Origin: Candidatus Marithrix sp. Canyon 246
GTDB lineage: Bacteria; Pseudomonadota; Gammaproteobacteria; Beggiatoales; Beggiatoaceae
Assembly (NCBI RefSeq): GCF_001723685.1
Contig: NZ_MCBX01000038.1
Coordinates: 186,001 to 250,000 of the forward strand
Direction: 5' to 3'
Length of the DNA stretch: 64,000 nt
Positions within the stretch are counted from its first letter, which is position 1. Every line of letters starts with the position of its first letter. The notes beneath the pieces are model-generated. The model was not told the origin of the DNA and did no database searches. It saw only the letters and a list, made by a program, of their open reading frames with translations. The position numbers were made by a program, and so were the translations under genes. Positions 1-64,000 of the stretch are shown here, piece after piece.

Positions 1-1
1 A

Positions 2-1015
2 AGTTTGGCGGATGCACCAATGCAAGATTTATTGGAGCATTCACAAACGGCAAATCCTTTGTATTTACAAGTAATTTTAGAGGAGTTACGAGTTTTTGGT
101 GAGTTCGATAAATTGGAAGCTCACCTTAAAGAGCATTTGAAAACTGAAACTATTCCGGCTTTATATGATAAAGTTCTGGCACGTTTAGAGGCTGATTATC
201 AAGCAGAAGAATTTCCGCATTTAGTCGCAGATAGTTTGAGTTTGTTATGGGCATCACGACAGGGGCTAAACGAAGCGGAATTATTGAAAATTTTGGATAT
301 ACCTCAAGCAGTTTGGTCGCCTTTATATTTGGCTTTACAAAATACTTTAGTTAGCCGTGAGGGTTTGTTGAGTTTTTTCCATGATTATTTAAAGCAAGCG
401 GTAGAGAATCGTTATTTGTCTAGCTGTGAAGATCAACAACAGTGGCATTTACGCTTAGCTAATTATTTTGAAGAACAAGAACTTGATAGCAGAATTGCAA
501 ATGAATTGCCTTGGCAATTGCAACAGGCTGGAGAGAAAGATCGGTTGCGGGATTGTATTAGTGATATTTCGATGTTTTTGCAGTTTAATGGTCAAGAATA
601 TGAGTTGTGGGGCTATTGGTTGGGGCTTGAACCTGATAAGACAATGGTTGAGGCTTATGGTGAGAGTTTAGCAAAGTATGAAGAAACTGAACAGCCTGAA
701 GAAAATAATTTGGGTATTGTGTTGAATAATTTAGGTTTATTTTTTAATAAAGCTGGTTATTTTTCAGCAGCTATTCCTTTGTTGCGTCGCGCCTTAGAAA
801 TTAATGAAAAAGTCTTGGGCAAGCAGCATCCCGACACGGCGAGTTCTCTGAATAATTTCGCGGGTTTACTTGAAGCGAAAGGAGACTATGACCATGCAGA
901 ACCGCTTTACAAACGCGCCTTAGAAATATTTGAAAAAGTATTAGGTGCAGAACATCCCAATACAGTAACAGTCCGCGATAATTTAGAATATTGCAGAGCC
1001 AAAATAGAAAAATAA
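2..1015 (+). CDS. TPR-repeat protein, C-terminal part (5' end outside window)
   Basis: The reading frame is open from the first bases of the window, so this is the 3' part of a longer gene. The first 230 visible residues are helical, with motifs such as ESREGLLSFFHDYLKQAV-like text that resemble the helical part following a NACHT/STAND-type NTPase. The last 100 residues hold two or more kinesin-light-chain-type TPR units (RRALEINEKVLG..HPDTA, then KRALEIFEKVLG..HPNT). Such proteins usually act as protein-interaction platforms. The NTPase domain itself is not visible here, so that part is inference. A large hairpin repeat follows the stop codon. Confidence 0.7.
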   Translation, partial: SLADAPMQDLLEHSQTANPLYLQVILEELRVFGEFDKLEAHLKEHLKTETIPALYDKVLARLEADYQAEEFPHLVADSLSLLWASRQGLNEAELLKILDIPQAVWSPLYLALQNTLVSREGLLSFFHDYLKQAVENRYLSSCEDQQQWHLRLANYFEEQELDSRIANELPWQLQQAGEKDRLRDCISDISMFLQFNGQEYELWGYWLGLEPDKTMVEAYGESLAKYEETEQPEENNLGIVLNNLGLFFNKAGYFSAAIPLLRRALEINEKVLGKQHPDTASSLNNFAGLLEAKGDYDHAEPLYKRALEIFEKVLGAEHPNTVTVRDNLEYCRAKIEK

Positions 1016-1024
1016 ATAACAATA

Positions 1025-1131
1025 TTGTCTGAATCAGGATTTACAAAATTAAAGAATTTACAGGATATATCATTCTTTATCAAAGTGAAATCCTGAAAAT
1101 CCTAAAATCCTGTAAATCCTGATTCAGACAA
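1025..1131. repeat. Intergenic hairpin element with perfect 21-bp arms
   Basis: Positions 1025-1045 are the exact reverse complement of 1111-1131 (arm core CTGAATCAGGATTTAC). The inner part also pairs imperfectly, through related blocks such as ACAGGAT and ATCCTGA, so the whole 107 bp can fold as one long hairpin. It sits between a stop codon and the next start codon. It could be a small non-autonomous mobile repeat or a terminator-like structure. Confidence 0.7.
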
Positions 1132-1157
1132 CTAAATTAATAAAGGAAAAAAACAAA

Positions 1158-3365
1158 ATGAACTACCAAATCCACAAAAAAGGCCAAAACCTACTACACT
1201 GGCAATTTATAGGAATTATCGGCCTAATAGTACTAATTCTAGGACTAATAAGTAACTTCCTAGCCTACCCAGCCAATAACATAATAACAATATTCGACAA
1301 CCTATCGCGTACCATACAACTATTTATACCCGAACAAGACTTGCTACAAGTTCCAGAAGGAGCATGGTATCTAGCAATTGCCAAATTTTTGGGAACTGTC
1401 GTTGCTTTCATCATAATCGCCCAAGTAATATTTCAAATATTTATCAACCAATACCAAATATGGCGACTACAACACAATAAAAATCATATTGTTATATCAT
1501 GATTTGCAGAATGTGGACAACAAATTGCAATAGCAGCATTAGCCCAAGACAAAAATGTCATTGCAATTGAACTAGAAACCAAACTACAACAACAAGCATT
1601 TATCATGCAAAACAACAATATAAGCCTACTAATAGCCGATCCAACAGACAAAACCACATTATTGCAAGCCGCAGCTCACCAAACCGAGCGCGTGATTTTT
1701 GCCAATAAAAATAACCTCCTAAATATCCAAGGAGTAAATAACTTACGACAAATATTGCAACAACAACCCACAACCACCACCAAATATGCCCATATTCAAA
1801 TAGACGACCCAAACCTAATCGAATCATTAAAAGAAGACCCACAATTCCTAAAATCAGACCAAAGCTTAAAAGTTATAACATTCAATAGACACCGCCTAAC
1901 CGCACGACGTTTATTACTAAGCTACCCCCTATACCAATATGCAGATATGCGGGGACAAGATAGAATCCGAGTAGCCATATTTGGATTTGCTAATAAAGCA
2001 CAACAAATGCTACTCCAACTAGCCAGCTCTAGCTACTACCGAGACTTCAAAGTCCCAGAAATAATAATAATAGACCCCCAAGCCAAACAACGCGGACAAC
2101 AATTTATAAACCGCTACCCCGGCTTGCAAGACCCAGAAATCTGCAAACTTAATTTCATCGACTTTAACATAAAGACACAAACACCAGACGCAGAATTTTT
2201 ACAAACACTTGAAAACCAAGGAAACAGTGCTTACGGTCAAAACCTGACAGCAATCTTATTTTGCCTTGAACAAGACAAGAAAAATATAAACGCCTCCCTA
2301 CGATTGCGAATAAAAACCCAACAAACACGTATAGCACTAGCACCAATATTTGTTGAAATGACACAAGACTTACCAGCCCTATCAATACCCGTAGAAAAAA
2401 CCCCTTATTTTGAGCAAGTGGTTCAACATTTTGGACAACTAGAACAAACATGTAGTTGGCAAGAAATAGTAGAAGCAAGTAGCGACAAACTCGCAAAATT
2501 CATACATAAAGCCTACAACAGCCGCTATGGAAAAGGCACAAAATGGCAAGACTTAACAGAAACCTACCGCGATGCCAATCGGGGAGCGGCAGATCATATA
2601 ACAGTAAAACTAGCCAGCCTAGCCTATTGGATACCAGAAGATCCAAGCAACTGGAGCCAAACAGTAGATTTAACCGAAAACCAAGAATTACTAGCAAAAC
2701 TAGAACACAAGCGTTGGTACGCCGAACGCCGACTAAATGGCTGGCAATACGGAACCACAAGAGATGACAACCGCAAAATCCACCCATGCCTAGTACCATA
2801 CGAGCAACTACCAGAAGATGAAAAACAAAAAGATAGAACCAACATACAAGACTTACAAAACTTCTTCTCATCACAACAGCCCAAACAAGGAGAAAAAGTA
2901 CGTAAAGCGATAACAATAGCCTTACTAGCGACAAAAGAATCACAACTGAATAAAGAATTCATCAAACAACTATTAACAAAACATAATGATTACCATATAA
3001 CATTTATGACAGCCTTACAAAACCCCCTAGAACAGGAATTTGCAAAAATAGCCATTGAAGAAAAGCTAAAATTAATAATACCCCGCCCCTACCCAAACGA
3101 ACAAAAATACCCAGAAGCCGACTGGATAATAGACCTACTACCAGCCGGGAAACAACCAACATCACTAACAACAGAAGAACGAGAAATACAACACCAACGC
3201 GCCATAATTTACCAACTAGAACGCGCAGACATAGTGATAATGGCAGAAGAAAATCAACAATGGATAAAATGGCGACAAGGAGAAGAAACCATACCAACCG
3301 AACTATCATCAATTCCAAGCTCTTTAAATAGAACAATTCCTAGTGAATTGATTATGGTTCACTAA
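1158..3365 (+). pseudogene. TrkA-N/RyR-domain membrane protein interrupted by one in-frame TGA
   Basis: One frame runs from ATG 1158 to 3365 and is broken only by TGA at 1500-1502. The first 114 residues have two membrane segments (near residues 17-37 and 73-95) and end in HIVIS. The frame resumes as FAECGQQIAIAALAQDKNVIAIE, so together they form the start of a TrkA-N (NAD-binding Rossmann) domain. The stop falls where the first glycine of GxGxxG is expected; GGA to TGA is a single change. Further on there is a RyR domain (EHKRWYAERRLNGWQYG, then KIHPCLVPYEQL) and a C-terminal domain of about 140 residues that I cannot assign. Proteins of this layout are annotated as ion-channel-like or NAD-binding RyR proteins. 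Downstream translation could restart at ATG 1605, but that protein would lack the membrane part. Confidence 0.75.
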
Positions 3366-3370
3366 CGATC

Positions 3371-3697
3371 ATGATAACAACAATAATACTATTATTATTA
3401 ATAAGCCTTCTAACATGGTTTTGGTTTGACACATTAAAATCACGTGAAAGGGCAAAAAATATTTGTAAACAAAGTTGTAGAGAATTAAAACTACAATTAT
3501 TAGATGATACCATTGCATTAATACGAATCAGATTAAAACGTAATAATCATGGTAAATTAATAGTGCAAAGACTATATCAATTTGAATTTGACGATGGTAA
3601 TAATCAGCGTCAGACGGGAAGGATATTAATGCGTGGCATCTCCTTAGAAATGTTAGAGATGCCCGGTTATATGGATCGAATTATTCAACCAATTTAA
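3371..3697 (+). CDS. DUF3301 family membrane-anchored protein
   Basis: 108 residues: one N-terminal membrane segment (residues 1-19), then LKSRERAKNICKQSCRELKLQLLDDTIALIRI and a basic, beta-rich tail. The RExAxxxxxxxCxxxxLQLLDDTVAL pattern is the DUF3301 signature, common in gammaproteobacteria and of unknown function. Its last codons lie in a 25-bp sequence that is repeated at 4281-4305. Before the hicAB insertion the gene probably ended ...IIQPM and overlapped the end of sspB; it now ends ...IIQPI. Confidence 0.8.
   Translation: MITTIILLLLISLLTWFWFDTLKSRERAKNICKQSCRELKLQLLDDTIALIRIRLKRNNHGKLIVQRLYQFEFDDGNNQRQTGRILMRGISLEMLEMPGYMDRIIQPI
3669..3693. repeat. 25-bp direct repeat, copy 1, flanking hicAB
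   Basis: The sequence (core ATGGATCGAATTATTCAACC) is identical to 4281-4305. This copy encodes the end of the DUF3301 gene. The other copy overlaps the end of sspB and the first bases of hicA. The two copies bound the toxin-antitoxin insert exactly. Confidence 0.85.
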
Positions 3698-4092
3698 TGA
3701 GTAGATATATACTCTGTTACTGCTTGAGTCAATAAGCTAGAACGCGATTTACCATGCTTTCTAGCATAATTATCTACCGTATTTAATAAAATTTCTGGAA
3801 TTTCAATGTTTACAGACTTTGATGGTATTGAAAGTTTACTCAAATCTACATCAATAATTGCCCAAATACCATCTTTAAAATCTTCATTTTGTTGATGTTG
3901 CTCTATAGCTGAAACTATTGGAATTGGCTCATTATCTATCAAAATGCCCTCAATATGGCACTCAATTGCTTCACGTGACATATCCATAGCTTCTTCTACG
4001 GTTGAACCTGCTGAAAAACACCCCGGAAGATCAGGTACTGTTACACTGAAGTCAGATTCAGTATCTTTATGTATAACTATAGGAAATTTCAT
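3694..4092 (-). CDS. hicB: HicB family antitoxin
   Basis: 132 residues. The N-terminal HicB fold is clear (HKDTESDFSVTVPDLPGCFSAG, then EEAMDMSREAIECHIEGI), and the C-terminal part is a ribbon-helix-helix DNA-binding segment (EIPEILLNTVDNYARKHGKSRSSLLTQA). It should bind and neutralise HicA and repress its own promoter. It begins two bases after the hicA stop, in the usual hicA-hicB order. Its stop codon abuts the left 25-bp repeat, so the insert boundary is precise. Confidence 0.9.
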   Translation of the reverse strand: MKFPIVIHKDTESDFSVTVPDLPGCFSAGSTVEEAMDMSREAIECHIEGILIDNEPIPIVSAIEQHQQNEDFKDGIWAIIDVDLSKLSIPSKSVNIEIPEILLNTVDNYARKHGKSRSSLLTQAVTEYISTH

Positions 4093-4093
4093 T

Positions 4094-4282
4094 TTAATTC
4101 CACTCCCATCCTGCCTGTCTATAGATACTACGAAGTGTACCTATAGCTATATCTTTTCTTGGATGTGGCACTGTAACTTTACCAGATTTAGTTGGATGTT
4201 TAAATTGATGATGATCACCTTTAGTGTGATGCAATACCCAACCATCATTTTTCAGCCGCTTTATAATTTCTCGACTATTCAT
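4094..4282 (-). CDS. hicA: HicA family mRNA interferase toxin
   Basis: 62 residues from ATG 4282: MNSREIIKRLKNDGWVLHHT, then KGDHHQFKHP and VTVPHPRKDIAIGTLRSI. This is the double-stranded-RNA-binding-like HicA fold with the catalytic histidine in GDHHQF. A longer in-frame start upstream would add 38 residues that read across the sspB end and do not look like HicA, so the short start is chosen. The start codon overlaps the right 25-bp repeat, and no clear ribosome-binding site is visible. Expression may depend on read-through from sspB. Confidence 0.9.
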   Translation of the reverse strand: MNSREIIKRLKNDGWVLHHTKGDHHQFKHPTKSGKVTVPHPRKDIAIGTLRSIYRQAGWEWN

Positions 4283-4305
4283 ATGGATCGAATTATTCAA
4301 CCAAT
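4281..4305. repeat. 25-bp direct repeat, copy 2, flanking hicAB
   Basis: Identical to 3669-3693. It contains the sspB stop codon and the last codons of sspB, read on the minus strand, and two bases of the hicA start codon. Confidence 0.85.
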
Positions 4306-4661
4306 GTAAGTGTTGGTTTTTTTGGCGGTGGAGACACTGCCTTCTGTTCTTCTGGCTCAGCTTGAAATGACATACCTTTGCCATTTTCTTGTGCATAAAT
4401 TGCTAATACTGCTGGTATCGGAATAAATACATTAACTTGTTGCCCTGAAAATCGAGCATTGAAATCCACCGAATCATTATTTAATACTAAATTTTCTACC
4501 GCTGTTGTTGATATATTTAATATTATATTACCATTATCAACATGCTCACGAGGTACTTCACAGCCTTCATAATCCGCATTCACCAATATATATGCTGTAA
4601 AATCATTATCAGTGATCCATTCATGTACAGCACGTAATAAATATGGTTGCATTGATGTCAT
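4293..4661 (-). CDS. sspB: ClpXP protease specificity-enhancing factor SspB
   Basis: 122 residues starting MTSMQPYLLRAVHEWITDND, with the SspB core (TAYILVNADYEGCEVPREHV, NIILNIS, FNARFSGQQVNVFIPIPAVLAIYA). It ends in a flexible tail with TLTLVE, which matches the ClpX-binding XB tail. SspB delivers ssrA-tagged proteins to ClpXP. It lies downstream of petABC as in many gammaproteobacteria, but sspA, which often precedes it, is absent. A strong terminator separates it from petC. CGGAGA upstream of the start is a usable ribosome-binding site. Confidence 0.92.
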   Translation of the reverse strand: MTSMQPYLLRAVHEWITDNDFTAYILVNADYEGCEVPREHVDNGNIILNISTTAVENLVLNNDSVDFNARFSGQQVNVFIPIPAVLAIYAQENGKGMSFQAEPEEQKAVSPPPKKPTLTLVE

Positions 4662-4672
4662 AAGTTTCTCCG

Positions 4673-4699
4673 AAAAAAAACCTGACAGGTGTCAGGTTT
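4673..4699 (-). terminator. Rho-independent terminator after petC
   Basis: Read on the minus strand it is AAACCTGAC-ACCT-GTCAGGTTT followed by further T residues. This is a 9-bp stem with a U-tract, between the petC stop and the sspB start. The stem uses the same CCTGACAGG motif as a repeat family seen at several other places in the window. Confidence 0.85.
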
Positions 4700-4707
4700 A
4701 TAATAGA

Positions 4708-5403
4708 CTAATGTATATCGCGCCAATATTCTTTTTTCAATGCATAAGCAAATAGAAAAAATATTGCAAGATATAATATGACTTTCCAACCTAAATCATA
4801 ACGCGCTGCTTTATTAGGTTCTCCAACATAATCTAAGAAATTCACCAAATTACGTACATCTTGACGATATTGTTTAGCTTTGGCTTCATCTTCTTTATTT
4901 ACTAATTCTAATTTATGATCAACCAGTTTTTGCCAACCTTGACGTTCCCATAAAACATGAGGCATACCAACATCTTTAAACACTAGATTGTTGACACCAT
5001 TTGGGCGTGATGGATCTAAATAAAAACTTAATAAATAAGTATATAACCAATCTGTACCGCGAGAGCGAGCAGTAACACTTAAATCTGGTGGAATTACACC
5101 AAACCATTTTTTAGCATCATCTTTATCCATTGCTATATCTAAGGTTTCACCGACTTTTTCAGCACTAAACATTAAATTATCTTGTAATTCCTCATTAGTT
5201 AAACCTAAGTCTTTACCAATGCGTTGATAACGCATATATTTTGCAGTGTGACAACCGATACAATAGTTGACAAATAACTTAGCTCCTTGTTGTAAAGAAG
5301 CTTTGTCAGTAATGTCATTATTTGCATGTTGTAGCTGAACACCACCACTAGCAAAACTAATATTGGGTATTAAAAAAATTAAAGTTAAAATTACTCTTTT
5401 CAT
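4708..5403 (-). CDS. petC: Ubiquinol-cytochrome c reductase, cytochrome c1
   Basis: 231 residues. A signal peptide ends near residue 19 (ISFASGG). The heme-c motif CIGCH is at residues 48-52. A candidate distal methionine is in DVGMPHVLW, and the C-terminal membrane anchor ILYLAIFFLFAYALKKEY is clear. It passes electrons from the Rieske protein to a soluble cytochrome c on the periplasmic side. The start codon shares a base with the petB stop (5403), so translation is coupled. Confidence 0.96.
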   Translation of the reverse strand: MKRVILTLIFLIPNISFASGGVQLQHANNDITDKASLQQGAKLFVNYCIGCHTAKYMRYQRIGKDLGLTNEELQDNLMFSAEKVGETLDIAMDKDDAKKWFGVIPPDLSVTARSRGTDWLYTYLLSFYLDPSRPNGVNNLVFKDVGMPHVLWERQGWQKLVDHKLELVNKEDEAKAKQYRQDVRNLVNFLDYVGEPNKAARYDLGWKVILYLAIFFLFAYALKKEYWRDIH

Positions 5404-6617
5404 TAGTCAGTCACCCTTTCTGGAACCGGCTTGGTTTTATCTAGTTTAGAATAAATAGGCATTAATAAGAAAAATGCAAAATATATAGCGGAAAATATTT
5501 GTGCAAAAAGGGTTTTAATTGGCGTTGGTCCCACCATGCCTAAATAACATAAACCAAAAAAGCTGATAATAAATAAAGTTAAAGCCAATTTATAAATCCA
5601 ACCTTTATAACGAATTGATTTTACTGGGCTTCTATCTAACCAAGGTAGAGCAAATAAAATTCCAATAGCTGCAACCATAGCAATTACACCCATTAATTTA
5701 TCAGGTATAGCACGCAATATTGCATAAAAAGGTGTGAAATACCATAAAGGTGCAATATGTTCAGGTGTTTTTAATGGATCAGCAGGGAAAAAGTTATTAG
5801 CTTCAATAAAATAACCACCCAATTCTGGTGCATAAAATATTACCCCAGCAAACAACATTAAAAATACTGTTACGCCAACAATATCTTTAACACTATAATA
5901 TGGATGAAAAGGAATTCCATCTACAGGAATACCTGTTTTTGGATCTTTATTCTTCTTAATTTCAACACCATCAGGGTTATTAGAACCTACTTCATGTAAG
6001 GCCATAATATGTAATACTACTAATACTAATAAAATTAAAGGTACTAAAATTACATGAAAAGCAAAGAAACGATTTAAAGTAGCGTCAGCAATTACATAAT
6101 CACCGCGTATCCACAATGCTAAATCTTCACCAACATAAGGAATTGCACCAAATAAAGAAATAATAACTTGCGCACCCCAATAAGACATTTGCCCCCAAGG
6201 TAACAAATAGCCTAAAAATGCCTCTGCCATTAGACATACATAAATAAACATGCCTATTAACCATACTAATTCACGCGGTTTTCTATATGAACCATACATC
6301 AAACCTCTAAACATATGTAAATAAACCACGACAAAAAAGAATGATGCACCAACTGCGTGCATATAGCGAATCAACCAACCATAATTGACATCGCGCATTA
6401 TGTATTCAACAGAGCCAAATGCTAATTCTGCATCTGGTTTATAATTCATGGTAAGAAAAATACCAGTTACTATTTGCAATACCAGCATTAATAATGCTAA
6501 TGATCCAAAGTAATACCAAAAATTAAAGTTTTTTGGAGCATAATATTTGGCAAGATGTTCATTCCATAAACTCATTAATGGAAAACGACTATCCACCCAA
6601 TCTAACATTTTATTCAT
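5403..6617 (-). CDS. petB: Ubiquinol-cytochrome c reductase, cytochrome b
   Basis: 404 residues, with eight or so membrane helices. The heme ligands are visible as H87/H101 (IRYMHAVG, VYLHMF) and H188/H203 (FFAFHVIL, VLHIMALH). The Qo-site loop that is PEWY in many bc1 complexes reads PLWYFTPFYAILR here, a variant with a hydrophobic residue in place of Glu. It is the quinol-oxidising membrane core of the bc1 complex. It overlaps petA and petC by one base each. Confidence 0.97.
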   Translation of the reverse strand: MNKMLDWVDSRFPLMSLWNEHLAKYYAPKNFNFWYYFGSLALLMLVLQIVTGIFLTMNYKPDAELAFGSVEYIMRDVNYGWLIRYMHAVGASFFFVVVYLHMFRGLMYGSYRKPRELVWLIGMFIYVCLMAEAFLGYLLPWGQMSYWGAQVIISLFGAIPYVGEDLALWIRGDYVIADATLNRFFAFHVILVPLILLVLVVLHIMALHEVGSNNPDGVEIKKNKDPKTGIPVDGIPFHPYYSVKDIVGVTVFLMLFAGVIFYAPELGGYFIEANNFFPADPLKTPEHIAPLWYFTPFYAILRAIPDKLMGVIAMVAAIGILFALPWLDRSPVKSIRYKGWIYKLALTLFIISFFGLCYLGMVGPTPIKTLFAQIFSAIYFAFFLLMPIYSKLDKTKPVPERVTD

Positions 6618-7213
6618 TAAGCAGTAGCTCCTATTAACAGACGAGTATCACTTAAATAGGTGTAAGGAGGCACAACTAAATTGGTAGGTGCTGGAACACT
6701 CTGATATACTCGCCCTGCTAAATCAAATTTAGAACCATGACATGGGCAGAAAAACCCACCTTTCCAGTCAGGATCAATGTCATTCCCTGCCGGATTATCG
6801 GCTTCAACATAAGAAGGTGAACAGCCTAAATGGGTACAAATACCTATCAATACTAAATACTCAGGTTTAATTGAACGCCCAGCATTTTTAGCATAATCAG
6901 GTTGTTGACTAATTACCTCAGAATGAGGATCACGCAATTTATTATTTAAACTTGACAATTCTTGTAAGTTTTGTTCTGATCTTTTAACTATCCAAATAGG
7001 TTTACCGCGCCATTCAACGGTAAGCCTTTGACCTTCTTTGATTTTACTAATATCCACTTCTATTGGTGCGCCAGCAGCTTGTGCTTTAGCACTTGGAGAA
7101 AAGGATGTTAAAAAAGGTACTGCAACAAAACCAGCTCCAACAGCTCCAACTACACTTGTAGCTGCAACTAAGAAGCGTCGTCTGCTATTATCTTCAACTA
7201 CGTTGTCAGTCAT
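6617..7213 (-). CDS. petA: Ubiquinol-cytochrome c reductase, Rieske iron-sulfur subunit
   Basis: 198 residues. The N-terminus has a Tat-like signal anchor (NSRRRFLVAAT followed by a hydrophobic stretch). The [2Fe-2S] ligands are in CTHLGC (C126, H128) and CPCHGSKFD (C156, H159), and C131/C158 form the usual disulfide. It is the first gene of the petABC operon. The gene at 7267 is divergent, so both promoters lie in the 53-bp gap. Confidence 0.97.
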   Translation of the reverse strand: MTDNVVEDNSRRRFLVAATSVVGAVGAGFVAVPFLTSFSPSAKAQAAGAPIEVDISKIKEGQRLTVEWRGKPIWIVKRSEQNLQELSSLNNKLRDPHSEVISQQPDYAKNAGRSIKPEYLVLIGICTHLGCSPSYVEADNPAGNDIDPDWKGGFFCPCHGSKFDLAGRVYQSVPAPTNLVVPPYTYLSDTRLLIGATA

Positions 7214-7266
7214 ATTTATTTATATCTCCTTATACTATTTGTACTAAAACTATATAATAACATCCT

Positions 7267-9267
7267 ATGCGTAAAAAGAAAAAACAATCTCAAACCTTGT
7301 CACCTGCCAATGCAGCTAAGTTATTAAGTAACCATAAATATAAAGATGCTATAGCTGCCTATAAAAAATTATTAAAATCAGAACCACGTCAAGAATGGTC
7401 TGACGCGCTAGCAAAAGCTTATTTGTTACGTTCTCATGAATTAGCTAATAAGGGCATGTATAAAGAAGCGGCTGCATTATGGGAAATTCGTAATAAACCA
7501 GATAATTTGGATCAGTATATATTTTGGCTGATTAAAGCTGAGAGTTATACACAAGCAGCGCGTTTTTTTATTGAATCAAACGATTCTATGCCTGAATTAA
7601 ATCTGTTATTTGGAATGTTATTAGCCGCTGGTGTTAATGGCATTGAATTTCCTGAAGATCATATTTTAGTAAAACACTTGGTTTTCATTAAAGATGCTCT
7701 GTCAAGCTATGAACAAACAGATTATGAAGCTTGTAAAGCGGCTTTAAAGCAAATTCCTTTCCGTTCACCTTATAGAGATTATAGTACTATTATTAAGGGA
7801 TTAATCTCAATTGAAACTGATGCTAGTTTGCAACTGTTTAATAAAATTCCAGCAGATTCTCCATATAAGAACTTAGCTACTGTTATTAGTTTATCAACAA
7901 ATTCGCTGGAATCTATAGTTAATAAGCAGTTAAATCCTGCTGAATTAGCTTTGATAGCTAGTCTGAAAGGCTGGAATAATAAGCAAATTAACATTATTAA
8001 TCAACTAAGAAAACCACACAACAATAAAACATTATTAGAAATAGTGATAAAAAATTGGCAACTTTTCGGTAAAGAAAAAAGTAGTCAATTTTGCTTAGCT
8101 TTATTGCCTCATTATCCTAGAGGAATTAAAGCTTATGAAAGTGAATTTGGATCATTATCATCATTTGAAAAAAATCGTATTCTCGCAATTCGCTCTGAAC
8201 AAGATGAAGCTGATAAGTATTGGCGTAAATGTATCAAATATCTGAAACAGGAACAAAATAATGAATTAAAAATCGCTTTTATTTATCGTCATTTAGCCGA
8301 ATTATCTGACAATGAAGAAGATATAGTAGCTGATTTAGAAGCAAGTTTATTATATGATCCAGCAGATAAAAACACTTATCTCAACTTAGTTAAATGGTAT
8401 GAAGATGAGGGTGAATTAAAACCCTATCATAAATGTGTTGATACTGCACTGAAACAATTACCCACAGATCCAGATATTTTATTGCTTGCTATGGCATCTG
8501 CCACACGCAAAAAAGCCTTTAAGAAAGCGGTAAAATTTGCTCAAAGCTTATTAAAAATAGATCCAATTAATGCAAAAGCGCGTGATTGTGCTATCGCATC
8601 TCATATATCTCATGCTCGTAAATCAATTAAAACGAAGAAATACCATTTAGCTGTTAAAGAATTAGATTCTGCTATGCGGTTAGAAAAAAAATCTAATGGT
8701 ATTGTGCAAATCAATCAAGCTTTATTAGCCATACATACTAGCGATAATCAAGCAATGGCTATTAAGAAGTTTGAAAAACAATTTGTCAATGATGATATCT
8801 GTGATCAATTTAGAATAATTGTTGAAAGTAAGCGTCAGTTTCTTGATTTGAAACTAACTAAACAAAATCTTATCCCTAATAAAAATGATGCTTTAAAATT
8901 ACTTAATATAATTAATGCTTACTTGGAACAAAAAGTCGATTGTCTTAACGAAAGTGTGCAGAAAATCAAACCTACTATTATAAAAATGGCTAAACTTGAT
9001 TTTTCTCAAGACGAAATGTTGAGTTTATGTGAGTGCTTTAAAGACTTAGCCAATTATGATTTATTAGGCAAATTTGCAACTACTGCCAATAAACGTTGGT
9101 CAAATCACCCAGCATTTATGTTTTATGAAGTTTATGCTGAAATTGATGGTAAAATTTTTAATTTAGAACCATATCAATTTCAAATAATTGATGAAGCAAT
9201 GAGTATTGCAAACACTCAAGGAGATAACCGTACAGCAATGATGATTATTAATTTTATGATAAATTAA
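7267..9267 (+). CDS. Large TPR-like helical protein upstream of the chaperone genes
   Basis: 666 residues, with no signal peptide and a basic start (MRKKKKQSQTLSPANAAKLLS). Helix pairs of TPR type run through the whole protein, for example HKYKDAIAAYKKLLKSEPRQEWSDALAKAY near residues 26-55, and SLLYDPADKNTYLNLVKWYEDEGEL in the middle. No catalytic domain is seen. It lies on the same strand as the J-like/GrpE-like/Hsp70 genes, but a 134-bp gap with a perfect inverted repeat separates them. A role as co-chaperone or client-binding scaffold is inferred only from position. Confidence 0.65.
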   Translation: MRKKKKQSQTLSPANAAKLLSNHKYKDAIAAYKKLLKSEPRQEWSDALAKAYLLRSHELANKGMYKEAAALWEIRNKPDNLDQYIFWLIKAESYTQAARFFIESNDSMPELNLLFGMLLAAGVNGIEFPEDHILVKHLVFIKDALSSYEQTDYEACKAALKQIPFRSPYRDYSTIIKGLISIETDASLQLFNKIPADSPYKNLATVISLSTNSLESIVNKQLNPAELALIASLKGWNNKQINIINQLRKPHNNKTLLEIVIKNWQLFGKEKSSQFCLALLPHYPRGIKAYESEFGSLSSFEKNRILAIRSEQDEADKYWRKCIKYLKQEQNNELKIAFIYRHLAELSDNEEDIVADLEASLLYDPADKNTYLNLVKWYEDEGELKPYHKCVDTALKQLPTDPDILLLAMASATRKKAFKKAVKFAQSLLKIDPINAKARDCAIASHISHARKSIKTKKYHLAVKELDSAMRLEKKSNGIVQINQALLAIHTSDNQAMAIKKFEKQFVNDDICDQFRIIVESKRQFLDLKLTKQNLIPNKNDALKLLNIINAYLEQKVDCLNESVQKIKPTIIKMAKLDFSQDEMLSLCECFKDLANYDLLGKFATTANKRWSNHPAFMFYEVYAEIDGKIFNLEPYQFQIIDEAMSIANTQGDNRTAMMIINFMIN

Positions 9268-9315
9268 TTTACAATAATAATTATTAAGGCTATATGCTAA
9301 TAATATACAGAAAGG

Positions 9316-9382
9316 AGTACAGCGAATTACGTGGATAAACGAATTGTGAAGTTTTATTAGTTTATCCACGTAATTCGCTGTA
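9316..9382. repeat. Hairpin with perfect 24-bp arms
   Basis: 9316-9339 and 9359-9382 are exact reverse complements (arm core CGAATTACGTGGATAAAC) around a 19-bp loop. Single arms of a closely similar sequence occur at 25138-25161 and 26884-26907, and a partial one near 43523. It lies between the TPR gene and the J-like gene, and could act as a terminator or attenuator. Confidence 0.75.
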
Positions 9383-9401
9383 CTTAATTTAAGAGGTTTT
9401 T

Positions 9402-9698
9402 ATGATAACAGCCTTTGATATTTTAGGTGTAAATATAGATGCAACTAATGATGAAATCAAAAAAGCTTATTTACAAAAAGTCAAAATTTATAGCCCAGAA
9501 CAAGCTCCAGATGAATTTAAAAAAATTCGTTCTGCTTTTGATTTAATCAATACTGAAACAAAACGTATTAAATATCAATTATTTAATACTGACATGCCAA
9601 ATATTTTTGCTTTTGTAGAAGATAGCTTATCAGCAGGTAAATTACAAGCCACTAATGAAAAGTTATTAACAAAAGTTTTATTAGAAACTCATGGATGA
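9402..9698 (+). CDS. J-domain-like protein lacking the HPD motif
   Basis: 98 residues. The first 65 follow the J-domain pattern (AFDILGVNIDATNDEIKKAY, then FKKIRSAFDLINTE). Where HPD is expected in the loop there is YSPEQAPDEF, so the residues normally needed to stimulate Hsp70 ATPase are missing. The gene overlaps the GrpE-like gene by 8 bp and shares its operon with an Hsp70, which argues that it is functional and specialised. AGAGG at 9391 is the ribosome-binding site. Confidence 0.8.
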   Translation: MITAFDILGVNIDATNDEIKKAYLQKVKIYSPEQAPDEFKKIRSAFDLINTETKRIKYQLFNTDMPNIFAFVEDSLSAGKLQATNEKLLTKVLLETHG

Positions 9699-10260
9699 TA
9701 GTAAAAAAGCAGAATTGCTTACACAATTTGAAACTTATTTACACCAAACTGTTGATGACATTGAGGATACAAATACAACAGATTTATTTGCCTTATTTAC
9801 TGAATTAGCGGCATTACGTAATGAAGTCAAATTAGAATCGCGTCAAGTCAAAAAAGCCTTGGATATGTTCAAGCAAAATAATCAAGATCGTGAGTTGATG
9901 CGCCATGTGTTATTAGATTTTTTAGATGTCTATGATCGTTTAGATGCCGGTATGCTTAGTTTAAATAATTATAAACCTTCTTTTTGGAAGTTGTTTTATA
10001 AACGAGAATTTGCGCTTATAGCAAGTATAAAAGAAGGTCAAGCAATGACATTGCGACGCTTTGAGCAGCAATTGGCTAAGCATAAAGTATTGCCAATAGA
10101 TGTGTTAAATAAAATTCTTGATCCACATTTGATGCGAGCTGTTGAAGTTGATAAACAAGTAAAAATAGACAATGGTATTGTTACAGGCGAATTACGTAAA
10201 GGTTTTATGTGGGAAAATGAAATTTTACGTCTTGCAGAGGTTAAGGTTAATAAAATATGA
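9691..10260 (+). CDS. GrpE-like nucleotide exchange factor
   Basis: 189 residues. The N-terminal half is a long acidic helix (TNTTDLFALFTELAALRNEVKLESRQVKKALDMF). The C-terminal part has the GrpE beta-domain pattern (VDKQVKIDNGIVTGELRKGFMWENEILRLAEVKV). It should drive ADP release from the Hsp70 encoded next, with which it overlaps by 4 bp (ATGA). Sequence similarity to housekeeping GrpE is weak, which fits a dedicated partner. Confidence 0.8.
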   Translation: MDDSKKAELLTQFETYLHQTVDDIEDTNTTDLFALFTELAALRNEVKLESRQVKKALDMFKQNNQDRELMRHVLLDFLDVYDRLDAGMLSLNNYKPSFWKLFYKREFALIASIKEGQAMTLRRFEQQLAKHKVLPIDVLNKILDPHLMRAVEVDKQVKIDNGIVTGELRKGFMWENEILRLAEVKVNKI

Positions 10261-11945
10261 ATAATGAAATTATCGTCGGTATTGATTTAGGCACTACCAA
10301 TTCTGAAATAGCAGTAGTTCAAGATGGCAAAGTCATCGTAATTGAAGAAGCTGGTAGTAAAATTATTCCATCATTTGTAGGGATGGGCGAGAATGATGAA
10401 ATATTAGTAGGTGAACCAGCTAAAAATCAATATGCTTTATACCCAGAACGCACTATTAAATCAGTTAAGCGTCATATGGGTGAAGAAACTAAGTTAGAAT
10501 TAGCTGCACAAACTTATACTCCGCAAGAAGTTTCAGCTATGATTCTGAAACGCCTCAAAGCAATTGCAGAATCATATTTAAATGAACCAGTAAATAAAGC
10601 GGTTATTACTGTTCCTGCTTATTTTTCAGACGCTCAACGTCAAGCTACTCGTGAAGCTGGGGAAATTGCAGGCTTAGAAGTTGTAAGAATGATTAATGAG
10701 CCAACAGCGGCTGCACTTTCTTATGAAACTAATCATAAAACTCATAAACATATTCTGGTTTATGATTTAGGTGGTGGTACTTTTGACGTTTCAGTTGTTA
10801 GTTTGGAAGAAGACGTAGTAGAAGTCTTAGCTAGTCATGGTAATAATAAATTAGGTGGCGATGATTTTGATCAAAAAATTATAGAATATATTATTGATCA
10901 TATAAAACCACAATCATCTAAGGCGATGGCACGTATTAATCGTGCCGCTGAAGCAGCAAAACGCGCTTTATCTAATCAGCCGTTTGTGATGATTGAAGAA
11001 GAATATTTAGAAGAAAAAAATGGTACTCCAATACATTTATCACTCGAATTATCACGAGATGATTATGAATCAATGATTGCTGAGTATATAGATGAAACCT
11101 TAGAAGCTGTACATATTGCACTAAATGGTGCCAATTTACTTGCATCTGATATTGATGAAATTTTATTAGTTGGAGGTAGCACTCGCACACCATTAGTCAG
11201 TCAACGTTTAGAAGCAGAATTCAAGCAACAACCACGACTAGAAATTGATCCAGATTTATGTGTTGCTACAGGCGCAGCGATTCAAGCTGCTATAATTGCA
11301 GGCGATAAAATCGCAACATCTGCTGTATTAGTTGATATTACTCCATATACTTATGGCACCAGCGCGATAGGTGAATTAAATGGAGAATTATATCCTTATA
11401 TGTATGTGCCAATTATTCAAAAAAATAGTTCGCTACCGATTATGAAAACTGACGTGTTCCATACAATGCGGGATAATCAAGAAGCGGTAGATATAAAAAT
11501 ATATCAAGGCGAAGATAGCGATGCCCTCAACAATATTCAAATTGGTGAATTCATGGTTGAGGGTTTAAATGAAGTGCCTCAAGGTAATCCAATTTTACTG
11601 AAATTGGAATTAGATTTAAACGGTATTTTAGATGTATCAGCAGTAGAAAAAAATACTGGATTAGCAAAATCTATTGTAATAGATAATGCAATTTCTCGTT
11701 TTGAAGCAGACGAAATGGCAGCGGCACAAAAACGTATTGATGCAATATTTGGTGGTGATGATGAAGATCATCATACGACTGTACAAACCAAAGCTTTAAT
11801 AGAAAAAGCAGAACGTATGTTAGATCAAGCTTCTGCTGAGGATAGTGAAGATATTATAAATTTAATTGAAGCGATTAAAGATAAAACTGATTTAAAAGAG
11901 TCAATGGATCAGTTATCTGATATTCTTTATTATTTGGAATCATAA
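10257..11945 (+). CDS. Hsp70 (DnaK-like) chaperone of the non-canonical cassette
   Basis: 562 residues, shorter than DnaK (about 640). The ATPase domain has all the usual motifs: [14 protein letters not shown] (phosphate 1), [46 protein letters not shown] (phosphate 2) and LLVGGSTRTPLV. The substrate domain is present (VEGLNEVPQGNP, LDLNGILDVSAVEKNTG) and the C-terminal lid is short. It is distinct from HscA at 34584. Its operon supplies its own J-like and GrpE-like partners. Confidence 0.92.
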   Translation: MNNEIIVGIDLGTTNSEIAVVQDGKVIVIEEAGSKIIPSFVGMGENDEILVGEPAKNQYALYPERTIKSVKRHMGEETKLELAAQTYTPQEVSAMILKRLKAIAESYLNEPVNKAVITVPAYFSDAQRQATREAGEIAGLEVVRMINEPTAAALSYETNHKTHKHILVYDLGGGTFDVSVVSLEEDVVEVLASHGNNKLGGDDFDQKIIEYIIDHIKPQSSKAMARINRAAEAAKRALSNQPFVMIEEEYLEEKNGTPIHLSLELSRDDYESMIAEYIDETLEAVHIALNGANLLASDIDEILLVGGSTRTPLVSQRLEAEFKQQPRLEIDPDLCVATGAAIQAAIIAGDKIATSAVLVDITPYTYGTSAIGELNGELYPYMYVPIIQKNSSLPIMKTDVFHTMRDNQEAVDIKIYQGEDSDALNNIQIGEFMVEGLNEVPQGNPILLKLELDLNGILDVSAVEKNTGLAKSIVIDNAISRFEADEMAAAQKRIDAIFGGDDEDHHTTVQTKALIEKAERMLDQASAEDSEDIINLIEAIKDKTDLKESMDQLSDILYYLES

Positions 11946-12193
11946 TGCAACGTTGTCCAATTTGTAAGGCACGTATCAAAGAAAATTCAACTTGTAATCG
12001 TTGTGGCACTGATTTATCTCAATTGTTTACAATTGAATCTCAGGCAACGCATTTTTGTGAACAAGCAATTAAATTATTGACAACAAATAAAGTTGATCAA
12101 GCGCAAAGAGCTGTGGAACAATCTCTTCAATTAAAAAATACTCAAATAGCCTTCAGATTGCATGGTTTTATAGAATGTTTAAAAAATTTATAA
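11945..12193 (+). CDS. Small zinc-ribbon protein
   Basis: 82 residues. The N-terminus carries CPICKARI..STCNRCGTDL, two CxxC pairs that form a zinc ribbon. The rest is a helix pair with TPR flavour (HFCEQAIKLLTTNKVDQAQRAVEQSLQLK). The start codon overlaps the Hsp70 stop by one base, and the end overlaps the next gene by 19 bp, so it is part of the chaperone operon. Function is unknown. Confidence 0.8.
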   Translation: MQRCPICKARIKENSTCNRCGTDLSQLFTIESQATHFCEQAIKLLTTNKVDQAQRAVEQSLQLKNTQIAFRLHGFIECLKNL

Positions 12194-14283
12194 CATTATT
12201 CTTAATTTGTAATACAGTAACTTATTTATATGCAGCTCCTGCAATAGATAAACTGTTATTACAATTAGGGCATATTGGCGATATAAATCATGTAATTTTT
12301 ACACCAGATGGCAAACAAATTATATCCGCTAGTGATGATCAAACCATCAAATTATGGGATCAAAAAACTGGGTGTTTGATTAGAAGTATTCATGCACATA
12401 CTGAATCAATAGAAAGTATCGCTATTTCTCCTAATGGAAAAATACTAGCATCTGCTAGTTCAGATAGAACAGTAAAACTGTGGAATCTGAATGATGGAGC
12501 TTTAATTCGTACTTTTAAGGGACATTATAAACATGTAAATAGTGTGGCATTTTCTCCTAATGGAAAAATGATATTAACTGGTAGTTATGATAAAACTCTG
12601 AAATTATGGAATATTAAAACTGGGCGTGTAATACGTACATTTTACGGGCATTCGTGGAATGTTACAGCGGTTGCATTTTCGCCTAATGGAAAAAAAGCTT
12701 TATCAGCTAGCTGGGATCAAACCATAAAATTATGGAATATTAATACAGGAGAAACAATTCATACCTTTCAAGGACATACATCATATATACATGATATAAA
12801 ATTTTCTCCTGATGGTAAAAAGGCTATATCTGCTGCTTGGGATAAGACACTAAAATTATGGGATCTGAAACGATTACGCTTAATTCGTAGTTTTAAAGGG
12901 CATAGTTTCTGGGTGAATAAGGTAGCCTTTTCACCTGATGGTAAAACTGTTTTATCAGCTAGTGTTGATGAAACCATGAAATTATGGAAGGTGAATACTG
13001 GGCAATTAATTCACACTTTTAATGGACATGATTCTTGGGTGAATAGTGTTACATTTTCTCCAAATGGAAAAAAAGTTTTATCCGCTAGCTCGGATCAAAC
13101 TATTAAGTTATGGTCTGTGAATAGTGGAAGATTAATCAAGGAATTCAAAGGTAAAACTAAAGCAGTTAATGCTATTGCCTTTTCGCCTAATGGTAAATTA
13201 GCACTATCTGGTGGTATAGATAAAACACTAAGACTATGGTCTCTTAAAAGTGGTAAGTTAATTAAAAAGTTTTATGGACATTTTTTACCGATTAAATCAG
13301 TTGCCTTTTCTCCTGATGGCAAAACGGTTGTATCTGCAAGTTGGGATGATACGATAAAATTATGGTCAATTAAAGATGGTTATTTAATACGTAGTTTTGA
13401 GGATCATGCTTCTTGGGTAAATAGTGTTGCATTTGCTCCAAATGGAAAAACGATTTTATCAGCTAGTTTAGATAAAAGCATTATATTATGGAATGTTAAA
13501 AATGGAGGTATAATCCATACTTTATATGGACATCATAAAACCATAAATAGCATTAAGTATTCTCCTGACGGAACCAAAGCTTTATCTGCAAGTGATGATC
13601 ATACTATAAAACTCTGGAATCTATATACAGGCGGTTTAATTGCGACTTTCCGAGATCATCGTTATGGTGTAAATAGTGTCGCATTTTCCCCTGATGGCAA
13701 AATGGCTTTATCTGGTGGTTCTGATAACACTATGAAATTATGGAATATTAATAAAAGGCGAGTAATTCGTAATTTTCATGGCCATATAAATCCTGTTATT
13801 AATGTGGCTTTTTCTCCTGATGGTAAAATGGCTTTATCTGGAAGTAGAGATCAAGCTATAAAATTATGGAACATCAAAAATGGACGCTTAATTCGTAATT
13901 TTAAAGGGCATTCTTCTTTTGTAGAATCAGTGACTTTTTCCCCTAATGGCAAATTAATATTATCAGCCAGTGCTGATGGAACTATACGTTTATGGGAAAC
14001 AGCAACTGCTAAAGAAATAGCACAAATGGTAGCATTTAAACATCAGCAATGGGTAACATTAACAGCAAAAGGTTATTATAATACTTCGATTGTAGGTGAA
14101 AAATATATAAATGTGAGACTGAAAGGCAATAAAATGATGAACATCAATAGATATAAATCCAGCTATTATCGCCCAAATGATGCAATTAAAGTGGTATTAG
14201 AAAATAAGGTGCCTCGTTTTAATCAAAATTTACCACCTTCGGTGGTTGATGATAACTTGTTGGTTTTGTTAGCCACCCCATAG
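12175..14283 (+). CDS. Exported WD40 protein with 14 repeats
   Basis: 702 residues. A signal peptide is likely (MFKKFITLFLICNTVTYLYA, then AP). Fourteen WD40 units follow, each of about 42 residues and ending in variants of IKLWNIKTG, enough for two seven-bladed propellers. After the last blade comes a tail (HQQWVTLTAKGYYNTS..GEKYINVRL, then YKSSYYRPNDAIKVVLE) like the linker seen after WD40 domains in caspase-like proteins of filamentous sulfur bacteria, but no caspase domain follows. It overlaps the zinc-ribbon gene by 19 bp and converges on dgkA with a 15-bp overlap. It is odd that an exported protein sits in an otherwise cytosolic chaperone operon. Confidence 0.88.
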   Translation: MFKKFITLFLICNTVTYLYAAPAIDKLLLQLGHIGDINHVIFTPDGKQIISASDDQTIKLWDQKTGCLIRSIHAHTESIESIAISPNGKILASASSDRTVKLWNLNDGALIRTFKGHYKHVNSVAFSPNGKMILTGSYDKTLKLWNIKTGRVIRTFYGHSWNVTAVAFSPNGKKALSASWDQTIKLWNINTGETIHTFQGHTSYIHDIKFSPDGKKAISAAWDKTLKLWDLKRLRLIRSFKGHSFWVNKVAFSPDGKTVLSASVDETMKLWKVNTGQLIHTFNGHDSWVNSVTFSPNGKKVLSASSDQTIKLWSVNSGRLIKEFKGKTKAVNAIAFSPNGKLALSGGIDKTLRLWSLKSGKLIKKFYGHFLPIKSVAFSPDGKTVVSASWDDTIKLWSIKDGYLIRSFEDHASWVNSVAFAPNGKTILSASLDKSIILWNVKNGGIIHTLYGHHKTINSIKYSPDGTKALSASDDHTIKLWNLYTGGLIATFRDHRYGVNSVAFSPDGKMALSGGSDNTMKLWNINKRRVIRNFHGHINPVINVAFSPDGKMALSGSRDQAIKLWNIKNGRLIRNFKGHSSFVESVTFSPNGKLILSASADGTIRLWETATAKEIAQMVAFKHQQWVTLTAKGYYNTSIVGEKYINVRLKGNKMMNINRYKSSYYRPNDAIKVVLENKVPRFNQNLPPSVVDDNLLVLLATP

Positions 14284-14628
14284 CACTAACAACCAAACTA
14301 AAACAGCATAACAAAGTGCAACCAGCACAGCCGCTGATCCAATATCTTTAGCCCGCTTAATTAAGGGGTGTTTTTCTTCACTGATACGATCAGCAACTGC
14401 TTCAATAGCTGAATTAAACAATTCAGCTATTAATACCACGAATAAACCAGAAATTAATAATGCGCGTTCAATACCATTAGCACCTAAAAACAATGCTAAA
14501 GGTATTAATAGAAGAGATAAAATTACCTCTTGACGAAAAGCAGCTTCATGAATAAATGCCGCTTTTAAACCAGCTAATGAATAGCCAAATGCTTTTATTA
14601 GCCTTAATAAACCTGTTTGTTTTTGCAT
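14269..14628 (-). CDS. dgkA: Diacylglycerol kinase (DgkA family)
   Basis: 119 residues from ATG 14628 (MQKQTGLLRLIKAFGYSLAG). It has the family motifs EAAFRQE and ELFNSAIEAVADRI, and three membrane helices. It phosphorylates diacylglycerol in the inner membrane, recycling lipid from envelope synthesis. An in-frame upstream extension of 60 residues is a remnant of a DUF4143-type ATPase (IRTFLQRDIPDYIHE) and is not part of DgkA. Confidence 0.93.
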   Translation of the reverse strand: MQKQTGLLRLIKAFGYSLAGLKAAFIHEAAFRQEVILSLLLIPLALFLGANGIERALLISGLFVVLIAELFNSAIEAVADRISEEKHPLIKRAKDIGSAAVLVALCYAVLVWLLVLWGG

Positions 14629-14697
14629 AGTAAGTTCTAAAATTTCATGTATATAATCTGGAATATCGCGTTGCAGAAAGGTTCTAATGTAATTTAC
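14629..14697 (-). pseudogene. Deleted remnant of a DUF4143-type ATPase
   Basis: The minus strand reads VNYIRTFLQRDIP directly joined to DYIHEILEL. The first part matches EDYIRTFLERDIP of the ATPase at 16279-17418 (14660-14693 against 16895-16928, one mismatch in 34 bp). The second part matches YYIHEKIEVL from the tail of the same gene (14644-14658 against 16329-16343). It therefore looks like an internally deleted second copy. Confidence 0.6.
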
Positions 14698-15208
14698 TCC
14701 GTACATGCCATAAATGTTTTGGCGTATTATATTGGTTATAAACTTTGGCGTGAGGATCAATAGCTCGAATGGATTTACGAAGTCTAACACTCGCATTAGC
14801 AGGATCAATCACTTTTGGAAATAATTTAGAATATTTTTGTGGTTGTTCCAGATGTAAAATCACTCTTAATTGTTTACATTTTGCTGCCGCTATTGCTAAT
14901 TCTCTTTCAGCAGGTATTGTAGCATTTATTTTGGCTGCCCATAAGCCGGATAGACTGTCAATAATTTTTACTACAACTTCATTGATCAGATCACAAGGTT
15001 TTGTGCGACGATTAGCTCTGTAATCTTTTACTTCAATCATCCATAGACATTGGTTTTTTGGTTCTATTGCAATAATATCAACAGCTTTTTGCCCTTGTAA
15101 TTGTTTTTGAAAATGTTTACGATAAAAAGTCCAATCATCATATTTTGATACCAGCCAATTGTCTGGAAATTCAAATATTAATTCACCTTCAATTATTTGT
15201 TGTGCCAT
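14684..15208 (-). CDS. Putative PD-(D/E)XK-type nuclease paired with the ATPase
   Basis: 174 residues with no obvious named family. VDIIAIEPKNQCLWMIEVKDYR has the spacing of a PD-(D/E)XK active site (D...ExK). The following helix (CDLINEVVVKIIDSLSGLWAA) and the C-terminal basic part (NASVRLRKSIRAIDPHAKVY) fit a small nuclease. The start overlaps the upstream ATPase gene by 16 bp, so the two are translated together. A defence role for the pair is inference from this architecture. The 3' end touches the ATPase remnant at 14660-14693, so the last residues may have been altered by recombination. Confidence 0.55.
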   Translation of the reverse strand: MAQQIIEGELIFEFPDNWLVSKYDDWTFYRKHFQKQLQGQKAVDIIAIEPKNQCLWMIEVKDYRANRRTKPCDLINEVVVKIIDSLSGLWAAKINATIPAERELAIAAAKCKQLRVILHLEQPQKYSKLFPKVIDPANASVRLRKSIRAIDPHAKVYNQYNTPKHLWHVRSKLH

Positions 15209-16257
15209 GTTTCTTCCACATAACGATCTGATTGATTCATTGTTTCATCTAGCATTACAATTGGATCAATTTCTTCTATACTATTTCCTTGTTCTATTGT
15301 GACTTTGTCTTGATGTTTTTCTAATGCAAAAAACCGTGCTGATTGTTGTTTATATTCTGTTTTTTGTCTGAAAATTTCTAATTCTCTTAGTAAAAATAAA
15401 CTATGAGTAGCTATAAATACTTGAATACCATTTTCACATAAACTAAAAAGCGTTTCTGCTATAAGCTTCAATAAACGTGGATTTAGTTCAGCTTCTGGTT
15501 CATCCCAAAACAAATAACCTTTATTTAATAAAGCTCCATTTACAATTAATTGAATTAACATTGCTAATTTACGTGAACCTTCTGCCACTAATGGCATTTC
15601 CATTTTCTTCTGCTTAGGCATCATTAAATAAAAGCGTCCATTTTTATCTAATTTAATTTGCCCCCCTATACCTTGTTCTAATGGTTGAAGTAATTTTAAT
15701 AAAAGTGTTTCATTGATATTTTTTATAGGCAAGGCTCCCAAATGAATACAAGTATCACGATAAATTTCATCAAATTCAATATAATGATTTTCATAAACTG
15801 ATACAAAATTTGGATAAATTGTTAATAACTCCTTAGTTGGCAAAAAAACAGGATGTTTATCTAACCAAATAGAGGGTAATTGATCAATTACTACTTCAGT
15901 TCTACTTTGACTAGCAAAGCTAAACTGTATATCCAGTTTTTGATCATCAAAAAAGGCTGAAATTTTACATCGTTGACGATTTTTAAGTTTGCGCCGCACC
16001 AAATGTCCTAGAATTTCTGGACGAAAAACATTAATTAATTTATCAGCCAATCGTGTTTGCAAAAGAATTTTAGTTGGATGAGTTGCATTATGTTTACGTC
16101 CTTCTTCAGCACTCACAGCCAAAATAGAATAAATCATTTTGAGTAAATGAGATTTACCACTACCATTTTCACCTACAATCACATTTAAGTTGGAGCATGT
16201 TAGTTTTGCATGTTGAAAAATCGTTTGATTTTCAATTTCAATGTTGGTAATTTTCAT
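15193..16257 (-). CDS. AAA/ABC-type ATPase of the OLD/RecF-like class
   Basis: 354 residues. Walker A is GENGSGKSHLL near residue 31, after ITNIEIENQTIFQHAKLTCSNLNVIV. A signature-like stretch LVAEGSRKLAMLIQLI is followed by Walker B YLFWDEPEAELNPRLL and the H-loop VFIATHSLFLLREL. This is the AAA_21/AAA_15 type found in OLD nucleases and several phage-defence systems. No TOPRIM domain is present. The nuclease role may be supplied by the overlapping downstream gene. Confidence 0.85.
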   Translation of the reverse strand: MKITNIEIENQTIFQHAKLTCSNLNVIVGENGSGKSHLLKMIYSILAVSAEEGRKHNATHPTKILLQTRLADKLINVFRPEILGHLVRRKLKNRQRCKISAFFDDQKLDIQFSFASQSRTEVVIDQLPSIWLDKHPVFLPTKELLTIYPNFVSVYENHYIEFDEIYRDTCIHLGALPIKNINETLLLKLLQPLEQGIGGQIKLDKNGRFYLMMPKQKKMEMPLVAEGSRKLAMLIQLIVNGALLNKGYLFWDEPEAELNPRLLKLIAETLFSLCENGIQVFIATHSLFLLRELEIFRQKTEYKQQSARFFALEKHQDKVTIEQGNSIEEIDPIVMLDETMNQSDRYVEETWHNK

Positions 16258-16278
16258 TATTTTGCAGTTTTAAGTGTC

Positions 16279-17418
16279 TCAATATTCCCAATTACTGGGA
16301 ATCTCTTTTAATGGTAAAACTTCAATTTTTTCATGTATATAATACTTTGTGTTTCCGGGATAGATTACCCATAATTTTTCTAAATTCAAGGTTTTTAGAG
16401 CAGAAAGCATTGATTTTGTTAAAGTTGGTGCATCTGAAAACTTAAATTCACAAGCCCAACTTTTAGCTTGGTGTTGCCAAAATAAATCTACTTCTGCTCC
16501 TGAATGAGTTGCCCAAAAGTAGGCTTGTTAATCAGGTTTTCCAACACTTCTCCACACACAATCCAAAGCAAATCCTTCCCAAGAACTGCCTAATTTGGGA
16601 TGCCTATAAAGTACTTCTGGCGTTTCAATAGCTAATAAGCTGTGAAAAATGCCAGAATCACGAAAATAAAGTTTTGGACGTTTCACCAAGCGTTTACCAA
16701 CATTCACATACCACGGTTGTAGTATTCTTAGCATAAAGGTTCCAACTAGAATATCTATATAATGCCGCACAGTAGTATCAGCAATACCAAATGATCGCCC
16801 TATTTCTGCAAAGTTGATTATATTGCCATGATAATGACTTACCATATGCCAAAATCGTCGTAAAGTCTCGGCTGGAATAGTAATTCCTAATGCTGGAATA
16901 TCGCGTTCCAGAAAGGTTCTAATGTAATCTTCGCGCCATTGATAACTTATAGCATCATCTGCGGCTAAAAATGAAGAAGGCAAGCCTCCTGTGAACCATA
17001 ATTGTTCTATTTGGTCAGAATTAATATCCATTGTTCTCAAACCTAACAGAGTATAGTAAGAAATTCTACCAGCAAGAGTTTCTGAACTTTGCCGAATTAA
17101 ATCTCGTGATGCACTTCCTAAAATGAGGTAATTTTGTTCAGGAATCGTGTCAACTAAATAACGTATTAAGGCAAATAATTCTGGTTTACGCTGAATTTCA
17201 TCTATAATAATCAAACCTTTACAACGTGTCAGTGTCAACTGTGGATTTTGAAATTGAGCTAAATCCATTGGATTTTCAAGGTCAAAATAATGATTAGATT
17301 GAAATTGTCTAGCTAAGGTTGTTTTTCCTGATTGTCTAGGACCTAATAAGGCAGTTACCCTATATGTAGATAGCCTTTTTTTAATATTAGCATAATCAAT
17401 ATCACGTTGAATTATCAT
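16279..17418 (-). pseudogene. DUF4143-type AAA ATPase with a premature TAA
   Basis: The frame from ATG 17418 is clear: P-loop ALLGPRQSGKTTLARQF, Walker B GLIIIDEIQRKPELF, YLILGSASRDLI, then the DUF4143 part with RTFLERDIPALG and KLYFRDSGIFHSLL. It stops with TAA at 16528-16530 after WRSVGKPD, but the same frame continues as QAYFWATHSGAEVDLFWQH.. to a second stop at 16279-16281. That continuation is the normal DUF4143 C-terminus. The expected codon is Glu (GAA), so one G-to-T change explains it. The protein lacks about 83 residues. Confidence 0.85.
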
Positions 17419-17424
17419 CTATTT

Positions 17425-17479
17425 TATACTCATCATTGAAATCTCGGTGATTATAACCGATTTTTCAATGATGAGTATA
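17425..17479. repeat. Hairpin upstream of the ATPase pseudogene
   Basis: 17-bp perfect arms (17425-17441 and 17463-17479, core ACTCATCATTGAAA) enclose a second short stem TCGGT/ACCGA. It lies just upstream of the ATPase start, so it may be its operator or a terminator. Confidence 0.6.
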
Positions 17480-17484
17480 CTTTC

Positions 17485-17517
17485 AGACCTGACAGGTTTT
17501 AAAAACCTGTCAGGTCT
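17485..17517. repeat. CCTGACAGG palindromic repeat
   Basis: AGACCTGACAGG, a TTTTAAAAA centre, then CCTGTCAGGTCT. This is a 33-bp near-perfect palindrome. Near-identical copies lie at 30407-30439, 34004-34036, 51252-51294 and 61688-61721. Confidence 0.8.
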
Positions 17518-17655
17518 AAAACCCCTACAATTAAACTTGTTCCCATTGAAAACTAACAATATTCCTAGCATCCTTAGACTTTCTTAAAAGATGAGAACCT
17601 AGTAGGAGTCCAAACTTTAGTTTGAGTCGTACCCTCAAAACAAAGTTGACAGACT

Positions 17656-17768
17656 ACTAGTACTGGAAAGCGGAAATATCCATACAATAGTATTGTTAAT
17701 CCGTTTTTTCCGTAAATCCGTTGTACTAACATAAGGTATGGATAGTTCCGCTTTCTTGCACTAGTACT
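17656..17768. repeat. MITE-like element with about 30-bp terminal inverted repeats
   Basis: The left arm 17656-17685 (ACTAGTACTGGAAAGCGGAA, then ..TATCCATAC) pairs with the right arm 17736-17768 (GTATGGATAGTTCCGCTTTC, then ..ACTAGTACT) with small gaps. The element is 113 bp and has no reading frame. The stretch 17419-17784 has no gene and holds this element and the two palindromes at 17425 and 17485. Confidence 0.65.
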
Positions 17769-17784
17769 TCAGACCAGTCAGCTC

Positions 17785-18864
17785 TTATGCCTTTTTAAAT
17801 AAACCCCTTATAGCATTTTTAATATGACCATAATTAAACAAAACAATTATGATAAATAACAACACCAAATGCACCCACCAGACTCCCACCCAATTAGCAA
17901 CATCACCGCGTTCTACCCATTTTTTTGCAACATTCAATAAATTGTTATAAATCAAATAAATAAGAATACCTAAAACTATTTTAGAATATTGCCCTTGGCG
18001 CGGGGTGGTATGAGATAGCGGCACCGCTAATGCCGCTAATAGGATTACAGATAACGGTAAAGATAAACGCCATTGTAATTCGGCTTGCAATTCCTTTCTT
18101 TCTGACAGAAATAATAAATAACTAGGCATCGCCTCAATTCGAGTATTTTTTGGTATAGCATCAAGACGTTTGGGAATTCTAATTCTATGTTCAGCAAAGT
18201 TAGTTATAAGATAGTTTAATTTGCCTATTTCACTTTCATAACGATTACCATCAACTAAAACTAAAAATAATTCACCATCCTCTACCAATTGATAACCGCG
18301 TTTTGCTATCATTACCACTCGTTTGTTAGGTAAATTAACCTGCACAAATAGCCGCTTCATCAATTTACTATCAGTGTCTAACTCCTCAACATAAAATATA
18401 CCATTACCATGACTAAACTCCTTAAAACGCCCAGCAGCAATGCCTCCCATTTCCGCCGAAGTCGTTAATTGTACTTGTAAAATGCCTCGTTTTTCTTCAG
18501 CCCAAGGGGCTAATACTAAAGATAATAACGCTATGACAAAGCCAAAACTTACACCAAAACCAATAATACTTTTAAATGGCAATGGAATACCACAAGCTAC
18601 CATAGCTGTAACTTCATTATCCTTATATAAACGCCCTAAAGATAATAATAATGCTAAAAAAAATGCTAATGGCAAAATTAGCATTAAATCACTTAATAGA
18701 CGTAAACCTAATAACTGAAATATAAATTCAGCAGGCAAATCACCTACCGACGCTTGTACTAAATACTTCATAAAACGATGACTTATATAAATCATAACTA
18801 GCAACAAAGCAATTGCTAATAAAGTATTTAGTATTTCGCGAAATAAATAGCGGCTAATAATCAT
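17785..18864 (-). CDS. lptF: LPS export ABC permease LptF
   Basis: 359 residues. It starts MIISRYLFREILNTLLAIAL and has three N-terminal helices, a periplasmic beta-rich domain in the middle (GRFKEFSHGNGIFYVEEL, DGELFLVLVDGNRYE) and three C-terminal helices. It is one of the two permeases that move LPS from the inner membrane to the Lpt bridge. The partner lptG is not in this window. It starts one base after the kinase-like gene ends, so the two are likely co-transcribed. Confidence 0.93.
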   Translation of the reverse strand: MIISRYLFREILNTLLAIALLLVMIYISHRFMKYLVQASVGDLPAEFIFQLLGLRLLSDLMLILPLAFFLALLLSLGRLYKDNEVTAMVACGIPLPFKSIIGFGVSFGFVIALLSLVLAPWAEEKRGILQVQLTTSAEMGGIAAGRFKEFSHGNGIFYVEELDTDSKLMKRLFVQVNLPNKRVVMIAKRGYQLVEDGELFLVLVDGNRYESEIGKLNYLITNFAEHRIRIPKRLDAIPKNTRIEAMPSYLLFLSERKELQAELQWRLSLPLSVILLAALAVPLSHTTPRQGQYSKIVLGILIYLIYNNLLNVAKKWVERGDVANWVGVWWVHLVLLFIIIVLFNYGHIKNAIRGLFKKA

Positions 18865-20916
18865 CTATTCACTAACAAAAGTTTCAGTCAACGCTTTTTC
18901 TTCTAAATATTTTTTGCGTTCATCTGCTATACGTTGTTTCAAATTCTTTGCAGTTGTAGTATTGATTTTTTTCATGCGTTTTAATAAACGTTCTGCCTTC
19001 CTGAAATTTTTAATTCTAATAGCATTTTCTATCCAACTAGAATATTTAGCTTCTATCTTTTTGATTCCATCTAAGGCATCAAGGTTAATTGAATCGATTT
19101 TCAAAACATCTTTATAACAAGCTACAGCATTACCATTACGCCCAGCTGTCCAATGTCGTTTTTTATATAATCTTGTACATTTTACAAGCAGTTGAGTTAC
19201 TTTTTCTTTATCTACTTCTGGTAATTCTTCAGGGATAGTTTCAACTTCAATAGTAATATCAGTATTATTCTTAATATCAGTATTATTCTGAATTGCCTGT
19301 TTCATAGCTTCTTCTGTACTACGTATTGCTTCAATTTTACGTGACTCTTCAGCTAAAAAACCTTGTTTTAAACGTTGTTTTAAGTCAAGTAGAACTATTG
19401 AGTTTGGATTAACTTCTTCTAAACGCTTAATATATTTACCTGCTTTTCTAAAATCTTGTTCAGTTAAAAGTTTTTCACTCCATTGTATATAACGAGTTTC
19501 TATGTATTTTAAGCCGGTAATAGCTTCACTATCATTAGGTGATTTTTTTAATACCTCTCGATAACAGGCAAGAGCAGTGTATTTATCACCACGGATACTA
19601 GTAGTTAAATTATCAGAATCTATATATGATTTACACTCTTGCAATAAATTAATAATTTCTTGTTGATTTACTTCATTAACAACTACTGGAATAGGTGCTT
19701 GTTGTGGAATTGGTTCTGGTGTTGGTATTGGTTCTGGTGTTGCTCTTACTACTGGAATCTGTTCAGTTTGAGCAACCAGCACATATTCTTGAACTTTTTT
19801 TACTGGTTGAAAAATGCTACCAGCAGCAGCGGCAATCATTACAGCCATCAAACCAAAAATCATCACTCCCATAGATGATGAAGAACAAGATTTTTTCTGT
19901 TTCTGAGAAAATAATTCATCTATAAACTGTCTAACAGTAGAGGTTCCATCATTCTCAGCTAAAGCACGTCGTAATGCTTTATTTTGTTTTCGATTTAATT
20001 TTTTTATGGGTTCAAAAAAATCTTTATCAACAGTTTTACCACTTAATAACTCATAAGTAACACTAGCTAAACCATAAACATCATCACGAGGATCAAAATC
20101 CAATTCTGATGGTTGTTGACGTTTGATAACATGAGAAATACCAAAATTAGTAACTTTCAGTTGTGGATTGTCAGGCGTATATAATACATTGCTTGAATTA
20201 AAATCAGAGTGCATTATATTATTATGGTGAGCATATTCCAGCGCATCAGCCATAGCTTGAATAATAGGCTTCGCATCTGTCATTAAAATGCCACTGGGGT
20301 GTTTTTCAATAAACGTCTTTAATGGTAAGCCTTTAAAATATTCTGTAACTAAAAAAAAGTGTTCTTGCGTCTTGGCTAATTGATATGCAGTGGCAATATT
20401 AATATGATTTAATCGTTGATAACGATGAAATTCATAGACTAATGCCTTTAATACTCCTGACATTTCTTTAAATTTATCATCAAAAAATTTAATACTAACA
20501 AAAGTATCTGGATATTCAGACTGTTGTCTAACAATATCAGTAGCTTGCCATACAGCACCAGTATCATCAAGATACAATTTTGCACCTAAACGAAATTGAT
20601 GATCATCTTGAATTGTTTGCCCGGAATTAATATTGCTATCATCATTTGATGATAAATCAGTTACTGGTAGTGGTTGTTGTTCTTCATCTTCTGCTGTTAC
20701 TACAGTTTTATCATAAAAGGGTTCAATTCGAGATTTAAGAACTAAATAATCATCTAAAGAAATTTTGCCTTCTCGTTTTAATTCTTGTAAATAAGACAAT
20801 AAATACATAGCACGAGCGGGTGTTTTTTGTAAAACAGCGTCAAGTTTACTCGCTAACTGTTGAATATCTAACTTCTTTTTAGAAAAGGCTTTAAGAGCTG
20901 ATTTAAAATTTTCCAT
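18865..20916 (-). CDS. Membrane-anchored Ser/Thr kinase-like protein with NFG in place of DFG
   Basis: 683 residues. The kinase domain spans about residues 105-340. VSIKFFDD carries the ATP lysine, and MHSDFNSSNVL is the catalytic loop (HxD present). The Mg-binding DFG motif reads TNFGISHV, so the Asp is replaced by Asn. A membrane helix follows (MGVMIFGLMAVMIAAAAGSIF). The periplasmic part has a Pro-rich linker (PTPEPIPQQAP) and two long repeats (LLQECKSYIDS..ALACYREVLKKSP and LLVKCTRLYKK..AVACYKDVLKI). It could be a weak kinase or a pseudokinase sensor. Confidence 0.85.
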   Translation of the reverse strand: MENFKSALKAFSKKKLDIQQLASKLDAVLQKTPARAMYLLSYLQELKREGKISLDDYLVLKSRIEPFYDKTVVTAEDEEQQPLPVTDLSSNDDSNINSGQTIQDDHQFRLGAKLYLDDTGAVWQATDIVRQQSEYPDTFVSIKFFDDKFKEMSGVLKALVYEFHRYQRLNHINIATAYQLAKTQEHFFLVTEYFKGLPLKTFIEKHPSGILMTDAKPIIQAMADALEYAHHNNIMHSDFNSSNVLYTPDNPQLKVTNFGISHVIKRQQPSELDFDPRDDVYGLASVTYELLSGKTVDKDFFEPIKKLNRKQNKALRRALAENDGTSTVRQFIDELFSQKQKKSCSSSSMGVMIFGLMAVMIAAAAGSIFQPVKKVQEYVLVAQTEQIPVVRATPEPIPTPEPIPQQAPIPVVVNEVNQQEIINLLQECKSYIDSDNLTTSIRGDKYTALACYREVLKKSPNDSEAITGLKYIETRYIQWSEKLLTEQDFRKAGKYIKRLEEVNPNSIVLLDLKQRLKQGFLAEESRKIEAIRSTEEAMKQAIQNNTDIKNNTDITIEVETIPEELPEVDKEKVTQLLVKCTRLYKKRHWTAGRNGNAVACYKDVLKIDSINLDALDGIKKIEAKYSSWIENAIRIKNFRKAERLLKRMKKINTTTAKNLKQRIADERKKYLEEKALTETFVSE

Positions 20917-20940
20917 AATAATTTTTAGGATGCAATTTTA

Positions 20941-21057
20941 ATGAAAATAGTAACTATAATAATTACCTTACTTGTAATAAGTATTACTGCTTGTGGTCAA
21001 AAAGGCGACTTAATACGCCCATTACCATCAGAACAAACAATAACGGATAAAAACTAA
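20941..21057 (+). CDS. lptM: LPS-assembly lipoprotein LptM (YifL)
   Basis: 38 residues. The signal peptide has the lipobox ISITACGQKGDL, and the mature part is short, ending RPLPSEQTITDKN. LptM stabilises LptD maturation in the outer membrane. The stop codon overlaps the lysA start by one base (TAATG), which is the usual lptM-lysA arrangement. It is divergent from the kinase gene at 20916. Confidence 0.9.
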   Translation: MKIVTIIITLLVISITACGQKGDLIRPLPSEQTITDKN

Positions 21058-22310
21058 TGGATTATTTTGATTATCGCGATGCTTGCTTATATGCTGAAAA
21101 TGTCGATTTAAGCAGCATTGCTGAAACTTATGGTACACCTTGTTACGTCTATTCTCGCGCTACATTGGAACGACATTGGCAGGTTTTTGATAATTCCTTA
21201 AAAAATTATCGGCATTTGGTTTGTTATGCCGTTAAAGCCAATTCCAATTTAGCGATCTTAAATATATTAGCACGTTTAGGCAGCGGCTTTGATATTGTAT
21301 CAGGTGGAGAATTAGAACGGGTATTACGAGCAGGTGGAAAAGCAGAAAAAATCGTATTTTCTGGCATAGGTAAAACAAAGGCAGAAATTTCCCGCGCTTT
21401 AGATGTAGGAATTCGATGTTTTAATGTTGAATCTGAGGCAGAATTATATCGTATAAATGAGATTGCCGCTAACATGGGTAAATCTGCTCCAATTTCATTT
21501 CGAGTCAATCCAGATGTAGATGCTCACACCCATCCTTATATTTCTACCGGCTTAAAAGAAAATAAATTTGGTATTGCAATTGATGATGCAATAAATATTT
21601 TTACTAAAGCAGCATCATTAGACAATGTGCAAATTACCGGTATAGATTGTCATATTGGTTCACAATTAACTGAAACTGAGCCTTTTGTAGATGCCTTAAA
21701 ACGAGTATTGATATTAATAGAAAAATTAAGCATTCAAGGTATAAAATTACAACATATAGACTTAGGTGGCGGTTTAGGAGTAGTTTATGATGATGAAACT
21801 CCACCAAAACCGAATGAATATGTAGAAGCATTAACACAAGTATTAGGCGATGACTTTCCATATGAAATTTTAATTGAACCCGGGCGTGCGATTGCAGCCA
21901 ATGCAGGTATTTTACTCACCCAAGTAGAATATCTAAAAAACACCGCTGACAAAAATTTTGCGATTGTTGATGCTGGAATGAATGATTTAATTCGCCCAGC
22001 ATTATATAGTGCATGGCAACAAATAGTGCCAGTCAAACCACGAGAAGATGAACCAGTACAAAACTATGATATTGTTGGACCAATATGTGAAACTGGAGAT
22101 TTTTTAGGAAAAAACAGAGACTTAGCTTTAAAAGAAGGCGACTTATTAGCAATACGTAGTAGCGGTGCCTATGGATTTGTCATGAGTTCTAATTATAATA
22201 GTCGCCCACGAATACCAGAAATAATGGTAGATAAAGATCGTGTGATTCTAATACGGAGACGTGAGACTATAGATGATTTACTGGCGTTTGAAAATATTTT
22301 TAATAATTAG
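21057..22310 (+). CDS. lysA: Diaminopimelate decarboxylase
   Basis: 417 residues. The PLP lysine is in VCYAVKANSNLAIL. Other family motifs are FRVNPDVDAHTHPYISTG, DCHIGSQL, HIDLGGGLGV, LIEPGRAI and GPICETGDF. It converts meso-diaminopimelate to lysine, the last step of lysine synthesis. The length matches the family. No lysine riboswitch is visible upstream. Confidence 0.97.
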   Translation: MDYFDYRDACLYAENVDLSSIAETYGTPCYVYSRATLERHWQVFDNSLKNYRHLVCYAVKANSNLAILNILARLGSGFDIVSGGELERVLRAGGKAEKIVFSGIGKTKAEISRALDVGIRCFNVESEAELYRINEIAANMGKSAPISFRVNPDVDAHTHPYISTGLKENKFGIAIDDAINIFTKAASLDNVQITGIDCHIGSQLTETEPFVDALKRVLILIEKLSIQGIKLQHIDLGGGLGVVYDDETPPKPNEYVEALTQVLGDDFPYEILIEPGRAIAANAGILLTQVEYLKNTADKNFAIVDAGMNDLIRPALYSAWQQIVPVKPREDEPVQNYDIVGPICETGDFLGKNRDLALKEGDLLAIRSSGAYGFVMSSNYNSRPRIPEIMVDKDRVILIRRRETIDDLLAFENIFNN

Positions 22311-22566
22311 CTTAAATATTATTTATACAAATGTTGAAGCAATACAATGCAAACGAGGCAAAGCTTGTGGTAATGCTTGTATTGCGATTCATAAAACATG
22401 TCGTATAGAAAAAGACACTATAACTAATATAGTTATTATATATAGCTGGAGAGACTTAAAGACGGGAACATTGTATATATCAAGCGAAAAACCGGAATGG
22501 TATCAAAATCCAAAATGGCCTAAAAATAGGCCATTTCCAGAAACTGAAATTATTTTATTTAAATAA
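22273..22566 (+). CDS. Small exported Cys-containing protein
   Basis: 97 residues, overlapping the end of lysA by 38 bp in another frame. The likely signal peptide is MIYWRLKIFLIISLNIIYTNVEA. The mature part begins QCKRGKACGNACIAIHKTC, with four cysteines in 17 residues. This resembles small secreted KGKxCGxxCI proteins common in proteobacteria, whose function is unknown. No other domain is seen. Confidence 0.6.
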   Translation: MIYWRLKIFLIISLNIIYTNVEAIQCKRGKACGNACIAIHKTCRIEKDTITNIVIIYSWRDLKTGTLYISSEKPEWYQNPKWPKNRPFPETEIILFK

Positions 22567-23100
22567 ATTCGTCATTGCCTGTTTAAATTCCCTAATTGCA
22601 TCTGGTGCTTCTATATCCATAATTTGTTGGCTGGCAAAATGTTTTTCTTTCATCAAAGCTTCGACTTGTTCGCCAAAATAACGTAGAAAATCAAAGCCAG
22701 CTTCACCATTTTTAAAGCTTAATTCAGCATACTCTCCAGCTCGTTTATTTATTAAATCAATAAACGCTTGACGGTATTCACCTTCTCCTAATAAATCTGT
22801 TTTATTTCCAGCAAAAGTATCTGCTATATGTTGCGCTAAAGCAACAATAAAAGTTTGCCGCTTTTCATCATCCATTTGTTTATAGGCTAATCTATCAGCA
22901 ACTTGCAGCAAAAATGTTAAAAACTCTCCTATTATATCCAGACGATGGTTATTACTTGTCGTTTCATAACCTTTCTTTTCTAATTCTAATACTGCATTAG
23001 CAGAAATTGTCCAACTAATAAAACCTAATGCTCCTGCTATATCTTCAGTAGTTTGCGGTTTTGCACGTTTATTCCAACGATTTTTAATTTTCATAATCAA
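22555..23100 (-). CDS. Hypothetical helical protein
   Basis: 181 residues, helical and charged, with no signal peptide and no recognised motif. Examples are DIIGEFLTFLLQVADRLAYKQ and FIVALAQHIADTFAGNKTDL. It overlaps the GspB-like gene upstream by 17 bp and converges with the small exported protein (12-bp overlap). I do not recognise its family. Confidence 0.55.
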   Translation of the reverse strand: MIMKIKNRWNKRAKPQTTEDIAGALGFISWTISANAVLELEKKGYETTSNNHRLDIIGEFLTFLLQVADRLAYKQMDDEKRQTFIVALAQHIADTFAGNKTDLLGEGEYRQAFIDLINKRAGEYAELSFKNGEAGFDFLRYFGEQVEALMKEKHFASQQIMDIEAPDAIREFKQAMTNLFK

Positions 23101-23434
23101 TCAATTTTCTGCTTCTTTTCTTATAAAAACTTAATTTTTCATCACGATGATAAATCTTGGTAGAGCTTATCATAGATGTAGTAGGAGTATAATTATATAC
23201 TCTATATAGAGGCATGGATTGATAAATTGTAGGTTTAATAATATAAGTCTTTTTTGGGATCAATGGTAGTTGAGGCCATAATAACATTATTAGAGACATC
23301 ATAATTACTATGGATATAATAGTTTTTCGTTGCCAAGCTGGTACTTGGTATGATATTTTATTCCTATAATCAATAAATTGAATTACATTGCGTTCACGTT
23401 CTGCTTTTTTGATAGCATCCAGTATGTATGACAT
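23084..23434 (-). CDS. GspB/ExeB-like type II secretion accessory protein (short)
   Basis: 116 residues. The N-terminus MSYILDAIKKAERERN is the hallmark of GspB/ExeB proteins. A membrane segment follows (IISIVIMMSLIMLLWPQLPLI). The usual long periplasmic domain is reduced to about 50 basic residues. GspB works with the GspA/ExeA ATPase to insert the secretin through peptidoglycan. An ExeA-type gene is at 46195, about 23 kb away. Confidence 0.65.
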   Translation of the reverse strand: MSYILDAIKKAERERNVIQFIDYRNKISYQVPAWQRKTIISIVIMMSLIMLLWPQLPLIPKKTYIIKPTIYQSMPLYRVYNYTPTTSMISSTKIYHRDEKLSFYKKRSRKLIDYEN

Positions 23435-23462
23435 TATTTATAATCCAATGCAAAAATAATGA

Positions 23463-25004
23463 TTATACCGTAAATAAAGATGCGTGTAATAAAGCCTGTG
23501 TATAATCATGTTGTGGTTGCTTAAATAGTTGCTCAGTTTCACCTTGTTCCACAAATTTACCATGACGCATTACAATTATACGGTGAGATATTGCGCGAAT
23601 TACTTTTAAATCATGGCTGATAAATAAGTAACTGATATTATGCTTTTGTTGTAATTGTTCTAATAATTTTAACACTTGTTTTTGTACGGATACATCTAAA
23701 GCAGATGTTGGTTCATCTAGTAAAATTAATTTTGGCTCTAAAATCACAGCTCGCGCAATCGCAATACGTTGTCGTTGCCCACCTGAAAATTCATGAGGAT
23801 AACGTTTTAACACATTAGTTTCTAATCCTACCTCAGTTAAGATATTGATAATACGTTCACGTCGTTGCTTACGACTTAATTCTGGAGAATGAATTACTAA
23901 GCCTTCACCAATAATATCTTCTATCGTCATACGTGGTGATAAGGAAGAATAAGGATCTTGAAAAACTACTTGAAAACTACGACGTAAAGGCTTTAATTGC
24001 GAATAATCAATATCGCCGCTACAATCTTGTAATTTTAATAGACACATGCCTAATGTTGTTTTACCTGAGCCTGATTCTCCAACAATACCTACAGTTTCTC
24101 CGGGTAATATCTGGATATTGGCATTATCAACCGCTTTAATTTTGCTATTTTTGATTACAAATTCACAATTAACATTATTAGCCTTTAATAAAGGGGCAGG
24201 TTTGGAGCTGTAATCATATTCAGTTTGAATTCGTTCAGGTTGGCTATTTAATAAGTGTTTGGTATAAGAATGTTGAGGATTTTTAAATAAATTATCTACA
24301 GTGGCAGTTTCAACTAAATTGCCTTGTTGCATCACACAAATGCGTTTAGCAAAGCGTTTTACCAAATTTAAATCATGACTAATTAACAATACTGCCATGC
24401 CAAATTCCTGTTGCATCTTTTCCAACAACTCAATTATTTGCAACTGAATTGTGACATCTAATGCAGTAGTAGGCTCATCAGCAATCAACAATTTAGGATT
24501 ACAAGCCAAAGCCATTGCAATCATAACTCGTTGACGTTGCCCACCAGATAATGTATGAGGATAAACATTAAAACGTTTATCAGGTTCAGGAATACCGGTT
24601 AAATCCAATAACTCAATCATACGACGACGAGCGGCAGCGCGGCTGATATTCTCATGTATTAATAAAGGTTCTATTAATTGTGTGCCAATAGGATAAACAG
24701 GATTTAAAGAAGTCATTGGCTCCTGAAAAATCATCGCAATATCTTTACCACGCACACGGCGTAATTCAGTTTGACTAAATTCGAGCAAATTTTTACCCTT
24801 CAATTCTATAGAACCACTAGGATAAGTAACACGCCGCTTATCATGTAATTGTAAGATAGATAAAGCCGTGACTGATTTACCAGAACCGGATTCACCAACT
24901 AAGGCTAATTTTTCGCCGGCTTGAATATCCAAACTAATATTATGAACAACTTCTTTGTTACCAAAAGCAACTGAAAAATTTTTAATACTGACTAATGAAC
25001 TCAT
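23463..25004 (-). CDS. Peptide-type ABC transporter ATPase with two nucleotide-binding domains (YejF-like)
   Basis: 513 residues with two complete ABC domains. Domain 1 has Walker A GESGSGKSVTAL, signature LSGGQRQRV and Walker B LLIADEPTTALD. Domain 2 has GESGSGKTTLGM, FSGGQRQRI and LILLDEPTSALD. This fused DppD-DppF form is the YejF family, which powers peptide import through YejABE. The permease genes are not next to it here. Confidence 0.92.
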   Translation of the reverse strand: MSSLVSIKNFSVAFGNKEVVHNISLDIQAGEKLALVGESGSGKSVTALSILQLHDKRRVTYPSGSIELKGKNLLEFSQTELRRVRGKDIAMIFQEPMTSLNPVYPIGTQLIEPLLIHENISRAAARRRMIELLDLTGIPEPDKRFNVYPHTLSGGQRQRVMIAMALACNPKLLIADEPTTALDVTIQLQIIELLEKMQQEFGMAVLLISHDLNLVKRFAKRICVMQQGNLVETATVDNLFKNPQHSYTKHLLNSQPERIQTEYDYSSKPAPLLKANNVNCEFVIKNSKIKAVDNANIQILPGETVGIVGESGSGKTTLGMCLLKLQDCSGDIDYSQLKPLRRSFQVVFQDPYSSLSPRMTIEDIIGEGLVIHSPELSRKQRRERIINILTEVGLETNVLKRYPHEFSGGQRQRIAIARAVILEPKLILLDEPTSALDVSVQKQVLKLLEQLQQKHNISYLFISHDLKVIRAISHRIIVMRHGKFVEQGETEQLFKQPQHDYTQALLHASLFTV

Positions 25005-25088
25005 ATTTTATTACCTTATTATGTTTACCTTAAAAATTACAAGGATAGCAAATTAAAGTAATTTTAGAACATTTTACTTCAAGAGGTA

Positions 25089-25196
25089 AAATTCGCTTAA
25101 CTTAATGGCAGTGAGTCAGCGTAAGATAAGTAAATAAGTACAACGAATTACGTGGATAAACGAATACACATAATTAAATCTACTTGATAGATAAAA
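25089..25196. repeat. 108-bp direct repeat, copy 1
   Basis: Identical base for base to 26835-26942, as far as I can compare by eye. It contains one arm of the CGAATTACGTGGATAAAC repeat. A further 22-bp block is shared just upstream (25049-25070 and 26802-26823) with a small spacing change. Together the copies bracket the lpxL fragment and the radical SAM gene. Confidence 0.85.
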
Positions 25197-25334
25197 ATGC
25201 AAGGGGCTTTACAAGACGCTACTAAAATTAATCAACTGATAGAAACACAGACTAGAAACGCACCCGAACAATATTTATGGGTACATCGACGCTTTAAAGA
25301 TCGCCCGGAAGGAAAAGTTAATGTTTATGATTAA
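25197..25334 (+). pseudogene. Copied 3' fragment of the acyltransferase gene
   Basis: 25197-25306 is identical over 110 bp to 27923-28032 inside the LpxL-type gene. It encodes the last 36 or so residues (MQGALQDATKINQLIE.., WVHRRFKDRP) and then diverges to EGKVNVYD and a stop. No start or catalytic motif is present, so it is a duplicated tail. Confidence 0.85.
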
Positions 25335-25345
25335 AGAGTTATATT

Positions 25346-26809
25346 ATGCAAAATAAATCAATTGAAACTATAAATAATGATTTATTAAATAAATCATTCC
25401 AATCTCGCTCGTTCAACGTATTAGCTAGCCCAAATTTTATTAAAGTTGAAGTCTCAAATATCTGTAACCTTCATTGTATAATGTGCCCAATAGATGATAT
25501 TGAAGCTCCTAAAAGAAAATTAACTCTTGATGAATTTAAACATATTCTATCACAGTTTCCATTTCTAACAAAAATAGGTTTATATGGTATTGGTGAACCA
25601 TTAAATAATCCACGCATATATGAGATGATAAAAATATGTCATGATAGAAATATTGAAACAGAATTTGTATCTAATGCCACATTGTTTAATGAAACACGAA
25701 TTAATAAATTAATTGAAGCTGGGCTGAGCAACATCTACATTTCTATAGATAGCGTGAATCCTCAAAAGTATGAATCTATTAGAGTTGGTTCAAATTTTGA
25801 AAAAGTTATTCAAAATCTCAAAACTTTAATTGACTGCAAAAAAGCAGCTAACAGTAAGACTCCTTTAATTGGTATTAGTACCGTTACAATGAGTGAAAAT
25901 GTAAAAGAACTGATAGATATAATCAATTTTATTTCCACTCTTGAAATAGATAGACTAATTATTACAGGGCTTAATACCACCTATACAGAACAAAATATAA
26001 GTATAAAGCAAGACTTTAATCAAGATCTTAATAAAGTTTTACAACTTTGCAAAAAGATAAATCAATCAGGAAAATTAAAAATAAAATTTTTCCATGAAAA
26101 TAAAGCAGCTTGTAGCTTGCCATGGAACAGTGTATTTATTACCGTTAATGGCGATGTAACACCATGTATGAATTGCGCAGATTCTAGCATAATTTCTTTT
26201 GGAAATATCTTTCAACAGAATTTTTTAGAAATTTGGAACAATCAACAATATCAAAATTTCAGAACTAGTTTTCGTAGCCAAATTCCTACTGTTTGTAAAC
26301 CATGCCCAGATTATTCTTTTGATTATTTGAATAGCGAACTGCCTGCTAAAACATCCTTAGTATATGATAATACTCATAATATCTCTTGCCTGAACTTTAC
26401 AGAAGTCAAAACAGTTTACCAAATTAATGAACCAATCACGATTGATCTTGAAGACATAAGCCAAATTACATCATATAGTCAAGTGGACTTACTAGTTGCC
26501 ATACAACGACCAGACGGACGAATACTGTATTTAACAAATGATAATTCAGAACCATTTAGCATTTATCCTAAGCCTTTTAAAAAATCCCGAATAAAATCCA
26601 AATTACGGCTTCTTAACTTACCGAAAATTCCTGACACATTTCAAAGTGGTGAATATAACTTTTATGCTGTTTATTACAAACAAAACGCACCATTTTCTAA
26701 CTTAGAAAAAAATATTCGTTCAAATATTGCTAAGCATACAATATTAATATCAAAAGATCGCCTGGAAGGAGAGGCTAATATTTATGAAAACACAAATAGA
26801 ACAAATTAA
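25346..26809 (+). CDS. Radical SAM/SPASM-domain protein
   Basis: 487 residues. The SAM cluster motif is C40-x3-C44-x2-C47 (VSNICNLHCIMCPID). The barrel continues through IGLYGIGEPLNNP and FVSNATLF. A SPASM-like region has CSLPWNSVFITVNGDVTPCM, NCADS, GNIFQQNFLEIWNN and CKPCPDYS. The C-terminal 160 residues are unassigned. The last 13 residues (DRLEGEANIYENT..) copy the tail of the lpxL-type gene, so its 3' end has been remodelled by recombination. It might modify one of the exported proteins encoded downstream; that is inference. Confidence 0.85.
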   Translation: MQNKSIETINNDLLNKSFQSRSFNVLASPNFIKVEVSNICNLHCIMCPIDDIEAPKRKLTLDEFKHILSQFPFLTKIGLYGIGEPLNNPRIYEMIKICHDRNIETEFVSNATLFNETRINKLIEAGLSNIYISIDSVNPQKYESIRVGSNFEKVIQNLKTLIDCKKAANSKTPLIGISTVTMSENVKELIDIINFISTLEIDRLIITGLNTTYTEQNISIKQDFNQDLNKVLQLCKKINQSGKLKIKFFHENKAACSLPWNSVFITVNGDVTPCMNCADSSIISFGNIFQQNFLEIWNNQQYQNFRTSFRSQIPTVCKPCPDYSFDYLNSELPAKTSLVYDNTHNISCLNFTEVKTVYQINEPITIDLEDISQITSYSQVDLLVAIQRPDGRILYLTNDNSEPFSIYPKPFKKSRIKSKLRLLNLPKIPDTFQSGEYNFYAVYYKQNAPFSNLEKNIRSNIAKHTILISKDRLEGEANIYENTNRTN

Positions 26810-26834
26810 AGTAATTTTAGAACTTCAGGAGTTC

Positions 26835-26942
26835 AAATTCGCTTAACTTAATGGCAGTGAGTCAGCGTAAGATAAGTAAATAAGTACAACGAATTACGTG
26901 GATAAACGAATACACATAATTAAATCTACTTGATAGATAAAA
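26835..26942. repeat. 108-bp direct repeat, copy 2
   Basis: Identical to 25089-25196. It lies directly after the radical SAM gene. Confidence 0.85.
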
Positions 26943-27124
26943 TGTTACGCACAAGCCTTCTAACATTGATATATCCTGTAGGTTGGGTTAGATTTTTTTA
27001 CGTAGTAAAAAAACGTAACCCAACAAAAATGTGCCATTAAATGTTGGGTTACGTTATCGCGCTACGCTTGATAATCTAACCCAACCTACAAAATTTATAA
27101 ACAGATAGAACAACTGTGCGTAAC
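26943..27124. repeat. Nested inverted-repeat element
   Basis: The outer ends TGTTACGCACA (26943-26953) and TGTGCGTAACA (27114-27124) are reverse complements. Inside, 26977-26994 (TGTAGGTTGGGTTAGATT) pairs with 27073-27090, and a third pair CGTAACCCAAC/GTTGGGTTACG is nested within. It has no gene. With the repeat before it, it fills the 354 bp between the radical SAM gene and the acyltransferase. Confidence 0.7.
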
Positions 27125-27163
27125 ATGAGTTATTAAGAATCATAAACAACTGGATACTAACTA

Positions 27164-28066
27164 ATGAACTCAAATTTTATTACCTTACTAAAACCACGTT
27201 ATTGGCTATTATGGGCTGGAATAGGCTTATTATGGAGTTTAACCCGTTTACCACATAGATGGCAACGTTTTACCGGCAAAAAACTAGGATTATTATTTTA
27301 TAAACTTGCTAATCGTCGTCGTAAAATTGCAAGCATAAATCTCAAACTATGTTTTCCTGAACTAAATGAAAAACAACAACATAAACTAGTACGTCAACAT
27401 TTTGAATCATTAGGAATGGGATTACTAGAAATGTTAAGTGCATGGTGGTTGCCAGATAAACGTCTAAAATCTCTAGGAACAGTGTCAGGCTTAGAACACT
27501 TAGATGCCGCATTAAAACGCGGCAAAGGCGTAATTTTACTAAGTGCCCATTTTACATCACTAGAAATTGGCACTCGCTTTTTAACCATGCACACAGCAAT
27601 TCATGCCACCTATCGCCCACATGAAAACCCAGTAATTGAACATTTTATGCAAAAAAGCCGAGAAAGTCGTGCTGAAAAAGCCATACCTCGCGAAGCAGTG
27701 CGAGACATGATACGTAGCTTAAAGCAAAACAAAGCATTATGGTTTGCCAGCGATCAAAATTTTGGACATAAAAATAGCCTCTTTGCAGATTTTTTTGGAA
27801 TTCCAGCGGCAACTAATACTGCAATTTCACGTATTACTAAAATAACTGGTGCCGCTGTAATTCCATTTTTCACTCAAAGAATAGAAAATGGCTATAAAGT
27901 AATATTATTGCCAGCTATAAACATGCAAGGGGCTTTACAAGACGCTACTAAAATTAATCAACTGATAGAAACACAGACTAGAAACGCACCCGAACAATAT
28001 TTATGGGTACATCGACGCTTTAAAGATCGCCCCCAAGGAGAGGCTAATATTTATGATTCTATTTAA
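27164..28066 (+). CDS. LpxL/HtrB-family lipid A acyltransferase
   Basis: 300 residues. An N-terminal anchor (YWLLWAGIGLLWSLTRLP) is followed by NRRRKIASINLKLCFPEL and the Hx4E catalytic motif in LLSAHFTSLEIG. Later family motifs are ATYRPHENP, LWFASDQNFGHKNSLFADFFG and PEQYLWVHRRFKDRP. It adds a secondary acyl chain to lipid A at the inner membrane. Its end overlaps the GNAT gene by 14 bp. Its last 110 bp before the tail were copied to 25197-25306. Confidence 0.9.
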   Translation: MNSNFITLLKPRYWLLWAGIGLLWSLTRLPHRWQRFTGKKLGLLFYKLANRRRKIASINLKLCFPELNEKQQHKLVRQHFESLGMGLLEMLSAWWLPDKRLKSLGTVSGLEHLDAALKRGKGVILLSAHFTSLEIGTRFLTMHTAIHATYRPHENPVIEHFMQKSRESRAEKAIPREAVRDMIRSLKQNKALWFASDQNFGHKNSLFADFFGIPAATNTAISRITKITGAAVIPFFTQRIENGYKVILLPAINMQGALQDATKINQLIETQTRNAPEQYLWVHRRFKDRPQGEANIYDSI

Positions 28067-28718
28067 CCAAGGTAATTCACTAGAAATTCGTCAAATTCAA
28101 CCAAAAGATGCCTCAATATTAACTGAAGCCTATAAAAACCCAGAATTCATGAGTCTTTATGGTAGCAATATGACACCACTAACCGAAGAACAATTATACG
28201 AACGTCAAAATTACAGCATCGAAGACTTAGGCTTTATAGAATATCTAATAATACACAAACAACATGGGGCAATTGGCATAGCCACTTTAACTGAATATGC
28301 TGCTATCCATAAACGCGCCCAATTCATGATAGGCTTATTTGAAACAGAACACCGTTCAATTGGCTATGGCACCGAAGCCACATTATTAGTACTAGATTTA
28401 GCATTTAACGCCTATGGTTTGCACAAAGTTTTTGCATACGCTTATGAGTACAATAATTTTTCTCATAAAAATATGCTCAAATTTGGTTTTGAACATGAAG
28501 GCATATTAAAAGATCATCATTTTTTAATAGAAAGGCAACAATTTATAAACCTATATGTAGATGCTATGACAGAAACTAGATTTAGAAGTTATGAAAAAAT
28601 TAGCCGCTACTCTAAACGACTAATTGGACGAGATGTGACTCAGAAACCAATGAAACTAAGCCCAAAAAAAATATCATCAAATATTCAGAAAAAATTTATT
28701 AATAGTTTGCATTTTTAA
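28053..28718 (+). CDS. GNAT acetyltransferase, RimJ-like (paralogue 1)
   Basis: 221 residues. The GNAT fold is clear: LEIRQIQPKDASILTEAY at the start, then the acetyl-CoA loop region EHRSIGYGTEATLLVLDLAF and KVFAYAYEYNNFSHKNMLKFGFEHEG. It is about 50 residues longer than a minimal GNAT, with a basic tail (YSKRLIGRDVTQKP). It is closely similar to the gene at 32249. It overlaps the acyltransferase end, so it belongs to that transcript. The substrate is unknown. Confidence 0.85.
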   Translation: MILFNQGNSLEIRQIQPKDASILTEAYKNPEFMSLYGSNMTPLTEEQLYERQNYSIEDLGFIEYLIIHKQHGAIGIATLTEYAAIHKRAQFMIGLFETEHRSIGYGTEATLLVLDLAFNAYGLHKVFAYAYEYNNFSHKNMLKFGFEHEGILKDHHFLIERQQFINLYVDAMTETRFRSYEKISRYSKRLIGRDVTQKPMKLSPKKISSNIQKKFINSLHF

Positions 28719-28774
28719 TAAAATGTATTAATATATATACTGAAGTCAATGAAAATTTATTTGAGGATACAAAA

Positions 28775-29560
28775 ATGGGAAGTCAAAATAAGAAAAAAAC
28801 CATACAAAACACTGTAGCTGGTGGATTGCTGATAGCGACAGCTCCAGTTTTCGCAAAAAGCGGTGGTGCTGGTGCCACTGAAGGCGGCAAAAACCAATTA
28901 GGTGTTAATCATTTATCATTGGAACAATTTCCGGGGCGTAATGCGACTGTTTGCGCAGATGAAACTGCAAATACTGGTAAAGGTGGAACTAACGTTACAC
29001 CTAATGATTTAACAATTGCAGTTGATCCTTTTGAAGGCAATTTCATTAGTGTAGAATTTGTAGTACGAGATGTTGTAGCTCATAATCAAGATTACATATT
29101 GTATCTAGTTTATAGCCCTATATTATCACCTACTCCGCAAATACCTACTCCTAAATCCACAAATAAGTTGGGTCTTGATAGATCTGCTTTAGAAATAGTG
29201 TCAATCTTAGATATTCCAGCTCAAAAACTCCTACCCCAAGGTCCTACTCGTTTAGGAGCGGCTGATCCAAGACCACATAGTGCAGTAAGTTTTAATTTTA
29301 ATTTTGATACAAGCACCTTACCCGGCTTTATACGCGATAATGAAAAAGTCTATTTCCAAGCTGCTTTAATAAGCAAACGCAATTTTAATGCTGGAAACTT
29401 TAGTGAAATGATTTTATCTGAAGTCGATACTATCGGATTTGTTGCTAATAATTGTACAGCTGGTCAGCAAACTGTAGGTAATGATGATGAGGGTGGATTG
29501 ACTAAATCAACTAACATAACAGCTGAAAATGTTGAAATTAACAGCACCAGTGGTAAATGA
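28775..29560 (+). CDS. Exported protein of unknown function, paralogue A
   Basis: 261 residues. A signal peptide is likely (TVAGGLLIATAPVFAKSGG). The mature part is Gly-rich at first (GGAGATEGGKNQLGVNHLSLEQF), then beta-rich (NDLTIAVDPFEGNFISVEFVVRDVV). Conserved blocks shared with the next gene are SPTPQIPTPKSTNKLG, RLGAADPRPHSAVSFNFNFDTS, and PGFIRDNEKVYFQAALIS followed by MILSEVDTIGF. I do not recognise the family. AGGA upstream of the start is a ribosome-binding site. Confidence 0.8.
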   Translation: MGSQNKKKTIQNTVAGGLLIATAPVFAKSGGAGATEGGKNQLGVNHLSLEQFPGRNATVCADETANTGKGGTNVTPNDLTIAVDPFEGNFISVEFVVRDVVAHNQDYILYLVYSPILSPTPQIPTPKSTNKLGLDRSALEIVSILDIPAQKLLPQGPTRLGAADPRPHSAVSFNFNFDTSTLPGFIRDNEKVYFQAALISKRNFNAGNFSEMILSEVDTIGFVANNCTAGQQTVGNDDEGGLTKSTNITAENVEINSTSGK

Positions 29561-29573
29561 GAGGATAAAAAAA

Positions 29574-30371
29574 ATGGCAAATCAAATTGATAAAAAAACA
29601 ATGCAAAAAGCCCTAGTGGGCGCGACTATGTTAGCTACAAGTCCAGCTTGGGCAAAAGGCGGTGGTGATGGCACTTCTGAAGGCGGCAAAAGCCAATTAG
29701 GTGTCAATCATTTGACATTAGAAGAATTTGCGGGGAATAATGCTAGCGTTTGTGCTAATCCAGACGCTAACACTACTAAAGGTTCAACCAATACTGTACC
29801 TAATGATCTAACAATTGCAGTTGATCCTTTTACTCATAATTTCATGGCTGTGGAATTTCTAGTGCGAGATGTATTAGCACAAGGTCAAGATCAGATGCTA
29901 TTTCTAGTATATAGTTCTCAACTTTCACCTACTCCACAAATACCTACTCCTAAATCAACAAATAAATTAGGTATTGATCTTTCTGGATTAGAAATAGTAG
30001 CAATTATGGATATTCCATCTCAAAGACTTCTAACTCAAGGTTCTAGTCGTTTAGGAGCTGCTGATCCAAGACCACATAGTGCAGTAAGTTTTAATTTTAA
30101 CTTCGATACTAGCGTCTTACCCGGCTTTATACGCGATAATTCAAAAGTCTATTTCCAAGCAGCTTTATTAAGTAAAAGCAATTATAATGCCGGAAGATTT
30201 GATGAAATGATTTTATCAGAAGTTGATACTATCGGATTTGTTCCTAATAACTGTGCCGCTGGTGATAATGTAAATCATGGATCTACTGATGGTAAAGGTG
30301 GTAGTCAACTATCTGATGGTGGTGGTCATGATCAGACAGAGGCTACTAATCCTAATACTGGTGGTAAATAG
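29574..30371 (+). CDS. Exported protein of unknown function, paralogue B
   Basis: 265 residues from ATG 29574, preceded by GAGGAT. An earlier in-frame start would run into the previous gene and is rejected. Signal peptide: KALVGATMLATSPAWAKGGG. The body matches paralogue A along its length (GVNHLTLEEF, NDLTIAVDPFTHNF, SPTPQIPTPKSTNKLG, ADPRPHSAVSFNFNFDTS). The tail is Gly/Ser/His-rich (GSTDGKGGSQLSDGGGHDQT) and looks disordered. The pair arose by tandem duplication. Confidence 0.8.
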   Translation: MANQIDKKTMQKALVGATMLATSPAWAKGGGDGTSEGGKSQLGVNHLTLEEFAGNNASVCANPDANTTKGSTNTVPNDLTIAVDPFTHNFMAVEFLVRDVLAQGQDQMLFLVYSSQLSPTPQIPTPKSTNKLGIDLSGLEIVAIMDIPSQRLLTQGSSRLGAADPRPHSAVSFNFNFDTSVLPGFIRDNSKVYFQAALLSKSNYNAGRFDEMILSEVDTIGFVPNNCAAGDNVNHGSTDGKGGSQLSDGGGHDQTEATNPNTGGK

Positions 30372-30406
30372 AATAATGTGCAAACCACATTAGTTTGAAT
30401 AAGTCA

Positions 30407-30439
30407 AGACCTGTCAGGTTTTAAAAACCTGACAGGTCT
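30407..30439. terminator. CCTGACAGG palindrome, likely terminator
   Basis: AGACCTGTCAGG, a TTTTAAAAA centre, then CCTGACAGGTCT. The long stem lies 36 bp after paralogue B and before the VWA gene. It belongs to the same dispersed repeat family as 17485, 34004 and 61688. Confidence 0.6.
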
Positions 30440-30471
30440 GATAGTATCATTAATCCTATTAAGGAAATAAC

Positions 30472-32199
30472 ATGTCCAAGAAATTCCTAACTTTATTTAT
30501 CCTATTAATATTCACGTCACCGATATATGCAACCCCAACTATCAATCTTGATAAACCCACTGCTAGTTGCAGTCAAGCTGATAATCATTTCATTTTAACT
30601 GGTACTGCAACCGGAGTAGGTGGTGGTCAAGGTATTGATATAATACTAGTTTTAGATGATTCAGGTAGTTTAAGTCATACTGATCCTGCTGCTACACGTT
30701 TTAATGCTGTTACAGAACTATTAAATAGTTTTGGTCCAGATGCTAATTTAAGATTAGGTTTAGTATTTTTTACATCAACTGCGACATTAAATGTACCTTT
30801 AGCTAAATTAAATACTGTTATACCTGCAATTAATCAACAAATACTAGATCACCAAAAGCCCGGTGGTGGTACAGCAATTGGTGAAGGCATTAGAATAGCT
30901 GATGAAGAACTAAAAGCTAATGGTCGTGCTGGTGCTACACATGTGATAATGGTATTTACTGATGGTATAGATGGAGGTTCAGATCCAATTGGAGCTGCTA
31001 CAGCCGCTTCTGCTCATGCTATAGTCAATGTTGTTGCTTTAGGTCCAGAGGCATTTAATCTACCTGAAAACCAAGCTATTGCAGATGCAGGCAAAGGCAC
31101 CTTAATGGCTGCAAGTGATCCCCAAAAATTAGCAGAATTATTTCGAGATGCTAGACAAGTTGGTATTCAAAGTGTAGAAGTTAAAAATCTGACAACTGAT
31201 ACTTTAGCTAATATTACAATGAGTACTGGTATTTTTACTGCACCTATTGATTTAGCAGTAGGTAAAAATACAATCAACATTACTGCGGTTGATACTGATA
31301 ATCAAAGTGAATCCACTTCAATTGACATTGAAAGAATCACAGAAGGTTGTGGAACTTGCCCCGGCAGCCCTTGTCTTGACAACAAAGAACCTACTGTTGA
31401 AAAAGGACAATGCTCAAGTCGTAAAATCAGAATACGCCCACAAGTAGTTATGGCTGGCTTTGATCCACCGGTAATTGGTAAAAATACCAAAACCTTTGAT
31501 GTCATAGCAACAGTACGTGAAGGTAGCAATCCAATTGCTAATGTTACCGTTGATCCTATTCAATCTAACGGTATGAATTCATTAGGTTTAGGTTGGCCAA
31601 TGAGAAAAGTTGGTAAATGGGAAAATGGAGATCAAGTATGGATAATTCGCTTAGAAAGCAATATTCTACCTAATGATGTACCCCTAGCCAATGTATTTGG
31701 TACCAAGGCTGGTCAATATGTAATTACCATAGCCGATCATAATCGTAATCACCATTCATTTCCAAATTTAGAATTTGGTAATAATGCTGAAATGCCACTA
31801 AACGATAACTTAGATACAACATCACCAATCTACACCGCACAAGGTCCTACAGCCCTAATGCCAATGGTATTAGCCGCAGGTTTTGATCCAACACTAGTAG
31901 ATTTTGGTGATAATTGTTATAAAGTAAAAGCTATGATTCGCCCCGGTGGTGCCGCTATCAAATCAGTAACATGGCAACAAAATAATGGTCAACGTTCTTT
32001 CCCATTAACAGAAGAACAACAACTAAGTAATGGCGATAAATTATATACATATATAAGAACCTTTCCACGAGGCAGCCTATCAACTCAAGTCTTAACCAAC
32101 TTATTTGGTTCAGGCGATATACAATCAGTGATTGAAGTTATTGATGAAAATAATAATTCATATCAATTCCCAGTACTTATGAGAAGTAGTAAATTTTAA
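30472..32199 (+). CDS. Exported von Willebrand factor A-domain protein
   Basis: 575 residues. The signal peptide is MSKKFLTLFILLIFTSPIYA. The VWA domain follows, with a complete MIDAS motif D62-D-S-G-S66, GGGTAIGEGIRIADEEL (conserved Thr) and VIMVFTDGIDGGSDP (Asp). After it comes a short Ig-like segment and a Cys-containing linker (CGTCPGSPC). The C-terminal half has two related beta domains (VVMAGFDPPVIG.. and VLAAGFDPTLVD..). Metal-dependent protein binding in the periplasm or outside is likely. Its neighbours are the three exported paralogues, so they may be its partners. Confidence 0.85.
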   Translation: MSKKFLTLFILLIFTSPIYATPTINLDKPTASCSQADNHFILTGTATGVGGGQGIDIILVLDDSGSLSHTDPAATRFNAVTELLNSFGPDANLRLGLVFFTSTATLNVPLAKLNTVIPAINQQILDHQKPGGGTAIGEGIRIADEELKANGRAGATHVIMVFTDGIDGGSDPIGAATAASAHAIVNVVALGPEAFNLPENQAIADAGKGTLMAASDPQKLAELFRDARQVGIQSVEVKNLTTDTLANITMSTGIFTAPIDLAVGKNTINITAVDTDNQSESTSIDIERITEGCGTCPGSPCLDNKEPTVEKGQCSSRKIRIRPQVVMAGFDPPVIGKNTKTFDVIATVREGSNPIANVTVDPIQSNGMNSLGLGWPMRKVGKWENGDQVWIIRLESNILPNDVPLANVFGTKAGQYVITIADHNRNHHSFPNLEFGNNAEMPLNDNLDTTSPIYTAQGPTALMPMVLAAGFDPTLVDFGDNCYKVKAMIRPGGAAIKSVTWQQNNGQRSFPLTEEQQLSNGDKLYTYIRTFPRGSLSTQVLTNLFGSGDIQSVIEVIDENNNSYQFPVLMRSSKF

Positions 32200-32206
32200 T
32201 TAATGT

Positions 32207-32234
32207 AGGGGCAATCCCTTGTGGTTGCCCTTTT
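32207..32234 (+). terminator. Hairpin terminator after the VWA gene
   Basis: GGGCAA (32210-32215) pairs with TTGCCC (32225-32230), followed by TTTT. It is 8 bp after the VWA stop. The second GNAT gene starts 15 bp further on, so some read-through is possible. Confidence 0.6.
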
Positions 32235-32248
32235 GAGGATAAAAACCC

Positions 32249-32959
32249 ATGATTATCTCCAACCAAGGAAAATCATTACACCTACGTCAAACCGAACCAA
32301 AAGACGCTCCAATCTTATTAAAAGCCTACGACGATGAATCTTTTATCCGCCTCTACCGTTCTAATAACGTCACTCCAAAAGAAGAACAACTAGTTGAGGG
32401 TTTAAAAAAACGCACTGAACTTCATCCAACTCAATTAGGTTATTTAGAATTTATGATAGAACATAAAGAGCATGGTGCGATTGGTGTAGCAGCATTTGGT
32501 GATTATGCACCCCATCATAAACGAGCTGAATTTCTAATTGGTTTATTTGAAGAACAATATCAATCAAGAGGTTATGGTGCTGAAGCTACACTTTTAATGC
32601 TAGATTTAGCCTTTAATGTCTATAATTTAAATAAGATTTATACATATGTATATGACTATAATGAATCTTCAGAAGAACAAACAGTTAGATTTGGTTTTAA
32701 AAAGGAAGGTTATTTAGAATCTCATCATTATTCCATACGCGAACAAGGCTTTGTTGATTTATATATCAATGGTTTAACAATAGCAAATTTTCGTACACAT
32801 GAAAAACTTAGCCGTTTTTCAAAACGATTAATAGGGCGAGATATTACCCAAGCTCCTACACAAATAAATATAAATGAAGATATTTCTCCTGTAGAAAATG
32901 AAGAACAAATGAAAAAACGTTTTTTAGAAGGCATACAAGCAATGGCAATACAAGGATAA
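32249..32959 (+). CDS. GNAT acetyltransferase, RimJ-like (paralogue 2)
   Basis: 236 residues, aligned end to end with the gene at 28053: LHLRQTEPKDAPILLKAYDD, EHGAIGVAAFGDYAPHHKRAEFLIGLFEEQYQSRGYGAEATLLMLDLAF, YVYDYNESSEEQTVRFGF, and the same RFSKRLIGRDITQAP tail. GAGGAT precedes the start. Two copies bracketing the exported-protein genes suggest that both serve this cluster. The substrate is unknown. Confidence 0.85.
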   Translation: MIISNQGKSLHLRQTEPKDAPILLKAYDDESFIRLYRSNNVTPKEEQLVEGLKKRTELHPTQLGYLEFMIEHKEHGAIGVAAFGDYAPHHKRAEFLIGLFEEQYQSRGYGAEATLLMLDLAFNVYNLNKIYTYVYDYNESSEEQTVRFGFKKEGYLESHHYSIREQGFVDLYINGLTIANFRTHEKLSRFSKRLIGRDITQAPTQININEDISPVENEEQMKKRFLEGIQAMAIQG

Positions 32960-32964
32960 TAACA

Positions 32965-33990
32965 ATGTTAAAAAAAGCAATCTTAATTTCAACAATCAGT
33001 ATTTATAGTCAATTTAGTGCTGCTACTATCTGTTTAGATGAATTACAAACAGACAACGCACAAATTTGCACTCCAATCACTACAAAAACTAAATGTTCAA
33101 TGCCAAACCAACTAACTTTGGCAATTAACTCAAAAATTCCTGCCATCAAAATAGGATTTGCTACCAGTCAAATTCCAGCAGATGGCAAAGATTACAAATT
33201 ATTTCTATTAGTTGAACGTACCAAGTCATTAACTTCACTGTTAAAACTCAAAAAACCAGAAACAACTAACACATTTGAAGATCACTTATGGAAATTGAAA
33301 AAAATCTTGATCACAAAATTAGAAATACCAGCAACTAGACTATTACCAAATGCACGCACTCGTATAGCGGCAACTCCAGCAATTGCTAATTTAACCAAAA
33401 TACTGCCTTTTAATTTTGATACAGCAACACTATTGAAACAGAAACAACTATCTATTCAAACAGCTTTAATCACAGCCACAGATTTCAAAGCGGCAAAATG
33501 GGATAAGATCAAATTTTCTGAAACTGACACACTGCAATTTATAACAAAATCATGTCCAAATAAAGTCAGAAAAAAAAAACTAATTAAAACCAAGCTAAAA
33601 CCAGCAACAGTACAGGAATTTACCGAGAGAAAACAACTAGCAACAGAAATGTTTAGATCAGCACTCACTCAATTGCCAAACGGCAATGTGGCTGCTATTA
33701 TTGACAAAATCAACAACAAATGGCAATTAGTACCAATTGATATAACAAAATATTCAATGAATATCTACTGCCGAGCAAAAAGGAATTGTATAGGTGGAAT
33801 ATATGCAAGCATACAGAATAACAACAAAAAAGGAAAAATATTATATAGAATACACAAAGGCAAAAACATGACAATGAGCTGCGCATGGAAAGAATTCTAT
33901 TCTGCACCATTTGAAACCATGTCAGAACAACTTAAAAAAGATGCTCTGGAACGAGCTGGATATTGGGGGGAAATTTGTTTTAAAAATTAA
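32965..33990 (+). CDS. Exported protein of unknown function, paralogue C (divergent, longer)
   Basis: 341 residues. Signal peptide: MLKKAILISTISIYSQFSAA. The middle follows paralogues A and B: NQLTLAINSKIPAIKIGFATSQIPADGKDYKLFLLV, LEIPATRLLPNARTRIAATP, LPFNFDTATLLKQKQLSIQTALITATDF and KFSETDTLQFITKSC. It lacks the Gly-rich start and adds a C-terminal domain of about 110 residues with several cysteines (IYCRAKRNCIGGIYASI, MSCAWKEF, GEICFKN). It lies 5 bp after GNAT paralogue 2. Confidence 0.75.
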   Translation: MLKKAILISTISIYSQFSAATICLDELQTDNAQICTPITTKTKCSMPNQLTLAINSKIPAIKIGFATSQIPADGKDYKLFLLVERTKSLTSLLKLKKPETTNTFEDHLWKLKKILITKLEIPATRLLPNARTRIAATPAIANLTKILPFNFDTATLLKQKQLSIQTALITATDFKAAKWDKIKFSETDTLQFITKSCPNKVRKKKLIKTKLKPATVQEFTERKQLATEMFRSALTQLPNGNVAAIIDKINNKWQLVPIDITKYSMNIYCRAKRNCIGGIYASIQNNNKKGKILYRIHKGKNMTMSCAWKEFYSAPFETMSEQLKKDALERAGYWGEICFKN

Positions 33991-34003
33991 AATAATAGTC
34001 CAA

Positions 34004-34036
34004 AGACCTGACAGGTTTTAAAAACCTGTCAGGTCT
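34004..34036. terminator. CCTGACAGG palindrome between convergent genes
   Basis: It has the same 33-bp palindrome as 17485-17517. It separates paralogue C (plus) from iscX (minus), so it can serve as a terminator for both. Confidence 0.65.
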
Positions 34037-34042
34037 AAGTCA

Positions 34043-34243
34043 CTAACTAGCCTCATCAATCCAAGCCATCTGAATAGCTTCCAGAATTTTTTCGCCGCTA
34101 GCTTCTGGATTATCATCAAAGTCTTCTAGTTCACAAATCCATTTATGTAAATCTGGAAAATTTACATATTGTGGATCTATATCTGGATATTTTTCATAGA
34201 GTTCTATTGCAATGTCTAGTGTATCTGTCCATTTTAAGCTCAT
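34043..34243 (-). CDS. iscX: Fe-S assembly regulator IscX
   Basis: 66 residues: [61 protein letters not shown]. This is the full acidic IscX fold. It binds IscS and modulates cluster assembly. It is the last gene of the isc operon. Confidence 0.95.
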
Positions 34244-34258
34244 GAGTCTTATCCTCTG

Positions 34259-34579
34259 TTAATGGTTTTCTGATACCATATTAATTGTGTATTTTGGTAT
34301 TTCTATTACTAAATCTTCATCTGCTACCAATGCTTGGCAACTTAGACGTGATTCTGGTTCTAATCCCCATGCCTTATCAAGCAAATCTTCTTCTATTTCA
34401 CTTGCCTCTTCTAGTGAGTCAAAACCTTCTCTAATAATGATGTGACAGGTAGTACAGGCGGCTGATTTTTCACAGGCATGTTCTATTTCAACTCCATTTT
34501 TTAATGCCGCATCACAAATAGTTATTCCTTGTTCTACTTCAATCTCTTTACCTTCTGGTAAAAATGTTAGTTTTGGCAT
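34259..34579 (-). CDS. fdx: [2Fe-2S] ferredoxin of the ISC system
   Basis: 106 residues. The cluster ligands are in CEKSAACTTCHI and SRLSCQALV, the adrenodoxin-type pattern C-x5-C-x2-C...C. It supplies electrons for cluster assembly on IscU. It starts 4 bp after hscA. Confidence 0.96.
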   Translation of the reverse strand: MPKLTFLPEGKEIEVEQGITICDAALKNGVEIEHACEKSAACTTCHIIIREGFDSLEEASEIEEDLLDKAWGLEPESRLSCQALVADEDLVIEIPKYTINMVSENH

Positions 34580-34583
34580 CTAT

Positions 34584-36446
34584 TTAATTCTCCATAAATT
34601 CATTGACAGTATGCCCTTTCATAGCCTTACTAATGCTGGCATCCATTCTTCTAGCTGCAAATTCTTTTGTAACTTCATCAAGTTTTTCTATACTACGTTT
34701 AATTGCCTGAGCATTTGTACCATCTTTTAATTTTAATAACTGATCTAAGGCTGTATTGATAGTTAAGAATTCGTCTTGTTTTAGTAAGCGATCACCATCT
34801 ATTTTCAGTGCTGCTCGTAAAGCATTAATTACACGATCTGCTTCTACTTGTTGTTCGCGTAAAGTTCTAGTTGCTACATCATCTTTCGCATGTTCTAATG
34901 AATCTTTTAACATGCGTTCAATTTCTTGATCTTCTAAGCCATAAGATGGTTTCACAGTAATTTCACTGTGTATTCCAGTAATTGTTTCTGTTGCAGATAC
35001 ACTGAGTAAACCATCAGCATCTACTTGATAAGTAACCACAATTCGTGTTGATCCTGCAACCATAGCAGGAATTCCACGTAGCTCAAATCTAGCCAATGAG
35101 CGGCAATCAGTAACTAACTCACGTTCTCCTTGCACCACATGAACAGCCATTGCTGTTTGCCCATCTTTAAAAGTAGTGAATTCTTGTGCCTTGGCTACTG
35201 GTATAGTAGTATTGCGAGGAATAATTTTTTCTACTAAACCACCCATAGTTTCAATACCTAATGATAATGGAGTTACATCTAACAATAACATTTCATCATC
35301 AGGCTTATTACCAGCTAAAATATCAGCTTGAATAGCGGCACCAATAGCAACAACCTTATCAGGGTCAATATCAACATGTGGTTCACATTTGAAAAAATCA
35401 CTAACTTTTTCACGTACACGCGGCATTCTAGTTGAACCGCCAACCATTACCACATCATTAATATCACCAACTGTTAATCCAGCGTCGCGCAATGCTCGCC
35501 TACAGGGCATAATGGTTTTTTGAATTAATGGATCAATTAACTGCTTAAATTGTTGCTGATTTAATTCACCTTGCCATCCAATGAATTTAACATTTAACAA
35601 TGCAGAATCTTCAGTGCTTAAAGTCTCTTTAGCAGTTCGCGCTATTTCCAACAATTGACGAATATGCTGATGTTCAGCATCTTCAGCAATTCCAGCTTGT
35701 TGCATAATCCATTCAGCAATCAAACGATCAAAATCATCGCCACCCAAGGCAGAATCACCAGCAGTTGCCATGACTTCAAATACGCCTTTTTGCAAACGTA
35801 GAATTGAAATATCAAAAGTACCACCACCTAAATCATAAATAGCATGAATACCTTCAGCATTTTTATCTAAACCATAAGCAACAGCGGCTGCTGTAGGTTC
35901 ATTCAACAGACGTAGCACTTTTAAACCGGCTAAAGTAGCAGCATCCTTAGTAGCTTGACGCTGTGCATCATCAAAATAAGCCGGCACAGTAATAACTACA
36001 CCAGTTAAATCACCATCTAAACTTTTTTCTGCTCGTTGTTTCAGATTTTGAAGAATATCTGCCGATATTTGTACTGGGCTAAGTTTTCCTGCCGCTGTAT
36101 TAATCATTGGCATTGCATCAGTTTCGACAAAATCATAAGGCAAGCGTGTGCCAGTAGTTTTAATATCTGCTAACCCACGCCCCATAAGTCGTTTCACAGA
36201 CGCAATAGTATTAAGAGGATCACTATTAGCTAATTTTTGGGCAGCATAACCAACTAGCGGCTCATCAGCATAATGTACAATCGAGGGTAATAAATGATAA
36301 CCGTCAGCATCGGGAAGAGTGTCTGCAATGCCGCTACGCACAGTAGCAACTAAAGAATTAGTAGTGCCTAAATCAATGCCAGCGGCAAGACGGTGTTGAT
36401 GTGGGGCAGTAGATTGCCCCGGTTCGCTGATTTGTAACAACGCCAT
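34584..36446 (-). CDS. hscA: Fe-S chaperone HscA (Hsp70 family)
   Basis: 620 residues. Hsp70 motifs are complete: [74 protein letters not shown]. It works with HscB to release the cluster from IscU. Housekeeping position in the operon distinguishes it from the Hsp70 at 10257. Confidence 0.97.
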
Positions 36447-36449
36447 ATT

Positions 36450-36962
36450 TTAAATAAGTTCTTCTTCAAGTTGAAGAGCTTGCTCATGTAAACGATTAAA
36501 AAATTGAAATTGACGCACTGAATCATGAGCTTGTTGCAAATTTTCTTCAGCAAATTGTTGACTTAATTTCTGATTTAAATTGTCTTGATATTGCTCAATA
36601 CGACTTAAAAACTCATTAAGTTGCTCTAATTGCGTAATTTCAGCCAACTGTTCACGCAATTCCATTTGCATCATTAAGAAATCACCATCCATTGTGGTAT
36701 GGTATTCATCATTGGTGTTAATGCCTTGCAATTGCAATATATACAGTGCGCGTGTGATAGGATTTTTTAAAGTTTGAAAAGCTTCATTTATTTGCGCCGC
36801 CCTTTGCATCGCTAAGCGACGCTCTCTTTCTGGCGCGTTGGCGTATTTATCAGGATGAATAGTACGTTGTAAATTGCGGTAACTTTCAGAAAGTTTATTT
36901 ATATCTATCTCAAAAGTAACCGCATTTTGAAATAACTCAAAATGATTAGCAGATAAAGACAT
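36450..36962 (-). CDS. hscB: Co-chaperone HscB
   Basis: 170 residues. The J-domain starts FELFQNAVTFEIDINKLSES and has the HPD motif in TIHPDKYANAPERE. The C-terminal helical bundle binds IscU (LEQLNEFLSRIEQYQDNLNQ). It stimulates HscA ATPase. It starts 3 bp upstream of hscA and 2 bp after iscA. Confidence 0.95.
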   Translation of the reverse strand: MSLSANHFELFQNAVTFEIDINKLSESYRNLQRTIHPDKYANAPERERRLAMQRAAQINEAFQTLKNPITRALYILQLQGINTNDEYHTTMDGDFLMMQMELREQLAEITQLEQLNEFLSRIEQYQDNLNQKLSQQFAEENLQQAHDSVRQFQFFNRLHEQALQLEEELI

Positions 36963-36964
36963 AA

Positions 36965-37288
36965 TTAGACGGTAAAACTTTCACCGCAACCACATTCATC
37001 TTTAACATTAGGATTATTAAATTTAAAACCTTCATTTAAACCTTCTCGTACAAAATCAAGTTCAGTACCATCAATATAAATCAAACTTTTAGGATCAATA
37101 ATAAGTTTAATGTTTTGAGATTCAAAGACTTGATCTTGATCATCAAGAGTATCGACAAATTCCATAACATAAGCCATACCAGAACAACCAGTAGTTTTTA
37201 CGCCCAGACGTAAACCTATGCCTTTACCTCGACTATCAAAACTTTTTTCAATGTGTTTAGCTGCGGTTTCAGTAAGTGTTAGTGCCAT
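36965..37288 (-). CDS. iscA: Fe-S carrier protein IscA
   Basis: 107 residues. The three conserved cysteines are in [10 protein letters not shown] and [10 protein letters not shown]. It is an A-type carrier that delivers clusters to apo-proteins. Confidence 0.96.
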
Positions 37289-37291
37289 AAA

Positions 37292-37678
37292 TTAAGCAGC
37301 TTTTTGTTTTGATTGATAATCAGAAATAGCTGATTTAACCGCACTTTCTGCCAACACACTACAATGAATTTTAACCGGTGGAAGTGCTAATTCTTCAGCA
37401 ATTTCAGAATTTTTGATTGCTGCCGCTTCATCTAAAGTTTTACCTTTTACCCATTCAGTTAATAATGAGCTTGAAGCGATGGCACTGCCACAACCATAAG
37501 TTTTAAACTTCGCTTCTTCAATAACACCCTCATCGCTTACCTTAATCTGTAAGCGCATTACGTCTCCACAGGCAGGTGCGCCAACCATACCAGTACCTAC
37601 TGATGGATCATCTTTATCCATTACACCCACATTACGTGGATTATCATAATGATCTAAAACTGCGTCGCTATAAGCCAT
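37292..37678 (-). CDS. iscU: Fe-S scaffold protein IscU
   Basis: 128 residues from ATG 37678 (MAYSDAVLDHYDNPRNVG). A start five codons earlier would overlap the end of iscS and add MGALD, which is not typical. Ligands are in GAPACGDVMRLQI, TYGCGSAIASSSL and LPPVKIHCSVLAE; the HscA recognition site LPPVK is present. It is the scaffold on which clusters are built. Confidence 0.96.
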   Translation of the reverse strand: MAYSDAVLDHYDNPRNVGVMDKDDPSVGTGMVGAPACGDVMRLQIKVSDEGVIEEAKFKTYGCGSAIASSSLLTEWVKGKTLDEAAAIKNSEIAEELALPPVKIHCSVLAESAVKSAISDYQSKQKAA

Positions 37679-37680
37679 AT

Positions 37681-38892
37681 CTAATGCTCCCATTTAATAG
37701 AATTTAAATCTATTCCTTCTTTATACATATCCCATAATGGGGATAATGCACGTAATTTCTCAATTTTAGAACGAATAAGAGGAATAGAATAATCAATATC
37801 TTCTTCAGTAGTAAAACGACCAAAGCTAAAACGAATCGAACTATGCGCCAGTTCATCATTGCGCCCTATGGCTCGTAACACATAAGACGGCTCTAAACTA
37901 GCGGAGGTACAGGCTGAACCACTGGAAACTGCTAAATCTTTTAATGCCATTATTAATGATTCGCCTTCAACAAAGTTAAAGCTGACATTCAAATTGCCCG
38001 GAATACGATTATCGAAGTCACCATTGATATAAATTTCTTCCATATCTTTTAAGCCTTCCCACAAACGATTACGTAATTGATTAATACGTTCGTTCTCAAC
38101 TGCCATTTCTTGTTTAGCAATATGAAAGGCTTCACCCATACCAACAATTTGATGAGTAGGCAAAGTTCCAGATCTCATACCTCGTTCATGCCCTCCGCCG
38201 TGCATTTGTGCCTCTATACGCACACGTGGTTTACGACGCACATAAAGCGCACCCATACCTTTGGGACCATAAATTTTATGGGCTGAAAAAGACATTAAAT
38301 CTACTTTCATAGTCTGTAGATCAATAGGCACCTTACCAGCACTTTGAGCTGCATCAACATGAAATAATATTTTGCGGGCACGAGTAATTTCACCGATTTC
38401 GGCAATATTTGTAATCACGCCAATTTCATTATTAACGTGCATAAGGCTTACTAATATTGTGTCATCACGAATAGCGGCTTCAAACTTTTTGAGTTCTATC
38501 AAGCCATTAGCTTCAGGATCTAAGTAGGTCACTTCAAATCCCTCGCGTTCTAACTGACGACATGTGTCTAATACTGCCTTATGTTCAGTTTTACTAGTAA
38601 TAATGTGCTTGCCCTTTTTTTGATGAAAATGAGCAACCCCTTTAATAGCTAGATTATCTGATTCTGTGGCACCAGATGTCCAAACAATTTCTTTTGGATC
38701 TGCATTTATTAATGCAGCTACTTGCACCCTTGCCTCATCTACTGCCTTTTCAGCATCCCAGCCAAATTTATGTGTACGTGATGCAGGATTACCAAACTGA
38801 CCTTGTTGAGTCAAATATTGCATCATCTTTTCTGCCACACGAGGATCAACTGGTGTGGTGGCTGAATAATCAAGGTAAATTGGTAAATTCAT
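37681..38892 (-). CDS. iscS: Cysteine desulfurase IscS
   Basis: 403 residues: [14 protein letters not shown] at the N-terminus, PLP lysine in [14 protein letters not shown], and the mobile catalytic cysteine in [17 protein letters not shown]. It takes sulfur from cysteine for Fe-S clusters and tRNA thiolation. It lies between iscR and iscU as in E. coli. Confidence 0.98.
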
Positions 38893-38950
38893 ACTTCTCT
38901 CTTTGTTTTATTTAAAGTCAAATGGCTTCCCGCACGCATGTGAGTAACAA

Positions 38951-39436
38951 TTAAGCAGCGGCTACTTGCGGCGCTACTTTTTTAACTGATTTAGCTTCTT
39001 CTTGTCGTGTAAGTTCTTCAGAAACTTCATTAGGACGTTTTTTAAGTACTTCAGCTAAGCTAATGCTGCCTAAAAAATCATGAATCTGACCACTTAAATC
39101 ACTCCATAATTGATGAGTTAAACAAGCGCGACTATCTTCACCACAATTTTTTAAACCTTTACATTTAGTAGCATCAACACTTTCATCAACTGCTGAAATC
39201 ACTTCAGCAACAGCAATTGCTTCAGCGGCACGACTTAGACGATAACCACCACCCGGACCACGGGTACTATCGACTAAACCCCTTTTACGTAAACGGGAAA
39301 ACAATTGTTCCAAGTAAGACAAGGAAATACCTTGTCTTTGTGAAATATCAGATAATGTTATAGGGCCATGATCACGATTAATTGCTAAATCTAACATTGC
39401 AGTGACGGCATAGCGTCCTTTAGTTGTAAGTTTCAT
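38951..39436 (-). CDS. iscR: Fe-S responsive transcription regulator IscR
   Basis: 161 residues. The Rrf2 winged helix is clear ([48 protein letters not shown]). The cluster-binding segment is [17 protein letters not shown], with three Cys and His107-like position. It represses the isc operon when loaded with [2Fe-2S]. AGGAT before the start is the ribosome-binding site. Confidence 0.97.
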
Positions 39437-39454
39437 TATTTTATATCCTTTATG

Positions 39455-39487
39455 ATATTTGAGTACTTTACTAAATTAATCAAGTAT
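39455..39487 (-). promoter_or_regulatory. Predicted isc promoter with overlapping IscR-like site
   Basis: On the minus strand TTGATT (39478-39483) and AAATAT (39455-39460) are 17 bp apart. The imperfect palindrome TACTTGATTAATTTAGTAAA (then GTACT) overlaps the -35 and spacer, as an IscR type 1 site does upstream of iscR in other gammaproteobacteria. The match is by eye. Confidence 0.5.
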
Positions 39488-39530
39488 TTTTTAGGAAAAG
39501 GGAAGAAAAATTTAGAAAGTATCGATAGAT

Positions 39531-39562
39531 TGGTTTTTATTTCATGGGTGAAATAAAAACCA
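39531..39562 (-). terminator. Hairpin downstream of the glycosyltransferase genes
   Basis: A 14-bp perfect stem (TGGTTTTTATTTCA) with a 4-base loop (TGGG) lies 42 bp beyond the end of the glycosyltransferase gene. The stem is AT-rich and lacks a strong U-tract, so termination is probable but not certain. Confidence 0.5.
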
Positions 39563-39603
39563 CATACATTATACTTATTAAGAAAAATAAGTCAAGTTAT
39601 AAA

Positions 39604-40590
39604 TTACCAAGGGCGTGGTGGTGAAATACGTCCACCTTCAGTATCAACCCATGCTTGCTTTAGTAATTTTTGCACTGTTGTAAATAGAGCCGCTTTGTTT
39701 TTCCTTTCAGTTTGCTTACTGAAGGAGTTTTTCCAAGTACGTAATTTAAACCATAAGCGTTTCATATACAACCATAGCCATGCTGAGAATTTGCCATAAT
39801 GTTTACGGTAAAATAACAAGGCACTACGCATTTCCCATAAATAAATTTGCTTGCCAGAATCAGACATACTAAATTGTGTTAGAGTTTTGGAAGATTCACC
39901 TCCTAAATGTGTGACTACTACATCTGGCCAATACCATATATTATAACCAGCGGATTTAATTCGCTTACACAGTTCAACTTCTTCATAATAAAGAAAAAAA
40001 TCTTCATTAAAATAACCAACTTCTTCAAGTACACGACGCGGAATGATGGAAAATGCACCCGGCACCCAATCTACCATAGCGGCTTGATTTGGATCAGCCC
40101 AAGTTCGATCTACACGACCAAAAAACCGTGATTTCGGATATTTATCCCCTAAACCTGATGTGGTAATAAATTCATTTAATAAACTTGGAAACATACGAGC
40201 TGATGGTTGCCATTCTTCCTTTGCACCAACTAAACGTGCGCCACCAAGCCCTATAGTAGAATCAGCTTGCATATAAGCTAAAGATTTTTCTAGTGCCTGT
40301 GGTTTTAAAAAAGCATCTGAATTTAGTAAAACTACATATTCACCTCGCGCTTTGGCAAAACCAAGATTATTAGCAGCACCAAAACCTAAATTAATATCAC
40401 TACGAATTAATTTAGCTTCTGGAAATTCGCATTCTACCATATCAGCCGAGCCATCTCTTGAGCCATTATCAATTATAATGGTTTCATAATTAACATTACC
40501 GGCTTCTTTAGCCAAAGATTGTAGGCAATCACGCAACAAATCAACAGTATTAAAAGATACTATTATAATAGATATATCTGGCTTATTCAT
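39604..40590 (-). CDS. Family 2 glycosyltransferase
   Basis: 328 residues. The GT-A fold begins ISIIIVSFNTVDLLRDCLQS with ETIIIDNGSRDGSADMV; the sugar-nucleotide site has EYVVLLNSDAFLKP. Later motifs are VDWVPGAFSIIPRRVLEEVGYFNEDFFLYYEEVELCKRI, as in rhamnosyl-type transferases. It acts in surface polysaccharide or O-antigen synthesis. It overlaps the WecG-type gene by 8 bp, so the two form a unit. Confidence 0.9.
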   Translation of the reverse strand: MNKPDISIIIVSFNTVDLLRDCLQSLAKEAGNVNYETIIIDNGSRDGSADMVECEFPEAKLIRSDINLGFGAANNLGFAKARGEYVVLLNSDAFLKPQALEKSLAYMQADSTIGLGGARLVGAKEEWQPSARMFPSLLNEFITTSGLGDKYPKSRFFGRVDRTWADPNQAAMVDWVPGAFSIIPRRVLEEVGYFNEDFFLYYEEVELCKRIKSAGYNIWYWPDVVVTHLGGESSKTLTQFSMSDSGKQIYLWEMRSALLFYRKHYGKFSAWLWLYMKRLWFKLRTWKNSFSKQTERKNKAALFTTVQKLLKQAWVDTEGGRISPPRPW

Positions 40591-41407
40591 GTGTTAATTC
40601 TCCATCTGTAGTCGTTTTTTGAGAAATGTGTTTTTTCCTTTCCTTAATAAACAAACTTAATAAAGATACACTACCTAATATATATCTTTTCCACATTCTT
40701 CTTGGTTCTGTTAGTAATCTATGCAGCCATTCTAATCCGATTTTTTGTAAAAACCTTGGTGCTCGTTTTTTTATTCCTAAATAAAATTCCGCAGACGCAC
40801 CTAAGCATAGAATTAGTGGTGATTGAATATTTTGTTGTTTTAATGTTTTATGAACAAATAAACCTAACCATTCTTGTTTAGGAAAACCTACACCTATAAT
40901 CAAATATTTAGGTTTAAATTCTTTAATTTGATTTAGAATTTCTTGATATGTCTGATTAAAACCTTCCGTATGTAGATCAAACATAGGTGGCACATAATAT
41001 TCAATATTTTCGTAATCTTGTTTAAGTTTTTTACCTAAACTTTCATTACTGACAACGATAAAAATTTTTTGTTGTTTTTCTTTAGCGCGTTGCCATACTT
41101 GAGGAAATAAATCACTACCTGCTAATCTGGCTTGTAATGGTTTACCAACTAACTTGCTAAACCAAATTATAGGTTGCCCATCAGGTAGAATGAATGAAGC
41201 CTTGCTTAGTTCCTTCTTTAAAGTTCTATGTTCAACTTGATCTAATTTTACTATTTGATCAGCATTGGGTGTAATGAGGAATGGAATTTTTTCCTCGTTA
41301 TCTGTAAAACTTTTAGCATTTATAATTTGATCCAAAATTTGTATCTGATTTGGAGCAGAAATAAAATCAAGATCAAACAGGTTGATGGTTTTATTCATAT
41401 TTAACAC
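40583..41407 (-). CDS. WecG/TagA/CpsF-family glycosyltransferase
   Basis: 274 residues. Family motifs: FLITPNADQIVKLDQVE, FILPDGQPIIWFSKLVGKPL, ARLAGSDLFPQVW, PKYLIIGVGFPKQEWLG, LGASAEFYLGIKKRAPRFLQKIGLEWLHRLLTEPRRMWKRY. It transfers an N-acetylhexosaminuronic-type sugar to a lipid carrier in polysaccharide synthesis. A second ATG at 41398 is an equally possible start; neither has a clear ribosome-binding site. Confidence 0.9.
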   Translation of the reverse strand: MLNMNKTINLFDLDFISAPNQIQILDQIINAKSFTDNEEKIPFLITPNADQIVKLDQVEHRTLKKELSKASFILPDGQPIIWFSKLVGKPLQARLAGSDLFPQVWQRAKEKQQKIFIVVSNESLGKKLKQDYENIEYYVPPMFDLHTEGFNQTYQEILNQIKEFKPKYLIIGVGFPKQEWLGLFVHKTLKQQNIQSPLILCLGASAEFYLGIKKRAPRFLQKIGLEWLHRLLTEPRRMWKRYILGSVSLLSLFIKERKKHISQKTTTDGELTHE

Positions 41408-41470
41408 TTTATGTAATTTATAATTTTATCTAGTGTTAAATATGGATTTCAAATTTTATGCCAATACTAT

Positions 41471-42664
41471 TTAAAAGGGCATTGAGCTACCACCACCATT
41501 GAATTCTGCACCTTCAAGTTCCAACATTCCATTTTCTAACATTTCTTGCAATCTTTCAATGGGAATATGTTCATGACGAGTATCAGGTAAAACCCCATAA
41601 GGATTCACCTTATATATTATAGGTAGTTGATTATTCCCTTTAGGTTGTATTGTTACCATATAAGCAGATTGTTTTTCTGATGTTGATGCTGGAATATGAA
41701 ATGGATCATCAATTTCTGGTTCTAATTCATTAGCTTCTTCTACTTCTTGTTCTTGCTCTTCAGCCTTTTTAGCTTGAATTGCTGCAATTTCAGCAACCGG
41801 TTTAGTTTGTATGGCAATTGTATAAAAATTACTTGTCGAAAATTTTACCCATGATCGAAATAATGCCATTTGTTCTGGTTCCACTAAAAATGCAAAATCC
41901 TTAACTGACTTAATTTCTTTGACTCGTCTGACTGTCATAATACGATCAATAATACTCGTATCCATGCCCGGTAATAACATTAAAGCTTCACGACTGGCAA
42001 AATTAGGATTGATACCATCAACGGTTCCACCATAGACAGTAAAGACATTTTCCATCTCTATATCTTTAAAGACTTCATCAAATCCTTTGATTAATAAAAC
42101 TTCTGATACTGTTTCTATGGGTGCATTACGCGGTTCATAAGGTGGGGTTAAGCCTTCATAATAATCTTTTTCAGCTCCATCTAAACGCGGCATATCATCT
42201 TTATCTATCCAGTCTTGCCACGCATTTTCTAATGTTGTGAGCCTTTCAAGATCTTCCATACCAACAAACATTTCTAATAATTCGCGTACTTTAGCCTTAG
42301 ATAATTTTTGAATATTAATTTTACCAGCATTATTATAAATACGTACATTGACAGTTTCTGGGCTTGGATAGGCAAGTTCTAACACCTCACCATTGAAACG
42401 AAACTTTTTATCACGACGCAGACTTAAATCAATGTCTTCCTCTGTTCCCGGTGGATCAGGCATTTTATTGATGAGTAATTCCATTTCAGCAGCGCGTAAA
42501 GCCGCAAGAGTATCATTCCATGTTTGTAAACCCATTTTGTTATAAAACACAATTTTAGTTGACAAGCGTGTTTCACTGGATAAAGTAGCTACCATGATGG
42601 TGACAATAACAATGAACCATAAGACAACTATTAAAATAGCCCCGTTTTGTTGAGAATTAGACAT
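41471..42664 (-). CDS. gspK: Type II secretion minor pseudopilin GspK
   Basis: 397 residues from ATG 42664, which follows GAGGT; an earlier in-frame start lacks one. The pilin-like N-terminus QQNGAILIVVLWFIVIVTIMVATLS is followed by the GspK body (TWNDTLAALRAAEMELLINK, NAWQDWIDKDDMPRLDGAEKDYYEG, IDRIMTVRRVKEIKSVKDF). It caps the pseudopilus tip with GspI and GspJ, which are not in this window. The Glu/Ala-rich insert near residue 320 is unusual. Confidence 0.88.
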   Translation of the reverse strand: MSNSQQNGAILIVVLWFIVIVTIMVATLSSETRLSTKIVFYNKMGLQTWNDTLAALRAAEMELLINKMPDPPGTEEDIDLSLRRDKKFRFNGEVLELAYPSPETVNVRIYNNAGKINIQKLSKAKVRELLEMFVGMEDLERLTTLENAWQDWIDKDDMPRLDGAEKDYYEGLTPPYEPRNAPIETVSEVLLIKGFDEVFKDIEMENVFTVYGGTVDGINPNFASREALMLLPGMDTSIIDRIMTVRRVKEIKSVKDFAFLVEPEQMALFRSWVKFSTSNFYTIAIQTKPVAEIAAIQAKKAEEQEQEVEEANELEPEIDDPFHIPASTSEKQSAYMVTIQPKGNNQLPIIYKVNPYGVLPDTRHEHIPIERLQEMLENGMLELEGAEFNGGGSSMPF

Positions 42665-42684
42665 AATTACCTCATTATAAATAT

Positions 42685-43473
42685 ATGACAAAAAATCTTT
42701 TTGATGCAGCTTATCAATGTATTATAGCAACTGATCCGACTGAAAAACTAGAATTAACACAATCTACGGTAAAAGCATGGCAATTAGGGCAATTAAACCT
42801 TAATAGCAATAGTTCAATTAAAACTATTTTAATGCCCGGCTTACCAAAAAAGCTAGTTTTAGTAGCACCAACTAAAGTGCCGCGCCGTAAATTCTCTACT
42901 ATTGAAGGGCAAGCGGCATTATTACATGCAATATCTCATATAGAATTTAATGCAATTAACTTAGCATGGGATGCAGTATATCGGTTTCGAGATTTGCCTC
43001 GTCAATTTTATGATGATTGGATTAAAGTTGCTTATGAAGAAGCTTATCATTTTAGCTTATTAAATGAACAATTAGAAAAACTTGAATATAGTTATGGTCA
43101 CTTTGCTGCTCATAATGGATTATGGGAAATGGCGGTTAAAACAGAACATGATGTGTTAGTTAGGATGGCTTTAGTGCCTAGAGTTTTAGAAGCGCGAGGC
43201 TTAGATGCAACACCGCCAATTATTGCCAAATTAAAATCACAAAGCTTATCTCATTTAGTGAAAATTTTAGAAATAATTTTACGTGATGAAATTGGACATG
43301 TTGCTATTGGCTCATATTGGTTTAAATATTTTTGTGAACAACGTAGTTTAGAATCTGAAACAACTTTTAAAAAGTTAATGAGTGAATATTTTACAGGTAG
43401 TGTTAAGATGCCTAATGTTGAAGCGCGATTAGCGGCTGGATTTAGTGAGGCGGAGATTGAATTAATGAATTGA
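42685..43473 (+). CDS. DUF455 ferritin-like protein
   Basis: 262 residues. It has the di-iron-type helical pattern of DUF455: EGQAALLHAISHIEFNAINLAWD, YEEAYHFSLLNEQLEKL, EHDVLVRMALVPRVLEARGLD and ILRDEIGHVAIGSYW. The E..H pairs are probable metal ligands. It is widespread in proteobacteria with unknown substrate. It is divergent from gspK. Confidence 0.88.
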   Translation: MTKNLFDAAYQCIIATDPTEKLELTQSTVKAWQLGQLNLNSNSSIKTILMPGLPKKLVLVAPTKVPRRKFSTIEGQAALLHAISHIEFNAINLAWDAVYRFRDLPRQFYDDWIKVAYEEAYHFSLLNEQLEKLEYSYGHFAAHNGLWEMAVKTEHDVLVRMALVPRVLEARGLDATPPIIAKLKSQSLSHLVKILEIILRDEIGHVAIGSYWFKYFCEQRSLESETTFKKLMSEYFTGSVKMPNVEARLAAGFSEAEIELMN

Positions 43474-43554
43474 AAAAAATATAAAATGCTCCCTATCCGA
43501 CTAAACTTAATTCGTTTATTTAGTACAACGAATTAAGATACGAAGTCAGCGCAG

Positions 43555-45276
43555 CTAAATAAACATCAAAACAATTGCAATTCCAAGCATCTTACATTTC
43601 CCAATAGCCTCATCAGTAAAACCACCAAGTGATAAAAAAGCTGAAATAATCACATTATTTGAATTTAAATCTTGATAAATCTCAACTTTTTCTTGAAAGT
43701 CATCTATAATCTTAGCAGCAGTTTTAGCCTTAGTTTTCTTAACTTCAACTAATACAATGCGCCCACAATCAGAAATAGCGGCAATATCAACTTCCATAAC
43801 CTTACCATCTTGACGCTGAAATTGAATTCGTTCTTTCACTTCAACAATGTTTAAAACTGTATTATCACTTACATTTGAAAAAAATTCAGACAGGGCAAAA
43901 CGTTTTTTGCTTCTAAAAGCAGTGGCTAATTGAGATTCAGCTAATTTGCCAGATAAATAATTAACCTTACCTTGTAAGCCTTTATTTTCTGCAACTAGTT
44001 TATCGGCAAAGTCTTGTTTTATACGAAGTCAGCGGAGCTAAATCAGGCACAATTCCAAGAATTTGTTCTTGAAAACGATTTTTAATAATGAAATTAAGTG
44101 TACCATCCTTTAATGCTTTAAATTGATAGTCTGAAGTTCCTCTTTGTATAATTTATGCATTAGATAGGATAATTAATTGTCGATAAATATCATCGATATC
44201 CAAAGCAAGTTTCATTTCCTTTTTTAACTGAATTGGATTCCAAAAACGCTTATGGTATTTGTATAACCAAAGTAATATATTTTTAGCGTTTTTATCATTT
44301 ACTTGATCTAAGGTTAATACTAAATATTCATTCCAAGTCATTGACATTTCAGAATCTCTATCTGAAAATTCATAACTAACCGTATCAATTACTCCTTTAC
44401 GAGTAGTTAAATCTTTGTTCTCATAGTCACTTTGAATTACACAATAAATAACAAATGGATCAGACATGCACAATTCATTAATTTCTATGGCGGTTTATTG
44501 ATTGCTTGATTATAAAAGACAGCGTATTTATAAACTGCTTGTAAGCCAGCTTCTTTAGTAAGATAAGGAAACATACGTGTTATTTTCAGTCTGCCAGCTT
44601 CTAAATATTTATTAATAACCTGAATTAACCAAGCTACATAGGAGCCAGTTACTAACATCGGTGCTAATTTTGATTCAGATAGAGAATGATAGCTACCTGC
44701 TAGGGTTTCATCTGGTTCACCTTTGCATTGTTCATCTCGATAAACATATTGAGTAATATTTTGAAATTCATCTAAAATGACTAAAAATCCTTGATCATAA
44801 AAATTAGCAAAGCGATGTGGTGCTGAACAAGCAGTTTTCCACATTGAATCATATAACAAATTTTCTTTATCAAATAACATTGAATCTATATCATCAACTA
44901 AGAGTTGATATGATTTTTTTATACCAAATTCTCGAATTTGTTTTAATGATAATCGTTCCTGAACTAACTTATTATCTCGTTCGATAAAAGAAATATACTG
45001 TGAAGCAAAAGCACGATAATAATCTATTGCTAAATCTGGATACCAAATTTTGCTTTCAGCAAAGTCAAAATAAAATGGAATAACTTTTCCATTAGCACTC
45101 CAAAGTTGATTACAGATGCGTTGTACATTTGCCTCGAAAACAGTTTTTCCACTTTTTCGGCGTGCTAAAATTACTTTGGATTTGGATAGTCTTTTTGGAA
45201 TGTTGGCTATCCAATTGTTAAATAATTCAAATTCTTGTTCTCGCCCAACAAATAAGTTGGGTTCACCGATTTTTTA
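43555..45276 (-). pseudogene. Decayed AAA ATPase gene
   Basis: Minus-strand pieces of one ATPase line up in order. EPNLFVGREQEFELFNNWIA and the P-loop ARRKSGKTVF (about 45140-45276) have no start codon. FLVILDEFQNITQYVY is Walker B (44485-44880). A frameshift near 44485 leads to INELCMSDPFVIYCVI.. (44153-44473). A TAA at 44154-44156 then interrupts before RGTSDYQFKALKDG. Finally comes a PD-(D/E)XK-like tail (VDIAAISDCGRIVLVEVKKTK, 43555-43839). The 5' end is cut by the inverted CAP fragment, and a 23-bp repeat (ATACGAAGTCAGCG.. at 43538 and 44021) disrupts the 3' part. Confidence 0.8.
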
Positions 45277-45294
45277 CCATTTATTTGAAAATAT

Positions 45295-45486
45295 ACTTGT
45301 ACCCAATAATGCCGATATTTACTTGAATCTAAATGTGAATAACCGAAACCAATTTCTGTGTAATTACTATTGAGAATATTTTCACGATGCCCTTGGCTAT
45401 TCATCCATTGATTAATAGTCTCCGTTGGTGTAGAACGCCCTGCTGCAATATTTTCTCCTACATAAGAATAATTATAACCAGCCGCT
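45295..45486. repeat. 192-bp inverted copy of a CAP-domain segment, left arm
   Basis: It is the reverse complement of 45678-45869 over 192 bp with no mismatch that I can see. On the minus strand it reads as the C-terminal half of a CAP domain (AAGYNYSYVGENIAAGR.., MNSQGHRENILNSNYTEIGF). The loop between the arms is 191 bp. Confidence 0.85.
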
Positions 45487-46176
45487 ACAGCAGCGAGTCA
45501 ATATGACGCTGAATTATTACGACTCACAAATCTGGAAAGGAAAAAAGTTGGTTTACCAGCATTAAGCTTATCAAGTCAATTAAATCAAGCGGCACAAAGC
45601 CATGCAGATGATATGACTAAAAATAACTATTTTAGCCATACTGGGTTAAATGGTTCCCAACCATGGGATCGTGCTGAAGCGGCTGGTTATAATTATTCTT
45701 ATGTAGGAGAAAATATTGCAGCAGGGCGTTCTACACCAACGGAGACTATTAATCAATGGATGAATAGCCAAGGGCATCGTGAAAATATTCTCAATAGTAA
45801 TTACACAGAAATTGGTTTCGGTTATTCACATTTAGATTCAAGTAAATATCGGCATTATTGGGTACAAGTTTTTGGTAAATCAAATGGTACAAATTCAACT
45901 GCTACTACTGCTCCTGCAATCACATTTGAAAACAAATCCAATATTATTTTTGATCTAGTTGAAAAAGTTTATGCTCAATACTTTTTTCCAGCTACTGCTA
46001 CACAAGTTTCTGGTTCTGGAAATGAAATTCAATATTCGCGCTTTTATACTAATGAATATCAAGCCGCTCTAACCACTAAAGAAAATAATATATGGTATGG
46101 ATTTTATGGTGAATGGCATCATTTTGGAACGCTTGATGAAGCTAATCAACAACTTTGTCAGAATAAATGTTGGTAG
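45478..46176 (+). pseudogene. CAP/SCP-like protein, 5'-truncated
   Basis: The frame is open from 45478. It reads AELLRLTNLERKKVGLPALS, QLNQAAQSHADDMTKNNYFSHTG, AGYNYSYVGENIAAG and SQGHRENILNSNYTEIGFGY, the full CAP domain. An 80-residue tail ends EANQQLCQNKCW. The signal peptide and start are missing: upstream sequence is the inverted copy and has a TAA at 45475. The first ATG (45613) lies inside the domain, so a normal exported protein is not expected. CAP proteins are usually secreted. Confidence 0.75.
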
Positions 46177-46194
46177 CAAAATGTTGGCTACTTT

Positions 46195-47733
46195 TTACTC
46201 AAGCAGCAACGGCTCTCCCCTCAAAGCCTGCAATGCTAACAATGTTTGTTCTCCAATAACCCCATCAGCTTTTAAATTATGTTCAGCTTGAAAAGCAATA
46301 AGCTTGGTTCTTAAAGCATAATCAAACAAAGCTGATCTCGATTCCATATTTAATTGTTTTCTGATCCAAATAACCCCTTGGTGAATCATTCCAACTTTTA
46401 ATATCGGCATAGGTAACATCGGAGGTTGCCATAAAATTAGAAATTGCCCTAGCCATAACTTATTAATTTCATGAATTGGTATTTCATAAGTTCTCTCTGC
46501 AACAACTAAAACAGCAATATCATCAAGTAAGTATTTGACTACTATATGATATTGCATTCCATTTAAAGTTACTAATTCAATTATAGCCGGACGATTTAAA
46601 GAACGTAAATCATCCCATGTACCGATCTTTAAGAAACAAGCTAAACCCTTATTAGCCGCACTTTCACAAGCCTTTTCACCAGCTAATGGTAAATAATCAG
46701 TTCCCCATAAATTAAACAGAGTTCTAAAAGCTGTTTCTGTATTAGTTATATTTAATAAATATTCTAAATTTGATACTGGCTTATTCACCATAGCAGTTGG
46801 CATTATGGGAGCAGAACTAGAAACAGTAACTGGTTTTAACAACCCCCAATTAATAACACCAGCCAATACTAATAAAAAACTACAAACAACTATTAAGACT
46901 TGAGGATTAAATTTTCTAACAGCTTCACCAGTAACCTCTTCTATAGCTTGATAGATAATCTCCGTATTGATTTGATCTTTATTACTTACATAACCGCCTA
47001 ATAAAGCGCGATCACAAAGAATATTAATTAAACGGGGTACACCAGCAGAATAACGATAAATTAATTTAACAGCCGAATCGGAAAATAACTGACGTGAAAC
47101 TACTCCACTAATAGCTAAACGATGATTAATATAAGCTTTAGTGTCTTTTCTGGATAAAGGCAAGAGATGATAACGCGCTGTAATACGCTGTGATAATTGA
47201 CGCAGATTATTACGTTTTAATAACTTCTTTAATTCTGGTTGACCAACCAAAATTATTTGTAATAACTTATGATTGCCAGTTTCTAAATTAGTTAATAACC
47301 TGATTTGTTCTAATGCTTCTGAACTAAGATTTTGAGCCTCATCAAGTATAAGTACAGTACGATGACCAACTCTATCAGCCGTCAACAAATAACTAGTGAG
47401 TTTATCAATAAAATCTTTTTGTTGATACTGTTCCAGACTATAACTAATTCTTAATTCATCAAATAAGGCTGCCAATAATTCTATTGGAGATAGACAAGGA
47501 TTTAGCAATAAAGCTACATCAAAATTGTGGGGTAATTGCTCAATTAAACTACGACATAAAGTAGTTTTACCAGTACCGACTTCACCAGTTAATAATACAA
47601 AACCGGGGCCCTCATTGACACCATATACAAGATGTGCCAAAGCCTCACTATGATTTGTGCTTGAATAAAAATAATGTGGATCTGGTGTTATAGAAAACGG
47701 TGCTGTATTCAGCCCAAAATGTGCTGTGTACAT
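46195..47733 (-). CDS. exeA: ExeA/GspA-type AAA ATPase with peptidoglycan-binding domain
   Basis: 512 residues from ATG 47733 (MYTAHFGLNTAPFSITPDPH). AAA motifs: GEVGTGKTTLCRSL, VLILDEAQNLSSEAL, ITARYHLLPLS. A membrane helix (VLIVVCSFLLVLAGVINWGL) is followed by a periplasmic region and a C-terminal peptidoglycan-binding domain (FQAEHNLKADGVIGEQTLLALQAL). It helps assemble the type II secretin with GspB. An upstream extension would lie in tRNA sequence and is rejected. The start codon is only 7 bases after the tRNA-Leu CCA end, with no ribosome-binding site. Confidence 0.92.
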   Translation of the reverse strand: MYTAHFGLNTAPFSITPDPHYFYSSTNHSEALAHLVYGVNEGPGFVLLTGEVGTGKTTLCRSLIEQLPHNFDVALLLNPCLSPIELLAALFDELRISYSLEQYQQKDFIDKLTSYLLTADRVGHRTVLILDEAQNLSSEALEQIRLLTNLETGNHKLLQIILVGQPELKKLLKRNNLRQLSQRITARYHLLPLSRKDTKAYINHRLAISGVVSRQLFSDSAVKLIYRYSAGVPRLINILCDRALLGGYVSNKDQINTEIIYQAIEEVTGEAVRKFNPQVLIVVCSFLLVLAGVINWGLLKPVTVSSSAPIMPTAMVNKPVSNLEYLLNITNTETAFRTLFNLWGTDYLPLAGEKACESAANKGLACFLKIGTWDDLRSLNRPAIIELVTLNGMQYHIVVKYLLDDIAVLVVAERTYEIPIHEINKLWLGQFLILWQPPMLPMPILKVGMIHQGVIWIRKQLNMESRSALFDYALRTKLIAFQAEHNLKADGVIGEQTLLALQALRGEPLLLE

Positions 47734-47740
47734 ATAAGAA

Positions 47741-48142
47741 TGGTACCTGGGACCGGACTCGAACCGGTACAGTGTTGCCACCGAGGGATTTTCTTACCAA
47801 CTACAGTTTTCACTGCCATATTGATTATTTAATCAACTTGTTTGTGGTCTGGACCATGTCTTTGCCTTTAAATATTAAATACTTAGTCAGGCAGGAGCCG
47901 TATGGCCTCTACACTTTCTCAACTAAATCATAAGAAAGAAATAAAAGGATAGGTTGGGAATGGGGAAAGGGGAATCATTCATGATGTTCCTACCCAATTA
48001 TTTCTTATATAACCTAATCGAGCTTAGCTCGACGTTACCATATTACAGGATTCATCGAATTAGACTCCATTCATCTAAGGATTTCGCCCTAGATGCTCAA
48101 ATTTTTTAAGTCCCTTGCGTCTACCAATTTCGCCACCCAGGC
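47741..48142 (-). tRNA. tRNA-Leu(UAA), split by a group I intron
   Basis: Exon 1 is 48108-48142 (35 nt: GCCTGGG acceptor strand, D-arm GCGAAATTGGTAGACGC, then AAGGGACTT). Exon 2 is 47741-47792 (52 nt: AAAATCCCT, long variable arm, T-arm CCGGTTCGAGTCCGG, acceptor CCCAGGT, A, CCA). Joined, they give an 87-nt tRNA-Leu with a 5-bp anticodon stem AGGGA/TCCCT and loop CTTAAAA, anticodon TAA. The acceptor has one G-U pair at 1-72. CCA is encoded. The gene is last in a Gly-Cys-Leu tRNA cluster. Confidence 0.93.
47793..48107 (-). other. Group I intron in the tRNA-Leu(UAA) anticodon loop
   Basis: 315 nt. It is inserted between U34 and A35 of the anticodon: the 5' exon ends in U and the intron ends in G, as group I introns require. 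Its first bases (AAAAAATTTGAGC) resemble the start of the cyanobacterial trnL intron. A P2-like hairpin is at 48072-48095. P7 can form between GGCCAU (47902-47907) and AUGGUC (47852-47857) in R- and S-like contexts (GUGUAGAGGCCAUACGG and AAGACAUGGUCCAGA). A P9 hairpin is at 47821-47836, and a stem with a GAAA loop at 47804-47815. No protein gene lies inside. Confidence 0.88.
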
Positions 48143-48159
48143 ATATGGTACGTACTAAT

Positions 48160-48230
48160 AGGCTGAAACCGGAATTGAACCGATGTACACGGTTTTGCAA
48201 ACCGCTGCATAACCACTCTGCCATTCAGCC
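48160..48230 (-). tRNA. tRNA-Cys(GCA)
   Basis: Acceptor GGCTGAA/TTCAGCC with discriminator U, anticodon loop TTTGCAAAA in the stem CGGTT/AACCG region, T-arm ATCGGTTCAATTCCGGT. CCA is not encoded (ATT follows), so it must be added by the CCA enzyme, unlike its two neighbours. Confidence 0.92.
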
Positions 48231-48239
48231 ATAGAAATC

Positions 48240-48315
<76 letters not shown>

Positions 48316-48334
48316 GTTTTGAATTAATTGCGAC

Positions 48335-48362
48335 ATTCTACCATCAGAAATTTATTTGTCAA
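48335..48362 (-). promoter_or_regulatory. Promoter of the tRNA Gly-Cys-Leu cluster
   Basis: On the minus strand TTGACA (48357-48362) and TAGAAT (48335-48340) are 16 bp apart, about 20 bp upstream of tRNA-Gly. It overlaps the 3' end of pyrD. Confidence 0.8.
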
Positions 48363-49338
48363 GCATTTTTTTTATTTCATCAATTAATTCTGGTCCTTTA
48401 TAGATTAATCCAGTATAAATTTGAACTAAACTAGCTCCAGCTTCAAGTTTTGCTTCAGCATCAGCGGCAGTCATAATACCACCTACAGCTATTATTGGAA
48501 TTTTGCCTTTTAGGATGGCATTTAATTGTTTTATGATGTTAGTACTATTTGTGAATAAAGGTGCGCCACTTAAACCACCAGTTTTATTTATATGAGTTTC
48601 ACGGATTAAATTGTCTCGCGATAAGGTAGTATTAGTCGCAATAACCCCATCTATTTTAGATGCTAATAATGTATTAGCAATATCCTTAACTTCTTCCTCA
48701 GTTAAATCAGGAGCTATTTTAACCACTAATGGCACATATTTATTATGCTTACTAGCCAATTCCTGTTGAGCCTCTTTTAAAGCTTTCAACATGGAATCTA
48801 ATTGATCAGCTTGTTGTAATTGACGTAATCCCGGAGTATTAGGAGATGAAATATTTACAGTAATATAATCTGCAAATGGATATGCTTTTTCTAAGCCGAT
48901 TAAATAATCATCTATCGCTTCTTCTATGGGGGTATTAAAATTTTTACCAATATTAATACCTAAAATACCATTAAACCTTGCCGCTTTGACATTTTTTAAC
49001 AATCGATCAATGCCATGATTATTAAATCCCATACGATTAATAATAGCTTGATTTTTTCTTAACCGAAACAGACGTGGTTTAGGATTACCGGGCTGAGCTT
49101 CAGGTGTAACTGTACCTACTTCAATAAATCCAAATCCCAAACCAGCTAAACAATCAATATATTCAGCATTTTTATCCAAACCTGCCGCTAATCCAACTGG
49201 ATTTGGAAAATCTAAACCCATGACTGTGCAAGGTTTATATGGAATTTTTTTCTTAAATTTAAATTTATGAAGAAATTTTAAAGTATTTAAAGCTAAAGAA
49301 TGAGCTGTTTCTGGGGGTAATAAAAATAATAAATTCAT
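48352..49338 (-). CDS. pyrD: Dihydroorotate dehydrogenase (quinone)
   Basis: 328 residues from ATG 49338 (MNLLFLLPPETAHSLALNTL); an upstream TTG is possible. Class 2 motifs: DFPNPVGLAAGLDKNAEYID, FIEVGTVTPEAQPGNPKPRLFRL, IINRMGFNNHGIDRLL, GINIGKN, ADYITVNISSPNTPGLRQLQ (catalytic Ser), VVKIAPDL and AVGGIMTAADAEAKLEAGASLVQIYTGL. It oxidises dihydroorotate at the inner membrane in pyrimidine synthesis. It follows prmB directly. Confidence 0.96.
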   Translation of the reverse strand: MNLLFLLPPETAHSLALNTLKFLHKFKFKKKIPYKPCTVMGLDFPNPVGLAAGLDKNAEYIDCLAGLGFGFIEVGTVTPEAQPGNPKPRLFRLRKNQAIINRMGFNNHGIDRLLKNVKAARFNGILGINIGKNFNTPIEEAIDDYLIGLEKAYPFADYITVNISSPNTPGLRQLQQADQLDSMLKALKEAQQELASKHNKYVPLVVKIAPDLTEEEVKDIANTLLASKIDGVIATNTTLSRDNLIRETHINKTGGLSGAPLFTNSTNIIKQLNAILKGKIPIIAVGGIMTAADAEAKLEAGASLVQIYTGLIYKGPELIDEIKKMLDK

Positions 49339-49339
49339 A

Positions 49340-50230
49340 TTAATAATCAATCAATTGTTGAGCCGTCAATAAAAACACACCTTCTCCTCCACGTTCAAAA
49401 TCTAACCACATAAATGGCAATTCATGTTCCATCAAATATTTTTGACTTAAACCAACTTCAACTATTAATACCCCATTAGCTGTTAAATGTTGAGCTGCTT
49501 GGCGTAAAATTTGTTCTACCAATAATAAGCCATTATCACCAGCTTCTAAGCCTAAACGCGGTTCATGATGATACTCATTGGGCATTGCCGCTAATTCTTC
49601 AGCATCAACATAAGGAGGATTACAAACTATTAAATCATAAACTTTACCATCTAAATTAGCAAACAAATCTGACTGTATTGCATTTACTCGTTCATTTAAT
49701 CCATAAGCATCAATATTTATTTTGGCAACATCAACTGCATCTGCCGAAATATCGACTGCATCAATTTTTGCATTTGGAAATAACATTGCGCTAGCAATAG
49801 CGATACAACCACTACCAGTACATAAATCTAACATATAATTAACTTGATCAGCCTCAACCCAAGGCTCAAAACCCTGTTCTATTAATTCTGCAATTGGAGA
49901 ACGCGGAATTAAAACACGTGAATCTACATAAAAGCGTAAATTACTAAACCAAGCCTCATTAGTTAAATAAGCAGTAGGAATAGCTTCATTAATTCGTCTT
50001 TGTAATATATTATATATATCTTGTTTTTCTGAACTTGTTAAGCGGCTATGCCATAAAATATTAGGAATTTTTTCATTAGCTAAATTGAGCGTATGTAAAA
50101 CTAGTACAGCGGCATCATCTATGGCATTATCAGTTCCATGCCCAAAAAATAACTCAGCCTTATTAAATTCACTTGCGCCCCAACGTATAAAATCACCTAT
50201 ACTATGTAATTCTTTAATAATTTGTTCCAT
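49340..50230 (-). CDS. prmB: 50S ribosomal protein L3 glutamine methyltransferase PrmB
   Basis: 296 residues. The HemK-family motifs are LLDLCTGSGCIAIASAM-like (MLDLCTGSGCIAIA), DAVDISADAVDVAKIN and the catalytic NPPYVDAEELAAMP. The N-terminal helical domain has the PrmB form (LHSIGDFIRWGASEF, FFGHGTDNAIDDAAVLVLHTL). It methylates Gln in the conserved NPPY-binding loop target, uL3. Confidence 0.93.
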   Translation of the reverse strand: MEQIIKELHSIGDFIRWGASEFNKAELFFGHGTDNAIDDAAVLVLHTLNLANEKIPNILWHSRLTSSEKQDIYNILQRRINEAIPTAYLTNEAWFSNLRFYVDSRVLIPRSPIAELIEQGFEPWVEADQVNYMLDLCTGSGCIAIASAMLFPNAKIDAVDISADAVDVAKINIDAYGLNERVNAIQSDLFANLDGKVYDLIVCNPPYVDAEELAAMPNEYHHEPRLGLEAGDNGLLLVEQILRQAAQHLTANGVLIVEVGLSQKYLMEHELPFMWLDFERGGEGVFLLTAQQLIDY

Positions 50231-50375
50231 ATATTTGCAATGTACCTAAAATTAAACACCCTAATGGTATTATACAATGAAAGCGTGGTTGTTTGTGATG
50301 AATTACTTACAGAGCTTATTAAATTTGAAACTGACGAAAAATAGCAATATTTGATTTATATATTTAGCAACCCAG

Positions 50376-50600
50376 TGAATGCGGGGCAAACTATCCCAGT
50401 CGATGGCACGATTAGGGAAGGAGTGGCGAGTGTCGATCACAAATAAAATTGGCAATTGCATGGCTAAAAAATATTGGAGATCAAGCATTTGCAGCAACTA
50501 TCAGGTGTTTAAAAACCTAACAAGTCTTTAAAAAAACAATATATATTTATATCTTACCCATTAAGCAAGTAACCAGCTTTATTAGTATAAGCTGCTTGAT
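50376..50600 (+). pseudogene. Composite remnant of the P-type ATPase region
   Basis: 50381-50440 matches 52531-52590 of the ATPase gene at 51934 (NAGQTIPVDGTIREGVASVDH). 50465-50500 matches the truncated ATPase near 61595 (LKNIGDQAFAATI). A degenerate CCTGACAGG repeat follows (50501-50527). 50569-50596 is identical over 28 bp to 63937-63964 in the OmpA-like gene. Stops break every frame. The 464 bp between prmB and the next gene contain only this and a promoter. Confidence 0.65.
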
Positions 50601-50625
50601 AATCAGTTTAAGCATAATACCGTTT

Positions 50626-50660
50626 TGATTATATTATCAATACTTTATTTATGTTAAAAT
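50626..50660 (+). promoter_or_regulatory. Promoter with TGATnATATnATCA palindrome
   Basis: TGATTATATTATCA (50626-50639) is followed by an extended -10 box ATGTTAAAAT ending at 50660, 34 bp before the start codon at 50695. The same 35-bp layout occurs at 58668-58702. The palindrome looks like an operator. Confidence 0.5.
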
Positions 50661-50694
50661 AAACTAAGTATTTACGCAAACAAAAGGAATAGAT

Positions 50695-51234
50695 TTGTAC
50701 CAATTATTGAGAGACTGTAACATAGACCCATCTAAGCTCAGCCCTTTTCAAAAAATTTTATTGCTAGCTGATGGCACTTTAACAAACATATTAGAAATTT
50801 TTTTAAATGAACCTATAGCTGTTGTTAAATTGTCGGAGAAAATAGTCATTATTACTGAAGATATTCAGCCTTTAAAAATCAAAGCAGGTACTGAAGTCTT
50901 GGAAAGACAAATACTACTTCAAGACCAAACTAGCCATCATAATTGGCTTTACGCTGATTCCATTATTGTGATTGAGCGAATTGAGGAAAGGTTTAGAGAC
51001 AAATTGATTAAGTCTCATATACCCATAGGAAAACTTTGGCAACAACATAAAACAGAAACCTTTAAAGAAATTGTCAATTATGCTCAGGAACAAGCTGGAG
51101 ATTTATCCGATTATTTTGAAATTAAAAGACAAGATAATTTACTCTCTCGTACTTATAGTGTTTCTTCTAATAATCAGCCTGTGATGATGATTACTGAGAA
51201 ATTTCCAGAAAGTTATTTTACTTCAGATTTTTAA
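50695..51234 (+). CDS. DUF98 chorismate-lyase-like protein
   Basis: 179 residues, starting at TTG 50695 after AAGGAAT. The family pattern is clear: LSPFQKILLLADGTLTNILEIFLNEPI, ERQILLQDQTSHHNWLYADSIIVIERI, IPIGKLWQQHKTETFKEI, LSRTYSVSSNNQPVMMITEKFPES. DUF98/UbiC-like proteins release 4-hydroxybenzoate from chorismate in some cases; others have no known reaction. Its position beside the P-type ATPase cluster and the shared promoter suggest that it belongs to that regulon. Confidence 0.85.
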   Translation: MYQLLRDCNIDPSKLSPFQKILLLADGTLTNILEIFLNEPIAVVKLSEKIVIITEDIQPLKIKAGTEVLERQILLQDQTSHHNWLYADSIIVIERIEERFRDKLIKSHIPIGKLWQQHKTETFKEIVNYAQEQAGDLSDYFEIKRQDNLLSRTYSVSSNNQPVMMITEKFPESYFTSDF

Positions 51235-51251
51235 TCATTAAAGGAATTAGG

Positions 51252-51294
51252 GTCATCATACCTGTCAGGTTTTTAAAACCTGACAGGTATGATG
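51252..51294. terminator. CCTGTCAGG palindrome after the DUF98 gene
   Basis: GTCATCATACCTGTCAGG pairs with CCTGACAGGTATGATGAC around a TTTTTAAAA centre, and TTTTT follows. The long stem and U-tract fit a terminator. It belongs to the dispersed repeat family. Confidence 0.7.
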
Positions 51295-51303
51295 ACTTTT
51301 TTC

Positions 51304-51730
<427 letters not shown>

Positions 51731-51763
51731 AATTAGAAGAAAAAATATTTTGATTGATTTTTT

Positions 51764-51792
51764 TTGACAACATCAATTATTACTTGTATAAT
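51764..51792 (+). promoter_or_regulatory. Consensus sigma-70 promoter of the first P-type ATPase
   Basis: TTGACA (51764-51769) and TATAAT (51787-51792) are both perfect and 17 bp apart. A leader of about 135 nt follows before the start at 51934. Confidence 0.8.
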
Positions 51793-51933
51793 TCAGTTTA
51801 TTTCTACTAGATTGTAGAAGCATTTTAGAGTTTAAGCGTGCTGGCAAAACAGAACCTATGTAGATTTATGCTGGAAATTAGCACTTAATAGTCTCAATAC
51901 TCAATACAAGCTAAATCAAGAAAGCTAAAAAAT

Positions 51934-53955
51934 ATGTTATTAGAACTTTTACTTTTAGGTGGCTTTGCTCATGCCATCAGAACATCAGATCAGAAAAAAG
52001 CGAAAAAAAACCACAAAAAAATATCTCCATCTCTATATGAGGATATGAAAAAGGTGGTTAAAAATGTTGACTTTTTTGGGCAGACGGTGGAAAATAAGAA
52101 AAACGAGGAAGAAAAAGAAGCTAATCGTGATTTAGCCATTTCTACTGCGTCATTTGGCATAGCTACAGCTGGGACTTTATTCTATCCGCCTTTGAGTCTT
52201 CTCAGTGTCCCCGGCTTGATTTATGTCTCGGTTCCCATTTTTAAGAAATCTTACCAATCACTTAGGAAAAATAAAAAAGTCGATGTGCATACCCTATCTG
52301 CCATCACTGCCATCGTATGTCTCTTAAGTGGGTATTATGCGATTGGTAACATGGCGGCATTTTTTTATGTTTTAAATCAAAAACTACTGTTAAAAGTTAA
52401 ACGCAATTCTCAAGAAAACTTTATAGAAATATTTAATGAACATCCTCGCTTTGTCTGGGTGCTGGTTAATGGGGTTGAAGTCAAAACAGCGTTTGAGGCA
52501 CTAGAAAAAGGTGAAATTGTGGTTGTTAATGCTGGGGAAACTATCCCAGTAGATGGCACTATTAAGGAAGGAATGGCGAGTGTCGATCAACATATTCTGA
52601 CTGGAGAAGCACAACCTGTAGAAAAAGGAATAGGTGATCAAGTATTTGCCTCAACCGTTATTTTGGGTGGCAAACTATCTATCCAAGTTGAAACTGCTGG
52701 TGAAGAAACCATAGTGGCTAAAATAGGTCATGTTCTCAATAAAATGGATAATTTCAAAGGAAATTGGCAATTGCAGGGCGAAAAACTGGAGAATAAAACG
52801 GTTTTGCCAACGCTTATTTTAGGGGCAATATCGTTGCCTATTTTAGGACCTATGGGCGCAGCTGCCATAATTAATGCTCATTTTGGCTACCGAATGTCAG
52901 TGGTTTCGTCCATCAGTGTTCTAAGCTATTTTCGACTGATGTCTCAAAATGGTATTCTGATTAAAGATGGCAGGGCACTTGAACTGTTAAGTCAAGTGGA
53001 TACTATTGTTTTTGATAAAACTGGAACACTAACCTTATCACAGCCTTATGTTGGAAAAATCCATAGCTGCTCAGATTATGATACCGGCGATATTTTGGCC
53101 TACGCTGCTGCTGCGGAATATAAACAGACTCATCCGATTGCATTGGCCATTTTGGAAGAAGCGCAGAGCCAAGAATTGAGTTTACCAGATATTGATGAGG
53201 CAGAATATCAAGTGGGCTATGGCATTCAAGTTACTATAAACCAGCAGCTTATTCAAGTAGGTAGCCGCAGCTTTATGGAAAAAGAACAAATAAGTATTCC
53301 ATCATTAATCAAGTTGGCGGAAGATTTAGGCCACCAGCAAGGAAATTCTTTGGTAATGATTGCCATCGATAATCAAATGATTGGTGCGATTGAACTGTTT
53401 CCCACCGTGCGCCCCGAAGCCAAAGCGGTTATTGATAAACTGCGCAAGTGTCAGATTAAATCTATGCACATTCTCTCCGGGGATCAAGAAATGCCTACCC
53501 AGAAACTGGCTCAAGATTTAGGCATTGAGCATTACTTTGCCCAAGTACTGCCCCAAGATAAGGCTGAAATCCTTGATCAGTTACAAAAGGATGGAAAAAC
53601 AGTCTGTTACATTGGTGATGGCATCAATGATGCGATTGCTTTGAAAAAAGCGCAAGTGTCCATATCAATGCGGGGTGCTTCAACAGTGGCTACTGATACA
53701 GCCCAGATTATCTTAATGTCAAACTTGAATCAACTTGGTCAGTTATTTGATTTGGCTCAAGAATTTGAAAAAACCATGACAAGCAGTTTTAAAATGATGA
53801 TTGTCCCCACTGTGATTGGCATGGGCGGTGCTTTTTTTCTAAATTTTGGGCTGGTTGAGACGATGTTATTGAAGCAAACGGGACTGGTGGTTAGTTTGGG
53901 GAATGCGACACTGCCTTTAGTTAAAGCTCAAAGGCAAAAGCGCATTGGAATCTAA
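51934..53955 (+). CDS. P1B-like P-type ATPase without HMA domain or CPC motif (copy 1)
   Basis: 673 residues. Conserved parts: actuator LTGEAQPVEK, phosphorylation site DKTGTLT, ATP-domain HP motif KQTHPIALAILEEA, and hinge GDGINDAIALKKAQ. In place of an HMA domain there is a charged N-terminus (KKAKKNHKKISPSLYEDMKK) and a membrane hairpin (DLAISTASFGIATAGTLFYPPLSLL). Where metal pumps have CPC before the phosphorylation domain this protein has AHFGYRMSVVSS, so the metal ligands are missing. Its end overlaps the convergent transaminase gene by 39 bp. The substrate is unknown. Confidence 0.88.
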   Translation: MLLELLLLGGFAHAIRTSDQKKAKKNHKKISPSLYEDMKKVVKNVDFFGQTVENKKNEEEKEANRDLAISTASFGIATAGTLFYPPLSLLSVPGLIYVSVPIFKKSYQSLRKNKKVDVHTLSAITAIVCLLSGYYAIGNMAAFFYVLNQKLLLKVKRNSQENFIEIFNEHPRFVWVLVNGVEVKTAFEALEKGEIVVVNAGETIPVDGTIKEGMASVDQHILTGEAQPVEKGIGDQVFASTVILGGKLSIQVETAGEETIVAKIGHVLNKMDNFKGNWQLQGEKLENKTVLPTLILGAISLPILGPMGAAAIINAHFGYRMSVVSSISVLSYFRLMSQNGILIKDGRALELLSQVDTIVFDKTGTLTLSQPYVGKIHSCSDYDTGDILAYAAAAEYKQTHPIALAILEEAQSQELSLPDIDEAEYQVGYGIQVTINQQLIQVGSRSFMEKEQISIPSLIKLAEDLGHQQGNSLVMIAIDNQMIGAIELFPTVRPEAKAVIDKLRKCQIKSMHILSGDQEMPTQKLAQDLGIEHYFAQVLPQDKAEILDQLQKDGKTVCYIGDGINDAIALKKAQVSISMRGASTVATDTAQIILMSNLNQLGQLFDLAQEFEKTMTSSFKMMIVPTVIGMGGAFFLNFGLVETMLLKQTGLVVSLGNATLPLVKAQRQKRIGI

Positions 53956-55209
53956 AGTTTCTATAAGTGCCTGTTTTAGTATCTGGCATCCTTTTGCTAG
54001 TAATTTTTGATTAATAATCAGTGGCGGTAAGAGCTTAATCACCTGATCATTTCTACCGCTGCATTCTATAACAAGCCCTGAAGCAAAACCACATTTTGTT
54101 ACAGCCTGTGCCAAATTAGGCTTGCCCAATTTTGACATATCAATACCCCAGATTAAACCAAGACCACGAATATCAAGTTCAGAGCATAAGGGCTGAATTT
54201 CGTTTTCCATAAAAGTACGCAGATAATTTTCTTTTTGTTTGATTTCATCCACTAATTTATTATTAGACCAATAATGTTCTAATGCTGCTGTGCCGGTCAC
54301 AAAGGCAAGTTGATTGCCACGAAACGTGCCATTGTGTTCTGCGGGTTCCCATACATCCAGTTCTGGTTTATAAAGTGCTAGTGAAAATGGGATACCATAG
54401 CCACTGATAGATTTTGATAACAATACTATGTCCGGCATAATCCCAGCGCGTTCAAAAGAGAAAAATGTACCTGTACGCCCACAACCTGTTTGAATATCAT
54501 CGCAAATAAGCAAAATATCATGCTCTTCACACAAAGCTTTAATGCTACGCAACCATTGGCTGGGAGCAACAATAACACCACCTTCTGCTTGGGTGGTTTC
54601 CAGAATCATGGCAGCGGGTTTTTCAATGCCAGAGTTGGGGTCATTCAGGACATTACTGATATACTCAATAGTATCAAAGGAAGCCATAAAACCATGTGGA
54701 TAGGGCATAAAGGTAATATTGTTCAGAGGCACACCAGCCGCTGCACGATTGTATTTATTACCAGTTGCTGCCAGACTGCCAAGCGTCATGCCATGAAATC
54801 CTCCCATAAACGCGAAGATGCCTGAACGTCCCTTGACTTTGCGAGCTAATTTAAAGGCCGCCTCTACCGCATTTGTGCCAGTGGGGCCACAAAAATGCAC
54901 TTTGTAATCAAGCTTACGCGGTTTTAAGATATATTGATTGAAATCTATCAGAAACTCACGCTTGGCAGAAGTGTACAGATCAAGACCATGCGTAATGAAA
55001 TCGGCACTTAAATACTCAATTAGTTTTTGCTTCAAATAATCATTGTTGTGTCCATAGTTCAGCGCACCTGCACCAGCGAAAAAATCGATATATTGTTGTT
55101 CAGATTCAGTATACAAAATCGCGTCTTTGGCTTTTGTAAACACAACTGGAAATGTCCGGCAATAGGAGCGTACATTTGATTCTATTTCGGTAAATATTTG
55201 TGTACTCAT
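53917..55209 (-). CDS. dat: Diaminobutyrate-2-oxoglutarate transaminase
   Basis: 430 residues. Class III aminotransferase of the EctB/Dat type: NVRSYCRTFPVVFTKAKDAILY, DFFAGAGALNYGHNN, VHFCGPTGTNAVEAAFKLAR, FHGMTLGSLAATGN, LICDDIQTGCGRTGTFFSFE and the PLP lysine in LSKSISGYG. It makes L-2,4-diaminobutyrate from aspartate semialdehyde and glutamate. No other ectoine gene is present. Its start overlaps the decarboxylase stop by 4 bp, so the two act together. Confidence 0.92.
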   Translation of the reverse strand: MSTQIFTEIESNVRSYCRTFPVVFTKAKDAILYTESEQQYIDFFAGAGALNYGHNNDYLKQKLIEYLSADFITHGLDLYTSAKREFLIDFNQYILKPRKLDYKVHFCGPTGTNAVEAAFKLARKVKGRSGIFAFMGGFHGMTLGSLAATGNKYNRAAAGVPLNNITFMPYPHGFMASFDTIEYISNVLNDPNSGIEKPAAMILETTQAEGGVIVAPSQWLRSIKALCEEHDILLICDDIQTGCGRTGTFFSFERAGIMPDIVLLSKSISGYGIPFSLALYKPELDVWEPAEHNGTFRGNQLAFVTGTAALEHYWSNNKLVDEIKQKENYLRTFMENEIQPLCSELDIRGLGLIWGIDMSKLGKPNLAQAVTKCGFASGLVIECSGRNDQVIKLLPPLIINQKLLAKGCQILKQALIETLDSNALLPLSFN

Positions 55210-56702
55210 AGTAATGATATTTTTCGCATTCTTACCAATAAAGATTCAATATCGCTTAAACGTGTCATAGGATTCATTAGAGTGAATTTTAAGTAGGAAC
55301 GTCCATTGAATTTTGTGTAGCCAATCACCGCTTGCCCCGTTTGCAATAATACTAGGCGAATTCGATCATTAACAGTATCACACCAAAGGTCTTCATCCTT
55401 ACCAGCAGGTGTAATGGAAGGTCGGTAGCGAAAAACTATGGTATTGATGGATGGTGGCAAAGCCAGCTCAAAGTCGGTTGTTGCATCAATCAGTTTAGCG
55501 GATTGCTGAGTTAATTCCATAACACTTTCTATAATTTTCCCCAATACTGTTTGACCATAAGCTTGCAGGGTCATATAAACCTTTAAGGCATCAAAACGAC
55601 GGGTGGTTTGTACTGATTTTGTGACCAAATCGGGAAGGCCATTTCCAGCATTTGATTCTGGGTTTAGATAATCTGCATTCAATTTCATGAGATTAAAATG
55701 AGCGCGGTTATTTATTAGAAAAATACTAGAACTTATTGACTGATAAAACAATTTATGAAAATCTATAGTTAAAGAATCAACCAGTTCAATACCAGCCAAC
55801 CTGTATCTATGTTGCTCACTAAACATCAAGGCACCACCAACAGCAGCATCTACATGAAACCACAATCCAAGTTCCTGCGCACAAACACCCAAAGCATCTA
55901 ACGGTGAAATAGTTCCAAAGTCAGTTGTGCCAGCAGTTGAAACCAAAGCAATGGGTAAAAGTCCTTCATCTGTCAATGCCTTAAAATATTGCCTAACCAC
56001 ACTGGGCAACATATGGTGATGTTCGTCAAGGGGCAAAGAAACCACTGACTGATCACCCAAACCCAATAAACGGGCAGTTTGACGAATGCTAAAATGGCTG
56101 TCTTGTGAACAGATAATACGAAATTTATTAGCTTCGGGAGGTAAGCCTAGTTCTGAGATTGACCAATTAAAATGTTGTTGTGCTGCATAATCCCTAGCCA
56201 AAAGTAAACCCATAAAATTGGATTGCGTTCCTCCGCTAGTAAAAACACCATCAGCCTGTTCTCCCAAACTGTACTGCTTGCAGAACCAATCAACGACATA
56301 TTGCTCAACCAGTGTGGCGGCTGCACTTTGATCCCATGAGTCCATAGATTGGTTAGTAGCACTAATAATTACTTCTGCTGCAATAGAAGCAATAAGTGGT
56401 GGGCAGTGTAAATGTGCTATACAACGAGGATGATTGACATTAATTAAGTTTTCAACTATCTGTTCGCCAATCTGTTTGATCACATCAGGTAATGACTGAG
56501 TTTCCATAAATTCAGAACTGGCTTTCAGTTCACTCTGTAAGGCAGCAATGGATTTACCAGAATAAGCTTGTTCAAGTATAGCAAAATTTTCGATAATAAC
56601 TGTTTGCGTTGCATCCATAGCAGCACGGTAATTGTGCAAACTTACGGGAGAATTTGTCAAAAAATATTGATCAAGCGCCAGCAGCTTTGATTTTGTAGTC
56701 AT
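55206..56702 (-). CDS. ddc: L-2,4-diaminobutyrate decarboxylase
   Basis: 498 residues. Group II PLP decarboxylase: HPRCIAHLHCPPLIASIAAEV, GVFTSGGTQSNFMGLLLARD, ALVSTAGTTDFGTISPLDAL, WFHVDAAVGGALMFS and the PLP lysine in LTIDFHKLFYQ. With the overlapping transaminase it should form 1,3-diaminopropane, as in Acinetobacter and Vibrio. It starts 9 bp after the P-type ATPase gene on the same strand. A related siderophore-precursor role cannot be excluded. Confidence 0.9.
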   Translation of the reverse strand: MTTKSKLLALDQYFLTNSPVSLHNYRAAMDATQTVIIENFAILEQAYSGKSIAALQSELKASSEFMETQSLPDVIKQIGEQIVENLINVNHPRCIAHLHCPPLIASIAAEVIISATNQSMDSWDQSAAATLVEQYVVDWFCKQYSLGEQADGVFTSGGTQSNFMGLLLARDYAAQQHFNWSISELGLPPEANKFRIICSQDSHFSIRQTARLLGLGDQSVVSLPLDEHHHMLPSVVRQYFKALTDEGLLPIALVSTAGTTDFGTISPLDALGVCAQELGLWFHVDAAVGGALMFSEQHRYRLAGIELVDSLTIDFHKLFYQSISSSIFLINNRAHFNLMKLNADYLNPESNAGNGLPDLVTKSVQTTRRFDALKVYMTLQAYGQTVLGKIIESVMELTQQSAKLIDATTDFELALPPSINTIVFRYRPSITPAGKDEDLWCDTVNDRIRLVLLQTGQAVIGYTKFNGRSYLKFTLMNPMTRLSDIESLLVRMRKISLL

Positions 56703-56711
56703 ATCAGATAA

Positions 56712-58634
56712 TTATTTTTCCTTTAATAATGGAAATACTGCATTGGTGACACTAAGCCCCATACTTACCATATAAACAATGATGGCAGCCGTTAAACTTA
56801 AATTGAAGATTAAGACCCCTCCGACAATAGCAGCAGTTGGAATAACGCTTACTAAGAAAGTGTTCTTGAGGTTGACATCAAGCTGTTTTGCCAATTCAAT
56901 CAGTTCAATAAGCTGATCTAACTGTCCGTTCATCAAAACAACCTGAGCAGTATCAGTAGCAATGCTTGATGCACCGCGTAAGGAAACCGAGACTTCTGCC
57001 TGCTTAAGGGCGATCGTATCGTTGATGCCATCACCCATGTAACAAACAACCCTGCCTTCTTGTTGCATATTTTTGATCAAATTAGCCTTTTCCTCTGGCA
57101 GAGTTTCGGCAAAGTAATGTTCAATTCCCAATTGTTTAGCTAAATGTTGAGTTGGCTTTTCATGATCACCTGAAATGATGCAAATGTTGTAGCCTAGTGC
57201 CTTAAGTTTGCTTATAACTTCTACTGTGTTAGGGCGAATCCTTGCATGGAGTTCTATTGCCCCAACAATCGCTTCATCAATAGCCACATAAACTAGTGAT
57301 TCACCCAGTTCTTGAGATTCAATTTGCACAGCTTCTAATTGTTCAGGAAGAGACAGTGATTGTTGTTCCATAAAACGAAGGCTGCCAACTAATACCGTTT
57401 GTTCACCAATCATTACTTTGATACCATAGCCAGTTTCGTAAGCGGATTCTTGAATAGAAGGCAGCTTTATATCTTGCATCAAGACTTCTTCAAGGATGGC
57501 CTGAGCGACAGGATGAGTATGTTTACGTTCAGCGGCCCCAGCATAACGTAGAATCTGACTTTGGCTTACTTCACCACAAGCATGAATTTTGGCCACTTTT
57601 GGGATTTCTTCAGTAAGCGTACCTGTTTTGTCAAAAACAATGGTATCAACTTTACGTAGTATTTCCAAAGCGCGTCCATCTTTGACCAAGATACCACGTC
57701 GCAAAGCAATGTTAAGATAATTTAATACACTCAATGGCCCCACAGCATAGAGAGCATCGTCTAATGGAGACCAGAAAATGGCTAATCCACTGCTTGTTCC
57801 TTTTAACACGCTTGCCGCAGAACCCAACATCAAATAGGGCAATGCCAAGCGATCTGCCATGTCAATACTTCGTAGTTCAAGGGTGGCAGTAAATGATGTC
57901 ATTTCATTAAGGATCTGTTGAGTCTGGTTGGAAATAGTTTCTTCACCCGCTTTTTCGACTTCGATCAGAATTCGTCCTGTAAGCATCATAGTGGAAGCAA
58001 AGACGAAATCACCCACCTGTTTTTCAACAAGTTGTGATTCACCTGTCAACATGCGTTGATCTATAGCCGCATTCCCTTTGACGATTGTGCCATCTACGGG
58101 AATAATTTCGCCTGCCTCGACTACAAGAACGTCACCTGCTTGCACATCTTTCAATGTAAATTCAAGCTCAACTCCTTCACGCATAATATATACAACACGG
58201 TTTGATGGGGTAATAAAAACATCTGCCAGATTTTTAGTCGTCAGCCCTTTGGCTTTGGATACTATGTTGAGGGCGAAATACAAGAACCAGTAGGCGATTG
58301 CTGCTGCAAAAAAGTGACCAGTTAAAATGGTACCCGGTAGAACCATAGATTCTAATACCATGCGAGTAAAACGTCGTTTTTGGGTCAAATCATTATAGCC
58401 CTGTTTCCAAGTGGGCAAAACAAGGTAAACTAGTCCTCCCACTCCTAGCAATGTAAGCGGGGCAAAAAAAATCGGTCCAGATACGATACAGCCTAATGAA
58501 GTAGTCGCAATAGATAAATTTTTTTCACTTGGTGTTTTTTTTCTCGAATTTATTTTTTTCTCATTGCTAACTTTGCGTGACCTAATGCCAGTATACAGTA
58601 AACCACCAATAATTAGCCCACCAATAACTAACAT
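56712..58634 (-). CDS. P1B-like P-type ATPase without HMA domain or CPC motif (copy 2)
   Basis: 640 residues, related along its whole length to the gene at 51934. Motifs: LTGESQLVEK, FDKTGTLTEEIP, RKHTHPVAQAILEE, GDGINDTIALKQAEVS. The N-terminus is one membrane helix (LVIGGLIIGGLLYTGI), a basic stretch and the shared hairpin (NLSIATTSLGCIVSGPIFFAPLTLLG). The transport-site segment reads AIFWSPLDDALYAVGP: Pro is kept but both Cys are gone and two Asp follow. It is the first gene of an operon with the diaminobutyrate decarboxylase and transaminase, which points to a link with diamine metabolism. Confidence 0.88.
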   Translation of the reverse strand: MLVIGGLIIGGLLYTGIRSRKVSNEKKINSRKKTPSEKNLSIATTSLGCIVSGPIFFAPLTLLGVGGLVYLVLPTWKQGYNDLTQKRRFTRMVLESMVLPGTILTGHFFAAAIAYWFLYFALNIVSKAKGLTTKNLADVFITPSNRVVYIMREGVELEFTLKDVQAGDVLVVEAGEIIPVDGTIVKGNAAIDQRMLTGESQLVEKQVGDFVFASTMMLTGRILIEVEKAGEETISNQTQQILNEMTSFTATLELRSIDMADRLALPYLMLGSAASVLKGTSSGLAIFWSPLDDALYAVGPLSVLNYLNIALRRGILVKDGRALEILRKVDTIVFDKTGTLTEEIPKVAKIHACGEVSQSQILRYAGAAERKHTHPVAQAILEEVLMQDIKLPSIQESAYETGYGIKVMIGEQTVLVGSLRFMEQQSLSLPEQLEAVQIESQELGESLVYVAIDEAIVGAIELHARIRPNTVEVISKLKALGYNICIISGDHEKPTQHLAKQLGIEHYFAETLPEEKANLIKNMQQEGRVVCYMGDGINDTIALKQAEVSVSLRGASSIATDTAQVVLMNGQLDQLIELIELAKQLDVNLKNTFLVSVIPTAAIVGGVLIFNLSLTAAIIVYMVSMGLSVTNAVFPLLKEK

Positions 58635-58667
58635 ATTTTTGTCCTGAAAAATTGATCTGAATTTTTA

Positions 58668-58702
58668 TGATTATATCATCAAAATTTTTTTTATGTTAAA
58701 AT
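58668..58702. promoter_or_regulatory. Divergent promoter region with TGATnATATnATCA palindrome
   Basis: TGATTATATCATCA (58668-58681) precedes the extended -10 ATGTTAAAAT (ending 58702), spaced exactly as at 50626-50660. On the minus strand the palindrome holds TATAAT, with TTAACA 18 bp upstream. One operator could thus control both the DUF697 gene and the ATPase-ddc-dat operon. Confidence 0.5.
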
Positions 58703-58748
58703 TTGTTGTGGCTACTTAATTAGTAAGTTTTACAAAGTAAGGATAAAT

Positions 58749-59270
58749 ATGATAACTGAATCAAATAACACAAACGAAACGCCACTCCCTTCCATGGAAG
58801 AAAACCTACAACAACGGGTTGAAAGAGCTGATGAAGCTCATGAGATGGTCAAAAATTACGTATTTGGTGCTATGGCAATAGCGGCAGTGCCATTGCCACT
58901 AGTGGATCTGGCAGCAGTAACGGGTCTCCAAATTAAAATGGTACATAGCATTGCTAATAAATATGAAGTACCATTTTCTCAGAATTTAGTGAAATCACTG
59001 ATAGCTGCTTTAACCGGTGGTGTTTTAAGTGCCACAACGGCTACATCAATTAGTAGTTTGGTTAAAGTGGTTCCGTTTATTGGACAAGCTGCCGGTTTTA
59101 TTGGTGGTGCTGTTATGTTTGGTGCCACTTCTTATGCTATTGGTAAGGTATTTATTGAACATTTTGAATCGGGTGGCACTTTTCTTGATTTTGAGCCTGA
59201 AAACATGAAAGCGCATTTTCAACAGCTTTTTGAAGAAGGACAAAAGTTTGCCGCAAAAGACAGCAAATAG
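58749..59270 (+). CDS. DUF697 (YcjF-like) membrane protein
   Basis: 173 residues. DUF697 pattern: KNYVFGAMAIAAVPLPLVDLAAVTGLQIKMVHSIANKYEVPFSQNLVKSLIAALTGGV, in two or three hydrophobic segments, then VVPFIGQAAGFIGGAVMFG. DUF697 domains are usually fused to or next to GTPases; none is seen here. Its role in the P-type ATPase cluster is unknown. AAGGAT before the start is the ribosome-binding site. Confidence 0.85.
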   Translation: MITESNNTNETPLPSMEENLQQRVERADEAHEMVKNYVFGAMAIAAVPLPLVDLAAVTGLQIKMVHSIANKYEVPFSQNLVKSLIAALTGGVLSATTATSISSLVKVVPFIGQAAGFIGGAVMFGATSYAIGKVFIEHFESGGTFLDFEPENMKAHFQQLFEEGQKFAAKDSK

Positions 59271-59292
59271 TCAACTTAATTTTATTGTATTC

Positions 59293-59307
59293 AGACCTGT
59301 CAGGTCT
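59293..59307. repeat. Short CCTGTCAGG palindrome
   Basis: AGACCTG-T-CAGGTCT lies 11 bp before the ABC exporter gene. It is a short form of the dispersed repeat. Confidence 0.55.
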
Positions 59308-59317
59308 TTGAATTTTT

Positions 59318-60931
59318 ATGAAAATACTCAACTATCTTGAAGAATATGATGTGCCAATTGCTCAGATTGGATTTATGACTGCCTTATCAGGTATGGCTAA
59401 TGCGATGATATTAGTTATCATTAATACTGCGGCTGAAATGGTTTCAAATAATAACTTACAAACACAATATTTTTTGCTATACATTATTGCTTTTGTTTTA
59501 TATGTTTATACGCAAAGGTACGCGCTTTCTCAAACGGTGGTTGCGATTGAAAAGTTCATTCGCAAAGTCAGAGTTAGAATTGCGGATAAAATTCGCTCGG
59601 CAGAATTGCATTTCATCGAACATAGCAAACGAGGTGAAATGTACACTCAACTCACTCAAGATAGTAACATTATTTCTCAATCTGGACTGCTTCTGATAGC
59701 CGCTGCTCAATCTGGAATGGTGCTGGTTTTTAGTTTTCTGTATCTGGCTTGGTTATCTCCTGTCAGCTTTTTGATCACTATTGTATTTATTAGTATTTCT
59801 GTATCTATCTACTGGTTTTATGAGAAACAAATTTCTAAACAACTCCATATTGCCACCCAAAAGGAGGCGCAATTTTTCGAGTATTTCAGTCATATTTTAA
59901 ACGGTTTTAAAGAACTTAAAATGAATCGTAAAAAAAGTGATGACTTATTTGATCATATCGACATGCTTTCTCAGGAAACTGAAAAACTGAAAGTAAATGT
60001 GGGCTTACAACAAATCACTACTTTGATGTTTTCTCGTATATCTTTTTATCTGTTGTTGGCAATAGTGGTTTTTATTCTACCATCGCTTCACACCACTCAT
60101 GCCGATGAAATCTACAAGATATCAACGACGATTTTATTCATTATTGGACCAATAGGCATGTTGGTGTCATCTTTACCAAGCTTATCTCAAAGCAATGTGG
60201 TTTTAGAAAACTTAAGTGAACTTGAAGCACAACTGGATGAGGTTATTATTGAAATTTATTTTCAACAACAACCTATTACGTCTAATTTCAAGCAAATTCA
60301 GCTTGACAAAGCTACTTTTTCTTATCCAGATCAGTATGGTAAGCCTTTATTTTCTATCGGTCCCATTAATCTGGAGATTAAAAAAGGGGAAATGGTGTTT
60401 ATTGTGGGTGGTAATGGTAGTGGCAAATCAACTTTATTGAAATTATTGACAGGTTTGTATTATCCAAGCACCGGTTCTCTGAATTTGAATTGTGACCAAA
60501 TTGATCAAACTCAATATGCAAGTTACCGCGAATTATTTGCAATTATCTTTACTGATTTTCACTTGTTTGATAAACTGTATGGTTTATCAAATATTGATGA
60601 CAGGCAAGTTAAAGATTTATTACGCTTAATGCAACTGGATGAAAAAACCAAATATCGACAGGGAAAATTCACTCAGCTTGACTTATCTACAGGGCAAAAG
60701 AAAAGATTGGCTTTTGTAACCGCTATCTTAGAAAATAGGTCCATTTATATTTTCGACGAATTAGCTGCGGATCAGGATCCTCAATTTAGAAAGTATTTTT
60801 ATGAAGTTATATTACCAGATTTAAAACAACAAGGTAAAACCATTATTGCGGTTACGCATGATGATAAATATTTCCATATTGCAGATAGAGTATTGAAGAT
60901 GCAATCTGGTAAGTTAGTATATTATAAATAG
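59318..60931 (+). CDS. PvdE/YojI-type ABC exporter (fused membrane and ATPase domains)
   Basis: 537 residues. Six membrane helices occupy residues 1-290 (for example FFLLYIIAFVLYVYTQ-like YFLLYIIAFVLYVYTQRYAL and LFSRI..). The ATPase domain has Walker A VGGNGSGKSTLLKLL, signature LSTGQKKRLA, Walker B IYIFDELAADQDP and H-loop VTHDDKY. The LSTGQ signature is typical of the cyclic-peptide exporter family (PvdE, SyrD, YojI). It sits between DUF697 and the truncated ATPase. It may export a small product made by the cluster. Confidence 0.9.
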   Translation: MKILNYLEEYDVPIAQIGFMTALSGMANAMILVIINTAAEMVSNNNLQTQYFLLYIIAFVLYVYTQRYALSQTVVAIEKFIRKVRVRIADKIRSAELHFIEHSKRGEMYTQLTQDSNIISQSGLLLIAAAQSGMVLVFSFLYLAWLSPVSFLITIVFISISVSIYWFYEKQISKQLHIATQKEAQFFEYFSHILNGFKELKMNRKKSDDLFDHIDMLSQETEKLKVNVGLQQITTLMFSRISFYLLLAIVVFILPSLHTTHADEIYKISTTILFIIGPIGMLVSSLPSLSQSNVVLENLSELEAQLDEVIIEIYFQQQPITSNFKQIQLDKATFSYPDQYGKPLFSIGPINLEIKKGEMVFIVGGNGSGKSTLLKLLTGLYYPSTGSLNLNCDQIDQTQYASYRELFAIIFTDFHLFDKLYGLSNIDDRQVKDLLRLMQLDEKTKYRQGKFTQLDLSTGQKKRLAFVTAILENRSIYIFDELAADQDPQFRKYFYEVILPDLKQQGKTIIAVTHDDKYFHIADRVLKMQSGKLVYYK

Positions 60932-60939
60932 GAGTAATT

Positions 60940-61683
60940 ATGCATTATCTATTAGTATTTATTGGAGTAATTACCTATCTAGGTACCAAGTTATATGATG
61001 ATATCAAAACGGAAGTAAAATCAAATCCTAAAGGTGATGAAAATAAGCAATACATGGCTAATGTTGGAACCACAATTCAGAAACGCTATGCCATCGCATC
61101 AACATCACTAGCTCTAGTAACACTGGGTAGTTTATTTTTTCCAGTGTTGATTTTCATTAGCGTAGCAGGAATTATATATACCACGATTCCTATTTGGAAA
61201 AATGCGATTCATGGTTTAAAAAAACCTCAATTTGATATGGCAGTTTTTGATTCTCTTCTCTTTCTTTTGCTTCTTATTACTAGACATTATTTTATCTTAG
61301 CTTTACTTAATTGGATATATTACTTAAGCAAAAGATTTGCTTATCAAGTTAAATATATAGAACAAATAATCCGCGCAACACAAATTTATAAAAAAATGCC
61401 AAAAGTGGTTTGGTTACTAAAAGATGGAGTTGAGATCGAAGTGCCGTGTGAAGAGTTAAATATTGGTGATACTATTGTAATTAATGCCAATGAGGTTATA
61501 CCGGTAGATGGAGTTATTATTAATGGTACTAGCTTAATATATCAACATATTTTTACCAGCGAACTTCAATATTTGCAAAAAAATGTTGGGGATCAAGTAT
61601 TTGCTGCAACTATTGTGCTATCAGATAGAATTTATATTAGAGTTGGTAAATCAAGTTCGGAAACTCTTCTGGTTCAAAAATAA
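60940..61683 (+). CDS. Truncated P-type ATPase (membrane hairpins and actuator domain only)
   Basis: 247 residues, 8 bp after the exporter gene, with GGAG as ribosome-binding site. It matches the N-terminal third of the two full ATPases (RYAIASTSLALVTLGSLFFPVLIF, then WLLKDGVEIEVPCEELNIGD and NEVIPVDGVIINGTS). The actuator TGE motif reads FTSELQ, so it cannot dephosphorylate normally. It stops before the phosphorylation domain, next to a CCTGACAGG palindrome. It is either a decaying copy or a stand-alone regulatory piece. Confidence 0.7.
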   Translation: MHYLLVFIGVITYLGTKLYDDIKTEVKSNPKGDENKQYMANVGTTIQKRYAIASTSLALVTLGSLFFPVLIFISVAGIIYTTIPIWKNAIHGLKKPQFDMAVFDSLLFLLLLITRHYFILALLNWIYYLSKRFAYQVKYIEQIIRATQIYKKMPKVVWLLKDGVEIEVPCEELNIGDTIVINANEVIPVDGVIINGTSLIYQHIFTSELQYLQKNVGDQVFAATIVLSDRIYIRVGKSSSETLLVQK

Positions 61684-61687
61684 CTAT

Positions 61688-61721
61688 AGACTTGTCAGGT
61701 GTTTAAAAACCTGACAGGTCT
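61688..61721. repeat. CCTGACAGG palindrome at the end of the truncated ATPase
   Basis: AGACTTGTCAGG, then GTTTAAAAA, then CCTGACAGGTCT. It begins 4 bp after the stop codon, so it may mark the point where the gene was cut, or act as a terminator. Confidence 0.65.
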
Positions 61722-61753
61722 TTAAAAAACTATGTATATTTATCTGTTACCGA

Positions 61754-61951
61754 TTAAGCGGTCTCAGCAGCTACTGATTCTTCCTTTTCACCCATGAATT
61801 TTTTCATTGCCCAATAAGTGCCAGCACCGATTAGACTAGCACCAACCACGGCGACTCCAACAGGATGAGCTATAAGGAATGCTTTAGTAGCACCACCAAC
61901 TGTTGTTATGGGATGTGTTACTGCATTAGCAAGTACTGTTTCTGTTGCCAT
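61754..61951 (-). CDS. Small membrane protein, 65 residues
   Basis: It starts at ATG 61951 after AAGGAAC. An earlier in-frame start adds 13 residues without a ribosome-binding site. One hydrophobic segment (AFLIAHPVGVAVVGASLIGAGTYWAM) is followed by a charged tail (KKFMGEKEESVAAETA). The family is not recognised. Its place at the edge of the P-type ATPase cluster suggests that it could be a small subunit. Confidence 0.7.
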   Translation of the reverse strand: MATETVLANAVTHPITTVGGATKAFLIAHPVGVAVVGASLIGAGTYWAMKKFMGEKEESVAAETA

Positions 61952-61996
61952 TTTATAGTTCCTTTTTAATTTTAAAATATAGTTAAACAATACATC

Positions 61997-62167
61997 TTAG
62001 GTTTTTTTATCACGGCATGATACCAGTACCAAAAGCAGTCCGATAACTGGGGTGAAGAGTATAGAACCAAAAAAAGCTCCCCAAAACCCCAAGTTTCGAT
62101 TTCTACCCAAGAAACCAATGAATAAACATAGACCTATATTAAGGGCTAGGATTAAATAATAATGCAT
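61997..62167 (-). CDS. Small membrane protein, 56 residues
   Basis: The frame reads MHYYLILALNIGLCLFIGFL, GRNRNLGFWGAFFGSILFTP, VIGLLLVLVSCRDKKT. Two membrane helices are joined by a short basic loop (GRNRNLG), a common form in small bacterial membrane proteins. No strong ribosome-binding site is seen. It may be co-transcribed with the 65-residue protein downstream. Confidence 0.6.
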   Translation of the reverse strand: MHYYLILALNIGLCLFIGFLGRNRNLGFWGAFFGSILFTPVIGLLLVLVSCRDKKT

Positions 62168-62235
62168 AACATTAATTTTATGGTATGTTTACCATGCATA
62201 GTCTATTATATATCTTTTAATTAGCATTAGTCAAT

Positions 62236-64000
62236 CTATTTTATATTATTTTTTTTTAAATATGTAATCAGAATTTCAATGCGACGGTTTTTATTCCGAC
62301 CATTTGGAGTTTGGTTAGACGCTATTGGCTCAGATTCACCCATACCTATTGCTTCTACTTTGTCACTAGGAATACCTTGAAGAATGAAGTATTCAGCAAT
62401 ATTATTTGCCCGTTGTTTCGATAATTTTTTATTAAAAATAATAGAACCAACACTGTCAGTATGAGCTATAATATTTACTTTTATCAATAAATCAAGACCG
62501 AGCCTTTGAACCAGAGATTTCAGAAAAATTTGTGCTTGCTTGCTTAATTTTTCTTTGCCAGAGGCAAAACTGGCTTTACCGGATAGGATATATTTTTCTT
62601 TCTCAATTATAACCGGGCAACCATTTAGTTCAATGGCAACTGTTCTAGGTGTTCCTTCACATAGATCTTTATAATCCTGTACACCATCTTGATCATGATC
62701 AACCGGACAACCAACAGAATCAACTCCTTTTTTAATTTGAAGGCTGCTATCATTGGAACAATTGTCACGATAATCAGGCACGGTATCATTATCACTATCT
62801 ATTGGACAACCAATTTGAGTCCCTTGTTGAATAATACCTTTGGAAAGTTCAGTTGAACTATTTTTTGGACAAGCATCTTGATAGTCGGCAATACTATCTG
62901 TATCAGTATCAAGCGGACAACCTTTTAAATCTATACCTTTACTAATTTCATTAGTGATATTATTTGGACAATCGTCACGATAATCAGACACGGTATCATT
63001 ATCTCTATCTATTGGACAACCAAGTGAATCAACCCCTTTGCTAATTTCATGTCTAAGATTATTTGGACAATCATCACGATAATTTTCAATTTTGTCTCTA
63101 TCACTATCAATTGGACAACCTCTTAAAGCTCCTTTTTGATAAACGCCTTTTGACATTTCAATGGTGTTATTATCTGGGCAATAATCTAGGTTATTAGGAA
63201 TATTGTCTTTATCCTGATCAATATTTCCACATTCTTCTTTAAATGAAACAAGCTTTTTTGTTGATTTTTTTAAACTTTCATATTCAAATTGCTGATCTTT
63301 GAAAAATTGAAAATATAATTGTTTATTAATTACATCACCATTGATTTGAAACTGGTATTGCCCAGCTGCACCTTGACAAGCTTGCATATATCGCAGTGTA
63401 TCTGCAATTCTGATTGGAAGGCTTGATTGAGATTTTTTTATAGCATGTTCTAGCAATTTAACAGAATCATAGCCCAATGCTGCCATACGGTTAGCTTGTT
63501 GTCCTTGATATTGTTGTTGAAATTTTTTGATAAATGATTGTGTGACTTTGACTAAACTATTGCCATCAAATACTGTTGGTATAACTGACTTTTTGGTAAA
63601 TATTTCAGAACCATCAAAACCTTCCCATTCTTGAACGGCATTCCAAAATATCTCTGTCTCTAAGTTATATCCCCCAATAAACGGTGCCATAATCCTCATA
63701 TCACGGCTTTGTTTATAAATTTGTGCCGCTACACTGGCATCAGTAGAAACAAAAATAGCATCAAATTCCCGACCTTGTTTTAACTCAAATAATATATCAG
63801 TAAAATCGTTTTTACTCCTAAAAAAGGAGCGACGCAAAATAATTTTTATATTATATGTTTTAACTACATTATAAATAAATGAATTGGATAATTCAGTACC
63901 ATAATTACCTCGATCATGCAGGACAATTATTTTTTTGTAACCAGCTTTATTAGTATAAGCTGCTAATTGTTTAGCTATTTCTTCGTTATGTGGACTGAGT
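62236..64000 (-). CDS. OmpA-like protein with thrombospondin type 3 repeats and a periplasmic-binding domain (5' end outside window)
   Basis: 588 codons are visible; the frame is open to the window edge, so the N-terminus is missing. The visible start (NKAGYKKIIVLHDRGNYGTE, then AFIGGY-like MAPFIGGYNLETEIFW and RMAALGYDSVKLLEHAI) matches branched-chain-amino-acid-type periplasmic binding proteins. Five or more TSP3 repeats follow (DRDNDTVSDYRDDCPNN type). The OmpA C-terminal domain ends it (IIAHTDSVGSIIFNKKLSKQRANNI, GRNKNRRIEI), which anchors to peptidoglycan. The combination suggests an envelope-bound ligand sensor or receptor. Confidence 0.85.
   Translation of the reverse strand, partial: LSPHNEEIAKQLAAYTNKAGYKKIIVLHDRGNYGTELSNSFIYNVVKTYNIKIILRRSFFRSKNDFTDILFELKQGREFDAIFVSTDASVAAQIYKQSRDMRIMAPFIGGYNLETEIFWNAVQEWEGFDGSEIFTKKSVIPTVFDGNSLVKVTQSFIKKFQQQYQGQQANRMAALGYDSVKLLEHAIKKSQSSLPIRIADTLRYMQACQGAAGQYQFQINGDVINKQLYFQFFKDQQFEYESLKKSTKKLVSFKEECGNIDQDKDNIPNNLDYCPDNNTIEMSKGVYQKGALRGCPIDSDRDKIENYRDDCPNNLRHEISKGVDSLGCPIDRDNDTVSDYRDDCPNNITNEISKGIDLKGCPLDTDTDSIADYQDACPKNSSTELSKGIIQQGTQIGCPIDSDNDTVPDYRDNCSNDSSLQIKKGVDSVGCPVDHDQDGVQDYKDLCEGTPRTVAIELNGCPVIIEKEKYILSGKASFASGKEKLSKQAQIFLKSLVQRLGLDLLIKVNIIAHTDSVGSIIFNKKLSKQRANNIAEYFILQGIPSDKVEAIGMGESEPIASNQTPNGRNKNRRIEILITYLKKNNIK

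Follow-up and report, generated by a model that had tools for sequence, protein, structure and literature searches.

Introduction

The tRNA-Leu(UAA) gene of plastids carries an intron between U34 and A35 (the U34|A35 site), with a P1 helix of CUU:GAG and a group I core. A group I intron in the same tRNA gene of the Pseudomonas isolate D0715 was reportedly described by Vepritskiy et al. in 2002. A 2014 review places tRNA group I introns in cyanobacteria and in alpha- and betaproteobacteria (PMC4033280), and a 2007 paper counts 242 plastid trnL entries, none of them with an ORF (PMC1995217). Closest to the present case is the report on Candidatus Thiomargarita nelsonii Bud S10. That report gives a tRNA-Leu-TAA intron for this bacterium, cites another in Ca. 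Maribeggiatoa, also puts the tRNA-Arg(UCU) intron of Beggiatoaceae in print, and leaves the structure and type of the introns in the interrupted tRNA genes of Bud S10 undetermined (Flood 2016, PMC4853749). Among the records listed in searches of open-licence PMC text, no survey of trnL introns across bacterial phyla was found.

Here we analyse a split tRNA-Leu(UAA) gene in a 64,000-nucleotide stretch of Candidatus Marithrix sp. Canyon 246, the whole of which we call the window. We conclude that the insert is a real group I intron, probably a working one, and ordinary for its family.

A split tRNA-Leu(UAA) gene

On the minus strand of the window, the 5' exon of tRNA-Leu(UAA) occupies positions 48108-48142 (35 nt, starting at the first tRNA base and ending CUU| at U34) and the 3' exon positions 47741-47792 (52 nt from A35, with CCA encoded), both read from the sequence and from ARAGORN run on the joined exons. 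Between them lies the intron, 47793-48107 (-), a run of 315 nt that begins AAAAAA and has G as its final base; its assignment draws on the Rfam model RF00028, on covariation and on an intronless allele in a genus mate. ARAGORN reads the joined exons as a tRNA-Leu(taa) of 87 bases with a score of 120, and these fold into a full tRNA in which CCA is encoded and positions 1 and 72 form a G.U pair, the intron being inserted between U34 and A35. The original prediction had given these exon lengths, the 87-nt tRNA, the 315-nt insert, its site and its final G, and in all of them the sequence and ARAGORN agree with it.

Upstream on the same strand lie tRNA-Cys(GCA) at 48160-48230 (-) and, as the first gene of the cluster, tRNA-Gly(GCC) at 48240-48315 (-), both called by ARAGORN. 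The order Gly-Cys-Leu is also present in the genus mate G001 (locus L055), and tRNA-Cys(GCA) and the split tRNA-Leu probably share one transcript. On the other side the tRNA-Leu gene adjoins a gene for an AAA protein, presumably ExeA-like. Its mechanically called ORF has a GTG start inside the tRNA 3' exon (window 47731-47781, -); the likelier start is the ATG at 47733-47731, 7 nt past the end of the tRNA.

The split gene is not called by ARAGORN on the raw 64-kb window, and the Rfam scan of the window at gathering thresholds missed the intron, which a permissive scan of a short stretch recovered. Default tRNA and Rfam scans can overlook a tRNA gene that is probably essential.

Group I identity and fold

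That the insert is a group I intron in a gammaproteobacterial tRNA-Leu(UAA), as originally predicted, is borne out by RF00028 and by covariation. The RF00028 match covers all 253 model positions, with E = 1.3e-10 in a search of 441 bases and 2.2e-10 across the 3.24-Mb genome, where it is the only RF00028 match listed. Its score of 45.8 bits lies under the Rfam gathering cut-off of 50 bits, which is why the default scan passed it over. Among the 25 intron-bearing genomes of the family, 18 orthologues exceed the cut-off, at 51.4-76.2 bits; five, the window's included, score 36.4-46.1 bits; and G002 and G034 (the latter a fragment only) have no match listed at this locus under the stricter filters used. 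Because the 18 orthologues above the cut-off have the same fold, we take the lower score of the window intron to reflect a limit of the model rather than of group I membership.

Helices P1-P9 were drawn by hand from the window sequence and then counted on an alignment of 26 sequences, namely the window, 17 family relatives and eight other gammaproteobacterial trnL introns; the count thereby took in 18 of the 22 family Leu introns and eight of the 18 other gammaproteobacterial ones. Standard pairs fill 95.7% of 1247 cells, in a structure drawn from one of the aligned rows. Double-sided changes that keep pairing occur at 21 of 48 core pairs (shuffled mean 12.6), 105 cells are changed on both sides (shuffled mean 35) and the covariation score is 0.274 (0.152 shuffled), and none of 500 shuffles, a control that is lenient for related sequences, came as high on any of the three. 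No shuffle was as high on four of the five measures; the remaining one, further pair types (46), was reached by 95 of 500. In controls in which the pairing was slid, the paired share falls to 28-46%, with at most 36 double-change cells. The count of double changes is a safer sign of the fold than the other measures. The pairing of the intron core is not due to chance.

Along the minus strand, P1 (48096-48110) pairs the exon end and intron start, CUU|AA, with the intron's UUGAG, and its U.G wobble stands at the 5' splice site in 26 of 26 sequences. P2 is a weak helix, 79.5% paired in the window's register. The 5' strand of P3, GGAGUC (48063-48068, -), has its partner GGCUCC at 47894-47899, with 100% of cells paired and two of six pairs double-changed, and P4/P5 with J4/5 spans 48028-48059 (-), P4 being paired in 98.9% of cells. 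The 5' strand of P7, GGCCA (47903-47907, -), pairs with UGGUC (47852-47856) and has double changes at three of five pairs; by homology, P7 would be the guanosine-binding helix. P9 and a GAAA-capped hairpin (47796-47848, -) reach near the 3' splice site, the hairpin being 100% paired with all four of its pairs double-changed. Compensatory changes are thus found in P7 and P9 and in this hairpin, and also in P8. Covariation and RF00028 both recover a conserved P3-P8 core with the P7 site and the P3/P7 pseudoknot. All 22 family introns that could be extracted begin with AA, have UUGAG within 45 nt and end in G, although extraction itself required a G before the 3' exon.

The enlarged P6 region (47915-48025, -; about 111 nt) is longer in the window than in most aligned relatives and has a C-rich stretch, and similar C-rich stretches lie in the P6 of two relatives (G018, locus L034, and G026, L033). 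A repeat or MITE was considered here and ruled out, as a search with the 111-nt region hit the genome once, at its own position. The window intron has no ORF of 70 codons or more, counted stop to stop.

Splicing and the reading of UUA codons

The RF00005 search of the genome (34 matches, with 150 of 280 candidates scored) and ARAGORN find leucine tRNAs with the anticodons UAG, CAA and GAG besides the split gene. The assembly has 44 contigs at 98.06% completeness; neither method found a second tRNA-Leu(UAA) in it, and a DNA search found one split copy and zero intact ones. An intact second gene, which the original prediction had named, if this copy were inactive, as evidence against it, did not appear in these searches. 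By the usual decoding rules UUA is read by tRNA-Leu(UAA) alone; ten window ORFs together have 480 leucine codons, and 246 of these are UUA. Since no other gene for this tRNA was found, splicing is probably essential for the host, and a gene left unspliced should be lethal.

We propose that the Gly-Cys-Leu cluster would be transcribed as a unit and that the intron would fold through P1-P9. Guanosine bound in P7 would then attack after U34, at the position marked by the U.G pair of P1, and the freed U34 would attack behind the terminal G, joining U34 to A35 and yielding the sole tRNA that reads UUA. These catalytic steps, like co-transcription and splicing in the cell, are what we infer from knowledge of group I introns.

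There is another explanation for such a locus, namely that the intron is dead, its fold decaying, and the tRNA-Leu(UAA) gene a pseudogene. An RF00028 score under the gathering cut-off and an insert which, at 315 nt, exceeds the length found in most relatives could be read this way. Yet all core helices of the window intron pair, including a P4 pair changed to A-U from G-C, the exons give a full tRNA with CCA, and no other gene for the UUA codon was found. We therefore consider a dead intron extremely improbable.

Distribution within the Beggiatoaceae

The Leu intron is present in 25 of 42 family genomes and the gene is intronless in 14, with three unscored (G030, G057 and G062). Both exons were extracted in 22 of the 25; G060 and G061 were scored from exon and intron matches, and G034 from a fragment at the beginning of a contig that retains the 3' end of the intron. 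Thirteen of the intronless genes were read at sequence level and that of G058 was scored from contiguous matches. The original prediction held a trnL intron to be unusual in this lineage. It is not, because the same intron had already been reported in Beggiatoaceae, and both its frequency here and the same-site introns of further phyla (see below) agree.

The genus mate G001, with a PyrD 91% identical to the window's, has the same tRNA without an intron, at the exact junction. On a PyrD tree of 37 genomes, of which 32 could be scored (21 with the intron, 11 without) and in which 11 of 34 inner branches are starred, the intron state requires at least seven changes. Repeated clean loss within the family is the simplest reading, and gains may have occurred as well. 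The difference from G001 may be either a loss there or a recent gain in the window genome. In the first of our intron trees (described below), the window intron shares a starred group with introns from a clade placed by PyrD beside, not around, the genus; in the second tree that group is unstarred. The anticodon loop of the intronless tRNA-Leu in G012 (L326) reads CTTTAAA, against CTTAAAA in the genus mate G029, either an altered anticodon or an assembly error.

Same-site introns in other bacteria

We searched more widely with a pattern made of the 5' exon and P1, the P1 guide UUGAG forming part of it; it matched at least 117 loci, many being intact tRNAs or chance matches. Among the matches listed, split tRNA-Leu(UAA) genes with a checked 3' exon occur in Alphaproteobacteria, Gammaproteobacteria, cyanobacteria, Bacteroidota (Arsenicibacter, Larkinella), Acidobacteriota (Bryobacterales, Pyrinomonadaceae) and Chloroflexota (Litorilinea). 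At least five phyla thereby have an intron at the U34|A35 site together with the guide. L104, L120, L158 and L238 gave no acceptable 3' exon. When eight loci from the rarer phyla were scanned, RF00028 matched five (L102, L105, L115, L183 and L185; 38.7-54.2 bits, one above the cut-off) and was absent from L104, L158 and L184. The split-like gene at L184 was dropped, having no RF00028 match up to E 0.01.

Among 369 species genomes of Gammaproteobacteria the pattern matches 20, of which 16 have a tRNA-Leu with P1, 15 of these with the 3' exon seen. The matches in G395, G259, G143 and G155, where no tRNA was found, were taken as chance. The pattern overlooks some carriers of the intron (G141, G166, G167 and G281).

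Other tRNA introns were also met. A putative tRNA-Ile(CAU) with a group I intron before C34 is present at L209, in the genus mate G001 that lacks the Leu intron, and at L221 (G035). For the intron-bearing CAU-anticodon tRNAs of Gammaproteobacteria, ARAGORN gives tRNA-Met(cat), taken here to be tRNA-Ile(CAU). Joined exons reveal tRNA-Arg(CCU) with a group I intron at L214 (G009, in the window's family) and L268 (G197). For three more gammaproteobacterial loci (L249, L253 and L257) the candidate hosts are tRNA-Thr(UGU) and tRNA-Lys(CUU), with ARAGORN alternatives that score equally.

HNH genes in some trnL introns

In three gammaproteobacterial trnL introns, each 688-693 nt long, the P6 region contains an antisense ORF of 154 codons of HNH type, at 2308-2772 (-) in L114, 3344-3808 (+) in L165 and 1607-2071 (-) in L236. 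Pfam HNH models score above cut-off for L165 and below it for the other two, and the top Pfam match of L236 is a zinc-ribbon model, below its own cut-off. Further antisense ORFs of this type lie in the trnL introns L308 and L310, the latter broken.

A search of the 369 Gammaproteobacteria genomes with the HNH protein matches eight. Four trnL introns contain a whole copy, those of G134, G166 and G304 and that of G218, from which the query came; the trnL intron of G281 has a broken copy. An HNH remnant near an intact tRNA-Leu(UAA) in G284 (L311) is perhaps the trace of a lost intron. The matches in G266 and G100 are weak, and no tRNA-Leu(UAA) exon was found there. The four family genomes in the 369-genome sample gave no match to the HNH protein. 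No report of an HNH gene in a trnL intron was found among the records listed in searches of open-licence PMC text, and the antisense HNH genes of some gammaproteobacterial trnL introns are apparently new. Judged from sequence, the HNH enzyme may promote homing of these introns.

Origin of the Beggiatoaceae intron

We built one tree from 103 introns (203 columns), among them 18 alphaproteobacterial and eight cyanobacterial trnL introns, and a second from 92 introns (204 columns). The first left out the duplicates L134, L155, L174, L228-L231, L233, L239 and L245, the near copy L123, L184 and the RF00028 loci of unfixed host; for the second, and for the identity table, 11 of the 103 rows with long branches or long introns were dropped.

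In both trees the window intron is embedded among the Leu and Arg(UCU) introns of the family. The family introns and the Acidobacteriota intron L115 make up one side of a branch (100/88* in the first tree, 100/99 in the second); L115 lies among the family introns in the first tree and outside them in the second, where the family alone has 95/68. The next grouping, of the family, the other gammaproteobacterial trnL introns and L115, has 95/92* in the first tree (56 rows, without the outlier L232) and 98/88* in the second (50 rows). The eight cyanobacterial introns group with the CAU introns, at 99/90* together with further tRNA introns in the first tree and at 100/97 in the second, where long branches meet at the CAU introns and caution is due. 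A clade of Beggiatoaceae and gammaproteobacterial introns with both Acidobacteriota introns is absent from the best tree and is not rejected (p 0.125); with L115 alone, the clade is present in the best second tree.

The mean identity of the window intron is 0.79 to family Leu introns, 0.66 to Arg(UCU), 0.64 to other gammaproteobacterial, 0.60 to Acidobacteriota, 0.59 to Arg(CCU), 0.57 to Bacteroidota, 0.56 to alphaproteobacterial, 0.54 to cyanobacterial and 0.50 to CAU introns; averaged over all family Leu introns, mean identity is 0.67 to gammaproteobacterial and 0.59 to both alphaproteobacterial and cyanobacterial introns. The motif CCAGACCNCAAA, with at most one mismatch, stands on the 5' side of P9 in all but one of the 63 trnL introns from outside the cyanobacteria (the family's 22 Leu introns all included) and in 16 of 16 Arg(UCU) introns. 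None of the eight cyanobacterial introns has it, and all of these have CCAATYCYCAA.

The original prediction pointed to the insertion site of cyanobacterial and plastid trnL introns, which is indeed the one used, the P1 guide UUGAG also being common to both, and suggested a transfer from cyanobacteria. That suggestion is not supported by the trees, which give the family gammaproteobacterial kin. The intron would on this account have reached Beggiatoaceae from a cyanobacterium alongside other genes that the family shares with filamentous cyanobacteria, and earlier work does state that many Beggiatoaceae genes match cyanobacteria best (PMC4914600). Moreover, AU tests leave a clade of Beggiatoaceae and cyanobacterial introns unrejected (p 0.38 for the first set, 0.055 for the second). 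The best trees nevertheless place the cyanobacterial introns with the CAU introns, the window intron is nearer to gammaproteobacterial trnL introns in identity, and the P9 motif separates the family from the cyanobacteria. A direct cyanobacterial donor appears unlikely from these comparisons, and to the scenario as a whole we assign a very low probability.

Alternatively, as the original prediction also allowed, one very old intron, ancestral to all trnL introns, could have been kept at this site since before the phyla parted. That at least five phyla share the site and the guide agrees with this, with the reservation that the pattern used for the search included the guide, and the AU test does not reject a tree with every Leu intron in a single clade (p 0.23). 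Against it, the best first tree does not unite the Leu introns, the intron is patchy in families and genera (the seven or more changes on the PyrD tree), the pattern finds it in 16 of 369 Gammaproteobacteria genomes, and the HNH gene of some introns would be a means of spread. We regard so ancient an origin as improbable.

A related intron in tRNA-Arg(UCU)

In 16 family genomes a group I intron lies after U36 of tRNA-Arg(UCU), between tRNA-Pro(UGG) and tRNA-His(GUG), and short matches hint at it in G026, G059 and G060 too; in the window genome tRNA-Arg(UCU) is intact and free of introns. All 16 form one clade (100/100*), nested inside the family Leu introns in both trees. Forcing the family Leu introns into a clade of their own is worse by 29 and 21 log units and is not rejected (p 0.095 and 0.087). 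The guide of the Arg introns contains GGAC in 16 of 16 and UUGGA in 14, while UUGAG is the Leu guide in 22 of 22, and each fits its own exon, UCU for Arg and CUU for Leu. In what seems the likeliest history, the intron passed once from Leu to Arg and its guide was altered; this probable derivation of the Arg(UCU) intron from the Leu intron is apparently a new reading.

Discussion

Our proposed reading, in which we place high confidence, is that the Gly-Cys-Leu cluster is transcribed, that the intron folds and splices to give the tRNA for UUA, and that outside the family it is most closely related to trnL introns of other Gammaproteobacteria and to one from Acidobacteriota. More tentatively, with a weight we would put a little below even, the non-cyanobacterial trnL introns may be a separate lineage that is mobile to this day, moving at a single site among species and phyla with the aid of the antisense HNH enzyme. 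Some gammaproteobacterial copies would have retained the HNH gene, whereas in Beggiatoaceae it would have been lost and the intron would have jumped once to tRNA-Arg(UCU), two nucleotides farther into the anticodon loop, with its guide changing from UUGAG to UUGGA.

It is an old question if trnL introns are relics of great age or travel between genomes, and the wider set bears on it through its presence in at least five phyla, the differences between close relatives, the endonuclease genes and one apparent move to a new tRNA accompanied by a matching guide. Further work would be best spent on the comparison across phyla, on the HNH gene and on the move from Leu to Arg.

Comparison with known systems

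The intron of Bud S10 is the same system, lying in the same gene, at the same site, in the same family and in the same intron clade. Its published bases, 17090-17442, are the span of our matches on G017:C124 (17090-17302 and 17319-17442). It differs from the window intron in sequence and is 267 nt long against the window's 315 nt, in a family to which the window intron has a mean identity of 0.79. The Arg(UCU) intron of Beggiatoaceae is much like the window's Leu intron in P4-P5 and P7-P9 (mean identity 0.66) but is inserted after U36, not U34, and has a guide other than UUGAG. The intron of Pseudomonas isolate D0715 is reportedly, like the window's, a group I intron of trnL in a gammaproteobacterial host. 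The cyanobacterial trnL(UAA) intron has the same U34|A35 site, P1 CUU:GAG and group I core as the window's, but differs in its P9 5' motif, in its mean identity of 0.54 and in its separate place in both trees. Finally, the introns in CAU-anticodon tRNAs of Gammaproteobacteria (in the GTDB sense) are, like the window's, group I introns of the anticodon loop, but they occupy another tRNA and site and have a mean identity of 0.50 to it.
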